64,000 bases of DNA from Microbacterium keratanolyticum (GTDB lineage: Bacteria > Actinomycetota > Actinomycetes > Actinomycetales > Microbacteriaceae), in NCBI RefSeq assembly GCF_016907255.1, contig NZ_JAFBBQ010000001.1, forward strand, positions 1,612,001 through 1,676,000, in the 5' to 3' direction. The notes under the pieces are model-generated. The model saw only the letters and a list, made by a program, of their open reading frames with translations. It had not been told where the DNA came from and made no database searches. Below, piece by piece: positions 1-64,000 of the stretch. The position numbers and the translations under genes were made by a program. How positions within the stretch are numbered: position 1 is the first letter of the stretch; each line of letters starts with the position of its first letter.

Positions 1-1518
1 GCCGGGCACCTGCTCGCCGGCAGCGTTCGTGATGAGCTGACCCTTGAGGCCGATGTCGGCGACCTGGATGCGGGCGCAGGAGTTCGGGCATCCGTTCACG
101 TGCAGCGTGATGGGGCGGCCGATCTCGGGCTCCAGGTGACCGAGTCGCTCTTCGAGCTGGGTGATCGCGTCGGCCGCGTTCGCCTTGGTCTCGACGATCG
201 CGAGCTTGCAGTACTCGATGCCCGTGCACGCGATCGTGCCGCGGCGGAACAGGCTCGGACGGGCGGCGAGGCCCAGGCGGTCGAGGCCCGCGATGAGCGA
301 CTCGACCCGATCTTCTGCGATGTCGAGCACGAGCAGCTTCTGGTGCGGCGTCGTGCGGATGCGCTGCGACCCGTGCGCCTCGGCCAGGTCGGCGAGGGCG
401 GTGAGGATCGAGCCGGAAACGCGTCCGACGGCCGGTGCGGCTCCGACGTAGAAGAGGCCGTCCTTCTGGCGGTGCACGCCCACGTGGTCGCCCTGGCCGA
501 TCGGCTTCGGTGCGGCCGGGCCGTCGGGAAGCGGGGAGTCGAGGTACTCGGTCTCGAGGACCTCGCGGAAGCGCTCGACACCCCAGTCGGCGAGGAGGAA
601 CTTCAGCCGCGCCTTGTTGCGCAGGCGCCGGTAGCCGTAGTCGCGGAAGATCTGTGTGATGCCGTGCCACACCTCGGCGACGCGCTCCGGAGGAACGAAC
701 GTGCCGAGACGCTCAGCCAGACGGGGCACGGTGGAGAGCGCACCGCCGACCCACAGGTCGTAGCCAATGCCGAGTTCGGGGTGCTCGACGGCGACGAATG
801 CGCAGTCGTTGATCTCGTGCACGACATCCTGGCTGGGGTGCCCGGTGATGGCGGTCTTGTATTTGCGGGGCAGGTTCGCCAGCGACTCGTCGCCGATGAA
901 GCGCTCGGCGATCTCGTGGATCTGCGGCGTCGGATCGATGATCTCGTCGGCCGCGATGCCGGCGACGGGGGAGCCGAGGATGACGCGGGGCACGTCGCCG
1001 CAGGCCTCGGTCGTGCTGAGTCCGACCTCCTCGAGGCGACGCCAGACCTCGGGCACGTCTTCGATCGCGATCCAGTGCAGCTGCACGTTCTGGCGATCGG
1101 TCACGTCAGCGGAGTCGCGGGCGAACTCGGTCGAGATCTCACCGATCACGCGCAGCTGCTGTGTCGTCAGCTGGCCGCCGTCGATGCGCACTCGCAGCAT
1201 GAAGTACTCGTCTTCGAGTTCATGCGGCTCGAGCTGCGCCGTGCGTCCGCCGTCGATCCCGGGCTTGCGCTGCGTGTACAGACCCCACCAGCGGAAGCGG
1301 CCGTGCAGATCGGTCGGATCGATCGACGCGAAGCCGCCCTTCGCGTACTCGTTCTCGATGCGCTCGCGCACGTTGAGACCGTTGTCGGCGAGCTTGAACT
1401 CCTCGTTGCCGTTGAGCGGCTCGGTGCCGTCGACGGCCCACTGGCCGTGCGGCTTCGTGGGTACGCGGGCGGTGCGGGTGCGGGCACCCCGCACGGCGAT
1501 GGTGGGTTCGAGCGTCAT
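1..1518 (-). CDS. Ferredoxin-type sulfite (or nitrite) reductase, C-terminus cut by window edge
   Basis: Siroheme/4Fe-4S reductase that reduces sulfite to sulfide in assimilation (mycobacterial SirA/NirA family). About 506 residues are present. The 3' end lies beyond base 1, and family members are usually about 560 residues, so some 50-60 are missing. The two cluster-binding pairs are visible: ACTGIEYC (C-x5-C) encoded near bases 205-235, and NGCPNSCAR (C-x3-C) near 75-105. The N-terminal half contains the repeated substrate-binding fold with WGLYTQRKPG and RQNVQLHWI. The start is the ATG at 1518. It follows the sirohydrochlorin chelatase on the same strand after 74 bases, which fits a sulfite rather than a dissimilatory role, although sulfite and nitrite reductases cannot be separated firmly from sequence alone. 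Confidence 0.9.
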   Translation of the reverse strand, partial: MTLEPTIAVRGARTRTARVPTKPHGQWAVDGTEPLNGNEEFKLADNGLNVRERIENEYAKGGFASIDPTDLHGRFRWWGLYTQRKPGIDGGRTAQLEPHELEDEYFMLRVRIDGGQLTTQQLRVIGEISTEFARDSADVTDRQNVQLHWIAIEDVPEVWRRLEEVGLSTTEACGDVPRVILGSPVAGIAADEIIDPTPQIHEIAERFIGDESLANLPRKYKTAITGHPSQDVVHEINDCAFVAVEHPELGIGYDLWVGGALSTVPRLAERLGTFVPPERVAEVWHGITQIFRDYGYRRLRNKARLKFLLADWGVERFREVLETEYLDSPLPDGPAAPKPIGQGDHVGVHRQKDGLFYVGAAPAVGRVSGSILTALADLAEAHGSQRIRTTPHQKLLVLDIAEDRVESLIAGLDRLGLAARPSLFRRGTIACTGIEYCKLAIVETKANAADAITQLEERLGHLEPEIGRPITLHVNGCPNSCARIQVADIGLKGQLITNAAGEQVPG

Positions 1519-1592
1519 GCCGCCACGCTAAAAAACGTGACGGGCGTGTGCATTCGGGGGTGACGTCGGAAGTCACGCACCGTCATACGGCG

Positions 1593-2309
1593 TCACACAG
1601 CGCGGACGAGCTCCGATTCGAGCAGCGCGACACCCTCGAGGTAGCGCGACGCGATGAGGTCGATAAGGGCTGTCGGCGGTTCGGTGGGGTTCGCGACCGT
1701 GCCGTCGAGGAGAGGGTCGCAGAGGAGTGCAGGACCGGCGAGGCGTCGCGCGACATCGAAGAAGAAGCCGCGGCCGAGCAGATACGTCGCCACGGCAGCA
1801 TCCGGATGCTGCGCCCGCACCGCATCCAGTCGCGGTTCGCGTGCTGCGAGGAACGCCGGGATCACGGTGCGTCCGAGCTGTGCGCCGAGCAGCGCGGTCA
1901 TCTGCTCGGCATCGTCGAGCGACGCGGGGTCACGGGAGCCCGCGATCGCGAGGACCACAGGAGCAGACGCGTCGTGGGGCACATCCGCGATGCGTGCCGC
2001 GAGCACTTCGGCGAGCCTCGGATCCGGGCCCAGTGGTGTGGTCGCGACGACCCCACGTCGGTCGCGCACCGCGCGCCCGAGGTCGACGCGCACGTGGAAG
2101 CCGCGCGACAAGAGAAGTGGGATGACGACCGTGGGGCCGTCCATCTCCGCGAGAGCCGCCTCGGGATCGGGCTGCTGCACGTCGACGAACGCCGCGCGCA
2201 CATCGACGTCGGGCAGCCGCTCGGCGACGCGGCGCACGAGCAGCTCGATCGCGGCGACGCCGTCCGGATCGGACGTGCCATGCGAGACCGCAAGAAGCGA
2301 CGGGGACAT
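1593..2309 (-). CDS. Sirohydrochlorin chelatase, two-domain CbiX/SirB type
   Basis: Inserts Fe2+ (or Co2+) into sirohydrochlorin, which here should make the siroheme for the adjacent sulfite reductase. The 238-residue protein starts MSPSLLAVSHGTSD, with the family's metal-binding His10 in SHGT. A second conserved His is in SRGFHV in the first half, and a second CbiX-like half begins near residue 110 (VLAIAGSRDP), giving the two-repeat architecture. The ATG at 2309 was chosen because the family begins there and because a -10 box TAGACT (minus strand, 2323-2318) lies 8 bases upstream, implying a leaderless transcript. The reading frame extends upstream to 2480, but that extension has no family similarity. 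A GTG at 2315 is an alternative start. Confidence 0.88.
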   Translation of the reverse strand: MSPSLLAVSHGTSDPDGVAAIELLVRRVAERLPDVDVRAAFVDVQQPDPEAALAEMDGPTVVIPLLLSRGFHVRVDLGRAVRDRRGVVATTPLGPDPRLAEVLAARIADVPHDASAPVVLAIAGSRDPASLDDAEQMTALLGAQLGRTVIPAFLAAREPRLDAVRAQHPDAAVATYLLGRGFFFDVARRLAGPALLCDPLLDGTVANPTEPPTALIDLIASRYLEGVALLESELVRAV

Positions 2310-2404
2310 GGCCACGGAGTCTATGGCGCAGCATCCGGAGCCACCAGATGTCGCGTCATGTGACGAAACGACCCGCAGTTCACCTGACGCCGCCGCGGAC
2401 AGGG

Positions 2405-2484
2405 ACGGATGGCGGGAGAAAGTGCGGATGGCGGGGCGAAACGGCCTTTCGCGCCCGATGTCCGGCAAGGCTCCCGCCATCCGT
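2405..2484. repeat. 14-bp inverted repeat with inner hairpin, upstream of chelatase
   Basis: Bases 2405-2418 (ACGGATGGCGGGAG) are exactly complementary to 2471-2484. Inside the 52-base spacer is a second perfect hairpin, GCGAAA-CGGCC-TTTCGC (2436-2452), and a partial direct copy of the arm (GCGGATGGCGGGG, 2424-2436). It lies between the stop of the DUF2165 gene (2499) and the start of the chelatase gene (2309). It may be a terminator for the former or a control element for the latter. There is no T-run typical of a simple terminator. Confidence 0.6.
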
Positions 2485-2498
2485 GCTGGGGGAGCCGG

Positions 2499-3074
2499 TC
2501 ACGCCTTCCGGGCGACCGCGTCCTCCCAGCGCTGCGACGGAAGGTGCAGCAGGACGAGACCGATGCCGGCGAGCACCGAGTTGCGGAATGCGGGGTCAAG
2601 GCCGTTCCACGCCTGCGAGCGCCACATCTGGAACCACTCGCCGCCCATCGTGATGAAGCCGCCCACGAACAGCAGGATGATCATCACGAGGCCGATCGAC
2701 GACCACACGCGGGCGGCGGCGAAGCCGTGGCCGAGGAACCCGCGCACGAAGAACACCACCGCCGTGATGAGCACGATCGCGGCGACCGACTCCCAGATGA
2801 TGATGCCGATGTAGCCGAGGTTCCAGATCACGGGGTTCGTGATCGCCCGCCACATGACGTCGGGGTCGAGGCCTTCGCCTGCGGCCTGACCGAAGTTGGT
2901 CGTGTCCATCGATAGCACATGCTGCACGAACGCGAAGTTGGTGTCGTAGTCGGTGATGTTTCCGAGCGCGACGAGGAAAATGTAGAGCCCGTTCACGAGA
3001 ACGAGAGCCGCTGCTGCGAACGGGAGAGATCCGAGCAGGTGCCAGCGGGGCGTCTTTGCATCCGAAGCTGTCAT
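2499..3074 (-). CDS. DUF2165-family integral membrane protein
   Basis: Predicted small membrane protein of about 191 residues with four hydrophobic segments (near residues 11-32, 80-110, 120-138 and 165-180). It contains the DUF2165-like phrases NFAFVQHVLSMDTT and GEWFQMWRSQAWNG. Function is unknown in the family. The start is the ATG at 3074: a -10 box TACGGT (minus strand, 3086-3081) sits 6 bases upstream, pointing to a leaderless mRNA. The longer frame to 3149 would add a basic segment and run into the divergent promoter. It is divergent from the DUF3817 gene. Confidence 0.72.
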   Translation of the reverse strand: MTASDAKTPRWHLLGSLPFAAAALVLVNGLYIFLVALGNITDYDTNFAFVQHVLSMDTTNFGQAAGEGLDPDVMWRAITNPVIWNLGYIGIIIWESVAAIVLITAVVFFVRGFLGHGFAAARVWSSIGLVMIILLFVGGFITMGGEWFQMWRSQAWNGLDPAFRNSVLAGIGLVLLHLPSQRWEDAVARKA

Positions 3075-3193
3075 GGCCACACCGTAGCGGGCCTTCTCCA
3101 CCTTTCGATGGATCTTCGCGCCCAGACGCGCGAGATGGCGCAGAACCATAGGTGCGTTGTCTTAGCGTGGAGGCAGACAACCCGAGGAGACCC

Positions 3194-3655
3194 GTGTTCA
3201 CCCAACCCGCCCGTCTGTACCGAGTGCTCGCGATCGCCGAAGCGATCACGTGGACGATCCTGATCGGCGCGCTCATCGCTCGTGCGCTGGGCGTGAACCC
3301 GCTCGTCGTGACGATCGGCGGAGGCATCCACGGATTCGTCTTCCTCTCATACGGGGCGACGGCGATCCTCGTCGCGCTCAACAACCGCTGGAAGCCGGGC
3401 GTCGCGATCGCCGCGGTCGCCAGCGCGATCGTCCCCTACGCGACGATCCCCATGGAGATCTGGTTGCACCGCACCGGCCGTCTCGCGGGCGAGTGGCGCG
3501 TGACCGAGACCGACGACCCCCGCGACCGCACGTGGTTCGACCGGCTCATGCGCTGGTTCCTGCGCCGCCCGTGGGTGCTCGGCGCTCTCATCGCCCTGGC
3601 GATCGTCGCGCTCTACACGATCCTGCTGATCCTGGGTCCTCCCGGGGGCAAGTAA
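3194..3655 (+). CDS. DUF3817-family membrane protein
   Basis: Small integral membrane protein (153 residues) with the DUF3817 pattern: AEAITWTILIGAL in the first helix, GGGIHGFVFLSYGATA in the second and IPMEIWLHRTG after the third. A last helix lies near residues 126-148. Function is unknown. Start chosen at GTG 3194, preceded by GAGGAG at 3184-3189. The frame is open upstream to 3152, but that part has no hydrophobic or conserved character. It ends just before a long palindromic terminator at 3662-3699. Confidence 0.75.
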   Translation: MFTQPARLYRVLAIAEAITWTILIGALIARALGVNPLVVTIGGGIHGFVFLSYGATAILVALNNRWKPGVAIAAVASAIVPYATIPMEIWLHRTGRLAGEWRVTETDDPRDRTWFDRLMRWFLRRPWVLGALIALAIVALYTILLILGPPGGK

Positions 3656-3661
3656 CAAGAC

Positions 3662-3699
3662 GAGGAGGGCCGGATGCTGCGCAGCATCCGGCCCTCCTC
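3662..3699. terminator. 38-bp perfect palindrome, bidirectional terminator
   Basis: The 38 bases are self-complementary over their whole length and are followed by TCTTT. The centre contains CGGATGCTGC and its complement, a motif frequent throughout the window. It separates the convergent DUF3817 gene (+) and the VWA gene (-) and should terminate both. Confidence 0.85.
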
Positions 3700-3710
3700 T
3701 CTTTCCCGCG

Positions 3711-5672
3711 TCAGAAGCTCGTCACCAGGTCGCCCAGAATCGCGGTCACCTTCGTCGGGTCTGTGGCGTCGTAGAAATGCGCCCCCGTCGTCGACGAGAT
3801 CGCCCGCAGCGTGGTGACATCCGCGTTCGCACCGTACGCGAGCGTGAACACCAGCACCGGCGAGGAGTGGTGCAGCTCGCTGAGCTTCGCGAGCAGCCCT
3901 GCCTGGTCGATCGTCGGCTCGGCCGTCTCGTTCGCTCCGTCGCTCAGCAGCACGACCGCGTTGATGCGGTTCGGATCGTGCTGGCTGGCGTGCTGCGCCG
4001 TGAACTGATCGACTGCCGCGTACAGCGGTGTGAAGGTCAGCGGCGTCAGTCCCTGCACTCCGGAGAGCAGGGCATCGCGGTTCGTGCCGATGTCGGCGAC
4101 GGGGGCCACGAGTCCCGGTGCGATCTCTGCGCCGCCGGCGGAGGAGAACGCCGCGAGCCCGACGGAGTCGCCCGGCGTGAAGTGATCGAGCGCCGCGATG
4201 ATCGCCGACTTCGCCGCATCCAGCTTCGACTGCCCGCTGGGGATGGGCTCGGCCATCGAGCCCGACACATCGATCAGGAACAGCACCGACGCGCGCTTTC
4301 TCACTTCGGGGAAGGCGTACTGCAATCCCGCGATGATCTCCTGCGCGGGGAGGTTGATGGGCTGCGGGATGCGCCGCGGCAGAATCCCGATGTCCTGCAC
4401 CGCCGGCGCGAGGCGTCCGTGCAGATCGCGATACCCCGAGTCCGTCACGATCTTCTGCCCCTCGGCGGTGCCTGCGAAGCGGATGAAGTCTTCCGCCGCC
4501 GCAGCCTCCTGCGGATCGACCCACTCTCCGGTCAAGACGACGGCAGGGTTGTCGGCGACGTAGACCCCCTCCTCCGGATAGATCGCGACGAGCTCATCGC
4601 GCGGGGCGTGGCCCTTCGTGCGAGTGACGCCGTCATTGCTGGTCATTCCGCGGTTGTAGTCCCACACGGACTTCTCGTCGACGATGACGGCAGACAGGAA
4701 GTCGGCCGACGAGCCACCGGCGTCCTCGGCCTGCCGGGCGTGCCAGAGGAAGTGCTCCGGAGTGGCCATGTAATGACTCGTGGCGAGCTCGTTCTTCGTC
4801 ACTCGCTCGATGATCTCGGGGTCGGCGAGGTCGCTGACGGTGGTGGTGCCGAAGCCCGATCCGGATGCTCCGAAGGAAGCGAGCAGCGCTGCCTCTCCGG
4901 ACGTCGCCACCAGAGGGCTGGTCTTGCCGAGCTTGAACTCACCCCACTCGGGGTGACCGAGCGCGCTCCAGATATCAGGATGATCTGCGGCTTCGAAGAC
5001 CTTCTCCCAGGTGGGCGGATCGGTGTACCACCCGATGGCGAACGCCAGCGGCGCGGGCATCGCGAGGACGATCGCGGATTCGGCGATGCCGATGCCCTTC
5101 GCAGGAACGGCGGTGGCCCCGCTCGCATTGGCCATCGACAGCCAGGACGTCGAGTCGGGAACCCACACTGTCGGGCGCAGTTCGGGCGCGCTCTCGGTGA
5201 AGCCGTTCGCGGCACGCAGCGCCGCGTTGCCGGACTTGTCCTTGCTCGCGACCACCGTGACGCACTGCCCGTTGATGTCGCGCGGCATGTCGTTGTAGCC
5301 CTTCGCGAGACGTTCGATCATCTCGGCGTTCTCGAAGGACGACAGCACGGTCACGACCGTGCAGGGGCCTGCACCCGCTGCCGCGGCAGGACTGTCCGCG
5401 GGGAATGGCGGCGGGGGCGGTAGGGAAGGGTCGAGTTCTTCCTCGGCGTGCGAAGCATCCGGCTTGTTCGTCACGATCGCGAAGCCGAGCGTGCCCAGGG
5501 ACACGGTGAAGACGGTGATGATCGACAGCAGTGTCCATAGCAGCGCTCGCCGCGGGGTTCTCGGCGCGGCGTCGGGTTGGATGAGGCCGCCGGCAATCGG
5601 ATGGTTCGGGTTCTCTTCGGGCGGACGAGGGGCGATGCTCCCTCGAAACCTGATCGGGGGGTCGTCAGACAT
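3711..5672 (-). CDS. Membrane-anchored substrate-binding/von Willebrand factor A protein
   Basis: Large extracytoplasmic protein of 653 residues. A basic cytoplasmic tail is followed by one membrane helix (about 42-66) and a proline-rich stretch (about 80-95). Next comes a periplasmic-binding-protein-like domain (about 104-445, with VTVLSSFENAEMIERLAKGYND and an extracellular-solute-binding layout). A C-terminal VWA domain (about 461-650) has the MIDAS motif DVSGS at 468-472. VWA domains bind metal and mediate protein contacts. A binding protein joined to one is known in Actinobacteria, but its ligand is unknown. No transporter genes lie beside it, so a sensing or adhesion role is possible. 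It is transcribed alone, convergent with the DUF3817 gene. Confidence 0.82.
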   Translation of the reverse strand: MSDDPPIRFRGSIAPRPPEENPNHPIAGGLIQPDAAPRTPRRALLWTLLSIITVFTVSLGTLGFAIVTNKPDASHAEEELDPSLPPPPPFPADSPAAAAGAGPCTVVTVLSSFENAEMIERLAKGYNDMPRDINGQCVTVVASKDKSGNAALRAANGFTESAPELRPTVWVPDSTSWLSMANASGATAVPAKGIGIAESAIVLAMPAPLAFAIGWYTDPPTWEKVFEAADHPDIWSALGHPEWGEFKLGKTSPLVATSGEAALLASFGASGSGFGTTTVSDLADPEIIERVTKNELATSHYMATPEHFLWHARQAEDAGGSSADFLSAVIVDEKSVWDYNRGMTSNDGVTRTKGHAPRDELVAIYPEEGVYVADNPAVVLTGEWVDPQEAAAAEDFIRFAGTAEGQKIVTDSGYRDLHGRLAPAVQDIGILPRRIPQPINLPAQEIIAGLQYAFPEVRKRASVLFLIDVSGSMAEPIPSGQSKLDAAKSAIIAALDHFTPGDSVGLAAFSSAGGAEIAPGLVAPVADIGTNRDALLSGVQGLTPLTFTPLYAAVDQFTAQHASQHDPNRINAVVLLSDGANETAEPTIDQAGLLAKLSELHHSSPVLVFTLAYGANADVTTLRAISSTTGAHFYDATDPTKVTAILGDLVTSF

Positions 5673-5791
5673 GGGTCTCCTCTTTGTCGGTGTGCCCCCT
5701 CATAGGCTCCTGTTCACTGAGCAGCCCACACGGTACTGCCTGACAGGCCCTGTGTGGCAGGCCTGCATCACAGCTGTGGATAACCCGTCGG

Positions 5792-6430
5792 CTATGCGCC
5801 GCGGCTCGCCGTGTTGAGTGTGCCGAGGAGAACGGCCGACCACCAGGCCAGCTGTGAGACGAGCCCCGTCGCGAGCGACCAACTGCGCAGCCGCCACGGC
5901 GCGCGGCGGAAGGGAAGGTCATCGGGCAGGCCGTGCAGGACGACCGTGAGCCGCGCCGTCGCCACGGCGTTGAGGCCGATCGCGAGGACGACGATCATCT
6001 TGAGAGCGGTCAGCGGGTTGGAGACGTCGGGGGAGAGGAACATGCCCGTCAGGAGCATCCCGCCGAATCCGAGCCAGGCGAGGGGCGCCAGGCGCTCCTC
6101 GGTCGCGCAGACCTCGTGCAGGGTGCCGCGGCCGATGGTCCACAGGAACCCGGCGTACTCGATCATGACGGCGGCGCCAAGCCCGACGACGAGTGCGGCG
6201 AGGTGACCGACGAGCCAGATCCAGCGCAGCTCTCCGGCCGGGAGGATTCCGCCGATGATGACGGACGTAGCCCAGAGGATGGTGACCGCGATGCCGCGAA
6301 GCGCGAAGGTGCCGCGCCCGATAGCGCGACGGCGAGAGGCAGGGGTGGGGGAATGCAGGGCGGGCGCGACAGGCGCCCGTGTCGAAGTCTCTTCCACGGT
6401 TTCTCCGGTGTTCGTCGAATGCCGCGACAT
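5792..6430 (-). CDS. Multi-pass membrane protein of unknown function
   Basis: A 212-residue protein not assigned to a named family with confidence. After a hydrophilic N-terminus (about 40 residues) there are about five membrane segments, near residues 44-64, 70-94, 117-132, 139-163 and 186-206. His75 lies in the second (LVGHLAALVVG) and further conserved-looking polar positions (EYAGFLW, GMFLSPD) recall cytochrome-b-like or CopD-like membrane proteins, but this is only suggestive. The start is the ATG at 6430, with a GGGGGA ribosome-binding site 5-10 bases upstream. The frame extends to 6658, but that would cover the whole dnaK promoter. It is divergent from dnaK. Confidence 0.6.
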   Translation of the reverse strand: MSRHSTNTGETVEETSTRAPVAPALHSPTPASRRRAIGRGTFALRGIAVTILWATSVIIGGILPAGELRWIWLVGHLAALVVGLGAAVMIEYAGFLWTIGRGTLHEVCATEERLAPLAWLGFGGMLLTGMFLSPDVSNPLTALKMIVVLAIGLNAVATARLTVVLHGLPDDLPFRRAPWRLRSWSLATGLVSQLAWWSAVLLGTLNTASRGA

Positions 6431-6530
6431 GCTGTCGGTCCCCCGGCACTGCGGGTGATCCGCGCCGAAACAGTAGCCGGTCGATGCGGCACTGCGTGGG
6501 GAGCATCCGTCACATGTGGAAAACCCTGAA

Positions 6531-6551
6531 CTTGAGTCGAGTGATATCAAG
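6531..6551. promoter_or_regulatory. HAIR operator 1 for HspR, upstream of dnaK
   Basis: CTTGAGT-N7-TATCAAG matches the HspR-associated inverted repeat consensus CTTGAGT-N7-ACTCAAG at 12 of 14 positions. It lies just upstream of the dnaK -35 box. Confidence 0.85.
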
Positions 6552-6554
6552 TTT

Positions 6555-6581
6555 TTGACAGACTTGACGAAGCGAGGTACA

Positions 6582-6583
<2 letters not shown>
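6555..6583 (+). promoter_or_regulatory. dnaK promoter (-35 TTGACA, -10 TACAGT)
   Basis: TTGACA at 6555-6560 and TACAGT at 6578-6583 are separated by exactly 17 bases, a strong housekeeping-sigma promoter. It is flanked and partly overlapped by two HAIR operators, so HspR binding would block RNA polymerase. The expected 5' leader to the dnaK ATG is about 70 bases. Confidence 0.85.
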
Positions 6584-8521
<1,938 letters not shown>

Positions 8522-8523
8522 CC

Positions 8524-9147
8524 ATGACAGACAAGAACTTCGACGAGAACGCCGAGGTTCCGGGCGAGGGGTCGGGTGCGCATGCACCCGGCCCCCAGCC
8601 GCAGAACCCGGCTGCCGCAGACGCGCAGGCCGCGGAGGGCTCGGACGACGAGCTCACGATCGACGACATCCTCGGCGCCGCCCAGACCGCAGAAGCGGCC
8701 GGCGCGGAGGAGGCCGACCCGATCCTCGCCGCCGAGGGCGCTCTGCTCAATGACCTCAAGAGGCTGCAGGCCGAGTACGCCAACTACCGTCGGCGCACCG
8801 AAGAGCAGCGTGGCGTCGAGATCGAGCGCGCGAAGGGCGAGGCCGCCAAGGGCCTGATCCCCGTGCTCGACGACCTTGACCGCGCCGCCCAGCACGGCGA
8901 TCTGCAGGAGGGCACGCCCTTCTTCGTGATCGGCGAGAAGGTGCGCGCTGTCGTCGAGCGACTCGGCGTCGTCGCGTACGGCGCGGCGGGCGACGACTTC
9001 GACCCGCAGCAGCACGAGGCGATCTTCCAACAGCCCACGCCGGGTGCCGAGAAGGCGACGATCCTCGAGGTCGTCGAGGTCGGCTACCGACTCGGAACGG
9101 TCGAACTGCGTCCGGCGAAGGTCGTCGTCGCCGTTCCCGCAGAGTAA
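8524..9147 (+). CDS. grpE: Nucleotide exchange factor GrpE
   Basis: Releases ADP from DnaK. 207 residues: a long acidic, alanine-rich N-terminus (to about 70), a coiled-coil helix with LKRLQAEYANYRRRTEE (about 79-95), and the C-terminal beta domain with the GrpE signature region HEAIFQQP...VVEVGYRLGTVELRPAKVVV. Start ATG at 8524, two bases after the dnaK stop, so the genes are translationally coupled. Length is normal for actinobacterial GrpE. Confidence 0.96.
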   Translation: MTDKNFDENAEVPGEGSGAHAPGPQPQNPAAADAQAAEGSDDELTIDDILGAAQTAEAAGAEEADPILAAEGALLNDLKRLQAEYANYRRRTEEQRGVEIERAKGEAAKGLIPVLDDLDRAAQHGDLQEGTPFFVIGEKVRAVVERLGVVAYGAAGDDFDPQQHEAIFQQPTPGAEKATILEVVEVGYRLGTVELRPAKVVVAVPAE

Positions 9148-9160
9148 TCGGAGGAGGCCT

Positions 9161-10147
9161 ATGGCAAGCCAGGACTGGTTCGACAAAGACTTCTACAAGA
9201 CGCTCGGTGTCGACAAGAACGTCACCGACGCCGACCTGAAGAAGACCTACCGCAAACTCGCGCGCAAGTACCACCCGGACTCCAACCCGGGTGATGCGAA
9301 AGCCGAGGCGACGTTCAAGGAGATCAGCGAGGCGTACGCCGTGCTCTCCGACAAGGAGCAGCGCGCGGAGTACGACCAGATCCGTGCGATGGGATCGGGT
9401 GCCCGCTTCACCTCGGGCGCTTCCGGTGCCAACGGTGGCTTCGAAGACGTCTTCTCGATGTTCAATCAGGGTCGCGGCGGGCAGCAGTCCGCGGACTTCG
9501 AGGACATCTTCTCGATGTTCAACCAGGGTGGCAGCTCGTTCGGCTCGGGTCGTTTCGGCCAGCCGACGGGCGGCTACCGTGGACGCGGAGGACCTCGGCG
9601 AGGTGCCGATGTCATGGCGCGCACGACGATCGACTTCATCACTGCGGTGAAGGGCGAGACGATCTCGCTGCAGGGCGAAGACGGCAAGCCGTTCAAGATC
9701 AAGATTCCCGCCGGCGTCGCCGACGGGCAGAAGATCCGCCTCCGCGGCCGGGGTCGTCCCTCGCCGGACGGCGGGGAGAACGGCGACATCGTCGTTCAGG
9801 TGACCGTGCGTCCGCATCCTGTGTTCACGCGTGACGGGCTCAACCTTCGCGTCACCGTCCCCGTGACCTTCACGGAGGCGGTGCTCGGCGCGACGATCGA
9901 AGTGCCGACGCTCGGCGGCGACCCGGTGAAGCTTCGTGTGGCGGCGGGCACCCCCTCGGGGCGCGTTCTGCGCGTCAAGGGGCGCGGTGTCGAGACGAGC
10001 AAGGGCACGGGGGACCTGCTCGCCCAGCTCGAGGTGGCTGTGCCCAGTCATCTCGATGAGGCGGCGCGCGAGGCGCTCGCGAAGTTCCAGGAACTGGAAC
10101 CGAAGGAGAACCCTCGCGCTGACCTGATGGCGAAAGCACGGGCATGA
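9161..10147 (+). CDS. dnaJ: DnaJ-family co-chaperone lacking the zinc-finger domain
   Basis: J-domain co-chaperone that stimulates DnaK ATPase. 328 residues: J domain 8-75 with the catalytic HPD at 38-40, a G/F-rich region about 78-145, and the DnaJ C-terminal beta domains from about 152. The four CxxCxGxG zinc-binding repeats of class A DnaJ are absent, so this is a class B (CbpA-like) protein even though it occupies the dnaK operon. The G/F region holds a tandem repeat, FEDVFSMFNQG at 94-104 and FEDIFSMFNQG at 113-123. Start ATG 9161, with GGAGGAGG just upstream. The frame extends to 9044 inside grpE, but the J domain begins here. Confidence 0.94.
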   Translation: MASQDWFDKDFYKTLGVDKNVTDADLKKTYRKLARKYHPDSNPGDAKAEATFKEISEAYAVLSDKEQRAEYDQIRAMGSGARFTSGASGANGGFEDVFSMFNQGRGGQQSADFEDIFSMFNQGGSSFGSGRFGQPTGGYRGRGGPRRGADVMARTTIDFITAVKGETISLQGEDGKPFKIKIPAGVADGQKIRLRGRGRPSPDGGENGDIVVQVTVRPHPVFTRDGLNLRVTVPVTFTEAVLGATIEVPTLGGDPVKLRVAAGTPSGRVLRVKGRGVETSKGTGDLLAQLEVAVPSHLDEAAREALAKFQELEPKENPRADLMAKARA

Positions 10148-10150
10148 AGA

Positions 10151-10199
10151 CCCGTTTTCGGGCGTTGAGCGGGGCGCGAGGCGCCTCGCTCAACGCCCG
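10151..10199 (+). other. Two competing stem-loops between dnaJ and hspR
   Basis: CCCG-TTTT-CGGG (10151-10162) shares its right arm with a larger stem whose perfect 13-bp arms are 10159-10171 and 10187-10199. The two structures are mutually exclusive. The large stem is not followed by a T-run. It may be an mRNA-processing or partial-termination element that lowers hspR relative to the chaperones. Confidence 0.6.
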
Positions 10200-10218
10200 T
10201 ACCCAGGAGGTGATCTGA

Positions 10219-10650
10219 ATGGCTGATGCGCGCATGAACGCGGACACTCCGGTCTTCGCGATCGCCGTCGCCGCAGAGCTTGCCGGCATGCACCCGCAGA
10301 CGCTGCGCCAGTACGACCGCATCGGTCTCGTGGTGCCGGGCCGCACTCGCGGCGGCTCTCGCCGCTACTCCACGCGCAACATCGAGCAGCTGCGCGAGGT
10401 CGCGCAGCTCTCTGCAGAGGGCATGAGTCTGCCCGCGATCGCGCGACTTCTCGACCTGGAGGACGAGGTGCGGATGCTCCGGCACCGCGTCGCCGAGCTC
10501 GAGGGTGCCCTTCGTGTGGAACGCGAAAGCCGCCCGGGCGTTCGTGTGTTCGCCGCCGGTTCCACCGGGCAGGTCACGCCGGTGCCATCCGGGCGCCGGA
10601 TCCGCCGTTCGACCGAGGTTGTGCTCTGGAGTCCCCGCGCGGGCGGCTAG
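10219..10650 (+). CDS. hspR: Heat-shock repressor HspR (MerR family)
   Basis: Transcriptional repressor of the dnaK operon and clpB that uses DnaK as co-repressor in Streptomyces and Mycobacterium. 143 residues with the MerR helix-turn-helix at about 13-75 (AAELAGMHPQTLRQYDRIGL, then GGSRRYSTRNI) and a short coiled coil (LDLEDEVRMLRHRVAELEGA). Start ATG 10219 with CAGGAGGTGATC upstream, a very strong ribosome-binding site. It is the last gene of the operon, and its probable targets are the three HAIR sites at 6531, 6582 and 51140. Confidence 0.95.
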   Translation: MADARMNADTPVFAIAVAAELAGMHPQTLRQYDRIGLVVPGRTRGGSRRYSTRNIEQLREVAQLSAEGMSLPAIARLLDLEDEVRMLRHRVAELEGALRVERESRPGVRVFAAGSTGQVTPVPSGRRIRRSTEVVLWSPRAGG

Positions 10651-10672
10651 CTCGCTTCCGGGCCCAGCGCGG

Positions 10673-10690
10673 TATCGTTGCGACACCATG
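10673..10690 (+). promoter_or_regulatory. Leaderless-type promoter (-10 TATCGT) of the amine oxidase gene
   Basis: TATCGT at 10673-10678 ends 9 bases before the ATG at 10688, and no ribosome-binding site lies between. Transcription would start at or within a base or two of the start codon. The same geometry recurs at many genes in this window. Confidence 0.6.
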
Positions 10691-12061
10691 AGGATGACGC
10701 GGCGCACTCTGCTGATCGGTGCCGGAGCCGGGTTCGTGGGGGTTCTTCTGGCCTCCTGCACACCCGAGCCGGTGCCGACGCCCACGCGTACCCCGTCGCC
10801 CTCCCCGCAGCCGACGGGCGACACTATCGTGCCGCTCGCTTTCGCGCGCAGCGCCTGGACGACCGATCCCTTCTCTCTCGGAGCCGCCAGCTTCACGCCC
10901 GTCGGCGTGCAGAAGAGCGTCCGGGGGAGCCTCGCGCAACCCGTCGTCGACCGGGTCTTCTTCGCCGGAGAGGCGACCGATGACGAGCAGTCGGGAACGC
11001 TCGAGGCTGCGCTCCGTTCAGGGCGCCGTGCCGCCGCAGAGGTGCGCGACGCGTCCGGACCGGGCGAGCGCATCGCGGTCATCGGCGCCGGGTTGGCCGG
11101 AGCCGCCGCGGTGTCGATTCTGGCCGGCACTGATCGTGAGGTGACCGTCTTCGAGGCGCGCGAGCGCGTCGGTGGCCGCATCATGTCTCACGTCGACGAG
11201 AAGGAGTGGCCGTTCCCGGCCCAGCTCGGCGGATGGCTGCACAGTGCGCAGGACGCCGAGTGGATCGAGCAGCTGAACTCCCTCGGCATCCGCAGCGCGG
11301 TCCTCGCCTCGTCGGCCTGGCGTTCGAGGGAAGGCGTCGTCGACCCCGTATCCACGGAGACGGTCGCGTCGGCGGTGGTCACAGCCCAGGAGCTGCCGAG
11401 CGACGTCTCGCTGGCTCAGGCGCTGTCCGACGCCGGGTCCGATCTGGAAGATCCGGCACTCGCGGCGCTCCTCGCGGCGGTCGCAGCGGCAGCGGGAGCG
11501 GATGCTGACGAGCTGTCGTCGTGGTTCCCGCCATCTCTTCCGGCAGCCGAGCCGATCGCGCCCCTCGCCGATCTCGACGCCGTCGTCCGCGATCTGCTCG
11601 GCGACGTGCGGGTCAGTCTGTCGTCACCGATCGCCCGCATCGTCTACGACGACGCAGGTGTGAGTCTGGCGATGGCGACGGGGGAGTCCCTGTCCTTCGA
11701 TCGGGTGATCGTCACCGCTCCCCTCGGCGTGCTGCAGAGCGAGGGCATCGAGTTCTCGCCCGCGCTGCCTTTTGGCCATCGCGGTGCGATCGCGGCGCTG
11801 GGCATGGGCCGCATCGAGACGGTGTGGTTGCGGTTCGAGGAGCCGCTTGTCGAGAGCGAGGCGGAGATCTGGCATGTCGTCGGCGGAGATGCTCTGATCC
11901 GCACGTGGATGAACCTGGCCCCGGCCACGGGGGAGGCTGTGCTCGTCGGCGTGGTCGGCGGCGCCGCTGCCGAAGAGTTCGCGGCTCTCGATGATGACGG
12001 CGTCCTTGAGGCGGCGATTGCCTCTCTCGCCCCGTTCATGCAGGCCGACGCACCCGGCTGA
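10688..12061 (+). CDS. Flavin amine oxidase-like lipoprotein with circularly permuted domain order
   Basis: FAD-dependent oxidase/dehydrogenase of the monoamine oxidase superfamily, 457 residues, exported. The N-terminus has a twin-Arg and lipoprotein signal (TRRTLLIGAGAGFVG, lipobox LASC with Cys24) and a Pro/Thr-rich linker to about 45. The segment normally found at the C-terminus of the family, W-TTDPFSLGAASF then VFFAGEATDDEQSGTLEAAL, comes first (about 57-118). It is followed by the normally N-terminal Rossmann loop IAVIGAGLAG (129-138) and FEARERVGGRI. The protein ends in the strand that normally precedes the DPFS block (NLAPATGEAVLVGVVGG, then EAAIASLAPFM). Everything needed for FAD binding is present, so activity is plausible. 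Its substrate is unknown. The 3' end overlaps the convergent Pr6Pr gene by 26 bases. Confidence 0.85.
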   Translation: MRMTRRTLLIGAGAGFVGVLLASCTPEPVPTPTRTPSPSPQPTGDTIVPLAFARSAWTTDPFSLGAASFTPVGVQKSVRGSLAQPVVDRVFFAGEATDDEQSGTLEAALRSGRRAAAEVRDASGPGERIAVIGAGLAGAAAVSILAGTDREVTVFEARERVGGRIMSHVDEKEWPFPAQLGGWLHSAQDAEWIEQLNSLGIRSAVLASSAWRSREGVVDPVSTETVASAVVTAQELPSDVSLAQALSDAGSDLEDPALAALLAAVAAAAGADADELSSWFPPSLPAAEPIAPLADLDAVVRDLLGDVRVSLSSPIARIVYDDAGVSLAMATGESLSFDRVIVTAPLGVLQSEGIEFSPALPFGHRGAIAALGMGRIETVWLRFEEPLVESEAEIWHVVGGDALIRTWMNLAPATGEAVLVGVVGGAAAEEFAALDDDGVLEAAIASLAPFMQADAPG

Positions 12062-12701
12062 TCACGACGAGGACCGTGGCGACGACGGCGAAGATCAGAA
12101 GTGCGAGGGCGCTCGTCAACGCGAACTCCGCAGGCCCGGAGACCTGTCGTGGGTCGAGGAAGTAGTACGGGTACCAACCGACGCGAGGCCCGCGCCACAG
12201 CGTGACGACGCCCCAAGCGATAGGGAATGTCAGGGACGAGGGGACCACCCACCACGGGACCCCGCGGTGTCCCGGTGTGAGGACCCAGGCGATGGCGGTG
12301 CACGCTGGCAGCCAGAAGTGCAGCAGATGATCGGACCAGGGGACGTCAACGCGGATGCCGCGGAGTCCTGCCTGCCAGACGATCAGCGCGAAGGCGAGCC
12401 CTGCTGTGATCGTCCACGTGAGCACGAGCGCGAGGGCTACGGTGAACCACCGCGGGTCGACCGGGCGGAGGAAGGCGAGAAGCGCCCCCAGGGTGAGCAC
12501 TGCGACCAGTGCGAGGTTCGACTGCACTGTCAGGTAGGCGAAGAAGTTGTCTCCCGCGATGCTGCGCGAGCTCAATCCCCAGAACAGTCGGTGGACGAGT
12601 GCGATCACGCAGACGACCGCGGCGGCCAGACGCAGCGCACCGAAGATCGTCCGAGCCTTCACAAGCCGTCTGCTCTCCTCTCTGCGCGGAGTCCGCGCCA
12701 T
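12036..12701 (-). CDS. Pr6Pr-type integral membrane protein
   Basis: 221-residue membrane protein with about six helices and the family phrases NFFAYLTVQSNLALVAV (second helix), WSDHLLHFWLPACTAI and GPRVGWYPYYFLDPRQVSG. It is found widely in Microbacteriaceae. No biochemical role is established. The start ATG at 12701 has a -10 box TAGACT (minus strand, 12713-12708) 6 bases upstream and no ribosome-binding site, so it is probably leaderless. Its 3' end overlaps the amine oxidase gene tail-to-tail by 26 bases. Confidence 0.8.
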   Translation of the reverse strand: MARTPRREESRRLVKARTIFGALRLAAAVVCVIALVHRLFWGLSSRSIAGDNFFAYLTVQSNLALVAVLTLGALLAFLRPVDPRWFTVALALVLTWTITAGLAFALIVWQAGLRGIRVDVPWSDHLLHFWLPACTAIAWVLTPGHRGVPWWVVPSSLTFPIAWGVVTLWRGPRVGWYPYYFLDPRQVSGPAEFALTSALALLIFAVVATVLVVISRVRRPA

Positions 12702-12832
12702 CCGGCGAGTCTACGGAGTTGCGACCTCAGGCGGGCTTCGCCGCGAACGCATTCTCGTCGATCGAGCCCCGCGAGCAGGGTGAGTGCGACAACCGCGACG
12801 GCGCGTTCTGCTGCGCAAGCAGGCGGGGCCTT

Positions 12833-12876
12833 GCATTTCGCGCTCCTGCCTGTGGACAACCGGTGGCACGAAATGC
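12833..12876. promoter_or_regulatory. 8-bp inverted repeat upstream of the gntR promoter
   Basis: GCATTTCG (12833-12840) and CGAAATGC (12869-12876) are exact complements with a 28-base spacer that includes CAACCGGT. The site sits just upstream of the gntR -10 box and may bind a second regulator or form a loop. The region 12702-12884 holds no convincing gene. Confidence 0.4.
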
Positions 12877-12884
12877 GGAGTGTG

Positions 12885-12906
12885 TATCCTGTCAACAGTT
12901 AACAGG
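12885..12906 (+). promoter_or_regulatory. gntR -10 box and operator-like site
   Basis: The -10 box TATCCT (12885-12890) is followed directly by GTCAACAGTTAACAGG. GTCAAC and GTTAAC are both parts of the perfect palindrome upstream of the transporter operon (13612-13635). GntR regulation of its own gene is inferred. Confidence 0.65.
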
Positions 12907-12918
12907 AGGGGTGTTCTC

Positions 12919-13587
12919 GTGAGCCAGGGTGTCAAGCGCGGAGAATCATTGGGCGCGCAGGTGGCGCGTGTGCTGCGCCAGCGCATTGTTCGCGGAGACC
13001 TCGCCCCCGGCGATCGCCTGACCGAGGAAGGGCTGGCTGAGGAGTTCGAGGTCAGCCGTGGTCCCGTGCGCGACGCGATCACCCAGCTCGCGTTCGAGAA
13101 GCTCATCGAGGTGCAGAAGCCCCGCGGCATCTACATCGTCGGCCTCACCGATGACGATGTCGACCAGCTCTACAGTCTGCGCTCGGCTCTGGAGCAGCTC
13201 GCGATGTCCCGCGCCATGCGCGTTGACGACGAGGATCGCTGGCAGGCGATGACGGGTGCGGTCGAGCGGATGGAGGAGGCGGCGGCATCCGGGAATCATG
13301 AGGCGTTCGCCGCAGCCGACCTCGATTTTCACTCCCAGATCTACGTGCTGGCGGACCATCCGCGCCTGGAGGGCGCGTGGAATCAGTACCTTCCGACGTT
13401 CACGGCACTGCTCGAGGTCACGATCAACCATGACCACGATCTGACGGAGTCCTCGCACGACCACGTGCTGCTCATGAACATCATGCGCGGCGGAGACGTC
13501 GGCGTCGCTGCTGACGTGCTGGCGGCTCACCTGGATGGCGCGCGGCACCGCATGATGCTGGAGCTCGCCGCGCGACGCGCGGAGTAG
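12919..13587 (+). CDS. GntR-family (FadR/FCD subfamily) transcriptional regulator
   Basis: 222-residue regulator. The winged helix-turn-helix is at about 8-75 (LRQRIVRGDLAPGDRLTEEG, then FEVSRGPVRDAITQL). An FCD ligand-binding domain follows, with the metal-binding pattern D-x3-H (DLDFHSQIY) and two later His in the C-terminal helices (SSHDHVLLMNIM, LAAHLDGARH). Start GTG 12919 with AGGAGG at 12904-12909; the upstream frame extension to 12784 is not conserved. It sits immediately before the transporter-catabolic operon it probably represses. The ligand is likely the transported compound or its product. Confidence 0.9.
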   Translation: MSQGVKRGESLGAQVARVLRQRIVRGDLAPGDRLTEEGLAEEFEVSRGPVRDAITQLAFEKLIEVQKPRGIYIVGLTDDDVDQLYSLRSALEQLAMSRAMRVDDEDRWQAMTGAVERMEEAAASGNHEAFAAADLDFHSQIYVLADHPRLEGAWNQYLPTFTALLEVTINHDHDLTESSHDHVLLMNIMRGGDVGVAADVLAAHLDGARHRMMLELAARRAE

Positions 13588-13593
13588 ACGGAA

Positions 13594-13644
13594 GTGTTGA
13601 CGGACACCCATGTGTTGACTGTTAACAGTCAACACTGCTACGGT
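13594..13644 (+). promoter_or_regulatory. Operator and promoter of the tripartite transporter operon
   Basis: A perfect 24-bp palindrome at 13612-13635 is centred on GTTAAC. It contains the -35 box TTGACT (13615-13620) and fills most of the 18-base spacer before the -10 box TACGGT (13639-13644). The half-site GTGTTGAC is repeated at 13594-13601, 18 bases upstream. A repressor bound here would occlude the promoter. Confidence 0.85.
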
Positions 13645-13688
13645 CGGTGAATCGACAACAGGGTCGATCCACCCACCAAGGAGCAAAG

Positions 13689-14660
13689 ATGCCCCGCATG
13701 CGCATCACCCGCGCGGCAGCCGCCATCGCCGCGATCACAGCAACCGCGCTCATCCTTTCTGCGTGCACGAAGGTCGAAGAGGCACCCGAAGAAGCCGCCC
13801 CGACCTTCCCCGAGAAGGACATCCGCCTCATCATCCAGGCGAACCCGGGCGGTGGCTCCGACCTCTCGTCCCGCGCGCTCGCCACGGAGCTCGAGAGCAT
13901 CCTCGGCGTGAGCGTCATTCCCGAGAACATGCCCGGCGCCGCTGGTGCGCTCGCCATGGAGTACGTCGGCTCGCAGGACCCTGATGGCTACGTCATCGGC
14001 TTCGGCCCCGTCGAGATCGCCATGCTCAACACCACGCAGGGCGCGAACGTCCTGCCGGAGAACTACGACCTGCTCGGCCAGATCATGCTCGCCCCTGGCG
14101 TCATCACGGTCGGCGCGAACAGCGGTATCGACAGCCTCGAGGCGCTCGTCGCCCAGGCGAAGGCTGGCGCGGTCACCGTCGCCAACTCGGGCGCAGGGAG
14201 CATCTGGGAGGCCGCGACCCTCGGCCTCGGCCAGGCCACCAAGGCGACCTTCACCCCCGTGGCTTACGACGGCGGCGCGACCGCGGTCAGCGCCGCAGCA
14301 TCGGGAGAGACCGTCGCGGCCGTCTCCGGCCTCGGTGAGGCTCTCGCGCAGGGCGAAGCCGTGCGCATCCTCGCGGTCATGCACGACGAGCGTCACCCGA
14401 ACGCGAAGGACGTGCCGACCGTCAAGGAAGAGATCGGCACCGAGGTGCTGTTCGGCGGCTGGGGCGGCATCTACTCCGCCAAGGGTCTGCCGGACGACGT
14501 GAAGGCCGTTCTCGAATCGGCCATCGAGGAGGCTGTCGCCAGCGACGGCTACCAGGACTTCCAGGCCTCCGCCGGAAACCTGGTCGTCTACCGCGACTCG
14601 GCGCAGTTCACCACCTTCGTGAACGAGCAGTTCGGCGTCTTCAAGGACCTGCTGGGCTAA
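13689..14660 (+). CDS. Tripartite tricarboxylate transporter substrate-binding lipoprotein (TctC/Bug family)
   Basis: Extracytoplasmic binding component of a sodium- or proton-driven TTT carrier. 323 residues: lipoprotein signal with lipobox LSAC (Cys near 23), then the Bug fold. The conserved phrases are FPEKDIRLIIQANPGGGSD and ENMPGAAGALAMEYV, and GAITV-type loop residues contact the ligand's carboxylate in the family. The ATG at 13689 follows AAGGAG. First gene of an operon that continues through tctB, tctA, an aldolase, two kinases and an isomerase. Bug ligands include citrate, aromatic acids and sugar acids, so the ligand here is open. Confidence 0.93.
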   Translation: MPRMRITRAAAAIAAITATALILSACTKVEEAPEEAAPTFPEKDIRLIIQANPGGGSDLSSRALATELESILGVSVIPENMPGAAGALAMEYVGSQDPDGYVIGFGPVEIAMLNTTQGANVLPENYDLLGQIMLAPGVITVGANSGIDSLEALVAQAKAGAVTVANSGAGSIWEAATLGLGQATKATFTPVAYDGGATAVSAAASGETVAAVSGLGEALAQGEAVRILAVMHDERHPNAKDVPTVKEEIGTEVLFGGWGGIYSAKGLPDDVKAVLESAIEEAVASDGYQDFQASAGNLVVYRDSAQFTTFVNEQFGVFKDLLG

Positions 14661-14666
14661 GACCCT

Positions 14667-14699
14667 GATGGGGTCGGGGCGTACAGCCCCGACCCCATC
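14667..14699 (+). other. 14-bp stem-loop between tctC and tctB
   Basis: Perfect 14-bp arms (14667-14680 and 14686-14699) with the loop GTACA, directly after the tctC stop and without a T-run. Such intercistronic stems usually protect the binding-protein mRNA and keep its level above that of the membrane subunits. Confidence 0.75.
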
Positions 14700-14714
14700 C
14701 CGGGAAGGAACACC

Positions 14715-15242
14715 ATGTCCACCGTCGAAGAGATCGAACAAGACGAGTACCAGGGTGCACCCGCATCGCGGACGCTGGAGATCGTCTTCGCCATCGTCGC
14801 CCTCGCGTTCGCCGCCGGGTACACCGTGCTCACGACACAGATCCCTCTGCGCCGTGAAGCCGCGCCCGGGCAGCTCGATGCCCGATTCTGGCCGATGATC
14901 ATCGGAATCACCGCCATCGTCGCCGCCATCGCCCTTCTGGCAATCGCCATCACCCGTCCCGCGCCCTCGCGCGAGGAGATCGAGCGGATCCAGCCTGGCG
15001 GCGTCCGCCGGGTCGCGATCACCCTCGCCATCGTCGCGGCCTTCATCGCCGCGTGGTCGCTGTCGACCGTCGTGCTCTTCGGCTACCGCTTCGAGGTCTT
15101 CCCCTTCGCATCCGCGCTGCTCATGGCCGCGCTCATGTTTGCCTACGGTCACCGCCGCTGGATCAGCCTCGTCATCTACTCCGTCTCCGTCGCGGCGTTC
15201 GTCTACGTCATCTTCGGAATGCTCCTGAGGATTCCCCTGTGA
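14715..15242 (+). CDS. Tripartite tricarboxylate transporter small membrane subunit (TctB)
   Basis: 175-residue membrane protein with four helices (near 22-42, 58-80, 99-120 and 128-170), matching the small subunit of TTT carriers. DARFWPMIIG before helix 2 is typical of the TctB domain. ATG 14715 follows GGAAGGAACACC. The stop overlaps the start of tctA (GTGA, 15239-15242), so the two are translationally coupled. Confidence 0.88.
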   Translation: MSTVEEIEQDEYQGAPASRTLEIVFAIVALAFAAGYTVLTTQIPLRREAAPGQLDARFWPMIIGITAIVAAIALLAIAITRPAPSREEIERIQPGGVRRVAITLAIVAAFIAAWSLSTVVLFGYRFEVFPFASALLMAALMFAYGHRRWISLVIYSVSVAAFVYVIFGMLLRIPL

Positions 15243-16891
15243 ACCCCTTCATCGACGGGATCAGCTCCCTCCTCGACGTCTCGATGCTGCTGTACATGGG
15301 CGTGGGCCTCGTGCTCGGCTTCATGGTCGGCGCCTTCCCCGGCATCACCGCGACGATGGCCGTCGCGCTCGCCGCCGGCTTCACGATGACCCTCGAGCCC
15401 GTGCAGGGCCTGGCGGTCATGCTCACGATCTACGTCGCCGCGAACTTCGGCGACCGGGTGCCCTCGATCCTCATCAACACCCCGGGCACCCCTGCCTCGA
15501 TCGCGACGACCCTTGACGGCTATCCCATGGCCAAGCAGGGACGCGCCGGCCTCGCCCTGACGATCTCGGCGATCGTCTCCGCCGTCGGCATTCTCGCCTC
15601 GCTCGTGCTCTTCTCGATCGCCGCCGTGCCGATCGCGAACTTCGCCCGCGACTACTTCAAGTCGCCCGAGCTGTTCGCTCTCGTCGTCTTCGGCATCGCG
15701 ATCATGATCGGCATCTCGTCGAAGTCGATGCTCAAGGGCATCCTGGCCGGTCTCTTCGGCCTCATGCTCGGCACCGTCGGCACCTATGCCGCCACGGGAG
15801 ACAAGCGCTTCACCTTCGGGGTGCTCGAACTGGTCGAAGGCGTTAACTTCATCGCCGTGATCATCGGCCTCTTCGGCATCGCCGAGCTCTTCGACCAGTT
15901 GCTCACGCATCGCGCCTCCCGGCAGCGACCGATCTCGAGCCTGGGTCGCTGGTGGCCGAACCGCTCCGAGCTGAAGCAGAGCGGACGGGCGACCGCCGTC
16001 GGCGGCGCCGTCGGACTCGGCGTCGGCCTCATCCCCGCCGCGGGCGGCGACATCGCCGGCCTCATCGGCTGGGAGCGCGCACGCAAGGCGTCGAAGAAGC
16101 CGCAGCTGTTCGGCAAGGGATCGATCGAGGGCGTCGCCGCCGCCGACACGGCCTCCAGTGCGACGCTCGGCGGATCGCTGACGACCACGATGGCTCTCGG
16201 CATCCCCGGTGACTCGGTCATGGCCGTCATGATCGGCTCGATGATCATCTGGGGCATCACTCCGGGACCCACGCTGTTCACCAACCGCCCGGACCTGGTG
16301 GTCTCGATCGTCGGCATCATGCTGATCGCGACGCTCCTGTCGCTCGTGTTGAGCCTCGTCCGTATGAAGGGCATGGTCAAGCTGCTCGATGTTCCTCCGC
16401 AGTACCTGTGGAGCGGCATCCTGATCTTCTGCGTCATCGGCACCTACGCGACCTCGAACAGCATCTCGACGGTCATCACGATGCTCGTCTTCGGTGTCGT
16501 GGGTGTGCTGCTCAAGCGGATGGCGGTGCCTGCGGGCCCCGTCGTGCTGGGCCTGCTGCTCGGTCCGCTGGCCGAGGAGAACCTCGCGCGCACCATGGCG
16601 ATCCTGCCGACGCGTCCGTTCTTCGAGGTCGTGAGCCCCATCGCGATCGTCCTCCTGGCTCTCGCGGTGCTGTCGATCGTCATGCCGGCGATCCGGGCGG
16701 CCCGCAAGCCCCGCGACCAGCGCGCTGCGTTCGAGGACTCGGTGCTCGGCACCGACAGCATCACGCAGATCACGAAAGCGCACGACGAGCTCGCGGCGCA
16801 GCCGGATCTGCTCACCTCGACAGTGCGCACCCCCACCCCAGAACCCCGCCGTCGCCTCCCGCGCCGGAACTCGAAGGAGAACAAGAAGTGA
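15239..16891 (+). CDS. Tripartite tricarboxylate transporter large permease subunit (TctA)
   Basis: The main translocation subunit, 550 residues, about 11-12 membrane helices. The two family signature regions are present: GAFPGITATMAVALAAGFT near residues 31-49, and GDIAGLIGWERAR with ALGIPGDSVMAVMIGSM in the second half. The C-terminal 60 residues are a hydrophilic, basic tail. GTG 15239 overlaps the tctB stop. The much longer frame starting at 15053 lies inside tctB. Its own stop overlaps the next start (GTGA, 16888-16891). Confidence 0.93.
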   Translation: MNPFIDGISSLLDVSMLLYMGVGLVLGFMVGAFPGITATMAVALAAGFTMTLEPVQGLAVMLTIYVAANFGDRVPSILINTPGTPASIATTLDGYPMAKQGRAGLALTISAIVSAVGILASLVLFSIAAVPIANFARDYFKSPELFALVVFGIAIMIGISSKSMLKGILAGLFGLMLGTVGTYAATGDKRFTFGVLELVEGVNFIAVIIGLFGIAELFDQLLTHRASRQRPISSLGRWWPNRSELKQSGRATAVGGAVGLGVGLIPAAGGDIAGLIGWERARKASKKPQLFGKGSIEGVAAADTASSATLGGSLTTTMALGIPGDSVMAVMIGSMIIWGITPGPTLFTNRPDLVVSIVGIMLIATLLSLVLSLVRMKGMVKLLDVPPQYLWSGILIFCVIGTYATSNSISTVITMLVFGVVGVLLKRMAVPAGPVVLGLLLGPLAEENLARTMAILPTRPFFEVVSPIAIVLLALAVLSIVMPAIRAARKPRDQRAAFEDSVLGTDSITQITKAHDELAAQPDLLTSTVRTPTPEPRRRLPRRNSKENKK

Positions 16892-17757
16892 CCCGCTACG
16901 ACATCCTCACCGCGATCCCCACGGCGTTCGGCCGCGACGGCTCGCTCGATCTCGACGGGTCGCGCTCCATCTTCCGATTCGTGGCGCAGTCGGGCAACGA
17001 AGGCGCCTTCGTCCTCGGTACGACGGGGGAGTTCCCGTCGGTCAACGCGGAGGAGTTCGCAGCCCTCGTCGAGGCCGCGATGGCGGAGCTCGCCGAGGCG
17101 ATGCGGGTCATCGTGCACGTCGGTCAGCCGAGCGCGTACGAGGCCGTGCAGCGAGTGAAGCTTGCGCAGCAGTTCGGGGCGACGGAGTTCGCCGCCCTCA
17201 CCCCCTACTATCTGCCGGCGACGGATGACTCGATCTTCGAGTACTTCCAGGCGGTGTCGGATGCGGTGGCTGACGGGCGCCTCTATGTGTACGTGTACCC
17301 GGCGCGCAGCGGCAACCACGTCACGCCCGACCTGCTCGTTCGCCTGTCGGCTCTGCCGAACGTCGTCGGTGCGAAGGTGAGTGAACTACCGCTGGAGGCG
17401 ATCGCCGAGTACCGTGCCGTGGTTCCGGCCGACTTCGAGCTCTACACCGGAGCGGACCGCGACCTGATCGCGGCCGTCGAGGTGGGCGCGCAGGGCGTCG
17501 TGTCGGGCGTCTCCTCGGTCACGCCCAAGCCGTTCCGTGCACTGGCAGATGCCGGCCGTTCGGGTGATGCCGCCGCGATCGACTCCGCGCAGAAGGCCGT
17601 CGACGAGGTCGTCGCCCTCATCGGCGGCGACATGGCCCGCATGAAGGAGGCCTACCGCGTTCTGGGCGTGACGGATGCGGCCTGCCGCATGGCGATCGCC
17701 GAGCCGAGTGACGAAGCCCGCGCGGACGTCGCCCGCGTTGTCGCGGCGCACCGCTGA
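16888..17757 (+). CDS. DapA/NanA-family (dihydrodipicolinate synthase-like) aldolase
   Basis: Class I aldolase-fold enzyme, 289 residues. GTTGEFPS at 44-51 is the substrate-carboxylate motif, Tyr137 (VYVYPARSG) the catalytic tyrosine, and Lys163 (VVGAKVSE) the Schiff-base lysine. Lysine biosynthesis is unlikely in this context. Members next to transporters and sugar kinases cleave or dehydrate 2-keto-3-deoxy sugar acids or related keto acids. Translationally coupled to tctA by a GTGA overlap. FGGY kinase follows after 25 bases. Confidence 0.88.
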   Translation: MTRYDILTAIPTAFGRDGSLDLDGSRSIFRFVAQSGNEGAFVLGTTGEFPSVNAEEFAALVEAAMAELAEAMRVIVHVGQPSAYEAVQRVKLAQQFGATEFAALTPYYLPATDDSIFEYFQAVSDAVADGRLYVYVYPARSGNHVTPDLLVRLSALPNVVGAKVSELPLEAIAEYRAVVPADFELYTGADRDLIAAVEVGAQGVVSGVSSVTPKPFRALADAGRSGDAAAIDSAQKAVDEVVALIGGDMARMKEAYRVLGVTDAACRMAIAEPSDEARADVARVVAAHR

Positions 17758-17782
17758 ATCCGCTTTCGGCACAGGAGTGCGC

Positions 17783-19282
17783 ATGACACAGTCGGTGACC
17801 CTCGGCGTCGATATCGGCACCTCCAGCAGCAAGGGCGTGCTCGTGGGCGCGAACGGCGCGATCCTCGCGACCGCCGTGCGCGCCCACGAGGTGAGTCGCC
17901 CGCGGGCGGGCTGGGTCGAGATGGACGGACGCATCTGGTGGGAGGAGTTCGTCGCGATCACGCGCGAACTGCTCGCTGCGGTGCCGGATGCCGTGGCCGC
18001 CGCCGTCGGCGTGAGCGGTATGGGCCCGTGCGTGCTGCTCGCTGATGAGAACGACGAGCCCGTGCGGGCCGCGATCCTCTACGGCGTCGACACTCGTGCC
18101 GGTGCGCAGATCACCGAGATGTCTGCGGAACTGGGCGACGAAGAGATCGCGCGCGTCGGCGGCTCGCTGCTGACCTCGCAGGCCGCAGGCGCCAAGATCG
18201 CCTGGGTCGCGGAAGAGGAGCCGGAGGCCTGGGCGCGTGCCGTCCGGCTGTTCATGCCGGCCTCGTGGCTGGCACGCAAGCTCACGGGCGCCTACGTGCT
18301 CGACCACCAGTCGGCCAGCCAGACCACGCCGCTCTACGACATCGAAGGCGAGGCGTGGCACAACCCGTGGTGGCAGCGCTTCGCCGCACCGATCGAGCAG
18401 CCCACCCTGGGGTGGGCGGGCGACATCGCCGGTCACGTCACGGCCGAGGCATCCGCGCTCACCGGTCTTGTCGAAGGCACTCCTGTGATCATCGGCACGA
18501 TCGATGCCTGGACCGAGGCCGTCAGCGCCGGCGCGCACGAGGTCGGTGACCTTATGCTCATGTACGGCACGACGATGTTCATGGTCTTCACCGGGGCAGA
18601 GACGCTGCGCACGCCCTCGATGTGGACGACGGCCGGCGCCTTCGCGGGAACGCGGAACCTCGCGGGCGGTCTGTCGACCTCGGGCGCCCTCACCTCTTGG
18701 CTCAAGGGCCTCACGGGAACCGACTATCCCGAGCTGCTGGCCGATGCCGCAGCATCCGGTCCGGGCGCGCGCGGACTCCTGATGCTGCCGTACTTCGCGG
18801 GGGAGCGGACCCCGATCCAGGATCCGGACGCCCGCGGGGTGATCGCAGGTCTCACCCTCGATCACGGTCGCGGCGATCTTTACCGCGCCACCCTGGAAGC
18901 CACGGCGCTCGGGGTGCGGCATAACGTCGAGACCATGCGCGCCGCAGGAGCCGACATCCGCCGCATCGTCGCCGTCGGCGGAGGCACTCAGGGCCAGCTG
19001 TGGCTGCAGGTGGTCTCGGATGTCACAGGGCTCGTGCAGGAGGTGCCGCAGATCACGATCGGCGCCAGCTTCGGCGCCGCATTCCTCGCAGCATCCGCTC
19101 TCGCCGAGCGCGATGGTGCGACACCGCCCGTCATCACCGACTGGAACCCGGTCGCCCAGAGAATCACCCCGAACCCCGAGCTCGCCGCCCTGTACGACGA
19201 GCTCTATGACCGCTACCTGCGCCTCTACGCCGGCACCCGCGACGTCGTGCACGAGCTCGCCGCCGATCAGCGCGGCGCCTGA
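17783..19282 (+). CDS. FGGY-family carbohydrate kinase
   Basis: Phosphorylates a sugar, most often a ketose such as xylulose, ribulose or fuculose. 499 residues with the N-terminal phosphate loop VDIGTSSSKG (9-18) and the C-terminal ATPase domain. VAVGGGTQGQLWLQVVSD and ITIGASFGAAFLAA correspond to the FGGY signature and adenosine loop. The substrate cannot be read from sequence. ATG 17783 follows ACAGGAGTGCGC. Between the aldolase and isomerase genes of the same operon. Confidence 0.88.
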   Translation: MTQSVTLGVDIGTSSSKGVLVGANGAILATAVRAHEVSRPRAGWVEMDGRIWWEEFVAITRELLAAVPDAVAAAVGVSGMGPCVLLADENDEPVRAAILYGVDTRAGAQITEMSAELGDEEIARVGGSLLTSQAAGAKIAWVAEEEPEAWARAVRLFMPASWLARKLTGAYVLDHQSASQTTPLYDIEGEAWHNPWWQRFAAPIEQPTLGWAGDIAGHVTAEASALTGLVEGTPVIIGTIDAWTEAVSAGAHEVGDLMLMYGTTMFMVFTGAETLRTPSMWTTAGAFAGTRNLAGGLSTSGALTSWLKGLTGTDYPELLADAAASGPGARGLLMLPYFAGERTPIQDPDARGVIAGLTLDHGRGDLYRATLEATALGVRHNVETMRAAGADIRRIVAVGGGTQGQLWLQVVSDVTGLVQEVPQITIGASFGAAFLAASALAERDGATPPVITDWNPVAQRITPNPELAALYDELYDRYLRLYAGTRDVVHELAADQRGA

Positions 19283-19321
19283 GCGCAGCATCCGATTTCC
19301 CACCCCCACCACGGAGACACC

Positions 19322-20953
19322 ATGACCTACCTGCTCCCCGCCCCCACCGCTCGCCCAGCGTCAGCGCCGAAGACCGCCTACCTGATCGCCTCCGGCGACC
19401 TGCGCGAATCGGCCAACGTCGGCGGATGGCCCGTGCAGGCCGCGATGGAAGCCGACGTGATCGCGGCGCTCGCGGACCTGGGCTGGACCGTCATCCGCGC
19501 ACATGATGTCGACCCCGCCACCGGCCACGGCTTCATCTCCAGCCAGCGCATGGGTCTTGAGGTCTTCAAGAACATTCCGACGGATGCTCCGCTCATCGTC
19601 GCCGAGGCGGTGTGGCAGTACTCGCACCACGTGCTCGCGGGTCTCCGGACGCACGAGGGGCCGATTCTCACGGTCGCGAACTTCGCGGGTGACTGGCCGG
19701 GCCTCGTCGGACTGCTCGGACTCAACGCGGGCCTGACGAAGATGGACAAGCCCTACGCCACCATCTGGTCGGTCGACTTCACCGACGACTGGTTCAAGGC
19801 CGGCCTCAAAGAGTGGACAGAGACGGGCGTCATCACGCACGACGCCTCGCACGTGCGCGCTCTGCCGACGCTGCCCGACAGCCCCGAGAAGCAGCTCGGA
19901 GAAGCGCTCGCCGCGCAGCTGCTCGCCGACAAGGCCATCATCGGCGTCTTCGATGAGGGCTGCATGGGCATGTATAACGCGATCTTCGACGATGAGCTGC
20001 TCAACCACACCGGCATCTACAAGGAACGGCTGTCGCAGTCGGCCCTGTACGCCGAGATGCTCGAGGTCACGGATGCCGAGGCCGACGCCGCCTACGACTG
20101 GCTGATCGACGCGGGTATGACCTTCGTCTACGGCGAGGACGCTGCGACCGAACTGACCCGCGAGCAGGTGCAGTGGCAGCTCAAGATGTACATCGCGGCC
20201 CTCCGCATCTCGGACGACTTCGGTCTGGATGCCGTGGGCATCCAGTACCAGCAGGGTCTCAAGGACCTCGTGCCGGCGTCTGACCTCGCCGAAGGCATCC
20301 TCAACTCGACCGAGCGCCCGCCGGTGTTCTCCCGCGACGGGCAGCGCGAACTGTTCGCGGGTCGCGCGTTCCCGCATTTCAACGAGGCGGATGAGGGCGT
20401 CGCCGTCGATGCGCTCGTGACCGACCGGGTCTGGACGGCCATGGGCCTCGTGCCCGACAACACCCTGCACGATGTGCGCTGGGGCGAGGACTACGACGGT
20501 CAGTTCGTCTGGGTCTACGAGATCTCGGGCTCGGTGCCGGCATCGCACCTGGGCGGATGGCAGAACGCGCAAGGGTGGCGCCAGGGGCACGTGTTCTTCC
20601 CCGCGGGCGGCGCGACGATCAACGGCGTCTCCAAGCCCGGTGAGGTCGTGCTCTCGCGTGTCTTCATCGCCGACGGCATCCTGCAGGCCGACATCTTCCG
20701 CGCCTCTGTCATCGAGCTTCCCGAGGAGGAGACCGAGCGCCGCAAGCAGGCCACGAACCCTGAGTGGCCGATTGCGCACGTCGTGCTGCACGGCGTCTCG
20801 CGCGACCAGTTCATGGCCCGCCACAAGGCCAACCACGCCCAGCTCGTCTATGCGCCGGACGCGGAGACCGCCGACAAGGCACTCATCGCGAAGGCCGCTA
20901 TGTTCGCAGGTATGGGCATCCAGGTGAACCTCGTCGGCGACGTGACGGTCTGA
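19322..20953 (+). CDS. L-fucose/L-arabinose isomerase-like protein
   Basis: 543-residue protein with the L-fucose isomerase-like fold (COG2407 type). There is an N-terminal nucleotide-like domain with a NVGGWPVQAAMEADVIAALADLGW region. The middle has FDEGCMGMYNAIFDDELL, carrying acidic residues in the position of the Mn2+ ligands. The C-terminal domain contains VPASHLGGWQNAQGWRQGHV. It probably interconverts an aldose and ketose or a related substrate. Assignment of the exact substrate is not possible. The ATG at 19322 has a weak upstream GGAGACACC. The next start is 3 bases after its stop. Confidence 0.72.
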   Translation: MTYLLPAPTARPASAPKTAYLIASGDLRESANVGGWPVQAAMEADVIAALADLGWTVIRAHDVDPATGHGFISSQRMGLEVFKNIPTDAPLIVAEAVWQYSHHVLAGLRTHEGPILTVANFAGDWPGLVGLLGLNAGLTKMDKPYATIWSVDFTDDWFKAGLKEWTETGVITHDASHVRALPTLPDSPEKQLGEALAAQLLADKAIIGVFDEGCMGMYNAIFDDELLNHTGIYKERLSQSALYAEMLEVTDAEADAAYDWLIDAGMTFVYGEDAATELTREQVQWQLKMYIAALRISDDFGLDAVGIQYQQGLKDLVPASDLAEGILNSTERPPVFSRDGQRELFAGRAFPHFNEADEGVAVDALVTDRVWTAMGLVPDNTLHDVRWGEDYDGQFVWVYEISGSVPASHLGGWQNAQGWRQGHVFFPAGGATINGVSKPGEVVLSRVFIADGILQADIFRASVIELPEEETERRKQATNPEWPIAHVVLHGVSRDQFMARHKANHAQLVYAPDAETADKALIAKAAMFAGMGIQVNLVGDVTV

Positions 20954-20955
20954 TC

Positions 20956-21843
20956 ATGGGCAGGGTCGTCGTGCTCGGCAGCGCCAACATGGATCTGGTG
21001 GTGCGGATGCCACGACGACCCGAGCCGGGGGAGACCCTGACCGGAACGCGTTTCGAGACCGGTGCCGGAGGCAAGGGCCTGAATCAGGCCATCGCCGCCG
21101 TCCGCGCCGGTGCCGACGTCGCGTTCATCGGGGCGGTCGGAACGGATTCCTTCGGCGAACGGCTGCGGGCGCGGCTCGTCGACGACGGTGTCGACGACTC
21201 GCGCCTGCAGACCCTCGACGCGGCGACCGGCATCGCGCAGATCAGCGTGACCGACGACGGCGAGAACACGATCGTGATCGTTCCCGGCGCGAACGGGCAC
21301 GAGGGCTTCGATGCGGCGGATCGCGCGCTCGTCGAGGGGGCGTCGCACCTCGTCGTGCAGTTGGAGCGTCCGGCCACGGTGCTCGCGGAAGCGATGCGCT
21401 TCGCTCGTGAACAGGGTGTGACGACCGTGCTGACCCCGGCGCCGGCGCGGGAGGGCATCGACGACCTCATCGACCTGAGTGACATCCTCGTACCGAACGA
21501 GGGGGAGGCGATGCTGCTCTCGGGCGCCCCGGACGCCGAGTCCGCGGCGATCGCGCTCAGCCGGCGGGCGCGAACCGTGGTCGTGACGCTCGGCTCGCGG
21601 GGTGCGCTGGTTGCGGAGGCCGGCGAGATCGTGCGACGGGTCGCACCGCGGCCGGTCGAAGCCATCGACACGACCGGTGCGGGCGACACGTTCGTGGGCG
21701 TGATGGTCGCATGGCTCGTCGCCGAGCACCCGCTCGCCGAGGCGCTCGACGCCGCGACCGCTGGCGCATCCATCGCCGTCACGCGCGCGGGCGCGGCCTC
21801 GTCGATGCCGATGCGGGACGAGATCATCGCCGCGCTCGCGTAG
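20956..21843 (+). CDS. Ribokinase-like PfkB-family sugar kinase
   Basis: 295-residue kinase. The N-terminal signature GAGGKGLNQAIAAVRAGADV (ribokinase loop) and the C-terminal PfkB motif DTTGAGDTFVG with catalytic Asp244 are intact. ERPATVLAEAM and LVPNEGEAMLLSG are ribokinase-like. It phosphorylates a free sugar hydroxyl, probably a second kinase step or a side product. Start ATG 20956, two bases after the previous stop. Last gene of the cassette, followed 11 bases later by a convergent gene. Confidence 0.87.
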   Translation: MGRVVVLGSANMDLVVRMPRRPEPGETLTGTRFETGAGGKGLNQAIAAVRAGADVAFIGAVGTDSFGERLRARLVDDGVDDSRLQTLDAATGIAQISVTDDGENTIVIVPGANGHEGFDAADRALVEGASHLVVQLERPATVLAEAMRFAREQGVTTVLTPAPAREGIDDLIDLSDILVPNEGEAMLLSGAPDAESAAIALSRRARTVVVTLGSRGALVAEAGEIVRRVAPRPVEAIDTTGAGDTFVGVMVAWLVAEHPLAEALDAATAGASIAVTRAGAASSMPMRDEIIAALA

Positions 21844-21854
21844 AGGGGCGGGCG

Positions 21855-23198
21855 TCAGCGCGCCGCGACAAAAGCCGCGTAGTCGGCGAGTGAGACCTCG
21901 GCGTAGGCGCGCGCCCAGGCGAGGAGCGCCTGACCGATGACCCGGCCATTGCCGATGTACCCGGCGACCTCACCGGACGTGACCGACTGGCTGTGGGCGC
22001 GCGCGATCACCGCGGCGCACGACTGCGCAGAGGTGACGAAGGGGCCGTCATCGAGCTCCTCGATCTCGATGCCGCCCTTCATGTCGTGGAACTGGCGCGA
22101 GTAGTAGTCGAAGGTGGGCCCGCGGAGCGACCCGAGGAAGGGATCGGAGAGTGCCTGCAGAATGCGCTGCATCGCGACGACGCGACCGCCTTCGCCGTGG
22201 CTCGCGATGATGTCTCTGATCTCGCGCGGCTGCTCGATCCGTCCGTACTCGACGAGCACGCTCTGCGCCGCCTGCTTCGGCTGCATGAGCAGCGCGTTGC
22301 CGTCGCCGTCCTGGAAGAGCACCAGGTAGCAGCGCGTTCCCACGCTGCCCACCCCCACCACCCGACGGGCGACATCGCTGATCGCGTAGTGCTGGAAGAG
22401 GAGAGCGACGTCCGGCGTCGCGGTCACCCGGTACTGCGCCACGAGATCGTGCACGCGCTCCAGGATCTCCGGCTCGACGGGTCCCGTCGTCGGCGGCTGG
22501 TGGATGAACCGGAGGCGGCCCGTCTCATCCGCTTCCGTCAGCTTCCGCACCGCGCGCTCGCCGGTGCGCTTGACGGCGTGCTTCACCGCGGCGCGTGTCG
22601 CCTTCTGCGAGGCGCGGTCGAGCATCGAGGTGGTCGATTCGACGTCGAAGTGGGTGAAGTAGCGTTCGGTAGGGCTGAGGGCGGAAGCGCGCGCGATGTT
22701 GCGCGCGTACGCGGTGACAGCCGCGAGGACAGCCTGATCGACGACGCTGTCTGCACGTCCCGAGGCCTGTCCGCCGATGACGATGCTCGCCACCAGGCGT
22801 TTGACGTCCCACTCCCACGGCGCCCAGGCGGCTTCGTCGAAGTCGTTGAGGTCGAACATCAGGCGGCGCTGTGCCGAGGCGTAGAAGCCGAAGTTCGACA
22901 CGTGTGCGTCGCCGCAGGAGGCGACCAGGATGCCGCTGTGCGGCGCGTCTGCGAGGTCTGCGGCCATGAGCGCCGCGGTGCCCCGATAGAACGCGAAGGG
23001 ACTCGCGGCCATGCGCTCGATGCGCAACGGGACGAGCTCCGGAATGCGGTCCGCGTTCTGCCGGGACAGGATTCCGAGTGGATCGCGGCGGCCGGGGTTC
23101 ATCTCAGCCAGGGCGCGCCGCGGTGTCGTCTTGCGGGCGGCCATGCCCGCTTCGCGGTGCTCGGCCAGGGAGAGGGGCGGCGCCCACGCGGAGATCAT
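21855..23198 (-). CDS. DUF2252 family protein
   Basis: About 447 residues with the hallmark DUF2252 phrases: SPFAFYRGTAALMAADLA, CGDAHVSNFGFYAS, MFDLNDFDEA and PWEWDVKRLVAS. The fold is kinase-like (HDAN-type residues in GDAHVSNFG and DLNDFD). No activity is established. Three in-frame ATGs compete (23225, 23198, 23144) and none has a convincing ribosome-binding site; 23198 was chosen arbitrarily from the middle. It is convergent with the ribokinase gene and not part of that operon. Confidence 0.78.
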   Translation of the reverse strand: MISAWAPPLSLAEHREAGMAARKTTPRRALAEMNPGRRDPLGILSRQNADRIPELVPLRIERMAASPFAFYRGTAALMAADLADAPHSGILVASCGDAHVSNFGFYASAQRRLMFDLNDFDEAAWAPWEWDVKRLVASIVIGGQASGRADSVVDQAVLAAVTAYARNIARASALSPTERYFTHFDVESTTSMLDRASQKATRAAVKHAVKRTGERAVRKLTEADETGRLRFIHQPPTTGPVEPEILERVHDLVAQYRVTATPDVALLFQHYAISDVARRVVGVGSVGTRCYLVLFQDGDGNALLMQPKQAAQSVLVEYGRIEQPREIRDIIASHGEGGRVVAMQRILQALSDPFLGSLRGPTFDYYSRQFHDMKGGIEIEELDDGPFVTSAQSCAAVIARAHSQSVTSGEVAGYIGNGRVIGQALLAWARAYAEVSLADYAAFVAAR

Positions 23199-23273
23199 GG
23201 CGACATTCTGGCAGGCGAGGGGCATCCGCCCGGCGAGGGGGTGGGGCGTGGTGAGGCAGGTTGCGGTGACTAA

Positions 23274-23897
23274 CTAAAGCGTGAGTCCACGATCGCACCG
23301 ACGCTGACGCTCGCTCCGGGGGAGCGCACGAGCTGGGAGGCGGCGAAGTTCGAGACCTCGATGCACCGCTTCGTGCTCGTGCGGGAAGCGGACTTCGGCG
23401 TCGCACTCGTGAACGACTCGATCTACGGGTACGACACCACGCGCGAGGTCGCGGATGACGCGATCACGACGAACGTGCGGCTGTCGCTGCTGCGCGCCCC
23501 GCGCTTCCCTGACCCCGACACCGACCACGGCGTGCACGTGATCACGGTGGGGATGGTCATCGGCGCGGATGTCGCCGAGGCGACGCGTGCGGGCATCGAG
23601 CTCAACGCGCCGGCAACGACGGTGCGCGGTGGCAACGACGTCGAGCCGCTCGTCGCGGTCGAGGGCGAAGGCATCATCGTCTCGGGCGTCAAGCTCGCCG
23701 ATGACGGCTCGGGCGATGTGATCGTGCGCGTCTACGAGTCGCTCGGGCGTCGCACCGTCGGCTCGCTGAAGGTGGGCTTCGAGCACCGCGAGGTGCGCGA
23801 GGTCACGCTCATCGAAGACGATCTGGAGGGTGCCCGCGTCGGCAGCGAACTGAAGCTTCGCCCGTTCGAGGTTCGCACCGTGCGCATCACCCGCTGA
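23274..23897 (+). pseudogene. 5'-truncated alpha-mannosidase (GH38), C-terminal remnant
   Basis: An open frame of about 208 codons begins directly after a stop (TAA 23271). It encodes only the last beta-domain of GH38 alpha-mannosidases, with family phrases ETSMHRFVLVREADFGVALV and NDSIYGYDTTREV, and an intact C-terminus (RPFEVRTVRITR). Full enzymes are about 1,000 residues and carry the catalytic Asp nucleophile far upstream, which is lost here. The first in-frame ATG (23361) lies inside the conserved block. It looks like the stump of a deletion whose left edge is near 23271, next to the DUF2252 gene's 5' region. Confidence 0.8.
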
Positions 23898-23902
23898 GTC
23901 GG

Positions 23903-23947
23903 AACGAGAAGGAGGGCGCACCCATCGGGTGCGCCCTCCTTCTCGTT
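23903..23947. terminator. 21-bp perfect stem-loop terminator
   Basis: Arms 23903-23923 and 23927-23947 are perfectly complementary with an ATC loop. It lies between the mannosidase remnant (+) and the sulfatase gene (-) and should stop transcription from both sides. Confidence 0.87.
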
Positions 23948-23967
23948 GGCGGATGCGGAGCGGGTGC

Positions 23968-25428
23968 TCAGCTCTTCGTGTTCGCTGCGGAGAGCAGGCT
24001 CGGGACGGACTGGGTGTGGTGGGGTTCGTCGAGGAGCTCGGCCTGCAGTGTCCAGAGCTGTGCGGTGAGTTCTTCCCGAATGCTCGCATAGCTGGGGTCG
24101 TGGTACACGTTGTGCATTTCTTCGGGGTCGGTGGCGAGGTCGTACATTTCCCATTCGGGTGGGTAGGTGTGGGGGGAGGATCCGGGCAGGCCGAGGCCGT
24201 CGTTGTAGAAGTAGATGAGTTTGTGGGTTTCGGTGCGGATGCCGTAGTGGGCGAGGGCGTGGTGGTTGATGTCGTCGTTCTCGAAGTACCGGTAGTACAT
24301 CGCTTCGCGGGTGGGGGCGTCGGGGGTGGTGGTGAGGTGGGGCCAGATGCTCAGGCCCTGCATGCGCGGGTGTGGGGGGAGGCCGGCGGCGTCGAGGATG
24401 GTCTGCGCGAAGTCGACGTTCGTGACGATCTGCTCGATCGGCTTCTCGGTTGCGGGGATGCGGGCCGGGTAGGAGATCACCAGCGGCATGCGCAGGGATT
24501 CGTCGTACATGAACCGTTTGTCGAACCAGCCGTGGTCTCCGAGGAAGAAGCCCTGGTCGGAGGTGTACATCATCATGGTGTCGTCGAACAGGTCCCGCTC
24601 ACGGAGCCAGTCGATGACCCGGCCGACGTTGTCGTCGACGGACGCGACGCAGGCGAGGTAGTCCTCCATGTACCGCTGGTACTTCCACAGCGCGGCCTGC
24701 TCGTAGGTGAGCCCCTCCGGCGGCATCTGCTTCAGGTCGGTGAGGGTGAGGTGGTCCGCGATCCGCATCGCCGCACGGTGCGCGGCCGAGGAACGCGTCG
24801 CATAGTCGTCGTCGAACGTCGCCGGCACCGGGATCGGCTGCGCATACATGCCCTTGTGTTTCTCGTCCGGTTCCCACGGCCGGTGCGGGGCCTTGTGATG
24901 AATCAGCAGACACCACGGCTCATCCCCGTCGAGGGATTCCAGCCAGTCCAACGACAGGTCGGTGATCACATCCGTCGCATACCCGGGCACGATCTGCACA
25001 CCGGTCTCGGTGAGGATCTGCGGGTCGAAGTACTCACCCTGATCCCGCAGCACCGCCCAATAATCAAACCCCTCCGGGTCATGACCTGGCCCCTCACCCA
25101 TATGCCACTTCCCGACAATCGCAGTGCGATACCCCGCCTCGCGCAGCTGCGACACGAACGTCGGCTGCGACGCATCGATCGGCGTCTCCAACGTCGTCAC
25201 CCCATTGATGTGGCTGTACGTCCCGGTCAGGATGGATGCGCGACTCGGGGTGCACAACGCGTTCGTGCAGAAGCAGTTGTCCAATCGCACACCCGCCGCC
25301 GCGATCTCATCAATCCGCGGCGTCGCATTCACCACCGAACCGTATGCACCGATCGCATGCGACGCGTGATCGTCCGTCAGAATCAACACGATGTTGGGGC
25401 GGCGGTTCTGGTCGTTCATCTTCCTCAT
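23968..25428 (-). CDS. Type I (formylglycine) sulfatase
   Basis: Hydrolyses a sulfate ester. 486 residues. NIVLILTDDHASHAIG gives the first metal ligands (Asp19-Asp20), CTPSR the sulfatase signature with Cys59 as the formylglycine precursor, and GKWHMGEG and DQGFFLGDHGWFDKR the remaining active-site lysine and histidine. There is no signal peptide, so it should act in the cytoplasm on imported ester. The start is uncertain: ATG 25428 or ATG 25419. Codon use differs from neighbours (CCA, GAA, TTT, GAT, TAT in runs). It is the last gene of an operon with an ABC transporter for its presumed substrate. Confidence 0.87.
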   Translation of the reverse strand: MRKMNDQNRRPNIVLILTDDHASHAIGAYGSVVNATPRIDEIAAAGVRLDNCFCTNALCTPSRASILTGTYSHINGVTTLETPIDASQPTFVSQLREAGYRTAIVGKWHMGEGPGHDPEGFDYWAVLRDQGEYFDPQILTETGVQIVPGYATDVITDLSLDWLESLDGDEPWCLLIHHKAPHRPWEPDEKHKGMYAQPIPVPATFDDDYATRSSAAHRAAMRIADHLTLTDLKQMPPEGLTYEQAALWKYQRYMEDYLACVASVDDNVGRVIDWLRERDLFDDTMMMYTSDQGFFLGDHGWFDKRFMYDESLRMPLVISYPARIPATEKPIEQIVTNVDFAQTILDAAGLPPHPRMQGLSIWPHLTTTPDAPTREAMYYRYFENDDINHHALAHYGIRTETHKLIYFYNDGLGLPGSSPHTYPPEWEMYDLATDPEEMHNVYHDPSYASIREELTAQLWTLQAELLDEPHHTQSVPSLLSAANTKS

Positions 25429-25452
25429 TCGTTCCAGGAGGGTCGGGCTGAT

Positions 25453-25486
25453 GCGGGGCGAGCGGAGTGCAGTCCACCCGCCCCGC
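25453..25486 (-). other. Stem-loop between binding protein and sulfatase genes
   Basis: GCGGGGCG (25453-25460) pairs with CGCCCCGC (25479-25486), with further pairing inside the loop. It lies after the transporter binding-protein stop and before the sulfatase start on the same strand, and may reduce sulfatase expression or protect the upstream mRNA. Confidence 0.5.
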
Positions 25487-25498
25487 AGGACTTTCGTG

Positions 25499-26530
25499 TT
25501 ACTTGCCGGCGCTGACGAACTGCTCGCCGAGGTAGTACGTCGACGCGTCGGTGGGCTTGTCGAGCTTTCCGGCCGAGACGAAGTACTCGTTCAGGCTCGT
25601 GAGCCAGGTGGCGACCGTGCCGTCCTCGGTCAGAGCGTCGAGCTCGGCGGCGGTCAGGTACTTGGCGTTCTTCGCGTCTGAGGCGAAGCCCGCCGCGTCA
25701 CCCTTGAGCATCTTCGCGGTGAGCTCGACGGTCTCGTCGATGTTCGCGGCGCGGAAGTCCATCGCCTCGCGGAGCACGGCGAGCACGGCCTCCGTGGCCT
25801 CCGGGTTCGCCTTCGTGAACGACGGGTTCGCGACGAAGGCGCTCGGGAATGCGACCTCATCGGAGAAGTCCTCGTTCTCCGCGAGGATCTCAAGGTCGGG
25901 CACCTGCGCCTCGATCGTGTTGATCAGCGGGTACCAGATGCCTGCGGCATCCACCTGCTGCGAGGCGAATGCGGCGACGACCGTGGCCGGATCCATCGCG
26001 ACCTTCTCGACGTCGTTGATCGTGAGACCGACCGATTTGAGAGCCATCGTGAGGATCATGTCGCCCGAAGTGCCCTCGGGAACGGCGATCTTCTTGCCCT
26101 TGAGGTCCTTGAGAGAGGTGATGCCGGGCTGTGCGATCACGCGGTCGGCGTTGCCGAGGCTGTTGATCGCGGCGACCTCGGCCTGACCGGACGCCGGCAG
26201 CCACATGGCGCCGGGGCCGATGTAGCCGAAGTCGAGGTCGTTCGTGCCCAGAGCCTGGATCTGCAGCGGCCCGTTCGTGAAGACCGGCGTCTCCACCTCG
26301 AGTCCGTGCTTGTCCCACAGGCCTTCGGCATCCGCGATCGCGAGCAGGCTCGCACCGTTGAAGTCGGCGATGTACCCGAAGCGGACCTTCGGGAACTCGA
26401 CGGCGGGAGCGGCGCCCTCGCCGTCCGCGGCGGGAGCCTGGGCGGCGGGGGCGCAGGCGGCCAGCGCGAGGGCTGCAGCAGCGGCGACGGCGACGGCGAC
26501 GATGCCGCGGCGCGATTTCCTGATGTTCAT
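25499..26530 (-). CDS. ABC transporter substrate-binding lipoprotein (sulfonate/nitrate/taurine type)
   Basis: 343 residues. Lipoprotein signal AAALALAACAP with Cys near 26, then an SsuA/TauA-like fold. KVRFGYIADFNGASLLAIAD forms the first lobe. NDLDFGYIGPGAMWLPAS marks the family, and LKGKKIAVPEGTSGDMIL is the inter-lobe loop. It delivers an anion, here probably a sulfate ester given the sulfatase downstream. Start ATG 26530 with AAGGAA upstream. The frame extension to 26611 overlaps the upstream spacer and has no signal-peptide character. Confidence 0.9.
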   Translation of the reverse strand: MNIRKSRRGIVAVAVAAAAALALAACAPAAQAPAADGEGAAPAVEFPKVRFGYIADFNGASLLAIADAEGLWDKHGLEVETPVFTNGPLQIQALGTNDLDFGYIGPGAMWLPASGQAEVAAINSLGNADRVIAQPGITSLKDLKGKKIAVPEGTSGDMILTMALKSVGLTINDVEKVAMDPATVVAAFASQQVDAAGIWYPLINTIEAQVPDLEILAENEDFSDEVAFPSAFVANPSFTKANPEATEAVLAVLREAMDFRAANIDETVELTAKMLKGDAAGFASDAKNAKYLTAAELDALTEDGTVATWLTSLNEYFVSAGKLDKPTDASTYYLGEQFVSAGK

Positions 26531-26553
26531 GAGGTTCCTTGTGCGTTGAGCTG

Positions 26554-27356
<803 letters not shown>

Positions 27357-27360
<4 letters not shown>

Positions 27361-28211
27361 CGACGTTCCTGCCATTTCGTGAGCTTCTTCTCGGCGAGCA
27401 GCAGCAGCCGGTCCATGACCAGGCCGAGCACGCCGATGACGATGAGTCCGACGAAGATCGTCGGGAGGTCGTAGTAGAGCTGCGCCTGCTGCATCCGGTA
27501 TCCGAGACCCGCCTGCGCGGCGATGAGCTCGGCGGCGACCAGGGTCGCCCACGCGGCGCCGAGGCCGACCCGCATGCCGACGAGGATGAAGGGCACGGAT
27601 GCCGGCACGACGACGCGTACGAAGATCCCGGCGTCGTTCGAGCCGAGCACGCGCGCCGCGTTGATGAGCGTGCGATCCACGTTCACGACGCCCTGAAAGG
27701 TTGAGATGACGCAGGAGAAGAACGCGGCGAGGAAGATCACGAGGATCTTCGGCTCCTCGCCGATGCCGAGCAGCACGATCGCCAGCGGGATGATCGCGAG
27801 GGGCGGGATGGTGCGGAAGAACTGGATCCACGGCTCGATGAGCCCGCGTGCCCAGGCGTACCAGCCCATCAGGAAGCCGACCGGGATCGCGACGGCCGTG
27901 CCGAGTGCGAAGCCGATCAGCACGCGGGTGAGGCTGGCGACGATGTCCGAGCCGAGCGTGCCGTCGGCGGCGAGCTCACCGGCGCGGACGACGACCTCGA
28001 CAGGAGTCGGAAGGCGGAAGCCGCTGACGGAGAGCAGCCACCATATGCCGATGCCGGCCACGACACTGATGGTGCTCAGCAGCAGCATCCGCTTCTTGCC
28101 GGTGTCTTTCTTCTCGCGACGGGCGCGCGCACGGGTCGTCGGCACAGGATTCGCGGATGTCGCGGTTTCGGGGGTGCTCCCCGTGACGAGGTTGTCACTC
28201 ATCGAGGGCAT
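27357..28211 (-). CDS. ABC transporter permease (SsuC/TauC type)
   Basis: 284-residue inner-membrane permease with a hydrophilic N-terminus (to about 40) and six helices. The EAA-type cytoplasmic loop in [20 protein letters not shown], needed for ATPase docking, is present, as are [15 protein letters not shown] and [20 protein letters not shown] of the SsuC family. ATG 28211 is preceded by GAGGAGG with good spacing. It starts 25 bases after the ROK gene stop, so all may be transcribed together. Confidence 0.9.
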
Positions 28212-28236
28212 GGGTTTCCTCCTCGGGATGGACGGG

Positions 28237-29481
28237 TCACTTGCGGGTGCTCCTTCGCACTAGGGTTTCGGCGCGTGCGCTCTCCCCCTGGAGTTCGCCG
28301 TAGCCGACGAGCAGGGGGGAGTTGCGCAGGAGCGCGATGATGCCGCCGATCGCACCGGCCTCGTCGCCGAGGACCGTGCGTCGGATGCGGGGTGAGAACT
28401 CACTGAACGGGACGAGCTCGTAGCCGACGGTTGCCGCGATCTGTTCGATGATCACGGGAGAGATGTCAGCCACCTCGCCGCCGATAACGATCTCCGCCGG
28501 GTTCGTCGCGACGGCGAGCGAGCCGAGGACGTGCCCGACGGACTCGCCGACGGCGCGCAGGATCCCCAGAACGAGCGGGTCGCCCTTCTCGGCTGCGGCG
28601 GTGACGTCGGACAGGGTCGTCGCCGACACTCCGGCGTCGGCGCACCGCTGGAGGATGCCGCCGAGGGAGGCGACGGTCTCGAGGCATCCGCGCTTGCCGC
28701 AGGCGCAGTCAGCCTGTGACCCAGGAACCGTGATGTGTCCCAGCTCGCCGGCGAATCCGGCTGCGCCGCCGACCAGGCGTCCGCCGATCACGAGGCCACC
28801 GCCGATTCCCGCCGAGAGCCGAAGGTAGAGCAGATGCTCGGTGGGGGCGCCGACATCACCCGCAGCCTCCGCCAGGGCGGCGAGACGGGTGTTGTTGTCG
28901 ATGAGGATCGGCGTCGAGAAGTGGGACTCGAATGCGCTGCGCACGTACTCCGCGCCCGCGCGGCGTGCTTCGGCGACAGGTTCGGTGTCGCGCCGCGGCA
29001 GGCGGGAGGAGAACGGGCCGGGGAAGCCGATCGCAATGCCCCGCAGCCCGTCGAGGTGCAGGGCGGGGCTTTCGCTCATCTGCGCGATGAGGTCGAGGCT
29101 GAGGCGCACGCGTGCGGGCCAGTCCGCGCTGGTGTCGTAGGCGGTGTTGTCGGAGGCGATGATCTCGTGAGCGGCGTTGGCGAACACGATTCGTACGCGG
29201 CGGTGCGAGAAGTCGACTCCGGCGTACTGTCCCGCAGCGGGATCGAGCGTGAGGATCTCGGCCGGCCGTCCGCGGCCGGCGCGAGGCGCGGCATCCTGCG
29301 TGACCGAGATCACGCCGCGCTCGATGAGGTCTCCGGAGATCTCCGAGAGCGTCGTGCGGGACAGTCCGATGTGGGTGGCGATCTCACCGCGGGTCATCCC
29401 GCCGTGCTCGCGCAGCAGCTGAAGCACACGGCCTTCGTGTGTTCGTCTGACGAGTGCATGCACTCCAGTGGGCATTGGCAT
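28237..29481 (-). CDS. ROK-family transcriptional regulator
   Basis: 414 residues: N-terminal winged helix ([24 protein letters not shown]) about 15-75, then a glucokinase-like ROK domain ([21 protein letters not shown]). The zinc-binding motif [10 protein letters not shown] and the sugar-site phrase [12 protein letters not shown] are intact. ROK regulators usually bind sugars, which suggests a sulfated sugar or sugar derivative as the cluster's substrate. The start ATG 29481 has a -10 box TAGCGT (minus strand, 29494-29489) seven bases upstream, so it is probably leaderless. The longer frame to 29670 is not supported. Confidence 0.88.
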
Positions 29482-29636
29482 GGGTGCAACGCTAGGAACG
29501 CCGATTTTTTCCGTCAACTTACCGACATAATTCCGCCCGATATTCTCCATAACATTTTCGAAAAGACGCTCGGAAGAATTTCTGACGCGAAGCGCAGAGG
29601 CATTGAGGCATGAGTATCGCGGTGTGACGATGGAAT
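29482..29636. promoter_or_regulatory. AT-rich divergent promoter region with TTTTCGAAAA palindrome
   Basis: This 155-base spacer is clearly richer in A/T than the rest. It includes the perfect palindrome TTTTCGAAAA (29555-29564) and related AT blocks, a plausible operator for the ROK protein. -10 candidates for both flanking genes lie here (TAGCGT for the ROK gene, TATCGC 29615-29620 for the MmcQ gene). Confidence 0.5.
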
Positions 29637-30047
29637 ATGGCCTCCGTCGACGACGTCCGCGAGATCGCACTCGCGCTGCCCACGGTCGAGGAGCGCGCGA
29701 GCGGATTCACCGGTGAGCCGATGTGGCGCACGAAGCGGGGACCCGTCGTGTGGGTGCGCGGCCCGAACGGGTCGGATCTCCGTCAGCTTGACGAGATCGG
29801 GCAGGAGTGGCCCGACGGCGAGATCGTCGCCGTGCGCGTGGAGAGCCTGGAAGACAAGGACGCGCTGCTCGCCGCGGAGCCGGAGTTCCTCTTCACGATC
29901 CCGCACTTCGAGGGGTACTCGGCGGTGCTCGTGCGGCTGGACCGCATCGAGCGCGAGCGGCTGGCCGAACTCATCACGGATGCCTGGCTCACGCGGATCC
30001 CCGTGCGCATGGCACGCGAGTGGCTCGCCGAGCACGGCCTCGAATAG
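29637..30047 (+). CDS. MmcQ/YjbR family protein
   Basis: 136-residue protein, MmcQ/YjbR (CyaY-like double-stranded DNA-binding) family. The family phrases are SVDDVREIALALPTVEERAS (N-terminal helix) and the beta-strand core FLFTIPHFEGYSAVLVRLDRI. Its last helix ends ITDAWLTRIPVRMAREWLAEH. DNA binding is assigned from structure in other bacteria, not proven here. Start ATG 29637; an out-of-frame ATG overlaps at 29630. It stands alone, convergent with the next gene across a terminator. Confidence 0.78.
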   Translation: MASVDDVREIALALPTVEERASGFTGEPMWRTKRGPVVWVRGPNGSDLRQLDEIGQEWPDGEIVAVRVESLEDKDALLAAEPEFLFTIPHFEGYSAVLVRLDRIERERLAELITDAWLTRIPVRMAREWLAEHGLE

Positions 30048-30052
30048 AAGGA

Positions 30053-30070
30053 GGATGCTGCACAGCATCC
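30053..30070. terminator. Short palindromic terminator (GGATGCTG/CAGCATCC)
   Basis: GGATGCTG (30053-30060) and CAGCATCC (30063-30070) pair with a 2-base spacer, between two convergent genes. It uses the same GGATGCTG core as the palindrome at 3662. Confidence 0.7.
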
Positions 30071-30086
30071 GCCCTCGCCATACGGC

Positions 30087-30677
30087 TTACGCCGGATCGA
30101 TGCGCAGCACGCCGGGCGTCTCGCCGAGCGTGAGGTCTTCCACGGTGCGCAGCGTGCGCGCGATCTCGTCGACGGCGCCGATGACGGTGCCGAATCGCTC
30201 CTTGTCGGCGCAGACCGCCTGCAGAGTGATGAGGTGCGTGCCGGTGTCCCACGTGTAGGTGACGAAGGGCGGCGTCTTCGGCTCGGGCGGCATGGCCATC
30301 ACGAGCTTCTCGCCGACACCGAGGTAGGGATTGCGGAACTCTTCCGTGTCGTCGTACTCGATCGGCATCATGGCACGCGCCGTGCGCAGCTGCGGGGTGA
30401 GCTCTTGGGCGGTCGCCATCGCGACGATGAGCTCGGGCTCGGCCTTCCACGTCCACACGAGAACTCGTCCGTCGGCCTTCCGCATGAGGAGGGGCGCTGC
30501 CTGGCTCATCGCCCAGGCGGCGAACCCGGAGCCCGGACGCGGGGTCGCGCCAGCGGCCTGGTTCATCTGCCCGAGCAGCATCCCGATCGCCGCCTTGCGA
30601 TGACGGCGTCCCTTCCATCCGAGGGATCCGGTCACGGGGATCCAGCGGGCGGGGTCGGCATCGGCGTCAAGGCGCAT
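30087..30677 (-). CDS. Hypothetical protein of unknown function
   Basis: 196-residue cytoplasmic protein with no recognised domain. Notable phrases are TGSLGWKGRRHRKAAIGMLLG near the N-terminus and YDDTEEFRNPYLGVGEKL in the middle; the C-terminus is VIGAVDEIARTLRTVEDL. Similar lone genes are widespread in Actinobacteria. ATG 30677 has a -10 box TACCGT (minus strand, 30690-30685) seven bases upstream and is probably leaderless. The frame continues to 30686. It is divergent from the first glycosyltransferase. Confidence 0.62.
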   Translation of the reverse strand: MRLDADADPARWIPVTGSLGWKGRRHRKAAIGMLLGQMNQAAGATPRPGSGFAAWAMSQAAPLLMRKADGRVLVWTWKAEPELIVAMATAQELTPQLRTARAMMPIEYDDTEEFRNPYLGVGEKLVMAMPPEPKTPPFVTYTWDTGTHLITLQAVCADKERFGTVIGAVDEIARTLRTVEDLTLGETPGVLRIDPA

Positions 30678-30831
30678 GACAACCACGGTAGAGGATGCGG
30701 CTGAGCAGCGGCCGACCGCCTCTGCACACCTCGTCGTGGCACCGGGTCTCGCTCAGCGCGCTCAGGTAGAGTTACGTCCGCCCGAACCTGGGCGCATTCC
30801 CTGTCCGCGGGCCAGAAAAGGCAGCATCCAC

Positions 30832-32049
30832 GTGACCTCACCCGGCGATCATCGCTCCTCATCCGAGTCTGCGCAGTCGACCCGACCGCTGAAGATCCTC
30901 ATCGGCGCCGACACCTTCGCGCCCGACATCAACGGCGCCGCACGGTTCGCCGAGCGCCTCGCCGCCGGCCTCGTCCAGCGCGGGCACGAGGTCCACGTCG
31001 CCGCACCCAACTCGGCGTACCGCCGCGCAGCCGCACGCACCGAGGTCATCGAGGGTGAGCCGATGACGATGCACCGCCTGCCTTCGGTGCGCTGGGCTCC
31101 GCACGACTGGCTGCGTTTCGTGTGGCCGTGGCGCGCGAAGCACTACGCCCGTGCCGTGCTCGACCGTGTTCAGCCCGATGTCGTGCACATCCAGTCGCAC
31201 ATCATCATCGGCCGCGGCCTCTCGCGCATCGCGCACGAGCGCGGCATCCCGGTGATCGCCACGAACCACGTGATGGCCGAGAACCTTCTCGACCACTCCG
31301 CCATGCCGCGTGCGTGGGACGCGCAGATCGTCAAGTGGGCCTGGGCGGATGCGGCGCGCACCTTCGCGCTGACGCGTGCCGTGACCACGCCGACGCGTCG
31401 CGCCGCGGACTTCCTCGAGCGCACGGTCGGCATCAGCGGAGTCATCCCGATCAGCTGCGGCATCGACCGCTCGCACTACCTGCCCGTGGTCGGTCCGCGC
31501 GAGAAGAACCGCATCATCTTCGTGGGGCGTCTCACGGCCGAGAAGCAGATCGACGTGATCCTGCATGCCATGACGAAGCTCGACCCCGCGCTCGACGTCA
31601 CGTTCGACATCGTCGGCGGAGGCGACCAGCGCAAGAACCTTGAGAACCTGACGCGAGACCTCGGCCTCGCGGATCGGGTGACCTTCCACGGACGCATCAG
31701 CGATGAAGAGCTGCGCGCGCTGTACTCGCGCGCCTCGGTGTTCGTGATCGCGTCGATCGCCGAGCTGCAGTCGATCGCGACGATGGAGGCCATGGCCTCG
31801 GCGCTGCCGGTCGTCGCCGCGGATGCTGTCGCGCTGCCGCACCTCGTGCACGACGGCGAGAACGGCTACCTGTTCCCGCCCGGTGACGTAACGGTGCTCG
31901 CTGAGCGCCTCACGACCGTCCTGACCGCGGATGCTGCGGAGTACGAGCGGATGCAGCGCGCATCGCTCGACGGTGTGGCCGTGCACGACATCACACGCAC
32001 GCTCGACACGTTCGAGGCCCTGTACCGCGACGAACCGCTGCCGGAGTAG
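30832..32049 (+). CDS. GT4-family glycosyltransferase
   Basis: 405 residues, GT-B fold. The N-terminal domain has LKILIGADTFAPDINGAARFAE and VVHIQSHIIIGRGLSRIA. The C-terminal donor-binding domain has FVGRLTAEKQIDVILHAM and the E-x7-E block AELQSIATMEAMASALPVVA. It transfers a sugar from a nucleotide or phospholipid-linked donor to an acceptor that is unknown. Related actinobacterial enzymes act on mannosyl phospholipids or surface polymers. GTG 30832 was chosen (AAAAGG upstream); the frame extends to 30676 through a low-complexity stretch that is unlikely to be coding. The next GT begins 3 bases after its stop. Confidence 0.85.
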   Translation: MTSPGDHRSSSESAQSTRPLKILIGADTFAPDINGAARFAERLAAGLVQRGHEVHVAAPNSAYRRAAARTEVIEGEPMTMHRLPSVRWAPHDWLRFVWPWRAKHYARAVLDRVQPDVVHIQSHIIIGRGLSRIAHERGIPVIATNHVMAENLLDHSAMPRAWDAQIVKWAWADAARTFALTRAVTTPTRRAADFLERTVGISGVIPISCGIDRSHYLPVVGPREKNRIIFVGRLTAEKQIDVILHAMTKLDPALDVTFDIVGGGDQRKNLENLTRDLGLADRVTFHGRISDEELRALYSRASVFVIASIAELQSIATMEAMASALPVVAADAVALPHLVHDGENGYLFPPGDVTVLAERLTTVLTADAAEYERMQRASLDGVAVHDITRTLDTFEALYRDEPLPE

Positions 32050-32052
32050 TCC

Positions 32053-33276
32053 GTGCACGTCGTCTTCTTCGGCGACCAGCACCTGGAGTCGCTGGGCGGG
32101 GCGCAGGTGTCGATGAGGCTGCAGCGCACCTACCTGGAGCGCGCAGGGCACCGGGTGACGGTCGTCGCGCCACGCATGCACGGCCCCCGTGCGGCGCTCG
32201 GTGCCGGCGACTCCGGCTACCTTAACCTGCCGTCGATGCCGATCACGCTCGACCGGGAATACTCGATGAGCTGGCCGGGTCGGCGCACGGATGTGTACCT
32301 CGACCTGGCGTTCCGTGATCTTCCACCCGTGGATCTCGTCCATGTGCAGGCCGACTTCTGGGGTGCGTTCATCGGACACCGCTTCGCCCGGCGGCACGGC
32401 ATCCCGGTCGTGCACACGATGCACAATCGGGTCGAGGTCGGCATCGCCGCCGTCACGCCGCTGCACCGCCAGGTGCTGTGGGTCCTCAACGCCTGGCGCC
32501 GCCGAGCGGTCGGAGGCGGTGCCGGATCCGACGGGTGGGCCTACCTTCGCGGGATCGCCGCGGGCTCGCGCGCGGTGACCGCGCCGTCGGGACACTTCGC
32601 GCGTCGCCTGGAGCAGAACGGCGTCTTCTCGCCGGTCGAGGTCGTCTGGAACGGCATCGACGACGAGATGCTCGCCGAGGTGCGCGCCGAGGTGGCGAAG
32701 GACGTGACGGATGCTGCGCCTCGACGCCCGCGGTTCATCTGGCTCGGGCGGATGAGTCCGGAGAAGCGTCTCCTGCCGTTCCTGGAAGCGGTGGTGGCCT
32801 CCGAGGTCGATGCAGATGTCGAGATCATCGGCGGTGGGGGCCAGCTGCGCGCGGCCGAGCGGATCGCCGCACGTGCGACGAAGACACGCATCCGCTTCGC
32901 CGGTCGGGTCAGCTACCGCGATGTGCTCCTGCATGTAGCGCGGGCGGATGCCGTCGTGCAGACCTCGATCGGATTCGAGACGCAGGGGATGACGCCCTTC
33001 GAGGCCGCAACCCTCGGCACTCCGACGATCGTGAGCGACCCGGACATCGCGGGGGAGCTGCGCGGTGGGCTGTGGGCGGTTCCGGATGTCGGTGCGGACG
33101 AAGCCGCGCGGATTGCGGCGCTCGCCGAGACGTTGCGCATCGCCGCTGCCGACATCCGCGCGGGCACCGCGCCTTCGCCGCATCCTGCGGTGGTCGCGGA
33201 GTTCACGCAGTCCTCGCGGACCGCGGCGATGATCGAGGTGTACGAGCGCGTGCTGCGTGAGGCACGCGGCGCCTGA
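32053..33276 (+). CDS. GT4-family glycosyltransferase
   Basis: 407 residues, GT-B fold, in tandem with the previous gene and probably acting on the same or the next acceptor. Landmarks are VVFFGDQHLESLGGAQVSM (acceptor domain), RFIWLGRMSPEKRLLPFLEA (linker and donor domain) and SIGFETQGMTPFEAATLGTPT (E-x7-E). The start GTG 32053 lies 3 bases after the upstream stop, so they form one unit. No lipid-carrier or export genes lie beside the pair, so the product cannot be inferred. Confidence 0.85.
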   Translation: MHVVFFGDQHLESLGGAQVSMRLQRTYLERAGHRVTVVAPRMHGPRAALGAGDSGYLNLPSMPITLDREYSMSWPGRRTDVYLDLAFRDLPPVDLVHVQADFWGAFIGHRFARRHGIPVVHTMHNRVEVGIAAVTPLHRQVLWVLNAWRRRAVGGGAGSDGWAYLRGIAAGSRAVTAPSGHFARRLEQNGVFSPVEVVWNGIDDEMLAEVRAEVAKDVTDAAPRRPRFIWLGRMSPEKRLLPFLEAVVASEVDADVEIIGGGGQLRAAERIAARATKTRIRFAGRVSYRDVLLHVARADAVVQTSIGFETQGMTPFEAATLGTPTIVSDPDIAGELRGGLWAVPDVGADEAARIAALAETLRIAAADIRAGTAPSPHPAVVAEFTQSSRTAAMIEVYERVLREARGA

Positions 33277-33290
33277 GCAGATCCGGCGGT

Positions 33291-33410
33291 CTAGGCGTGT
33301 TCGCGCTGGGGATCGGTCGGGAGGGCTCGATAGCCATCCGTGCGCAGTGCGCGCACGGTGCCGACAAGTCCCCAGAGGGCTAGTGCGGTGAGTGCGATGA
33401 TGAGTACCAT
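33291..33410 (-). CDS. Small membrane protein (39 residues)
   Basis: The frame reads MVLIIALTALALWGLVGTVR and continues to a hydrophilic C-terminus ending DPQREHA. One helix (about 3-19) is followed by a short basic cytoplasmic segment. A -10 box TAGTGT (minus strand, 33423-33418) lies seven bases before the ATG at 33410 with no ribosome-binding site, giving leaderless promoter geometry. The hydrophobic start, promoter and isolated position between two divergently placed genes support it being real. Function unknown. Confidence 0.55.
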   Translation of the reverse strand: MVLIIALTALALWGLVGTVRALRTDGYRALPTDPQREHA

Positions 33411-33499
33411 GGCAGAAACACTACGTTCAGCGCAGAACGGCCACGAGTGGCAGGAATGACGATGAACGTAGGAAATCCGCCAATCATGTGAGGTTGCTC

Positions 33500-34474
33500 A
33501 TGAAGACCGTCGCGTGCATCATCCAGCCGCACTTCTCACCGTTCGAATTCGGGATCGCGTGCGAAGTGTTCGGCCTCGATCGCTCCGATGACGGCATCCC
33601 GAAGCTGGACTTCCGCGTGGTCACGGCCGAACCCGGTGTCGTGCCGTCGAAGATGGGCTTCTCGGTCAACGTCGAGCACGATCTGTCGTTTGCGTACGAG
33701 GCTGATGTCGTGGTCGTGTGCCCTTTTCCTCGGGAGATGTGGGACACGGTCGATGAGCGAGTGCTCGACGCGATCCGCGCGGCCGACGCGCGCGGCGCCT
33801 GGATCGTCAGCGAGTGCAGCGGGGTGTTCGCTCTCGCCGCGGCGGGAGTGCTCGATGGGCGTCGTGCGACGACGCACTGGATGTACGCCGGTGAGCTCGC
33901 CCGCCGATACCCGCAGATCGACGTCAACCCGGATGTTCTGTTCGTGCACCACGACCACATCATCACGAGTGCAGGCACCGCGGCGGGCATCGACGCGTGC
34001 CTGTCGCTCCTGCGGATCGAGCTCGGTGCCGAGACGACGAACCGCATCGCGCGCCGCATGGTCGTTCCCCCGCAGCGCGACGGCGGGCAGGCGCAGTTCA
34101 TCGACCGTCCGATTCCGCACGACGCAGAGGCATCCCTGGCGCCGATCGCCACCTGGGCGGTGGGGAATCTGCGCGATGACCTGTCGGTCGAGCGCCTCGC
34201 GGCCCACGCGCACATGTCACCGCGAACCTTCGCTCGTCGTTTCAAAGCAGAGTATGGCGCGACGCCGGCGGCCTGGCTCACCCGACAGCGTCTGATCCAG
34301 GCGCAGCGGATGCTGGAGCGCACGGACCTCTCCATCGAGCAGATCGCCGATGAGTGCGGCTTCGGTTCTGCCGCCGTGCTGCGTCAGAACTTCACGCGCG
34401 TGCTCGACACGACGCCCACGGCGTACCGTGCGCGGTTCTCGTGCGCGGATGAGGCGGAGATGTCGATCGCGTAG
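33500..34474 (+). CDS. GlxA-family AraC-type transcriptional regulator
   Basis: 324 residues. A DJ-1/PfpI-like domain (about 1-170) has the nucleophile-elbow phrase SECSGVFALAAAG (Cys near 111). Two AraC helix-turn-helix motifs follow at about 215-310 (LSVERLAAHAHMSPRTFARR and IEQIADECGFGSAAVLRQN). Regulators of this type control carbon-nitrogen metabolism, often of amines. Targets here are not known. ATG 33500 was preferred with TGAGGT upstream; GTG 33488 is an alternative. It stands alone before the siderophore transporter genes on the other strand. Confidence 0.85.
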   Translation: MKTVACIIQPHFSPFEFGIACEVFGLDRSDDGIPKLDFRVVTAEPGVVPSKMGFSVNVEHDLSFAYEADVVVVCPFPREMWDTVDERVLDAIRAADARGAWIVSECSGVFALAAAGVLDGRRATTHWMYAGELARRYPQIDVNPDVLFVHHDHIITSAGTAAGIDACLSLLRIELGAETTNRIARRMVVPPQRDGGQAQFIDRPIPHDAEASLAPIATWAVGNLRDDLSVERLAAHAHMSPRTFARRFKAEYGATPAAWLTRQRLIQAQRMLERTDLSIEQIADECGFGSAAVLRQNFTRVLDTTPTAYRARFSCADEAEMSIA

Positions 34475-34516
34475 TACGCACGCTCGATCGCGTGAAGGGG
34501 TGCGCGCATCGGGCCG

Positions 34517-35302
34517 TCAGCGGCGGATGACCATGGGCGTACCGGTCACCGGGTCGGGCACGACGAGCGCATCCAGCCCGAAGACGTCGCGGATGCGCTC
34601 GGCGGTGAGAAGCTCCTGCGGTGAGCCGGTGCCTGCCACCTGGCCGTCCTGCATGAGGATCAGGTCGCTGGCGTAGCGCGCGGCCTGATTGAGGTCGTGC
34701 AGCACGGCGACGATCGTCTTGCCCTCGTCGTTGAGAGTGCGCAGCAGATCGAGAAGTTCGTACTGGTGGGAGATGTCGAGGAACGTGGTGGGTTCGTCGA
34801 GCAGCAGGACGGGCGTCTGCTGGGCGAGGAGCAGTGCGACCCAGACGCGCTGCCGCTGACCGCCGGAGAGTTCGTCGACGCGCCGCTGCGCGAGATCGCT
34901 CGTGCGCGTGGCCTCGAGGGCGCGACGCGTCGCTTCGTCGTCCTCTGCGCTCCAGCGGCGCAGCGGCGTGTGGTGCGGGTGCCGGCCGCGGGAGACGAGG
35001 TCGACGACGCGCATCCCCTCCGGTGCGATCGCATCCTGCGGGAGCAGCCCGAGCTGACGGGCCAGCTCTTTCGACCCGTAGTCGGCGATCGCGCGGCCGT
35101 CGAAGCGCACCTCGCCGGAGGCGGGATGCAGCACGCGGGCGAGTGCGCGCAGCACGGTGGACTTGCCCGAGGCGTTGGGGCCGAGGATGACCGTGAATGA
35201 CCCCCGTCGCACTTCGATGCTCACGCCGTTCACGACCGTGCGGGTGTGGTCGTAGGTGACGGTCAGCTCGTGCGCTTCGAGGGCGGGCGTCGTCGGGTTC
35301 AC
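34517..35302 (-). CDS. Siderophore ABC transporter ATP-binding protein (FecE/FepC type)
   Basis: 261-residue ATPase: Walker A GPNASGKST, signature LSGGQRQRVW, Walker B VLLLDEPTTFLDISHQ (typical FecE/FepC). It powers uptake of a ferric siderophore through the permease pair encoded divergently at 36360 onward. It is followed on the same strand by nothing further. Its gene and the binding-protein gene are read leftward from an iron box at 36340-36358. Confidence 0.93.
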   Translation of the reverse strand: MNPTTPALEAHELTVTYDHTRTVVNGVSIEVRRGSFTVILGPNASGKSTVLRALARVLHPASGEVRFDGRAIADYGSKELARQLGLLPQDAIAPEGMRVVDLVSRGRHPHHTPLRRWSAEDDEATRRALEATRTSDLAQRRVDELSGGQRQRVWVALLLAQQTPVLLLDEPTTFLDISHQYELLDLLRTLNDEGKTIVAVLHDLNQAARYASDLILMQDGQVAGTGSPQELLTAERIRDVFGLDALVVPDPVTGTPMVIRR

Positions 35303-35371
35303 GGGGTTCCTGATGGTGGTTCGGGTGAGAAGACGGGGCTCCTCATCGTTGCATGAGGAGCCCCTCCGTGC

Positions 35372-36325
35372 TCAGGAGAGCTGATCTTCGATGTCGTCGA
35401 GGATCAGGTTGGCGCCGATGACGCCGATGCCGACCATCCAGGTGTCGTCGTCGACGCCGAAGGCGTTGCCGGATGCGACGCCGGGGAGGCCGCCCCACAG
35501 GGTCGAGATCGTGGCGTAGCTGGTCGCAGACGGGTCGCCGCCGGGCGTCGTGTAGAAGACGATGTCGCCGTCGATCTGCTCGTAGAGCTCGGGGCTGAGC
35601 TCCATCATGGAGTACTCGTTCCAGTCGCGCTCACCCAGGTCGAAGCCCATGTCGGCGAGGATCGAGCCCGAGAACGTGCCCGGACCGTAGAGGCGGAAGT
35701 TGTCGGTGCGGAAGCGGACGATCGACGCCGTCTTGCCGGTGGCCTTCACGGCCTCGCCGACCTCGGCGGCCCGCTCGGACACCTGTGCGAGGAGGCCATC
35801 CATCTCGGCGGACTGGTCGACCGCGGCGGCCGTCAGCTCTGCCTGCTCGGTCCAGTTGGTGCCGGAGTCCTTCGCGAACACCGTCGGTGCGATTGCGCTG
35901 AGCTCGTCGTAGATGGCCTCGTGGCGCACCTTCGAGCCGATGATCAGATCGGGTGCCAGGTTGGCGATCGCGTCGATGTCGGGCTCGGAGATGTTGCCGA
36001 CGGTCTCGGTGCCGTCGAGCTCATCGGCGAGGTAGGCGGGGAAGCCCTGACCCGCACGCACCTCGGGAGCGCCGACGGGCGTGATGCCCAGAGCGACCAG
36101 CGCGTCGAGGGCGGGGGAGTCGAGCACGACGATGCGCTCGGGAACGGCGTCGAACTCGACCTCGCCCATCGCATCGGTCACGGTGTACGAGGTGCTGGCC
36201 GCAGCGGGCTCGGCCTCGGACGGGGCGGGAGCGCTGCTGCATCCGGTCGCGACGAGCGCGAGAGCGATGACGGACGAAGCAGCGGCGAGAAGGGAGCGGG
36301 TGCGCGAAGTTCTGTTCACAGTCAC
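35372..36325 (-). CDS. Ferric siderophore-binding lipoprotein (FepB/FecB type)
   Basis: 317 residues. Lipoprotein signal ALALVATGC with Cys near 29, then the BtuF/FepB fold: ERIVVLDSPALDALVALGI (first lobe) and EPDIDAIANLAPDLIIGSKV (linking helix). It captures ferric siderophore and passes it to the FecCD permeases. Start GTG 36325 (or GTG 36319). A -10 box TAAGAT lies 5 bases upstream, consistent with a leaderless, iron-controlled transcript. Confidence 0.92.
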   Translation of the reverse strand: MTVNRTSRTRSLLAAASSVIALALVATGCSSAPAPSEAEPAAASTSYTVTDAMGEVEFDAVPERIVVLDSPALDALVALGITPVGAPEVRAGQGFPAYLADELDGTETVGNISEPDIDAIANLAPDLIIGSKVRHEAIYDELSAIAPTVFAKDSGTNWTEQAELTAAAVDQSAEMDGLLAQVSERAAEVGEAVKATGKTASIVRFRTDNFRLYGPGTFSGSILADMGFDLGERDWNEYSMMELSPELYEQIDGDIVFYTTPGGDPSATSYATISTLWGGLPGVASGNAFGVDDDTWMVGIGVIGANLILDDIEDQLS

Positions 36326-36330
36326 ATGAT

Positions 36331-36358
36331 CTTAGACAGTTTGGGTAGGCTAACCAAA
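36331..36358. promoter_or_regulatory. DmdR/IdeR iron box in divergent promoter
   Basis: Bases 36340-36358 match the IdeR/DmdR consensus (TTAGGTTAGGCTAACCTAA) at 16 of 19 positions. The rightward -10 box TAGGCT (36346-36351) is inside it, and the leftward -10 box TAAGAT (minus strand, 36336-36331) flanks it. One iron-bound repressor would silence both the binding-protein and permease operons. Confidence 0.88.
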
Positions 36359-36359
36359 C

Positions 36360-37406
36360 GTGCCTACCCGACAAGCTCCTCCACCGATCCTCGCGGAATC
36401 CGCGCAGCGCATCGGGCGCGGTGCGCTGCCCTTCGTCATCGCGGGCATCGCGCTGGTTGCGGCTGTCATCCTGAGCCTCGCGATCGGGGCCCGCGCTGTG
36501 GCGATCGATGAGGTGGCTCTCTCACTGCTCGGAATCGGTGATGAGAACGTCGTCGGAATCGTGGGCACGCTCCGTGTGAACCGCACGATCAACGGGCTCA
36601 TCTGCGGTGTCGCGCTGGGCCTCGCCGGAGTCCTGATGCAGGCGCTGACGCGCAACCCGATCGCCGACCCCGGGATGCTCGGCGTCAACGCCGGTGCCGC
36701 TTTCGGCGTCGTCGTCGGGCTCAGTGCCTTCGCGGCGCTCGGCGCGGGTGGAACCATCTGGTTCGCGCTCGCGGGCGCCGCGCTCGCAGCCGGTGTCATC
36801 TTCGCCTTCTCGACGAGCCGGGTCGTGGCGGGATCGCCTGTGCGACTCACCCTCGCCGGCGTCGCGTTCTCCGCCGTGCTGGCCGGGGCGTCGCAGGCCA
36901 TCGTGCTGTCGAACGAGACCGTGCTCGACAGCTTCCGGTTCTGGCGTGTGGGCTCGCTCACGGCGCGCCCCGTCGAGGACGCGCTGCCGCTCATCGGATT
37001 CGTCGTCGTCGGGACGATCCTGGCGCTCCTGATCGCACCGTCGCTGAACATGATGGCGCTCGGTGACGACAGTGCCATCGCACTCGGAGTTCGCCCCGGA
37101 GCTGTGCGCCTGCTGGTGCTCCTCGCGGTCACCCTGCTCTGCGGTACCGCGACCGCGCTCGCCGGTCCGATCTCCTTCGTCGGACTGCTCGTCCCGCATC
37201 TGCTGCGCCGGGTCGTCGGGCCGGATCTGCGCATCATCCTCCCGCTCGCGCTGCTCGCATCGCCCGTTCTGCTGCTCGTCGCCGACGTCTGCGGCCGCGT
37301 GATCGGCAACGGGGCCGAGGTGCAGGTCGGTGTCGTGACCGCCCTCATCGGAGGCCCGCTGCTCATCGCGATCGTCAGCGGCCGTCGCCGGGGGGTGCTC
37401 TCATGA
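36360..37406 (+). CDS. Siderophore ABC transporter permease (FecCD family), first
   Basis: 348-residue FecCD-type permease, about nine or ten helices. Landmarks are GVLMQALTRNPIADPGMLGVNAG (family signature) and ALAGPISFVGLLVPHLLRRVVG (ATPase-contact loop). GTG 36360 follows the iron box's -10 element TAGGCT by 8 bases, giving a leaderless start. Its stop overlaps the next gene (ATGA, 37403-37406). Confidence 0.92.
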   Translation: MPTRQAPPPILAESAQRIGRGALPFVIAGIALVAAVILSLAIGARAVAIDEVALSLLGIGDENVVGIVGTLRVNRTINGLICGVALGLAGVLMQALTRNPIADPGMLGVNAGAAFGVVVGLSAFAALGAGGTIWFALAGAALAAGVIFAFSTSRVVAGSPVRLTLAGVAFSAVLAGASQAIVLSNETVLDSFRFWRVGSLTARPVEDALPLIGFVVVGTILALLIAPSLNMMALGDDSAIALGVRPGAVRLLVLLAVTLLCGTATALAGPISFVGLLVPHLLRRVVGPDLRIILPLALLASPVLLLVADVCGRVIGNGAEVQVGVVTALIGGPLLIAIVSGRRRGVLS

Positions 37407-38476
37407 CGACCACGGAGCGACCGATCGTCGCGCCTCGGCACGTCTTGGGTGACGAGCAGCGCGTACTCCGCACCCGCCGCGGCTGGTCGCTGCGCTATCA
37501 CCGCCGCACGGCGATCGTCGTCGGTGTGCTCGCGCTCGCTCTGGCGCTGCTCCTGGTCGCCGCTCTGATGCTCGGCGACTACGTCGTGAGTCCGGCCGCC
37601 CTGATCGACACGCTGCGAGGGCAGGCGCCCGATCGGCGGACGGAGTTCTTCGTCCTCGGGCGGCGGCTGCCGCGAGCCCTCGTCGCGATGACGGTAGGCG
37701 CGTGCCTCGCCGTCGCAGGCGCGATCTTCCAGGGGTTGACCCGCAACCCGCTCGCGAGCCCCGACGTCGTCGGCGTGAGCAGTGGCGCCGCGGTCGGCGC
37801 GGTTCTGGTCATGCTGGTGCTCGAGGGCTCTGTCGATCAGGCCGCGATCGGCGCCGCGGTCGGAGCGATCGTCGTCGCCGCTGTGATCGTCCTGCTGACC
37901 TGGCGATCCGGGTTGCACGGTGTGCAGCTCATCCTCACCGGCATCGCGCTCTCGGTGATCGCGATGGCGATCGTCGACTACGTGCTGTCACAGGTCTTCG
38001 TGGCCAGCGCGACCACGGCGCAGACCTGGCTGGTCGGCTCGCTGCAGGGCCGCAGCTGGTCGGATCTCATTCCGGCGCTCATCGCGCTCGCTCTGATCAC
38101 TCCGCTCCTCATCTGGAAGTCGGCGGATGCCCGGGTCATGGCCCTCGGCGACGGCATCGCGATCGGGCTGGGCGTGCGCACGACGCGGGCTCGCTGGCTG
38201 CTCCTGGTCGCGGCGACGCTCCTGGTCGCCGTCGCCGTCGCGACGGCGGGGCCGATCTCCTTTGTCGCGCTCGTCGCCCCGCACATCGCGCGCAGTCTGA
38301 CGAAGACGCCGAGCTTCGCCGCATCCGCGCTCGTCGGCGCGATGCTGCTTCTCGTCAGCGACCTCATCGCGCTGTATGCCTTCCCCGCGCCGCTGCCGGC
38401 AGGGGCTGTGACGATCACGGCTGGAGGAGCCTTCTTCCTCTGGCTGCTGTGGAGAGAGGGAAGAACCCGTGCCTGA
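37403..38476 (+). CDS. Siderophore ABC transporter permease (FecCD family), second
   Basis: 357-residue FecCD-type permease that should pair with the first in a heterodimeric channel. Landmarks are AIFQGLTRNPLASPDVVGVSSG and TAGPISFVALVAPHIARSLT. The N-terminal 30 residues are hydrophilic. ATG 37403 overlaps the preceding stop, and its own end overlaps the following gene by 8 bases. Confidence 0.92.
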   Translation: MTTTERPIVAPRHVLGDEQRVLRTRRGWSLRYHRRTAIVVGVLALALALLLVAALMLGDYVVSPAALIDTLRGQAPDRRTEFFVLGRRLPRALVAMTVGACLAVAGAIFQGLTRNPLASPDVVGVSSGAAVGAVLVMLVLEGSVDQAAIGAAVGAIVVAAVIVLLTWRSGLHGVQLILTGIALSVIAMAIVDYVLSQVFVASATTAQTWLVGSLQGRSWSDLIPALIALALITPLLIWKSADARVMALGDGIAIGLGVRTTRARWLLLVAATLLVAVAVATAGPISFVALVAPHIARSLTKTPSFAASALVGAMLLLVSDLIALYAFPAPLPAGAVTITAGGAFFLWLLWREGRTRA

Positions 38477-39287
38477 CAAGACCGAGGTGCGAGAGCGCGA
38501 GGAACGTGCGCCGCAGCGTCCGCAGCGCGAGGTGAGCCGGATCTTCCGGGCGGAGGTCACGGCCGTGATCGATCTGACGCCGCACCTGCGACGGCTCACG
38601 ATCCATGCTCCCGAGCTGGCGAACTACGAGACGGTCGGCCCTGACGAGTATCTGGGTCTCATCCTGCCGCGCACCGAGGCCGATCCGCTCGTGCTTCCCG
38701 ATGCCTCGAATCCCGCGGCGATTCGCGCGGCGGTCGCGGAGCTTCCGGAGGATGTGCGTCCGGATCTGCGCTGGTACACCGTCCGGGAGCACCGACCGGA
38801 GGCCTCCGAGCTCGACATCGACTTCGTCGTGCATGGCGACGAGGGACCGGGGTCGCGATTCGCGCTGCGTGCCCGCCCGGGAAGCGTGCTCGGTGTGCGC
38901 GAGTGCAGCGCGCTCTACGCATTGCCCGACGGCGCGCGCAGCCGCGTCATCATCGGCGACGAGTCGTCGCTCCCCGCGATCGCACGCATTCTGGAGACGA
39001 CACTCGACGAACCGGAGCCGTTCGTCTTCATCGAGACGGCGGATCCCCGAGACCGCATGGAACTGGCCGCGCCGGTGCAGTGGGTCGATCGCGTCGGCGA
39101 GCCCGGCATTGCACTGGAGGCCGCCGTGCGGGAGAGCGCCCTGCCTGAGGAGATCGACTACGCCTGGGTGTGCGGAGAGCGGGTCGGCGTGCAGAACATC
39201 CGGCGCCATCTGGTCGCCGATCGCGGTGTGGCGAAGAGCCGGATCACCTTCTCGGGCTATTGGCGTCTCGGTGAGATCCGCGCCTAG
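38469..39287 (+). CDS. Siderophore-interacting protein, FAD-type ferric reductase
   Basis: 272-residue cytoplasmic flavoprotein (SIP/ViuB family) that releases iron from imported siderophore by reduction. The FAD-binding beta barrel contains DLTPHLRRLTIHAPELANYE and LRWYTVREHRPEASELDIDF. The C-terminal NAD(P)-like domain has GDESSLPAIARILE and IDYAWVCGERVGVQNIRR. GTG 38469 overlaps the permease gene by 8 bases. Its stop CTAG (39284-39287) is shared with the convergent next gene. Confidence 0.9.
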   Translation: MPDKTEVREREERAPQRPQREVSRIFRAEVTAVIDLTPHLRRLTIHAPELANYETVGPDEYLGLILPRTEADPLVLPDASNPAAIRAAVAELPEDVRPDLRWYTVREHRPEASELDIDFVVHGDEGPGSRFALRARPGSVLGVRECSALYALPDGARSRVIIGDESSLPAIARILETTLDEPEPFVFIETADPRDRMELAAPVQWVDRVGEPGIALEAAVRESALPEEIDYAWVCGERVGVQNIRRHLVADRGVAKSRITFSGYWRLGEIRA

Positions 39288-39985
39288 TCCCAGTGTCCGG
39301 GGCGGGTCAGCGCACGATCGTGCACGGTGACGCCGGTCGGCGAGACCTCCGCGACAGCGTAGAGCAGGGAGAGCGTCGGATAGCCGTGCGGACGGTTGTC
39401 GCGGATGATCGCACGGTCGTCTTCGGGATTCAGTCGCGCGGAATCGCCGAGCAGTGACACCCAGGGGTGCCACCACTCCTCATCCGTCGTCGATGCGTCG
39501 GCGCGTGCGGCGAACTCCGGAAGCCAGCGCGCGATGCGGGGCGTCTCCGGGTCGTCGAGGTCGTCGTGCGCGATCATGTGCACACCCGCGTCGATCGGCA
39601 TCTCGCGCAGGTCGACGCCATCCCACGAGAGGACCCGAGCGCCATCGGCCCAGACCTCCAGCAGGTTGAACCCGTGCATCCGCTGGGGCCCCTCGGGCGA
39701 ACGCCCCGCCACGGACTCGAGCGCGAGCGAACCGCGCGAGAGCGTCTCGGTGTCGGCGAGCTCCAGGACATCGGCGCGGTTCAGCAGCACCGCGAGCCGA
39801 CCGGAGTTCGGGTCGGCGGCCAGCCACGCGCCCCCGGCCCGGCGGTCGTGCACGCCGATGACACCGGGATAGGTCTCGGGCCACCACTCGCCGAGGGGGT
39901 CCCATGCGCGCTGCGGGTCTTCATCCCGCACCGCCAGCAGACGGGACGAGCCGTCATGAGCGACATCGATCATCACTGTGCACAC
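39284..39985 (-). CDS. NRDE/TANGO2-family protein
   Basis: 233 residues. The family starts with a Met-Cys pair, here MCTV. Cys2 becomes N-terminal after Met removal and is the presumed catalytic (Ntn-hydrolase-like) residue. LLAVRDEDPQRAWDP carries the family's RDE portion, followed by WWPETYPGVIGVHDRRAGGAWLAADP. GTG 39985 was chosen because it gives the Cys2 N-terminus; a -10 box TAGACT (minus strand, 39998-39993) lies 7 bases upstream. It shares a CTAG stop overlap with the SIP gene. Function in bacteria unknown. Confidence 0.8.
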   Translation of the reverse strand: MCTVMIDVAHDGSSRLLAVRDEDPQRAWDPLGEWWPETYPGVIGVHDRRAGGAWLAADPNSGRLAVLLNRADVLELADTETLSRGSLALESVAGRSPEGPQRMHGFNLLEVWADGARVLSWDGVDLREMPIDAGVHMIAHDDLDDPETPRIARWLPEFAARADASTTDEEWWHPWVSLLGDSARLNPEDDRAIIRDNRPHGYPTLSLLYAVAEVSPTGVTVHDRALTRPGHWD

Positions 39986-40073
39986 GTTCTCGAGTCTAGG
40001 CACCGTAGTGACAGCACGTCCCCGCCCCGAGAATCGAGGGGTCGGTCTCTGATCTGTGACAGGGTGGGGAGCT

Positions 40074-41144
40074 ATGCACGATGGCGTCGAAGAACAGCTT
40101 GCGATACTCGCTGACGAGATCGGGGCGCCGCTGGTGCTGCTGGACGCCGAGTACTCGGTCGTCGCGTTCACCCCGCACAGTGTCGACGCCGACCCCTCGC
40201 GTGCGGGTGTGATCCTGCGCGGCTCGCCCCGCGAGTCGGTGCGGCAGGGATTGGATGCTGCAGGAGTGCGTGAGGCGCGCGGGCCGGTGCAGACCCCCGC
40301 GGTGCCGGGGGTCCCGTTGCGGATCCTGCTCCCGTTGCGCGTCGACGACGTGCTGATGGGCTTCGTCAGCTGGCTCGATGAGAACGATGACGCACAGGTG
40401 CGTCGCACCGAGGGCAGCCCCCGCGTGCACGCGATCGCTCAGCTGCTGCACGCGCGCGCGAGCGCCGATGATCGCTCAGACCTGGTGCGTCGTCTGATCG
40501 CCGGGCAGGTCTCGGTCAGCGAGCTGCAGGACGACGGTCTGGCGGCGGATGTGCCCTCTCGGGCGATCTCCGTGCGCGCAGATGGCACGGTTCCCGCTGT
40601 CGCGGAAGGTCTGCTTCCCGGGGCACTCGCTGCGCAGGTCGGCGGGGTGCTGGCGTTCATCGTCGCCGAAGATCTTCCCCTTGATGCCCTGCGCGAGCAC
40701 CCGGGAATCGCGGTGGGCGTCGGCCCCGCGCTGCCCCTGGCGGAGGCGGCGATGTCGTGGCGGCAGGCGGTGCTGGCGTCGCGGATCGCGTCCCGCGGTG
40801 ACACCGAGCACGGCAGCTTCGTGCGCTGGGATGACCTGGGCGTCGAGCGCCTGCTTGCGCGCATCCCGCTGGAACTCGTGCGGCACGAGGATCTGCCGAA
40901 GAGCGTGCGGATGCTGCTCGCCGACAGTCGTGGGCTCGACCTCGCTGACACGCTTCTCGCGTTCCTCGATCGCGGGGGCGACGCGGCGGCGGTGGCCGCC
41001 TCACGTGGGATCGCGCGCAGCACGGTCTATCACCGGCTCGAGCGGGCCAGTGCGGTGTCGGGTGTCCGCCTCGATGACGGCTCGGCACGCCTGGACCTGC
41101 ATGCCGGTCTGCGCATCGCGCAGTTCGCGGGCCTGCTCGACTGA
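40074..41144 (+). CDS. PucR/CdaR-type transcriptional regulator
   Basis: 356-residue regulator: a sensory N-terminal half (GAF-like; LLDAEYSVVAFTPHSVDADP, LPLRVDDVLMGFVSWLDEND) and a C-terminal PucR helix-turn-helix. In the latter, LLAFLDRGGDAAAVAASRGI is followed by ARSTVYHRLERA. Family members respond to purine or sugar-acid metabolites, but the ligand here is unknown. ATG 40074 follows GTGGGGAGCT. It precedes the APH gene and, beyond it, the P450 module, which it could regulate. Confidence 0.82.
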   Translation: MHDGVEEQLAILADEIGAPLVLLDAEYSVVAFTPHSVDADPSRAGVILRGSPRESVRQGLDAAGVREARGPVQTPAVPGVPLRILLPLRVDDVLMGFVSWLDENDDAQVRRTEGSPRVHAIAQLLHARASADDRSDLVRRLIAGQVSVSELQDDGLAADVPSRAISVRADGTVPAVAEGLLPGALAAQVGGVLAFIVAEDLPLDALREHPGIAVGVGPALPLAEAAMSWRQAVLASRIASRGDTEHGSFVRWDDLGVERLLARIPLELVRHEDLPKSVRMLLADSRGLDLADTLLAFLDRGGDAAAVAASRGIARSTVYHRLERASAVSGVRLDDGSARLDLHAGLRIAQFAGLLD

Positions 41145-41153
41145 GGAGTCGAC

Positions 41154-42077
41154 CTACGCCCCGAAGGTGCGGAGCGCGTCATCCACCGTCTTCGCGGGGC
41201 CGCTGATGGCGCGGCGCCCGTCTTCGATGTCCCACAGCGTGTTCTGCAGCAGGCGGGCGAGTGTCCAGGCGGCCGCACGGTCACGGTCGAGCGCGAGCAT
41301 CTCCGTGAGGATGTCGAAGCGGCGCCGCACGATGCGGGGCGCGTCGGCGTCGCCGCCATCCGCGCTCCACCCGCTGTCCAGGGCAGGCCAGAGATCGAAC
41401 CCGGCGTCGCCAACGAGGGGCTCCGGATCGATCGCCAGCCAGGGCTCGCGGTCTGCGGCGAGGACATTGCCGTAGTGCAGATCCCAGTGCAGGAGGTGAG
41501 TGCCGGGCTCGCTCTCGACCTCGGCGATCCTGCGTACCCATCGATCGATCCGAGACTGATCCTCGCTGTCGAGAAGACGCATCGCCGAAGGCGTGCCGTC
41601 GATCATCTCCGCAAGGATCGCCGCGAGGGTGGGGAGACCATCGGGGGTTGGAACGCCGTGCAGCTGCGTCAGGAGGTCACCGACGATGCGGATCGCGACG
41701 TCATCGTCGTCGATGGTTTCGAGGCTGCGATCGCCGTGGAGGCGCTCCAGCAGCATTCCACCCTGCTCGGTGTCGCTGTCGAGAAGTCGAACCGCTCCGC
41801 GGCCGTCCCATCGGGCGAGGCCGAGAATGGCTGCCCGGGTCTCTGGGCTCGGAGCCTGCAGCTTCAGCGCGGCCTGCGTCCCGTCGGAACGGCGCACGGG
41901 CACGAGGATCCCCGCCTCACCCGAACGGATCGCTCCGTCTGGTCGAAGATCCCACCGCCGCGCGAGACCGTGGGCGATCGACGGCAGCGCGCTCACCCAG
42001 GTGTGGCGTGCGTCATCCCCGTCCTCGAACTTGCGGAGGATCTCCGCAGGAATGAGGATCTGCTGCTCTTCGCCCAT
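41154..42077 (-). CDS. APH(6)-like aminoglycoside/hydroxyurea phosphotransferase family protein
   Basis: 307 residues resembling the APH(6)/hydroxyurea kinase group. LHWDLHYGNVL contains the catalytic loop (HxDxxxxN, Asp near 207), WLAIDPEPLVGDAGFDLWPAL the metal-binding segment, and EAGILVPVRRSDGTQAALKL the glycine-lysine region. It could inactivate streptomycin-type antibiotics, or be a housekeeping kinase of the same fold; resistance is not demonstrated. ATG 42077 was chosen; the frame extends to 42221 through non-conserved sequence. It lies alone between the PucR gene and the P450 module, on the other strand. Confidence 0.8.
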   Translation of the reverse strand: MGEEQQILIPAEILRKFEDGDDARHTWVSALPSIAHGLARRWDLRPDGAIRSGEAGILVPVRRSDGTQAALKLQAPSPETRAAILGLARWDGRGAVRLLDSDTEQGGMLLERLHGDRSLETIDDDDVAIRIVGDLLTQLHGVPTPDGLPTLAAILAEMIDGTPSAMRLLDSEDQSRIDRWVRRIAEVESEPGTHLLHWDLHYGNVLAADREPWLAIDPEPLVGDAGFDLWPALDSGWSADGGDADAPRIVRRRFDILTEMLALDRDRAAAWTLARLLQNTLWDIEDGRRAISGPAKTVDDALRTFGA

Positions 42078-42150
42078 GCCCAACAGTTCACCACGGCCCG
42101 CGAGGCCTCGGCCGAGTGAGACGCCAATCCGATCAGGCCCGATCGTATTG

Positions 42151-42163
42151 CGACACGGTGTCG
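42151..42163. promoter_or_regulatory. Operator-like inverted repeat CGACAC-G-GTGTCG
   Basis: A perfect 6-1-6 inverted repeat lies upstream of the ferredoxin gene in the divergent spacer 42078-42277. That spacer also contains a possible -10 (TAGGCT, near 42223) for the P450 operon. It is a candidate binding site for a TetR- or PucR-like regulator. Confidence 0.4.
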
Positions 42164-42277
42164 GATACAAGCAAGGGGATGTTGGACTGAGGTCCGATGA
42201 GTCGCCGCCCTCCTCGTTCATAGGCTGACGGCACGACGGTGAGCCCGTCGCATCCGTTCACCGACGAAAGGCTGATC

Positions 42278-42505
42278 ATGGGCTCCGACATCGAGGTCTT
42301 CCCTCTCACGATCGACCAGACCCGCTGTGAGGCCTACGGCTTCTGCACCGAGGCGGCGCCGGCGCTGCTCGAACTCGACGATGAGGGCTATCTGCACGCT
42401 CTTGCGCATCCGGTGACCGCACAGGCGATCGCAGATGCGGAGGCCGCCGTGCGCGTCTGCCCCGTCGCCGCTCTGCGCCTCGAAGCCGTGGCCGTCGCGG
42501 AATGA
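42278..42505 (+). CDS. Small 3Fe-4S ferredoxin, P450 redox partner
   Basis: 75-residue ferredoxin. The single cluster motif is C-x5-C (RCEAYGFCTE) with the distal CP (VRVCPVAALR), as in the 3Fe-4S ferredoxins that feed bacterial P450s. ATG 42278 was chosen; the frame extends to 42239. It is the first gene of a four-gene module and overlaps the reductase gene by 4 bases (ATGA, 42502-42505). Confidence 0.87.
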   Translation: MGSDIEVFPLTIDQTRCEAYGFCTEAAPALLELDDEGYLHALAHPVTAQAIADAEAAVRVCPVAALRLEAVAVAE

Positions 42506-43638
42506 CCATGGAGCACATCCTCATCGTGGGCGCGGGCATTGCAGCGGTCACGGCCGCTGACGCCCTGCGTCGAGCCGGTCATACCGGGCGCATCACCGTT
42601 GTCGGCGACGAGCCGCACGCGCCGTATTCGCGACCGCCCCTCTCGAAGGGCGTGCTCAAAAAGACCGAGACGCTCGACTCCGTCACTCTCCCTGCGCTGC
42701 CCGCGGATGTCGAGCTGCTCCGAGGAACACCCGCCGTCGCCCTCGATCGCGACGCGCGGACCGTGCGTCTCGCCGACGGACAGTCGCTCCCCTATGACGG
42801 CCTCGTGATCGCCACGGGGGCACGGGCACGCACACTGCGTGCGGATGGTGCCGGGGAGACTGTGCTTCGCGGCATCGATGACGCGCTCGCGCTCGAAGCC
42901 CGCTGGGCACATGCCCGCTCTGTGCTCGTGATCGGCGGCGGATTCCTCGGCATGGAGGTCGCGTCGACCGCCCGGCACCTCGGTCTTGACGTCACCGTGA
43001 TCGATCTCGTTCCGCACCTCGTCCGGCAGTTCGGCACCTACCTCACCGAGCGGATGACGGCGGCCGCCGAAGCATCCGGAGTCTCCCTCGTGGTCGCTCC
43101 CGAGGGCATCGAGCTCATTGGCGACGACGTCGTGCAGGGGGTGCGCACCGTCGGTGGGGCGACGCGCGCCGCCGACGTCGTCGTCAGTGCTGTCGGCGAC
43201 CTGCCGAACGTGGAATGGCTTGCGTCTGCGGGGCTCGCGGATCCGCGTGGTCTTCTCGTCGACAGCCGCTGCAGAATCGCCCCCGACATCGTTGCGATCG
43301 GCGACGTCGCGCGGACCGGGGAACGTCGCACCCCGCACTGGGGTGCCGCGATCGATCAGGCGCGGGTCGCGGCGGTAGCACTGCTCCACGGCGACGAAGC
43401 GGCGGAGTACGTTCCGGCGCCGTACTTCTGGACGGAGCAGTGGGGGCTCGACCTCAAGATCTGCGGGGAGATTCCGATTGATGTCGAGCCGGAGGTCATC
43501 GCCGGGTCCTGGCACGAGAACTCGCTTCTGCTGCAGTACAGCGTCGATGGGGTGCCGGTCGCCGCGGCATCCGTGAACCGACGCTTCCCCATCACGAAGC
43601 TGCGCGCCCTCGCGCAGCCCGCTCTCGTCGCTTCCTGA
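42502..43638 (+). CDS. FAD/NAD-dependent ferredoxin reductase
   Basis: 378 residues, FAD and NAD(P)H binding folds. GAGIAAVTAADALRRAGH is the FAD loop, VLVIGGGFLGMEVASTARH the NAD loop, and VAIGDVARTG the FAD-linked motif. It transfers electrons from NAD(P)H to the ferredoxin for the P450. Its start overlaps the ferredoxin stop. C-terminal family domain from about 300 includes WTEQWGLDLKICGE. Confidence 0.93.
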   Translation: MTMEHILIVGAGIAAVTAADALRRAGHTGRITVVGDEPHAPYSRPPLSKGVLKKTETLDSVTLPALPADVELLRGTPAVALDRDARTVRLADGQSLPYDGLVIATGARARTLRADGAGETVLRGIDDALALEARWAHARSVLVIGGGFLGMEVASTARHLGLDVTVIDLVPHLVRQFGTYLTERMTAAAEASGVSLVVAPEGIELIGDDVVQGVRTVGGATRAADVVVSAVGDLPNVEWLASAGLADPRGLLVDSRCRIAPDIVAIGDVARTGERRTPHWGAAIDQARVAAVALLHGDEAAEYVPAPYFWTEQWGLDLKICGEIPIDVEPEVIAGSWHENSLLLQYSVDGVPVAAASVNRRFPITKLRALAQPALVAS

Positions 43639-43654
43639 CGTTCGAAGGAGAACC

Positions 43655-44701
43655 ATGCGCGCTGCGCTGCTGGAGGAACCCGGACGGGTCGTCGTCGCCG
43701 ACGTGCCTGAACCTGTCATCGTCGACCCGCGCGACGTCATCGTCGACATCCGCTTCGCCGGGGTCTGTGGGTCGGATCTGTGGCCGTACCGCGGTCTCGT
43801 GGCGAAGACGCCCGGGTCGACGAGCGGACACGAGTTCCTCGGGGTCGTGCGCGCGCTCGGCGCGGAGGTCCGCGGGCTCGCCGTCGGCGACGCGGTGATC
43901 GCGCCTTTCCTGTTCTCGGACGGCGACTGCGAGGCCTGCGACCGCGGTCTCACCTCGCTGTGCGCGCGGGGTGGGATGTGGGGGAAGGATGCCGGTGGCG
44001 GGCAGGCCGAGCGCATCCGCGTGCCCTTCGGCGACGCGACCCTCGTGCGACTCCCGTGGGCTGCCGACGAGCTCGACGGAGCTCTGGCACGGGCACTCAT
44101 GCCCGTGACGGATGTCTTCGCGACCGGCACACACGGCGCGACTCTCGCCGAGATCGCAGACGGTGACGCGGTCGTCGTGATCGGTGACGGTGCGGTCGGC
44201 ATCTCGGCGGGAATCGCTGCACGCCGCCAGGGCGCCGGCAGCGTGCTCGTCGTCGGTGAGAATCCGGCGCGGCTCGCCGTGGCATCCGACTATGGGCTTG
44301 ACGTTCTTCTCACGCATCGGGGAGATGACGCCGTGGGCAGCGTGCTCGCATCGACCGGTGCTCGTCGCCCCGATCGTGTGATCGAGTGCGTGGGGGTGGA
44401 GGAATCCTTCGCCTCTGGGTTGGAGCTCGTCCGGGACGGCGGACGGATGAGTTTCGTCGGCGTGCCGCACGGTGTGACACCGATCGCGCCGATGCGGCTG
44501 TTCGCCCGACAGATCTCGCTCGTCGGGGGAGTGGCGCCCGCGCGGCACTACCTGCCAGGCCTCGTGGAAGAGGTGCGGTCCCGGGTTCTCGACCTCGCGC
44601 CTCTCGTCGAGGCCGAGTACGCGCTCAGTGAGGTCGCGGATGCGTACGCGGCGATGGACAGCGGGGAGGCCCTCAAGGTCATCCTCGACGTAAGCAGATG
44701 A
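43655..44701 (+). CDS. Zinc-dependent alcohol dehydrogenase
   Basis: 348-residue MDR dehydrogenase. Catalytic zinc ligands lie in FAGVCGSDLWPYRG and GHEFLGVV. The structural-zinc loop is DCEACDRGLTSLC, and the NAD loop is VVVIGDGAVGISAGIAARRQ. It probably oxidises the alcohol made by the neighbouring P450, as CamD does in camphor degradation. ATG 43655 follows CGAAGGAGAACC. The P450 start overlaps its stop (ATGA, 44698-44701). Confidence 0.9.
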   Translation: MRAALLEEPGRVVVADVPEPVIVDPRDVIVDIRFAGVCGSDLWPYRGLVAKTPGSTSGHEFLGVVRALGAEVRGLAVGDAVIAPFLFSDGDCEACDRGLTSLCARGGMWGKDAGGGQAERIRVPFGDATLVRLPWAADELDGALARALMPVTDVFATGTHGATLAEIADGDAVVVIGDGAVGISAGIAARRQGAGSVLVVGENPARLAVASDYGLDVLLTHRGDDAVGSVLASTGARRPDRVIECVGVEESFASGLELVRDGGRMSFVGVPHGVTPIAPMRLFARQISLVGGVAPARHYLPGLVEEVRSRVLDLAPLVEAEYALSEVADAYAAMDSGEALKVILDVSR

Positions 44702-45882
44702 AAGAGCAGACCATGACCCATCCGACACTCGACATCGACCTCTTCACGGACGAGGCCCTCGCCGAGCCCTTCGAGGGATATCGGCAGATCCGCGAGGCGG
44801 GACCCGCCGTGTTCCTCGAACGCTACGGTGTCTGGGCGATCGGGCGCTACGAGCCGTTGCGCGCGGCGCTCGCCGACTGGGAGACCTTCTCCTCGGCGCA
44901 GGGGATCGGCCTGAGCCAGGCGTCGAACCGCACGACCAAGGGGCTCATCATCGCGACGGATCCGCCCGAGCATGACCGGCTGCGCGGCGTGCTGGCCGAC
45001 AAGCTCTCACCGCGGGCGCTGCGGGGGATGGGCGGATGGATCCGCGAACAGGCCGAGGCACACGTGGAGCGCGTGCTGGCGCAGGGCGGGTTCGACGCCG
45101 TGACTGCCCTCGCTGCCCCCTTCCCTGTGCAGATCGTCCTCGACCTCGTGGGTCTCCCGCAGGAGATGCGACCGAAAGTGCTCGGCTGGGCGGAAGCCGC
45201 ATTCAACGCGGGCGGACCGCCCGTGCCGCGGACGTTCGAGGCGCAGCCGCTGCTGGAGGAGCAGTTCGCGATGCTTGCCGAGATCGACTCCGACGCGCTC
45301 GCCGAGGGCAGCTTCGGCCGGGCGATCTACGATGCCGCGGCGGAGGGCAAGATCGACCGCGACTCGTGCGTACCCCTCATGTCGGCCTACGTCACGGCGG
45401 GGCTCGACACCACGATCAATGCGGTGAGCGCAGCGATCCAGCTCTTCGCGGAGCATCCGGAGCAGTGGGATGCGATCCGTGCCGACCAGTCACTGATGGG
45501 CGGAGCATTCAACGAGATCGTGCGGCACCAGTCGCCGGTGTCGTGGTTCAGCCGTGTGACGACGCGGGATGCGGATGTCGACGGGGTCGTGATCCCCGCC
45601 GGCTCGCGCGTCATGATGATGTACGCCTCGGGCAACCGTGACGAGCGCAAGTGGGACGATCCGGAGCGCTTCGACGTGCACCGCAACCCGGTCGACCACC
45701 TCGCGTTCGGATATGCCGTGCACGGCTGTGCGGGACAGGGCCTCGCCCGGCTGGAGGCCATCTCTCTGCTGCAGGCGCTGAGCACCCGGGTCGCGCGCTT
45801 CGAGATCGGCACTCCGGTGCCGCGGCTGAACAACCGCATCCGCGGGCTCGCCTCGTTGCCGACGGTGGCTGTTCGCGCCTAA
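44698..45882 (+). CDS. Bacterial cytochrome P450 (CYP)
   Basis: 394-residue class I P450. The I-helix oxygen-activating motif is AGLDTT, the K-helix ExxR is in FNEIVRHQSP, and the heme loop FGYAVHGCAG has the axial Cys at about 344. Hydroxylates an unknown substrate using electrons from the ferredoxin/reductase encoded just upstream. ATG 44698 overlaps the dehydrogenase stop; ATG 44713 is an alternative. A 19-bp terminator follows. Confidence 0.94.
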   Translation: MKEQTMTHPTLDIDLFTDEALAEPFEGYRQIREAGPAVFLERYGVWAIGRYEPLRAALADWETFSSAQGIGLSQASNRTTKGLIIATDPPEHDRLRGVLADKLSPRALRGMGGWIREQAEAHVERVLAQGGFDAVTALAAPFPVQIVLDLVGLPQEMRPKVLGWAEAAFNAGGPPVPRTFEAQPLLEEQFAMLAEIDSDALAEGSFGRAIYDAAAEGKIDRDSCVPLMSAYVTAGLDTTINAVSAAIQLFAEHPEQWDAIRADQSLMGGAFNEIVRHQSPVSWFSRVTTRDADVDGVVIPAGSRVMMMYASGNRDERKWDDPERFDVHRNPVDHLAFGYAVHGCAGQGLARLEAISLLQALSTRVARFEIGTPVPRLNNRIRGLASLPTVAVRA

Positions 45883-45891
45883 CTGACGTTG

Positions 45892-45944
45892 AAGGAGCGA
45901 TGTTCACCCTGATCTCGATGATTCGAGGGTGAACATCGCTCCTT
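45892..45944. terminator. 19-bp perfect stem-loop terminator
   Basis: Arms 45892-45910 and 45926-45944 are exact complements with a 15-base loop. It lies between convergent P450 (+) and lamin-tail (-) genes. Confidence 0.87.
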
Positions 45945-45954
45945 GAGCGGTGCG

Positions 45955-48507
45955 TCAGCTCTCGGTGCGGCGGCGGCGTGCGATCACGAGGATCGCGCCG
46001 CTCAGCGTCAGCATGACCGCCGAGCCGAGCAGCGCCCAGGCGGGCTCGGCTCCGGTGGTCGCGAGGGCACCGGCAGCGGATGCTCCGGATCCGCCTGTGT
46101 TCGTACCGCCACCGGGCTTCGTGCCGGGGGTGTCGGTGCCGCCTCCGGGGGTGCCGGGGGTGCCGGGCTCACCCGGAGTGCCGGGTTCGCCCGGCGTTCC
46201 GGGGCCGCCGGGCTCGCCGCCGCCGTCGGTCGTGCAGGCCATCGCGCCTGCGCGCAGCGCGTGTCCGTCCGTCTCGCCGTCATCCGCCCAGACCGCGGCG
46301 CGCGCGCCGTCGGTGCAGACGGGGGAGAGCGCGAAGCCCTCGTTGTTGAGGTTCGGCATTCCTGCGGGGCGTGCGACGACGGTCGACACGGTGAAGGCTC
46401 CGGATGCGACGCGGGCTGCCGGAGCAGCATCCGCACCGATTTTCAGCGCAGCCATGCGCCCCTCGCAGGTGTCATCGCAGACAGCCCACAGGGTGTCGGT
46501 CGCCGGGTCGTACTCCAGCTCCATGACTCCGGGGAAGCCACTGTCGATCGTCGCGACGCGGGTGAAGCCTGCGCCGTCTGCATCGAGCACGTAGCCGTAC
46601 ACGCCGCCGGTCGCTTCCAGCGCGACGAAGAAGACGCCTCCGGAGTGCGCGCCGTAGCCGGCCGGATCGTAGGCGGCGCCGGTCGACTCGTCGACAAATC
46701 CTGCGGCGACGAGGTCGGCATCCGGGATCCACGCGATGCCCTCGAGGCCAGCGTTGGCGCCGACCACGGGGAGATCGCTCACCAGGTTCCACTCGGCGCT
46801 CGCGACGAGTTCGCCCGCGCTCGTGCCGGGCTGGTACCGCAGCACGGACGGGCGACTGATCTTGCTCGCGCTGTTGTTGCGCTCGGATGCCACGAAGATC
46901 TGATCGCCGACGAGCGCGACGCCCTCCGCGTCGACCTTGCCGGTGCCGTCGGGGTAGCGCAGTGCGCTTCCGCCGGTCCAGCCGGCGTCCTCGACCCACG
47001 ATGCGCCATCGCGCACCAGGCGGTGCAGCGTGCCGTTGCCGTTGTTGACCGCCCAGAGGGCGGCGCCGTCGGCAGAGAAGGCGAGGCCGCTCATGTCCGA
47101 TCCGAAGGTTCCCGCGACGTCTGCCGCCGTGATGTCGGCGGAGCCTGGCCAGACGTCGGCGGTGGGTTCCGTGCTGACGCAGGCGTTCGCCGCGCCGGGC
47201 GTCGCCGCGGTGCTCTCAGCGAAAGCGCCCGTGCCGTCGGGGCAGCGTGCCCAGGTGATCGCGGCGTGTGCGGTCCAGGCGTGCTCGTCGATGAGGGTGC
47301 CGGTGGCGTCGAACAGGCGCGCAGCATCCGCGCCGCCCAGCCCGAAGTTCTCGAACACGCTCACCTGCAGGTATCCGCCCGCGGCGATCGTCGTGCCGAC
47401 CGGAAGGACCACCGGCGCCTTGTCGCCGGAGTCGCGCAGGCTGAAGCCCGAGGCGTCCACCGGCTCGGTCGAGATGTTGATGAGCTCGACCCAGTCGCCC
47501 ACGGCGTCGCCGTTGCTCTCGATCTCGTTGATGCGCACGGGGGTCGCGCAGTCGTTGGGTGCGCCCTTGGTCGGCGCCGTCGTGACGCCCCACGCTCCCG
47601 TGCCGTCGGGGCAGCGGCCGAACGTGGTCGGGGAGTGGCCGCCGTCGGCGACCGCCGTCCAGGAGTAGGAGTCGATGAGCGTGACGCCGTCGGCGAGGAA
47701 GAGGCGCGCCGAGTCGGCCTTGCCGAGTCCGTATCCGAGGAAGGTCTCCTCGGCGACCCAGAAGCCACCCGCCGGGATGCTCGTGCCCGCCGGGATCACG
47801 GCCACGTGCGCATCGTCGCTGTCGCGCACGATGAAGCCCGAGAGATCGACGGCGGATGCCCCGGCGTTGTAGAACTCGATCCAGTCGCCGGGCACACCGT
47901 CGCTGGACTCGACCTCGTTGACCACGACCTTCGGAATCTCCGACGGGTCGACCGGATCGACGGGGTCGACAGGCTTCTCGGGGATCGAGCAGTCGTTCGC
48001 AGCGCCAGGTGTGGCCGTCACCGAGACGAGGAATCCGTCACCGCAGAAGCTGTACGAGGTGGGGGCGTGGTCGGTCCAGGCGAACTGGTCGACGAGCGTC
48101 GTCGCGTCCGGCAGGTACACACGCACGGTGTCGGCGCGGCCCAGCCCGAAGCCGGCTTCGGAGTCGTCGTCGACCGTGATCACCGCGAAGGCGCCCGGTG
48201 CGAGGAGGGTTCCGGCGGCGATCGCGAAGGTGCGGTCGTCCTTGTCGTCCTTGACGATCCAGCCCGAGAGGTCGACGGCCGCGTCACCGGTGTTGGTCAG
48301 CTCGACAGCATCCGCGACCGTGCTGTTGTTCTGGAACACCTCATTGATGCGGACGCTCGGGGTGGGTGCGGCTGCGGGCGTCGTCTCGGCGGCCGCGGCA
48401 GGGCTCGCTGCGAACAGCGGTGCGATGAGCGCGAACGCGGCCAGCGCGGTCGATGCGCCGCGGGCGACGGTGCGAGTCGGAGGGCGGACGGATGAACGCA
48501 AGAGCAT
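45955..48507 (-). CDS. Secreted lamin-tail-domain surface protein with sortase-like tail
   Basis: 850 residues. Signal peptide (TALAAFALIAPLFAASPAAAA, cut near 40), then three lamin-tail (LTD) repeats starting near 50, 190 and 330 (SVRINEVFQNNSTVADAVEL; KVVVNEVESSDGVPGDWIEF; PVRINEIESNGDAVGDWVEL). A beta-propeller-like domain follows (about 450-745, GLAFSADGAALWAVNNGNG), then a Pro/Gly/Thr-rich linker (PGEPGTPG repeats) and a wall-sorting tail (LATTG, hydrophobic helix, RRRR). It is probably wall-anchored through sortase E; the anchoring is inferred. The ATG at 48507 touches AAGGAG directly; the TTG at 48501 has better spacing from it. Confidence 0.85.
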   Translation of the reverse strand: MLLRSSVRPPTRTVARGASTALAAFALIAPLFAASPAAAAETTPAAAPTPSVRINEVFQNNSTVADAVELTNTGDAAVDLSGWIVKDDKDDRTFAIAAGTLLAPGAFAVITVDDDSEAGFGLGRADTVRVYLPDATTLVDQFAWTDHAPTSYSFCGDGFLVSVTATPGAANDCSIPEKPVDPVDPVDPSEIPKVVVNEVESSDGVPGDWIEFYNAGASAVDLSGFIVRDSDDAHVAVIPAGTSIPAGGFWVAEETFLGYGLGKADSARLFLADGVTLIDSYSWTAVADGGHSPTTFGRCPDGTGAWGVTTAPTKGAPNDCATPVRINEIESNGDAVGDWVELINISTEPVDASGFSLRDSGDKAPVVLPVGTTIAAGGYLQVSVFENFGLGGADAARLFDATGTLIDEHAWTAHAAITWARCPDGTGAFAESTAATPGAANACVSTEPTADVWPGSADITAADVAGTFGSDMSGLAFSADGAALWAVNNGNGTLHRLVRDGASWVEDAGWTGGSALRYPDGTGKVDAEGVALVGDQIFVASERNNSASKISRPSVLRYQPGTSAGELVASAEWNLVSDLPVVGANAGLEGIAWIPDADLVAAGFVDESTGAAYDPAGYGAHSGGVFFVALEATGGVYGYVLDADGAGFTRVATIDSGFPGVMELEYDPATDTLWAVCDDTCEGRMAALKIGADAAPAARVASGAFTVSTVVARPAGMPNLNNEGFALSPVCTDGARAAVWADDGETDGHALRAGAMACTTDGGGEPGGPGTPGEPGTPGEPGTPGTPGGGTDTPGTKPGGGTNTGGSGASAAGALATTGAEPAWALLGSAVMLTLSGAILVIARRRRTES

Positions 48508-48655
48508 CTCCTTCGGGTGGGCGCGAGGTCACGCGCATGCCCGTTCACGCTCCCGAGGTCGGGTGAACGCGGGCCGTGCGCCCGATGAACGCCCCGCAGC
48601 GCCCGTATGAACGTCGTCTCGACCGTGCGCGCAACCGGTGAGGCAGAATCGAAGC
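48508..48655. promoter_or_regulatory. Divergent promoter region with CGTTCAC/GTGAACG inverted repeat
   Basis: CGTTCAC (48542-48548) and GTGAACG (48563-48569) form an inverted repeat, with further TGAACG copies nearby. The -10 CAGAAT (48644-48649) serves coaBC. The spacer contains no gene. Confidence 0.4.
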
Positions 48656-49858
48656 GTGAACATCGTCGTAGGGGTCACCGGTGGTATCGCCGCGTACAAG
48701 TCAGTTCAGCTCGTGCGGCTGCTGATCAAAGCGGGGCATGAGGTGCATGTCATCCCGACCGAGGATGCGCTCCGCTTCGTCGGCCTGCCGACGTGGGAGG
48801 CGATCAGCCGCAACCCGGTCACGACGAGCGTGCATGACGACGTCGCGAAGGTGCGCCACGTCGCCCTCGGACAGAATGCAGAGCTCGTGATCGTTGCCCC
48901 TGCCACGGCCAACACGATCGCGAAGATGACGGCAGGCCTCGCCGATGACCTGCTCGGCACGACGCTTCTGGCGACGAAGGCGCCGGTCGTGATCGCCCCC
49001 GCGATGCACACCGAGATGTGGCAGCATCCGGCGACACAGGCGAACATCGCGACGCTGCGCTCGCGTGGCGTGCACATCGTCGGTCCGGATGCGGGTGAGC
49101 TGACCGGCGGCGACAGCGGGCCGGGGCGGATGGTCGAGCCGGAGGCGCTGGTGGATGCTGCGTTCGCCGTGCTCGTTCCGCAGGATCTCGACGGAGTGCG
49201 GGTCGTCATCTCGGCCGGCGGAACCCGCGAACCCATCGACCCCGTGCGCTACCTGGGCAACCGTTCGAGCGGCAGACAGGGAGTGGCGCTCGCCGCGGAG
49301 GCGGCCGCCCGCGGTGCGAGCGTGACGCTGGTGGCGGCGAACATCGCCCAGGACGTGCTGGCCGCCGCGTCCGGTGTGCGTGTTGTGCCTGTGGCGACGG
49401 CCCGCGAGTTGCAGGACGCGATGGCGGATGCTGCGCCCACGGCGGATGTCATCATCATGGCCGCCGCCGTTGCGGACTATCGCCCGGCGACGGTATCGAC
49501 GTCGAAGCTGACCAAGGAGGACGGCGTGCTGGAGCGCATCGACCTCCTCGAGAACGATGACGTGGTCGCGGGGCTGGCGGCAGCGCGGGTGCCAGGTCAG
49601 ACCATCGTCGCGTTCGCTGCGGAGACGGATCCGGATGCTGCCGCCCGTCGCGATCGCGCTCGCCGCAAACGCGAACGCAAGGGCGTCGACCTGCTCGCCG
49701 TGAATCTCGCGAACGAGGAGCACGGCTTCGAGAAGGCGGACAACGCGGTCGAGATCATCGGTCAGGAAGGTGCCGTCGTCGGCGAGGCCGCCGGTGCGAA
49801 GCGCGTCGTCGCTGCGGCGATCCTGGACGCGGTCGTCGGGCTGCGGGCCTCCCGCTAG
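48656..49858 (+). CDS. coaBC: Bifunctional phosphopantothenoylcysteine decarboxylase/synthase CoaBC
   Basis: 400 residues, coenzyme A synthesis (4'-phosphopantothenate plus Cys to 4'-phosphopantetheine). CoaC half: VVGVTGGIAAYKSVQLVRLL (flavin site), a catalytic His region in VRHVALGQ, and IVAPATANTIAKM and PAMHTEMWQHP. CoaB half starts near 180: VISAGGTREPIDPVRYLGNR, then SSGRQG, AAAVADYRP and KLTKEDG. GTG 48656 fits the family start, and -10 CAGAAT 6 bases upstream suggests a leaderless transcript. Confidence 0.95.
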   Translation: MNIVVGVTGGIAAYKSVQLVRLLIKAGHEVHVIPTEDALRFVGLPTWEAISRNPVTTSVHDDVAKVRHVALGQNAELVIVAPATANTIAKMTAGLADDLLGTTLLATKAPVVIAPAMHTEMWQHPATQANIATLRSRGVHIVGPDAGELTGGDSGPGRMVEPEALVDAAFAVLVPQDLDGVRVVISAGGTREPIDPVRYLGNRSSGRQGVALAAEAAARGASVTLVAANIAQDVLAAASGVRVVPVATARELQDAMADAAPTADVIIMAAAVADYRPATVSTSKLTKEDGVLERIDLLENDDVVAGLAAARVPGQTIVAFAAETDPDAAARRDRARRKRERKGVDLLAVNLANEEHGFEKADNAVEIIGQEGAVVGEAAGAKRVVAAAILDAVVGLRASR

Positions 49859-49908
49859 CGGAGGACTTCTCCTCCAACGGAGGAGCTTTCGCGCAGAAGA
49901 GTCCTCCG
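49859..49908 (+). terminator. Nested stem-loops after coaBC
   Basis: The outer arms CGGAGGACT (49859-49867) and AGTCCTCCG (49900-49908) enclose a second stem, CTCCTCC-AAC-GGAGGAG (49869-49885). It probably terminates coaBC and might mask a ribosome-binding-like sequence. The region to 50030 contains no other feature. Confidence 0.6.
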
Positions 49909-50030
49909 ATCAGTGAGTTCTCCTGCGCGGCGGCTGCGCGAACGCGGCGTGGGCGTGCACTCCGGGCTTGTCGTCCACAGGCTGCGGGAAACATGCCGCG
50001 TACGCCCGGTCTGTTCGCCATGATGTGAGC

Positions 50031-51209
50031 GTGAACACACAGAGCGTCGAGAATCAGGGCCCTTCGGGCGAGAGCAATCACGCGGGCGCGGGTTTGGAGG
50101 GTAGTCAGGCCGCACTGTTTCTCATCGCAGGCCCATTCCTGACGTTCTCGTGCGCCTTGGTTCCCTTCATGCTGGCCGGTGTGCTCACGAGCCCCGACCG
50201 GTCGGATTACTGGATGCAACTGGGGCGGATCGCAGACCTGCTTCAACCCCTCCTCGGTGACTTCATCGGCGTGGCCGGAGTCATCGCAACGCTTCTGGTC
50301 GCGCTTGCCGCCGCTACGAACTTCGGCCGAGGACACCACATGCTTGATGCGCGAGCGCGGTTCGCGATCGCGGCGATCGTGCTCATCTGCGTGATCGGAC
50401 TGTCGATCGTCGCCGCGGGGACGATCGTGATCGCCGTTGACAATCCACGTGAGTGGGTGAGAGTTCTTCCGATCCTTCTCGTCTCGTGGGTTGTGGGACT
50501 GGCGGGGCAAGTCGTCGGATCGGGCGCTACGCCGCAACTTCGTGCGTATGAGGCCAAGAAGGTCTGGCATGCGCGCAAGGACCGTGCGCGGGCTCGAGGG
50601 ATTGGCTGGCAAGACCTGTATCCGAAGAAGCGGAAGCGAGTGCTCGCAGAACTGCTCCTGTGGGGAGTGCCGATCGTCGTCTGGGGAGTGATCGTCGGGG
50701 TGTTGATCGCGACGGGCGAGGAATGGCTGCGCGAGAACGGCCCATCGATGTTCGCGCTGGGAATGACGCTCTTCGGCGGCAATCTGCTCGTCGTCGCTGG
50801 CTGGCGGGTATCCGCCGATGTGTCGGTGTCGCCGTGGGCGCGGGTAGTGCAGGCTCTGAGTATCGGGATCGTCGGACTCGCCATGAGTGTCTCCCTCGCG
50901 ATCGTGGTCATCACCTCGTCTACGGTCATTGCATCGTTTGGCTGGTGGGTTCTCGGCGCCTCGGCGGTGACGGCGATCGTGGTCGCGGTTCCGTGGGTTC
51001 GTCGTTGGATATGGCCGATGGCCATCATCGAGCGAGCTTCGACGATTGGGGCATTGAGGCGTGTTCGTGCGTGGAGGGATCGGATGGTCGCCGCCCGGAA
51101 TGCGGAGGCTCCTAGCGCAGCATCCGCCCCTCTGTTAAACTTGAGTCCAAGCCACTCAACTTTGAAGGAGTCTCTCCAAGGAGGAAACGATGACAACGCC
51201 CCAGAATGA
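50031..51209 (+). CDS. Multi-pass membrane protein of unknown function, 3' end overlapping clpB
   Basis: 392 residues, about eight hydrophobic segments ([20 protein letters not shown] near the start, [20 protein letters not shown], then further helices to about 340). Hydrophilic cytoplasmic parts include an arginine/lysine-rich loop ([12 protein letters not shown]...). No family is recognised. Its last 30 codons run through the clpB promoter, the HAIR operator and clpB's ribosome-binding site, and its stop (51207-51209) overlaps clpB by 20 bases. GTG 50031 was chosen; the frame begins at 49968. The C-terminal residues are low-complexity, so a shorter protein is possible. Confidence 0.65.
51140..51160. 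promoter_or_regulatory. HAIR operator for HspR in front of clpB
   Basis: CTTGAGT-N7-ACTCAAC matches the HAIR consensus at 13 of 14 positions, the best of the three in the window. It lies inside the 3' coding part of the preceding gene and 30 bases before the clpB start. This links clpB to HspR (10219). Confidence 0.9.
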
Positions 51210-53334
51210 CGAACAGCAAAGCGCCCTCGAACAGTTCGGAATCAACCTCACTGACCGTGCCCGCCAGGGCAAGCTCGACCCGGTGATCGGTCGTGACAGT
51301 GAGATTCGCCGTGTGAGCCAGGTGCTTACCCGCCGCACGAAGAACAACCCTGTCCTGATCGGTGAGCCCGGCGTCGGCAAGACCGCCGTCGCGGAAGGGC
51401 TGGCGCAGCGCATCGTCGCCGGTGACGTCGCCGAATCCCTGAAAGACAAAGAGCTCGTCTCGCTCGACATCTCGGCTCTCGTGGCCGGTGCGATGTACCG
51501 CGGCCAGTTCGAAGAGCGCCTGAAGAGCGTGCTCAAGGAGATCACCGAGTCGGATGGCCGCATCATCACCTTCATCGATGAGCTGCACGTGCTCATGGGT
51601 GCGGGTGGCGGCGAAGGCTCGGTGGCGGCGTCCAACATGCTCAAGCCGATGCTCGCGCGCGGTGAGCTCCGCCTGATCGGTGCCACCACGCTCAACGAGT
51701 ACCGCGAGTTCATCGAGAAGGATGCTGCGCTGGAGCGCCGTTTCCAGCAGGTGTACGTGGGCGAGCCATCCGTCGAAGACACCATCGCGATTCTTCGCGG
51801 GCTCAAGGGCCGCTACGAAGCGCACCACGGTGTGACGATTTCCGACAGTGCGCTCGTCGCTGCCGCTGCGCTCTCGAACCGCTACATTCCGAGTCGTCAG
51901 CTGCCGGACAAGGCGATCGACCTCGTGGACGAATCGATGTCCCGTCTCAAGATGGAGATCGACTCTTCGCCTGTCGAGATCGACCAGCTCAAGCGTCAGG
52001 TCGACCGGATGAAGCTCGAAGAGCTGGCGCTCAAGAAAGAGAAGGATGCTGCGTCGAAGGAGCGCCTTGCTGCGCTTCGCGAGCAGCTTGTCGACCTGGA
52101 GCGCGAGCTCGATGTTCTCGAGCAGCGCTGGGCGCGTGAGCGCCAGAGCCTCAACCGCGTCGGCGACCTGAAGAAGCAGCTCGACGAGGCGGTCACGCAG
52201 CGCGACCGCGCACTGCGTGAGGCCGACTATGCGAAGGCATCGAAGCTCGAGTACGAGACCATCAAGCGACTCGAACGCGACATCGCCGAGGCCGAGCAGG
52301 CAGAGGCATCCGGAGCAGACGAGCCTCGCATGGTCAACGAGCAGGTGACCGAGGAAGACATCGCCGCCGTCATCGCCGCATGGACGGGCATTCCTGTCGG
52401 TCGGCTCATGCAGGGGGAGAGCGAGAAGCTGCTGCACCTGGAAGCCGAGCTCGGCAAGCGCCTTATCGGTCAGAAGAACGCTGTCGCAGCGGTGTCGGAT
52501 GCGGTTCGCCGCTCGCGTGCGGGCATCAACGACCCCGGTCGCCCGACCGGATCGTTCCTGTTCCTCGGGCCGACCGGTGTCGGAAAGACCGAGCTGGCCA
52601 AGGCTCTCGCGGAGTTCCTCTTCGACGACGAGCACGCCATGGTGCGGATCGACATGTCGGAGTACGGCGAGAAGCACTCGGTCTCGCGGCTCGTCGGTGC
52701 CCCTCCGGGCTACGTCGGCTATGAGCAGGGCGGTCAGCTGACCGAGGCGGTTCGTCGCCGCCCCTACAGCGTCGTGCTGCTGGACGAGGTCGAGAAGGCG
52801 CATCCGGAGGTCTTCGACGTGCTCCTGCAGGTCATGGATGACGGACGCCTGACCGATGGTCAGGGGCGCACGGTCGACTTCTCGAACGTGATCCTGATCC
52901 TCACCTCGAACCTGGGCTCGCCGATTCTCATCGACCCGACTCTGTCGCTCGAAGAGAAGAACGATGCCGTGCAGGCGCTCGTGCGTCAGGCCTTCAAGCC
53001 CGAGTTCGTGAACCGGCTCGATGACATCGTCATCTTCCAGGCGCTCAGCGAAGACGATCTCGCGCAGATCGTCGAGCTCGCGGTCGATCAGCTGCAGGCT
53101 CGCCTGCACGAGCGTCGACTGACTCTCGCGGTGACTCCGGATGCTCGCGCCTGGCTGGCCGAGCGCGGATACGACCCGGTGTACGGGGCGCGCCCGCTGC
53201 GTCGGCTCATCCAGAAGGAGATCCAGAACCGCCTCGCCACCGCGCTGCTCTCGGGCAGCGTGCACGACGGCGACACCGTGCGGGTCGATGTTGCGACCGA
53301 CGGGGCCGGGCTCACGCTCATCCCGCAGCGCTAA
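51190..53334 (+). CDS. clpB: ClpB-type disaggregase lacking the N-terminal domain
   Basis: 714-residue AAA+ unfoldase that extracts proteins from aggregates with DnaK. NBD1 has Walker A GEPGVGKT (58-65) and Walker B ITFIDE (126-131). The M-domain coiled coil spans about 255-370, and NBD2 has GPTGVGKT (460-467) and VVLLDE (528-533), with the pore-loop GYVGYEQGG (507-515). The Clp N-domain (about 150 residues) of typical ClpB is missing. The ATG at 51190 is preceded by AAGGAGG, and family similarity begins near residue 10, so the absence is not a start-site error. Separately transcribed from the HAIR promoter. Confidence 0.94.
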
Positions 53335-53344
53335 GACGCAGGGC

Positions 53345-53389
53345 ACTAGTGGCGCGCATCACGCTTCGGCGGATGCGCGCCACTAGTAT
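53345..53389 (+). terminator. clpB terminator overlapping the -10 box of the next gene
   Basis: Perfect 16-bp arms at 53345-53360 and 53372-53387 (loop 11 bases) form a strong terminator for clpB. The right arm contains TAGTAT (53384-53389), which lies 6 bases before the ATG at 53396 and is probably its -10 box. Termination and initiation therefore share the same bases. Confidence 0.7.
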
Positions 53390-53395
53390 TTCGGC

Positions 53396-53863
53396 ATGAA
53401 ACTCTCCGGACGATTCGTATTCGTCTTCCAGTGGATCGCTCCGGTCGTGCTCATCGGATGGGTGCTCTTCGGCAGGGGACTGCTGGGAGCACCGCTCGGA
53501 TGGCTCGCCGCGATCGGTCTCTTCCTGTCGCCCATCGCGCTCCTCGCCATGTACATCCCACCCGTACTCGTGCTCTTCGACCGCGAGGCGCGGATGTCGG
53601 CGCGCACACGGCAGGGGTACGAGATCGCGAGCTACACGCTCTGGGGCGTGCTGGTCGTCATGGGCATCGTGATCGTCGACGGGGGAGACGCCGGTCCCGT
53701 CGGTTCGCTGCTCACGATGTGGACCGGAATGGATGCGGGCGGGGGCGAAGTGTTCCTCGTGCCGGTGATGTTGCTCGCGGTCGTGGCGCTCGCCGCGCAG
53801 CTGGTCATGGCTGTTGTGGGGATCGTGGTCGCGCGTAAGACCGCCCCGGTGGCTGCTCGCTAG
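53396..53863 (+). CDS. Small integral membrane protein of unknown function
   Basis: 155 residues, four helices (about 8-25, 32-58, 78-98 and 120-147) with FDREARMSARTRQGYE between the second and third. No family recognised. The start ATG 53396 is preceded by TAGTAT six bases upstream without a ribosome-binding site, a leaderless promoter. Stands alone after clpB. Confidence 0.6.
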   Translation: MKLSGRFVFVFQWIAPVVLIGWVLFGRGLLGAPLGWLAAIGLFLSPIALLAMYIPPVLVLFDREARMSARTRQGYEIASYTLWGVLVVMGIVIVDGGDAGPVGSLLTMWTGMDAGGGEVFLVPVMLLAVVALAAQLVMAVVGIVVARKTAPVAAR

Positions 53864-53896
53864 ACCGGTCCGGGGCGGTGTGCCTTGCGCCTGTGA

Positions 53897-54475
53897 TCAG
53901 TCGTTGAGAAGAACCGTCTCGGACAGCAGGCGACGCTCGCGCGGTGCGACCTCGCGCTCAGCGAGCGGGCCGGGCAGGGACGAAGGGTCGCCGACGAGGC
54001 CGACAGCGATCATCGTCGTAGGAACGAAGCGGGCTTCGAGGCCGGCGATCTCGCTGACCGCGGCGCGGTCGAAGCCACCCATCTGGTGCACATGCAGACC
54101 GTCGTGGTGGGCCTGCACGGTGAAGTGTGCGACTGCCTGGCCGAGGTCGTAGGCGGCGAAGTGAATCGGCTGGCCTTCGGCATCCGCGGTCTCTGCGACC
54201 GCGACGATCAGCGCGGCAGCGGAACCCGCCCACGCGGTGTTGAAGCCGGCCAGCGTGCCGAAGAGCTGGCGGTGAAGCTCGGATCCGCGACGGGCGACGA
54301 TGAAGCGCCAGGGCTGCACATTGTTGGCAGACGGCGACCAGCGTGCAGCCTCAAGGGCCGAGGAGAGAGCGTCCTCATCGATGGGCGTGATCGGGTCGAA
54401 CGCGCGAGGGCTCCAGCGCCCGTCGAGAACGACGGGGTGATCGGTGGGAGCGGTGCGATCGAGGACAGCGGTCAT
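53897..54475 (-). CDS. Nitroreductase-family NAD(P)H/FMN oxidoreductase
   Basis: 192 residues. GRWSPRAFDPITPIDEDALSS and ARWSPSANNVQPWRFIVARR give the FMN-binding N-terminal region. The C-terminal part, FAAYDLGQAVAHFTVQAHHDG with HVHQMGGFDRAAV, completes it. Reduces quinones, nitro compounds or similar; substrate unknown. ATG 54475 with AAAGG upstream; the frame extends to 54604. A palindromic site 14 bases upstream may be its operator. Confidence 0.87.
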   Translation of the reverse strand: MTAVLDRTAPTDHPVVLDGRWSPRAFDPITPIDEDALSSALEAARWSPSANNVQPWRFIVARRGSELHRQLFGTLAGFNTAWAGSAAALIVAVAETADAEGQPIHFAAYDLGQAVAHFTVQAHHDGLHVHQMGGFDRAAVSEIAGLEARFVPTTMIAVGLVGDPSSLPGPLAEREVAPRERRLLSETVLLND

Positions 54476-54487
54476 GAAGAGGCCTTT

Positions 54488-54511
54488 CGTGGTCGGAATG
54501 CTTGGACCACG
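54488..54511. promoter_or_regulatory. Operator-like inverted repeat CGTGGTC/GACCACG at the nitroreductase promoter
   Basis: CGTGGTC (54488-54494) and GACCACG (54505-54511) are exact complements with a 10-base spacer, between the nitroreductase start and its AT-rich upstream promoter (TTTACA near 54528 on the minus strand). A redox- or quinone-responsive repressor is a plausible ligand. Confidence 0.45.
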
Positions 54512-54600
54512 CTGTCCGTATGTAAAGGCTAAACCCATGCGAGTGGATGGATATTCCGCACATCGCCAGCGAGGGCGAGCGGGACGACGCCGAGGGAGGC

Positions 54601-55329
54601 TCAAGCCCCGAGCTCGGGCGCGACCTTCTTCTCGAGCACCTGCACGGCTTCGTCGGAGAGCGAGATGAGGCCGTCGAGCTCTTGGCGGACGCGCTTGTAC
54701 GCCGCCTGGCGTTCCGCTGAAGTGGCCGACTCATCGACGGCGACCTTCAGTAGCTGCTGTGCGCGGTCCAGGCGCTTGCGCTCATCCTCGGTGAAGGTCG
54801 AGTTGCGCAGGCGGCGCGCATCCTTCTCGGCGATCTCGAACGCCACAGCGTAGTCGCCGACGGCATCGAGATACTCGGCCGCCTGCTGCTCGGTGATCTT
54901 GGTGTCGGCAGAGGCGGGGCGCAGGGCATCCGCCGTCTTCTTGGCGCGGAGGAACGCCGCCGTCAACGGCTGCCGACCGTCACTCATGGCAGGGAAGGCG
55001 ATGAGCTTCGCGACATCGAGTTCATAGTCGAGCCAGCGCGCGGTGATCTCGTCGTGCTCAGCGAGGGTGCGCGCGAGCAGCTGCGCGGATGCTGCGGCCG
55101 GCGCGCTCTTCGCGGGGAGAACTGTCCGCGCAGGTGCTCCTCCGCGCGCGGCGATCTGCGCAGTCTTGATCTCTGCCTTGAGCCGCAGCGTCTCCATGCG
55201 ACGCTCGTGGCGACGCTTCGCGCTCTTCTCCATCGCCTTGTAGACGCCGCCGATCGCGCCCGACGTCATCGCGAGGATCGGAAACGCCAACCACCAGTAG
55301 TTGCCGGCGAAGGTCCAGAACGCATTCAT
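54601..55329 (-). CDS. Membrane-anchored coiled-coil protein of unknown function
   Basis: 242 residues. One helix near the N-terminus (about 10-32, YWWLAFPILAMTSGAIGGVY) is followed by basic residues and a long charged alpha-helical region (KRRHERRMETLRLKAEIKT; ITEQQAAEYLDAVGDYAVAF; LKVAVDESATSAERQAAYKR). Similar single-gene proteins are common in Microbacteriaceae; function unknown. ATG 55329 has a -10 box TAGGCT (minus strand, 55344-55339) 9 bases upstream, so leaderless. It follows gluconokinase on the same strand after the 85-base repeat element. Confidence 0.65.
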   Translation of the reverse strand: MNAFWTFAGNYWWLAFPILAMTSGAIGGVYKAMEKSAKRRHERRMETLRLKAEIKTAQIAARGGAPARTVLPAKSAPAAASAQLLARTLAEHDEITARWLDYELDVAKLIAFPAMSDGRQPLTAAFLRAKKTADALRPASADTKITEQQAAEYLDAVGDYAVAFEIAEKDARRLRNSTFTEDERKRLDRAQQLLKVAVDESATSAERQAAYKRVRQELDGLISLSDEAVQVLEKKVAPELGA

Positions 55330-55393
55330 GATGCTGACAGCCTAGTTCTGGCGGGCCCCGATCGGGAGCAGGTGCCGTCTCGTCGCGCACGGT

Positions 55394-55478
55394 GTTCACA
55401 ACTCCGCCAGAATGCGCCGATTTTGGGCTGAAGCTGCAAATCGGGTCGATCTGCTTCAGTTCTGGAGGAGTTGTGAAC
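55394..55478. repeat. 85-base inverted-repeat element (19-bp arms)
   Basis: Arms 55394-55412 and 55460-55478 are complementary at 18 of 19 positions. The 47-base interior contains two further pairings: CTGAAGC with GCTTCAG, and CGATTT with AAATCG. It is intergenic between gluconokinase and the coiled-coil protein gene. It resembles a small mobile or REP-like element, or an unusually long terminator for gluconokinase. No target duplication is obvious. Confidence 0.75.
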
Positions 55479-55503
55479 CGGCGGCCACCGAGAAGAGCCG
55501 CGC

Positions 55504-56034
55504 CTAGCTCGACGCAGACACGAGACGGATGCCGTAGCGGCGCAGCATCCGCTCGACGAGCACCTCTGGTGCCGCATCCACCTCGATCGTGATGCCCTGC
55601 TCATCGTCGCCAAGCGGCTCGAGCGCGGCGAGCTGCGACTGCAGCAGCGCGGGCGGCATGAAATGCCCCTGGCGTGCCGATACCTGGGCTTCGATCTGCG
55701 TGGCATCCGCCGAGAGCAGCACGAACGGCGTCTGCGGTGCTTGCGCACGCAGCGCATCGCGGTATGCGCGCTTGAGGGCCGAGCAGGCGACGACAGCAGG
55801 CGGATGCTGAGCCAGCTCGGCGCCCACCCGGGCAAGCCATGGCCAACGGTCCTCGTCCGTGAGCGGAATGCCCGCACTCATCTTGGCGATGTTCGCTGCG
55901 CCGTGCAGGTCGTCGGCGTCGACGAAGCGAAGGCCCGTGCGCTGCGCGAACAGCTCGGCCACGGTCGACTTTCCCACTCCGGAGACCCCCATCACGACGA
56001 GGGAGGTGCCGACATCGGTCGGTGCGGGGATCAC
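55504..56034 (-). CDS. gntK: Gluconokinase-family carbohydrate kinase
   Basis: 176 residues: P-loop [18 protein letters not shown], with [11 protein letters not shown] and [20 protein letters not shown] as in gluconokinases. It phosphorylates gluconate, or possibly another sugar acid given its position. GTG 56034 overlaps the stop of the ManD gene (GTGA, 56031-56034), so the two are translated together. Paired with mannonate dehydratase, it could act on a product of that pathway. Confidence 0.88.
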
Positions 56035-57269
56035 CAGTCGTGCACCGTGCCGTCGGCGAGTCGGTTGTACGGCAGGTAGGCCTGCTCGTACGGGTACTTG
56101 CCCGCCTCGTCCACGTTGAGCTCGACGCCGAGTCCCGGGGCGTCACCCGGGTGCAGCAGGCCGTTCCGCCAGGTGAAGGACTGCTCGAACACCTGATCGG
56201 TCTTGGCTCCGTGCTGCATGTACTCCTGGATGCCGAAGTTGTGGATCGCGAGACCCAGGTGCATCGCGGCGGCCATGCCGACGGGGGAGATGTCGGTGGG
56301 CCCGTGCATGCCGGACTTGATCTGGTACATCGCCGCGTAGTCGAGGGTCTTCTTCAGCGCGCTGATGCCGCCCATGTGCGTGACGGCGCCGCGCACGTAG
56401 TCGATGAGCTGGTCGCGGATGATGTCCTTGAAATCCCAGACGGTGTTGAAGATCTCGCCAATCGCGAGTGGCGTCGTCGTGTGCTGACGCACGAGGCGAA
56501 GGGCTTCCTGGTTCTCGGCCGGCGTGCAGTCCTCGAGCCAGAACAGATCGTAGGGCTCGAGTGACTTGCCGAGCTTCGCCGCCTGGATCGGTGTCATCCG
56601 GTGGTGGCCGTCGTGCAGCAGCGGGATGTCTGGGCCGAACTCATTGCGCACGGCTTCGAAGACGCCGGGGAGGTGATGCAGGTACGCCCGGGTGTCCCAG
56701 TCCTCCTCGACCGGCTTGGCGCCGCGGCGGGCGGGCTCGTGGTCGTAGCGTGCCTCGCCTCCGCCGGTGTCTGCGGCCTGGGATGCGATGCCGTAGATCG
56801 CCTTGAGTCCGGGTACGCCCGTCTGGATACGGATGGCGCGATAGCCCTGCTCCAGGTGGGAGCGCACCGAGTCGAACAGCTCGGGCAGTTCCTTGCCCGA
56901 GGCGTGGCCGTAGGCGAGCAGCCCGCTGCGCGATGCGCCTCCGAGCAGCTGGTACACGGGCATCCCGGCCTTCTTGCCCTTGATGTCCCACAGCGCCATG
57001 TCGACCGCGGCGATCGCCGCCATGGTCACCGGGCCGCGCCGCCAGTACGCGCTGCGGTACAGGAACTGCCAGGTGTCTTCGATGCGGTCCTCGTCGGCTC
57101 CGATCAGCAGCGGAACGACGTGTTCGCTGAGGTAGGCGACGACCGCGAGCTCGCGGCCGTTGAGGGTCGCGTCGCCGAGACCGGTGACGCCGTCGGCGGT
57201 GGTGATCTTCAGCGTGACGAAGTTGCGGTCGGGGCTCGTGACGATGACGTCGGCTCTGTCGATGGTCAT
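56031..57269 (-). CDS. D-mannonate dehydratase-type enolase-superfamily protein (ManD)
   Basis: 412 residues, enolase fold. Barrel ligands for Mg2+ are in [10 protein letters not shown] (Asp), WLEDCTPAE (Glu) and AIGEIFNT (Glu), and [20 protein letters not shown] is the N-terminal cap. [20 protein letters not shown] and the C-terminal HNFGIQEYM complete the mannonate dehydratase pattern. It should dehydrate a sugar acid (D-mannonate or D-gluconate) to 2-keto-3-deoxygluconate. ATG 57269 has GAGGAG 5 bases upstream; the frame extends to 57458. Coupled to gntK by a 4-base overlap. Confidence 0.88.
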
Positions 57270-57372
57270 GGGTCTCCTCGGGAGGGTGGTGGGTCGCCAG
57301 CGTTCTGGATCGACGGGAAGGGATGCCACGGCGCAGCGGTGCGCGAGGCGAGAGGGGCGAGGGGGAGCGGCG

Positions 57373-58512
57373 TCAGACGGTCGCGGGCTCGCCGGCGATG
57401 AGCACTCGTACGGGGTGGATCTCGGTATCGCCCGGGGCCCATTCGAATTGCACGACATCCGCGCGTGCGCCCGGCTGCCAGAGCGCGGGCAGCCCGAGGG
57501 CCGCTGCGGGCGCGTGCGTCGCGAGGGCGTACGCCGTGGCGAGTGAGTCAGTGATGCGGGCGACGGTCGCGACGCCCACGTCGAGCGTCTGAACGGATCC
57601 GGCGAGGTAACCGGTGGCTACGTGTCGCAGTGCTCCGTCGGACGCGAGCTCGACGCCGCCGCCCACGGTCGACTCGCCGCCGTGGCGCAGAGCGGCGGGC
57701 GTGGCGACGGCATCGCTCACGAGGAAGATCCCGTGGTCGCGCTTGGCCGCCAGCATCGTCGCGAGGGTGGAGTCGGGAAGGTGATGACCGTCGGCGATGA
57801 CCCCGGCGCGGAGGCGGGGCTCAGCCAGCTGCGACCAGATGTAGTTGGGGTGTCGCGGCAGGACGCCATGCGCACCGTTGCCGAGGTGCGTCGACAATGT
57901 CGCCCCGGCGTCCACGACCGCGCGGATCTGCTCCTCGTCGGCATGCGTGTGGCCGATCGAGACCTGCACGCCGTTGGCGACCAGAAAGCGGGTCGCCTCG
58001 ACCGCACCGTCGTGGTGCGGAGACAGGGTGACGACGCGGAGCAGACCGGATGCGGCATCGAGCCAGCGCTGCAGTTCGTCGATGCGGGGAGGGCGGATGT
58101 GCGCGAGAGGATGCACACCGCGGGGTCCGTCCTGCTCCGAGAGGCTGGGCCCTTCGATGTGAATACCGGCGACCGAACGGGCGATCGCCGGATCGGCGCA
58201 GGCGTCGACGACGGCGCGGATCCGGGAGATGATGTCGGATTCGGAGGCGGTGATGATCGTCGGCAGAAACCGCGTGACGCCCCGGGCGCTCAGGCTGCGG
58301 GACATCGCAGCGATTTGCGAGGCATCCGGCTGCGCCGCGTTCGCATCGCCTTCCGCGTGCCCGTTGACCTGGAGGTCGATGAGTCCGGGGCCGATCCACG
58401 GCAGGCTCGCGGCGGATGCGGCAAGCGGGCGGATCTCGACGATCTTGTCCCGTTCGACGACGAGTTCCACAGCCTCGCCGCTGAAGACGTCGCGACCACG
58501 CAGGAGAGTCAT
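57373..58512 (-). CDS. nagA: N-acetylglucosamine-6-phosphate deacetylase
   Basis: 379 residues, amidohydrolase fold. [19 protein letters not shown] provides the first metal site, [17 protein letters not shown] the metal-binding Glu, [20 protein letters not shown] the His ligands, and [11 protein letters not shown] the catalytic Asp. Removes the acetyl group of GlcNAc-6-phosphate, giving glucosamine-6-phosphate for NagB. ATG 58512 overlaps the nagB stop (58509-58512). Starts at the family N-terminus; the frame extends to 58779 inside nagB. Confidence 0.9.
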
Positions 58513-59303
58513 GAGCCGTGAACGACGACGCGTTGGCGCGCCGGTCCGGTCAGAGGGACGAGCGACGCCGCATCGCTGTCGACGTGCACCTCGCAGCGGG
58601 TGTGTCGGCGCAGGACGGTGCACGGCCACGCCTCCGTCACGGGTTCCTCGACGAGCGCACGCACGGCGTCGGCTTTGCGGGCGTCGGGAACGGCGCACAC
58701 CAGGTGGCTGCCCGCGAGCAACGCCGGGATCGTCAGTGTGAGTGCGTGGGTCGGCACGTCTCCGAGGGTATCGAAGCACTCGTCATCCACCTGCTGCACG
58801 CGGCTGGCCTCGTCGAGAGCGACGATGCGCACCGGGGACGCCTCGTCGAAGCGCGCCTCGGGCGGATCGTTGAAGGCGATGTGTCCGTTGACGCCGATGC
58901 CGAGGCACACCAGATCGATCGGTGCCTCCTCCAGCAGCGTGACGTACTCAGCCGCCGACTGCTGCGCGCCGAGCTCTGTACGCATCGCGTGGAACACCGG
59001 TGGGGAGGAGAGCGCGTCGAGAAGGTGCGTGCGCAGCCAGTTGCCGAAGCGCTGGGGCGCGGCGGCGTCGAGCCCGACGTACTCGTCCATGTGCAGCACG
59101 GTGACCTTGGACCAGTCGATCCCCGGCTCCTGCGCAAGAGCGCGATACACATCGAGCTGGCTCGGAGCTGCGGCGGCGATCATACGGGCCGCGCCGCGCT
59201 CAGCGATCGCCGCGCGCAGCGTTGCGGCGGCGGATCGGGCGGCGCTGACACCCATCTCGGTGCGGTCGGGATGGACGTGCAGGGCGAACGTAGGCGTGCT
59301 CAT
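58509..59303 (-). CDS. nagB: Glucosamine-6-phosphate deaminase/isomerase
   Basis: 264 residues: SQLDVYRALAQEPGIDWSKV, then TVLHMDEYVGL (catalytic acid), and GIGVNGHIAFNDPPEARFDE with the conserved histidine. It converts glucosamine-6-phosphate to fructose-6-phosphate and ammonia. ATG 59303 lies 15 bases from a LacI operator (59319-59332), and nagA is coupled downstream by a 4-base overlap. Repression by the divergent LacI protein is inferred. Confidence 0.93.
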   Translation of the reverse strand: MSTPTFALHVHPDRTEMGVSAARSAAATLRAAIAERGAARMIAAAAPSQLDVYRALAQEPGIDWSKVTVLHMDEYVGLDAAAPQRFGNWLRTHLLDALSSPPVFHAMRTELGAQQSAAEYVTLLEEAPIDLVCLGIGVNGHIAFNDPPEARFDEASPVRIVALDEASRVQQVDDECFDTLGDVPTHALTLTIPALLAGSHLVCAVPDARKADAVRALVEEPVTEAWPCTVLRRHTRCEVHVDSDAASLVPLTGPARQRVVVHGS

Positions 59304-59318
59304 GCGACACAACAATAG

Positions 59319-59332
59319 TGCAACCGGTTGCA
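59319..59332. promoter_or_regulatory. LacI-type operator 1 (TGCAACCGGTTGCA)
   Basis: A perfect 14-bp palindrome with the central CG of LacI/GalR sites lies between nagB (-) and lacI (+). The identical sequence recurs at 60383-60396. Confidence 0.9.
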
Positions 59333-59374
59333 AGCGCAAGTCCGGATCTGTGGAATCCCCACTATCGTTGACGC

Positions 59375-60379
59375 ATGACCTCGAAACGCAACGGCAGGGC
59401 GACCCTGGCCGATGTCGCCGCGGCCGCGGGTGTGTCAAAGTCGACCGCCTCCCGCGCATTCAGCCGCCCCGAGCTGATCAGGCCAGAGAACGTCGAGCGC
59501 ATCCGGCGGATCGCCGCGGAGCTCGGCTACACGGCGGATCCCCGTGCGCGCGCACTCTCGACCGGGCGCACGGCGAACATCGCGGTCATCGTTCCCGACA
59601 TCGCCAACCCCTTCTTCCCGCCGCTCGTCCGGGCTGTCGAGTCGGGGGCCGAGCGGGCCGAGCTCGCCGTGTTCCTCGGCGACACCGACGAGAGCGCCTC
59701 GCGTGAGCGAGTCCTGGTCGACCGGCTCGAGAAGCAGGTGGACGGCTTCGTGCTCGCCTCCCCGCGCCTTCCCGATGCGCAGATCCGCGAGCTCGCCGAG
59801 CGGGTGCCCACGGTGCTGATCAATCGCGACATTCCGGGCGTGCATCGGGTTCTGGTCGATGCGGCGACCGGTGTGCGCGAAGCAGTCGAACTGCTCATCG
59901 CCCTCGGGCATCGGGCCATCGCGTACCTCGCGGGTCCGCCCGAGTCATGGGCGGATCAGCAGCGCCGGGACGCCGTCGTGCAGGCCGCCGCGCATGCGGG
60001 GCTCGCGCTCTCGGTGCTCGAACTCGGGCGCCCCAGTTACGAGGCGGGTCGCGAGTGCGTCGGCTCCATGATCGCGACGGGGGCGACGGCGGCGATCGCC
60101 TTCGATGATGTCATCGCCCATGGGGTGCTCGCCGGTTTCGCAACGCTCGGTCGCGAGGTGCCCGCGGATTTCAGCGTCATCGGGTGTGACGATGTGCTCG
60201 CGGCGACGACGTTCCCGGCGCTCACGACGATCTCCGGTGGTTCGGCGGCGAGTGGTGCGGCCGCGCTCGACACGCTGCTCGCGCTCATCGATGGCGAGCA
60301 CCCGGAGCAGCGCACCGCGATCGCGGGCCATCTGGTGCATCGGGCGAGTGTCTCGGCGGTGCGTCAACACGCACGTTGA
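59375..60379 (+). CDS. LacI-family transcriptional repressor of amino-sugar genes
   Basis: 334 residues. DNA-binding head: LADVAAAAGVSKSTASRAF, then hinge helix ALSTGRTANIAVIVPDIANP. The periplasmic-binding-like core includes INRDIPGVHRVLVDAATGV and FDDVIAHGVLAGFATLG. Start ATG 59375, with a -10 box TATCGT (59363-59368) 6 bases upstream. It most likely binds TGCAACCGGTTGCA and controls nagBA and the right-hand operon. Inducer unknown, probably a GlcNAc-derived phosphate or the imported sugar. Confidence 0.92.
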   Translation: MTSKRNGRATLADVAAAAGVSKSTASRAFSRPELIRPENVERIRRIAAELGYTADPRARALSTGRTANIAVIVPDIANPFFPPLVRAVESGAERAELAVFLGDTDESASRERVLVDRLEKQVDGFVLASPRLPDAQIRELAERVPTVLINRDIPGVHRVLVDAATGVREAVELLIALGHRAIAYLAGPPESWADQQRRDAVVQAAAHAGLALSVLELGRPSYEAGRECVGSMIATGATAAIAFDDVIAHGVLAGFATLGREVPADFSVIGCDDVLAATTFPALTTISGGSAASGAAALDTLLALIDGEHPEQRTAIAGHLVHRASVSAVRQHAR

Positions 60380-60382
60380 CAC

Positions 60383-60396
60383 TGCAACCGGTTGCA
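60383..60396. promoter_or_regulatory. LacI-type operator 2 (TGCAACCGGTTGCA)
   Basis: Identical to operator 1 and just upstream of the -10 element CACAAT (60400-60405) of the oxidoreductase operon. It links the oxidoreductase and sugar ABC genes to the LacI regulon. Confidence 0.9.
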
Positions 60397-60411
60397 TGAC
60401 ACAATGCCGAC

Positions 60412-61410
60412 ATGACAGGCATCGTGATCGCCGGCGTGGCCCACTCCCACGTCGACTACGCCACCGCAGAGCTGCGGGCGCGACAAGACCTCTCCCTGCT
60501 CGGCGTCTTCGACGCAGACCGTGACGCGGCGGCGCGCATCGCCGAGCCTTTCGGTGCACCCGTGGCCGAGTCGCTCGACGCACTGCTCGCGCTCGGCCCG
60601 GAGATCGTCGTCTGCGCCGGTGTGTACAGCGAGCGCGCCGCCACCGTGATCGCCGCCCTCGAGTCCGGCGCCGATGTGCTCTGCGACAAGCCGCTGTGCA
60701 TCGCCCTCGACGAACTCGACCAGATCGTCGCGGCCTGCCGGCGCACCGGGCGGCACGTCGCCCTCATGCTGGAGAAGCGCACCTACCCAGAGACGCTCGC
60801 GCTGCAGGCGGCGCTTCGTTCAGGAGAAATTGGCCGGCCCGTCGCCTTCTCGTCATGGGCGCCGCATAAGCTCCTGCGCGACGTGCGCGCTCCCTGGTTC
60901 CTCGATCCCGCCCGCTACGGCGGCATCCTCGCCGACCTGCTCGTGCACGATGTCGACATCGCGCTGCAGGTGACGGGCGCCACCCGCGGAACCGTCCGCG
61001 GCTGGCTCGGTCCGCAGATCGACACCGGATTCCACCTGCAGGGCGGAGCGACAGTCTCGTTCGGTGACATCGGTGGCCCTGTGCTCAGTGCGGAAGTCGA
61101 TTGGCTCACTCCCGCAGGCTCCGAGATCCACGGCGACTACCGCATGCGCGTCGTGGGCACCGAGGGCACCGCGGAGCTCTACTGGGGCCGTGGGCGCTGC
61201 GAACTCACCACCGCGACGCAGGCACGTCACGATGTGGCCCTCGACGCCGGCCGTCGTCCCGCAGAAGACGCCCTCGACGCCCTGCTGGCCGGGGGCGAGC
61301 GCGCGGCCGAGGCCACGAGCGACGCGATTCTCGCCACCCGCATCGCCCTGCTCGCCGAGCAGAGCGCCCGCTCCGGTGGGATCGAACTCACCTGGGAGCA
61401 CACCGCATGA
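60412..61410 (+). CDS. Gfo/Idh/MocA-family oxidoreductase
   Basis: 332 residues. The N-terminal Rossmann fold reads GIVIAGVAHSHVDYATAELR, with CDKPLCIALDEL (the EKP-like motif; note CDKP). The C-terminal substrate domain has RYGGILADLLVHDVDIALQV with the catalytic His. It oxidises or reduces a sugar hydroxyl with NAD(P). The substrate is unknown. ATG 60412 is 6 bases after a -10 box and downstream of LacI operator 2. Its stop overlaps the next start (ATGA, 61407-61410). Confidence 0.87.
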   Translation: MTGIVIAGVAHSHVDYATAELRARQDLSLLGVFDADRDAAARIAEPFGAPVAESLDALLALGPEIVVCAGVYSERAATVIAALESGADVLCDKPLCIALDELDQIVAACRRTGRHVALMLEKRTYPETLALQAALRSGEIGRPVAFSSWAPHKLLRDVRAPWFLDPARYGGILADLLVHDVDIALQVTGATRGTVRGWLGPQIDTGFHLQGGATVSFGDIGGPVLSAEVDWLTPAGSEIHGDYRMRVVGTEGTAELYWGRGRCELTTATQARHDVALDAGRRPAEDALDALLAGGERAAEATSDAILATRIALLAEQSARSGGIELTWEHTA

Positions 61411-62402
61411 TCGACATCGCCATCATCGGAGCCGGATTCATCGGAGGCGTGCACGCGCGTCTCATCGATTCGATCGACGGCGCGCGGGTCAGCGCGGTCA
61501 TCGACTCGAACGTCGACCGGGCGCAGGCTCTCGCCGCACCGCGAGGGGCGCGAGTCGCCACATCACTGGATGATCTCGGCGATCACGTTCCCCACCTCGT
61601 GAGCATCTGCACGGTGAGCGCCGGCCACGCCGATCTCGCCATCGCCGCACTCGAACGCGGCTTCCCCGTACTCGTCGAGAAGCCCGTCGACATCACGCTC
61701 GAGGCTGCTGCGCGGTTGGCCGACGCGGCGCGACTGCATGATCGGGTCGTCGGCGTCGTCAGTCAGCGTCGGTTCCTCCCCACCGCACAGGCGCTGCGGG
61801 AGGCCATCGACGCCGGACGCCTCGGGAAGCTCACGGGTGGAACCGTCGAGTCGCCCTTCTTCCGGGCCCAGTCGTATTACGACTCCGGCGACTGGCGCGG
61901 TACCCGGGAGTACGACGGAGGTGGCGCTCTCATGAACCAGGGCGTGCACGCCCTCGACCTGCTCCTCTGGTTCCTCGGCGACCCGGCGAGCGTCAGCGCG
62001 GCATCCGCATGCGTGGCGCATGAGCGCATCGAGGTCGAAGACGTCGTCGGTGCGGCGATCGCGTTCCGCTCCGGGGCGGTCGGCACCGCCTTCGCCTCGA
62101 CCGCGGCCTTCCCCGAAAGCGGTGTTCGGCTGTCGGTGTTCGGCACGGAAGGATCAGCCACGATCGCCGACGGGCGCCTCACGATGCGCTTCGCCGACGA
62201 CGAGGTCGTGATCGAAGACTCGGCTCCCGACGGCTGGTCGACGATCGACTGGGCGCACCGGGCACAGTACGTCGACGTTCTCGCAGCCATCGCCGAGAAC
62301 CGCGCGCCGGCCATCGGCATCGAGGACGGCCGCCGCGCGCTGGCATCCGTCCTCGGCATCTACGAATCGGCCGAGACCGGCCGTGCCGTCTCTCTCATCT
62401 GA
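61407..62402 (+). CDS. Gfo/Idh/MocA-family oxidoreductase
   Basis: 331 residues. NAD loop IIGAGFIGGVHARLIDSIDG, then the EKP motif (VLVEKPVDITLEA), and GGALMNQGVHALDLLLWFLG with the catalytic histidine. It is a second, diverged member of the same family, probably acting on the same or a downstream substrate. The pair of oxidoreductases could make and use a 3-keto sugar. Coupled to the previous gene by a 4-base overlap. The much longer frame from 61101 lies in the other gene. Confidence 0.88.
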   Translation: MIDIAIIGAGFIGGVHARLIDSIDGARVSAVIDSNVDRAQALAAPRGARVATSLDDLGDHVPHLVSICTVSAGHADLAIAALERGFPVLVEKPVDITLEAAARLADAARLHDRVVGVVSQRRFLPTAQALREAIDAGRLGKLTGGTVESPFFRAQSYYDSGDWRGTREYDGGGALMNQGVHALDLLLWFLGDPASVSAASACVAHERIEVEDVVGAAIAFRSGAVGTAFASTAAFPESGVRLSVFGTEGSATIADGRLTMRFADDEVVIEDSAPDGWSTIDWAHRAQYVDVLAAIAENRAPAIGIEDGRRALASVLGIYESAETGRAVSLI

Positions 62403-62424
62403 AATCCCGACACCATACCCACCC

Positions 62425-62446
62425 GGTGGTGGATTCTTCCACCACC
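62425..62446 (+). other. Stem-loop before the sugar binding-protein gene
   Basis: GGTGGTGGA and TCCACCACC pair with the loop TTCT, 22 bases before the binding-protein ATG. It may separate binding-protein expression from the preceding oxidoreductases. Confidence 0.55.
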
Positions 62447-62467
62447 GCTACCAACGGAGGTAGAAGC

Positions 62468-63760
62468 ATGAAGCGCACAGCACGACTCAGCATTGCTCTC
62501 GCAGGCGTGACCGCAGTGAGCCTGGCACTTGCCGGCTGCGCGGGCGGTTCGACACCCGCCACGGAAGAAGGCGGCGATGTCACGCTGCGCTTCGCCTGGT
62601 GGGGTTCGGATGCACGCCACACGGCCACGCAGGCGGCGATCGATGCCTTCGAGGAGGCCAACCCCGGCATCACGGTGGAGGCCGAGTTCGGCGACTGGGG
62701 TGGCTACTGGGATCGCCTGGCAACGCAGACCGCCGGCGGCAACGCCCCCGACGTGATGCAGATGAGCGACGCCTACCTTGCGGAGTACGCCGGTCGCGGG
62801 GTGCTCCTGCCGCTCGATGATCGCGCGGAGATCGACTTCTCGGGTCTCGACGCAGGCGGCGTCGCGAGCGGCGAGGTGGACGGAAAGCTCTACGCGCTGC
62901 AGGCGGGAGCCAACTTCCCGGCGGTGCTCGCCAATCCGGCGCTCTTCGAAGCCGCGGGCATCGAGATGCCGGACGACAGCACCTGGTCGTGGGAGGACTA
63001 CGTGCAGGTCGCGGCGGACCTCACCAAGGCCGGTGTCGGCGCTGTCGGCACCGACTCGATCATCGGAGACCCGGTGACGAACGCCTGGCTGCTGCAGCAC
63101 GGCGACTCGCTGTTCACCGCAGACGGCAAGGTCGGATTCGACAAGGACGGCCTGACCGGGTTCTTCGAGCTCGTCTCCGAGCTCTCGACCTCGGGCGCCG
63201 CGCCTGCGGCCTCGGTCATCACCGAGCAGATGGTGCTCTCGCCCGATCAGTGGGGCATCGCCACGGGCAAGAGCGCGATGGGCTTCGCCTGGTCGAACCT
63301 GCTGACCACGATCGAAGGATCGCTCGGATCGGAGCTGGATCTGCTGCGCATGCCGACCGACAGCAAGGAATCGGGCCTGTACCTCCGCGGGGCGATGTAT
63401 TACGCGATCTCCGCGGGCACCAAGCATCCTGTCGAGTCCGCGAAGCTCATCGACTTCCTGCTCAACGATGAGGCGGCAGCCGATGAGCTGCTCGCCGAGC
63501 GCGGACTGCCCCTGAACACGAGCATCCGCGAGTACATCGCCGACAAGGTCAGCGACCCTGAGCAGCGGCTCATCGCCTTCACGGTCGACAACGCCGACGC
63601 CCTCGGCACGGCGCCGTCGGTCCCCGCCGTCGGCGGCGGGACGTACGACCAGGTGATCCAGCGCGGCATCTCGGACGTGCTGTTCGGCACGCTGAGCCCC
63701 AAGGAAGCATCCGAGCGCGTGCACACCGAACTCAGCGACCTGTTGACGGCCGCCGGCTGA
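62468..63760 (+). CDS. Sugar ABC transporter substrate-binding lipoprotein (family 1)
   Basis: 430 residues. Lipoprotein signal ALAGVTAVSLALAGC (Cys near 25), then the MalE-like fold: DVTLRFAWWGSDARHTATQA, ANPGITVEAEFGDWGGYWDR, and MQMSDAYLAEYAGRGVLLPL. It binds a sugar or oligosaccharide, most likely an amino sugar given the neighbouring nag genes. ATG 62468 has CGGAGG 9-14 bases upstream. The first permease gene begins 11 bases after its stop. Confidence 0.92.
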   Translation: MKRTARLSIALAGVTAVSLALAGCAGGSTPATEEGGDVTLRFAWWGSDARHTATQAAIDAFEEANPGITVEAEFGDWGGYWDRLATQTAGGNAPDVMQMSDAYLAEYAGRGVLLPLDDRAEIDFSGLDAGGVASGEVDGKLYALQAGANFPAVLANPALFEAAGIEMPDDSTWSWEDYVQVAADLTKAGVGAVGTDSIIGDPVTNAWLLQHGDSLFTADGKVGFDKDGLTGFFELVSELSTSGAAPAASVITEQMVLSPDQWGIATGKSAMGFAWSNLLTTIEGSLGSELDLLRMPTDSKESGLYLRGAMYYAISAGTKHPVESAKLIDFLLNDEAAADELLAERGLPLNTSIREYIADKVSDPEQRLIAFTVDNADALGTAPSVPAVGGGTYDQVIQRGISDVLFGTLSPKEASERVHTELSDLLTAAG

Positions 63761-63771
63761 CGGATCCTCTC

Positions 63772-64000
63772 GTGACAGACACCACCCTCACTCGCACCCC
63801 CTCCCGCGCCAAGCGCGGGAGGGGGTGGCGGGACTCCCTCGCCGCCTACGGGTTCCTCGCGCCGTGGATCATCGGCATGCTCGCCTTCACGATCGGGCCC
63901 GTGATCGCGTCGTTCTTCCTCTCCTTCACGCAGTACAACCTGCTGCAGCCGCCCACCTGGATCGGCACCAAGAACTACGAGATGATGCTGCAGGACGAGC
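63772..64000 (+). CDS. Sugar ABC transporter permease (MalF/UgpA type), cut by window edge
   Basis: N-terminal 76 residues only: hydrophilic start (MTDTTLTRTPSRAKRG), then the first helix (LAAYGFLAPWIIGMLAFTIG) and the first periplasmic loop (SFTQYNLLQPPTWIGTKNYE) typical of family-1 sugar permeases. GTG 63772 was chosen. The gene continues beyond base 64000, where a second permease is usual. Confidence 0.9.
   Translation, partial: MTDTTLTRTPSRAKRGRGWRDSLAAYGFLAPWIIGMLAFTIGPVIASFFLSFTQYNLLQPPTWIGTKNYEMMLQDE

Follow-up and report, generated by a model that had tools for sequence, protein, structure and literature searches.

How can a protein hold every FAD-contact element of the flavin amine oxidases and hold them in the wrong order? 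This is the question raised by the gene termed P0001 (Table 1), which lies in a window of 64,000 nucleotides (G000:C1:1612001-1676000, the whole stretch of DNA that was analyzed) from the actinobacterium Microbacterium keratanolyticum. At stake, if the permuted reading is true, is the natural occurrence of a circular permutation in the superfamily of the drug targets MAO and LSD1, and with it the matter of whether such a protein would still be an amine oxidase. Our verdict is that P0001 belongs to a known fold family as a variant form and that its gene pair offers a strong lead, and the explanation as a whole, that it belongs to an old permuted flavin amine oxidase family, is folded with FAD, exported by the Tat pathway and linked to a membrane protein of the Pr6Pr family, is one that we hold with high confidence.

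Table 1. Features of the P0001 locus (positions in the window).
Feature	Position	Strand	Basis
TANNNT element TATCGT, 9 bases 5' of the P0001 ATG	10673..10678	+	
P0001, circularly permuted flavin amine oxidase family protein	10688-12061	+	open ORF, 457 aa
Twin-arginine signal and lipobox with Cys24, residues 1-24	10688..10759	+	motif
Pro/Thr-rich tether, residues 25-47	10760..10828	+	low model confidence
Moved block, residues 48-119, C-terminal in canonical members	10829..11044	+	profile match, AlphaFold2
Ala67, aromatic cage position	10886..10888	+	alignment
Body and old N-terminal dinucleotide motif, residues 129-455	11072..12052	+	
Thr378, position of the lysine facing flavin N5	11819..11821	+	alignment
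Pr6Pr family membrane protein, convergent, overlaps the P0001 3' end	12036..12701	-	NF038065

A circular permutation of the amine oxidase fold

Canonical members of the superfamily have the linear order N block, body, C block, while in P0001 the C block comes first, such that the C-terminal FAD block (W57, D60, FAGEAT, GT, SG) precedes the dinucleotide loop IAVIGAGLAG (129-138), just as a preliminary description of the locus had proposed. Membership in the superfamily by homology is clear from Pfam PF01593, which P0001 matches with 160.1 bits, over the curated cut-off of 19.8, in three stretches, the best of which pairs residues 298-452 with profile positions 205-366 of 443. A three-block test over 191 loci, which excluded open frames with fewer than three blocks or less than 15 bits (L050 among them), passed 71 distinct permuted and 79 canonical proteins. 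From 68 of the 79 canonical relatives (11 long-branched ones were omitted) a canonical amine oxidase profile of 419 positions was built, and this resolves P0001 into two matches with zero overlap, residues 129-455 covering profile positions 2-345 (167.4 bits) and residues 48-119 covering positions 347-418 (72.4 bits). No part of the fold is missing or duplicated, only the order is rotated, and the protein ends, as had also been claimed, where a canonical one would enter its C block. When the 71 permuted proteins were rotated, their best-domain scores rose from a median of 202 to one of 283 bits, and the profile positions covered from a median of 337 to one of 417. For P0001 itself, with the tether retained, no rotation gave a single match spanning both parts, since the tether then comes to lie inside; the best single domain scored 169 bits.

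The same rotation is evident in the alignment with LSD2 (chain 4gu0), where residues 128-167, 298-450 and 49-119 of P0001 align in that order at 338, 535 and 703. LSD1, LSD2, spermine oxidase and plant polyamine oxidase (PF01593) are the best sequence and structure matches of P0001 and have the same fold and FAD motifs but the ordinary block order. A structure prediction, which the preliminary description had put forward as a check, was carried out with AlphaFold2 on the 71 permuted proteins and gave a confident single-domain model that includes the moved block (pLDDT 92.2, pTM 0.87; 96-98 per ten-residue block over residues 51-120). The model supports an intact rearranged FAD-binding fold in P0001, and in structural searches, using aligners that follow chain order, the predicted fold closely matches polyamine oxidase and LSD. 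The permuted order was not seen in the best 60 of 102 and the best 60 of 118 PDB sequence matches, each represented by its one best stretch with alignments viewed for three and one, respectively, nor in the best 50 rows of each structural search. Likewise, among the NCBIfam matches listed for P0001 and four relatives (L031, L037, L039, L057), no model reached its cut-off.

The genome of M. keratanolyticum also encodes a canonical paralogue (G000:C1:1516095-1517387), which has the same three blocks as P0001 and is 29-38% identical to it in the matched pieces, but which has the ordinary order and matches PF01593 in one stretch over positions 1-442 (244.6 bits). With both block orders in one genome, the effect of the order on folding, FAD loading and export is directly testable. 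Eukaryotic glutathione synthetase is a natural circular permutation of an enzyme in which the ends have been moved and the fold kept, as in P0001, while the fold itself differs (PMC2876114). Within the flavin amine oxidase superfamily, no report of a natural permutation was found in the partial texts searched in PubMed Central, subscription journals lying mostly outside that search.

Spread and origin of the permuted family

P0001 is not a single odd protein and belongs to a family with distant members. The colinear permuted order is present in 15 of 35 genomes of the same genus (this one and 14 of the 34 others), with copies that are 47-67% identical to P0001, one of which (L018) was matched in two pieces. 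The search for the same order in the Microbacteriaceae that had been suggested earlier yielded P0001 matches at E 1e-25 or better in 100 of 299 genomes and 30 of 85 genera, the block order being checked on the fetched loci and not in every genome. In addition, a scan of named genomes gave at least 595 pattern matches, from which 80 loci were kept, and 20 of these have the full permuted order, 7 from Microbacteriaceae and 13 from elsewhere. The latter are labeled Nitratireductor, Sphingomonadaceae, Hyphomicrobiales (2), Devosiaceae, Opitutaceae, Acidimicrobiaceae (2), Microthrix, Actinomycetota and, as metagenome-assembled genomes (MAGs), Bifidobacterium breve, Gammaproteobacteria and Alphaproteobacteria. 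The B. breve label (L049) belongs to an 8.7 kb contig and is doubtful as to species, perhaps a binning error. A further locus, L050 6040-6675 from a Rhodobacteraceae MAG, has the C-N order in an open frame that ends after 212 residues and is either a broken copy or a sequencing error.

The permuted gene is uncommon in samples outside the Microbacteriaceae. It was found in 3 of 337 genomes of the class of the Nitratireductor genome, that genome included (one query protein, E 1e-30), and in 1 of 258 of the class of the gammaproteobacterial MAG, which is the MAG itself. The class of the Acidimicrobiaceae genome gave 7 of 198, judged by colinear cover alone and with one cut by a contig start, in a sample that shares part of its genomes with the phylum sample, where 8 of 296 have full-length colinear matches and 4 of those 8 are Microbacteriaceae members.

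This distribution bears on whether an assembly, frameshift or annotation artefact has made an ordinary amine oxidase look permuted. The three separate PF01593 stretches do resemble broken pieces, and since a domain search returns such pieces, permuted proteins are easily mistaken for frameshifts. However, colinear copies occur in the other genomes of the genus and in other phyla, and the recurrence of the same order in so many places means that this is a protein family in its own right, not the product of sequencing error. Moreover, the host genome is a single contig of 3,066,861 bases, the frame is open, and purifying selection still acts on the permuted family, with dN/dS values of 0.10-0.22 in all nine close pairs of its members (P0001 is too distant to be included). 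An artefact is ruled out by the independent genomes and we give it practically no credence; the earlier claim that the arrangement is no simple frameshift or assembly join has held, and P0001 is confirmed as a genuine circular permutation of the amine oxidase fold, and a conserved one.

In this permutation the final segment of the fold (FAD-contact strand, GEAT loop and final helix) is encoded at the start, and a short link connects it to the old N-terminal dinucleotide motif; the new ends lie in the loop that formerly led into the moved block. It may have come about by tandem duplication or fusion followed by the loss of both outer parts. That it did so several times independently could be argued because the old ends of the fold lie side by side, and in trees of the rotated sequences the permuted proteins need four (150 rows) and five (80 rows) changes of order. 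Yet in both trees the well-supported branches force only one change, and the best tree with the permuted proteins held together is 26.5 log units above the free search result (p-AU 0.84, with 31 of the 71 permuted and 49 of the 79 canonical proteins as rows). The cut is also the same in 71 of 71 proteins, which end 1-16 residues past alignment position 450, and a crude scan finds a twin-basic pair ahead of it, 16 residues or less from the assigned start, in 64 of the 71. Several origins are thus improbable, and a single origin, with that p-AU, is the simplest reading, likely although not proven. The joint from G112 to G133 spans 19-25 residues in the permuted proteins. No open frame with a doubled C or N block above 20 bits, as expected of a duplication intermediate, was found in the three-block scan, where the doubled hits are only body hits split by insertions (L008, L028, L035). 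Variable insertions, some of them Asp/Ala-rich, occur in several same-genus copies (L008, L018, L028 and L035) at one and the same loop, before the WHVV strand.

Export signal and catalytic positions

A signal peptide and a Pro/Thr linker had been described ahead of the moved block, and the family bears this out. Among the 52 Microbacteriaceae rows, 51 have the aligned RR and 51 the lipobox Cys, against 13 and 4, respectively, of the 19 other permuted rows, some of the misses being due to starts set too late (e.g., L126, L039). In two distant members (L057 and L069) the scan of permuted proteins found no signal sequence. By its motifs P0001 has both the twin-arginine signal and the lipobox Cys of a Tat-exported lipoprotein, and TatC is encoded in its genome. 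From these motifs, the protein would fold around FAD in the cytosol and be exported in folded form by Tat, after which lipidation at Cys24 would leave it hanging by its Pro/Thr tether on the outer face of the membrane. The TANNNT element is found 8-9 bases before the ATG in all 15 same-genus copies (10673-10687 in the window and 14 other loci), and we take it to resemble the -10 box of a leaderless transcript.

The preliminary description went further and held that the FAD site is fully kept, implying a functional rearranged fold. This stands as far as FAD binding is concerned. P0001 has the dinucleotide motif, Glu156 with GGR and the GE block, the model is confident, and across the family all 71 permuted proteins have G133, G135, G138, E156, R164 and G94, and 70 of them have E95. 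It does not stand for two catalytic marks of the canonical amine oxidases, the lysine facing flavin N5 and the aromatic cage residue from the C block, which in P0001 are replaced by Thr378 and Ala67. Both are present in LSD1 in its alignment with P0001 and presumably also in LSD2, spermine oxidase and plant polyamine oxidase; the roles that we assign to the two positions are assumed from the parallels with LSD1 and MAO.

The same two positions divide the permuted family. Outside the Microbacteriaceae, 18 of 19 proteins have the lysine (the other has arginine) and all 19 have an aromatic cage residue (17 Tyr, 2 Trp), so that these distant members are plausible polyamine-type oxidases and, to judge from their residues, probably act as such, mostly as exported proteins. 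Within the Microbacteriaceae, the lysine is retained in 6 of 52 proteins (35 have Thr) and an aromatic residue in 8 of 52 (6 Phe, 2 Tyr). The two go together, Tyr or Phe being found in 5 of the 6 proteins with the lysine and in 3 of the 46 without it. Since P0001 and most other Microbacteriaceae members lack both, amine oxidase activity of P0001 appears doubtful, and this branch has plausibly changed its chemistry within the family.

The Pr6Pr neighbor and the function of P0001

The gene convergent with P0001 encodes a member of the Pr6Pr family (90 bits, cut-off 30). By tblastn, 50 of 71 permuted loci have a Pr6Pr relative downstream, which in 49 of them lies on the opposite strand; of 60 loci of the named-genome scan that are without a full permuted gene, 0 have one. 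When all 100 Microbacteriaceae genomes with the permuted gene were compared with the best 99 Pr6Pr places, the two genes were convergent and adjacent in 93 of the 100 (median of 89 bases between matches), and 95 of the 99 places fell in genomes with the permuted gene. Three of the seven exceptions are near contig ends (G232, G262, G101) and four are unexplained. Counting against a strict link between the two genes, Pr6Pr relatives at E 1e-15 are present in 200 of the 299 Microbacteriaceae genomes, double the number with the permuted gene. Distant permuted genes have no Pr6Pr neighbor, the pairing being seen only in Microbacteriaceae loci, and no shared partner was found for them among 18 neighbor proteins of L031, L032, L034, L037 and L038 (crude gene calls). 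In 50 copies of the neighbor Thr58 and His128 (49 of 50 each), WYPY and Asp183 are nearly invariant, and the conserved Thr58 and His128 may resemble residues of FAR-17a/AIG1-type hydrolases. The neighbor of P0001 has no Pfam match up to E 10 and no credible PDB match (best E 0.37), and no paper bearing the name Pr6Pr was found in the literature search.

The pairing extends to the Microbacteriaceae proteins that keep the lysine, with Pr6Pr beside 5 of the 6 (the flank of the sixth, L130, is 32 bases long), and it therefore either predates the lysine's loss or was retained alongside it. Such tail-to-tail pairing, also where the lysine is kept, suggests that the permuted gene and Pr6Pr form a membrane module of two genes, the chemistry of which drifted afterwards. 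The neighbor could instead reflect inherited synteny with no functional link, as convergent genes are not co-transcribed and the pairing is confined to the Microbacteriaceae, and we regard this as a possibility short of the preferred one. Against it are the retention of Pr6Pr in nearly all genomes that have the permuted gene, while hspR, upstream of P0001, was found near only 7 of 71 permuted loci (the upstream flank is 1.4 kb or longer in 68 of the 71), and the concentration of the best Pr6Pr places in those same genomes. A similar, minority weight is given to the view that the permutation is right and P0001 remains an exported amine oxidase of the ordinary kind, with Thr378 and Ala67 tolerated and other residues carrying out catalysis. 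The invariant FAD positions, the purifying selection, the closeness of its fold to those of polyamine oxidase and LSD, and the few Microbacteriaceae members that have the lysine, mostly with Tyr or Phe in the cage, are all in its favor, but distant permuted proteins keep both marks almost without exception, whereas most of the branch of P0001 has neither.

The reading preferred here is that the Microbacteriaceae protein would work with the convergently encoded Pr6Pr membrane protein and that most members, P0001 included, would later have lost the catalytic marks. Their loss beside a fixed membrane-protein neighbor points to an undescribed function. Members without the marks might take the role of a flavin redox or binding partner, for which we put the chances somewhat under even. 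More tentative is the full sequence of events, in which one ancient permutation may have given rise to a mostly exported LSD/polyamine oxidase branch that became the extracellular half of the Pr6Pr module, with most members then becoming a flavin redox or sensing partner, the oxidase chemistry lost and FAD kept. Farther along the window, at 12784-15242, is a gene for a GntR/FCD regulator followed by genes that resemble those for TctC- and TctB-type tricarboxylate transporter parts.
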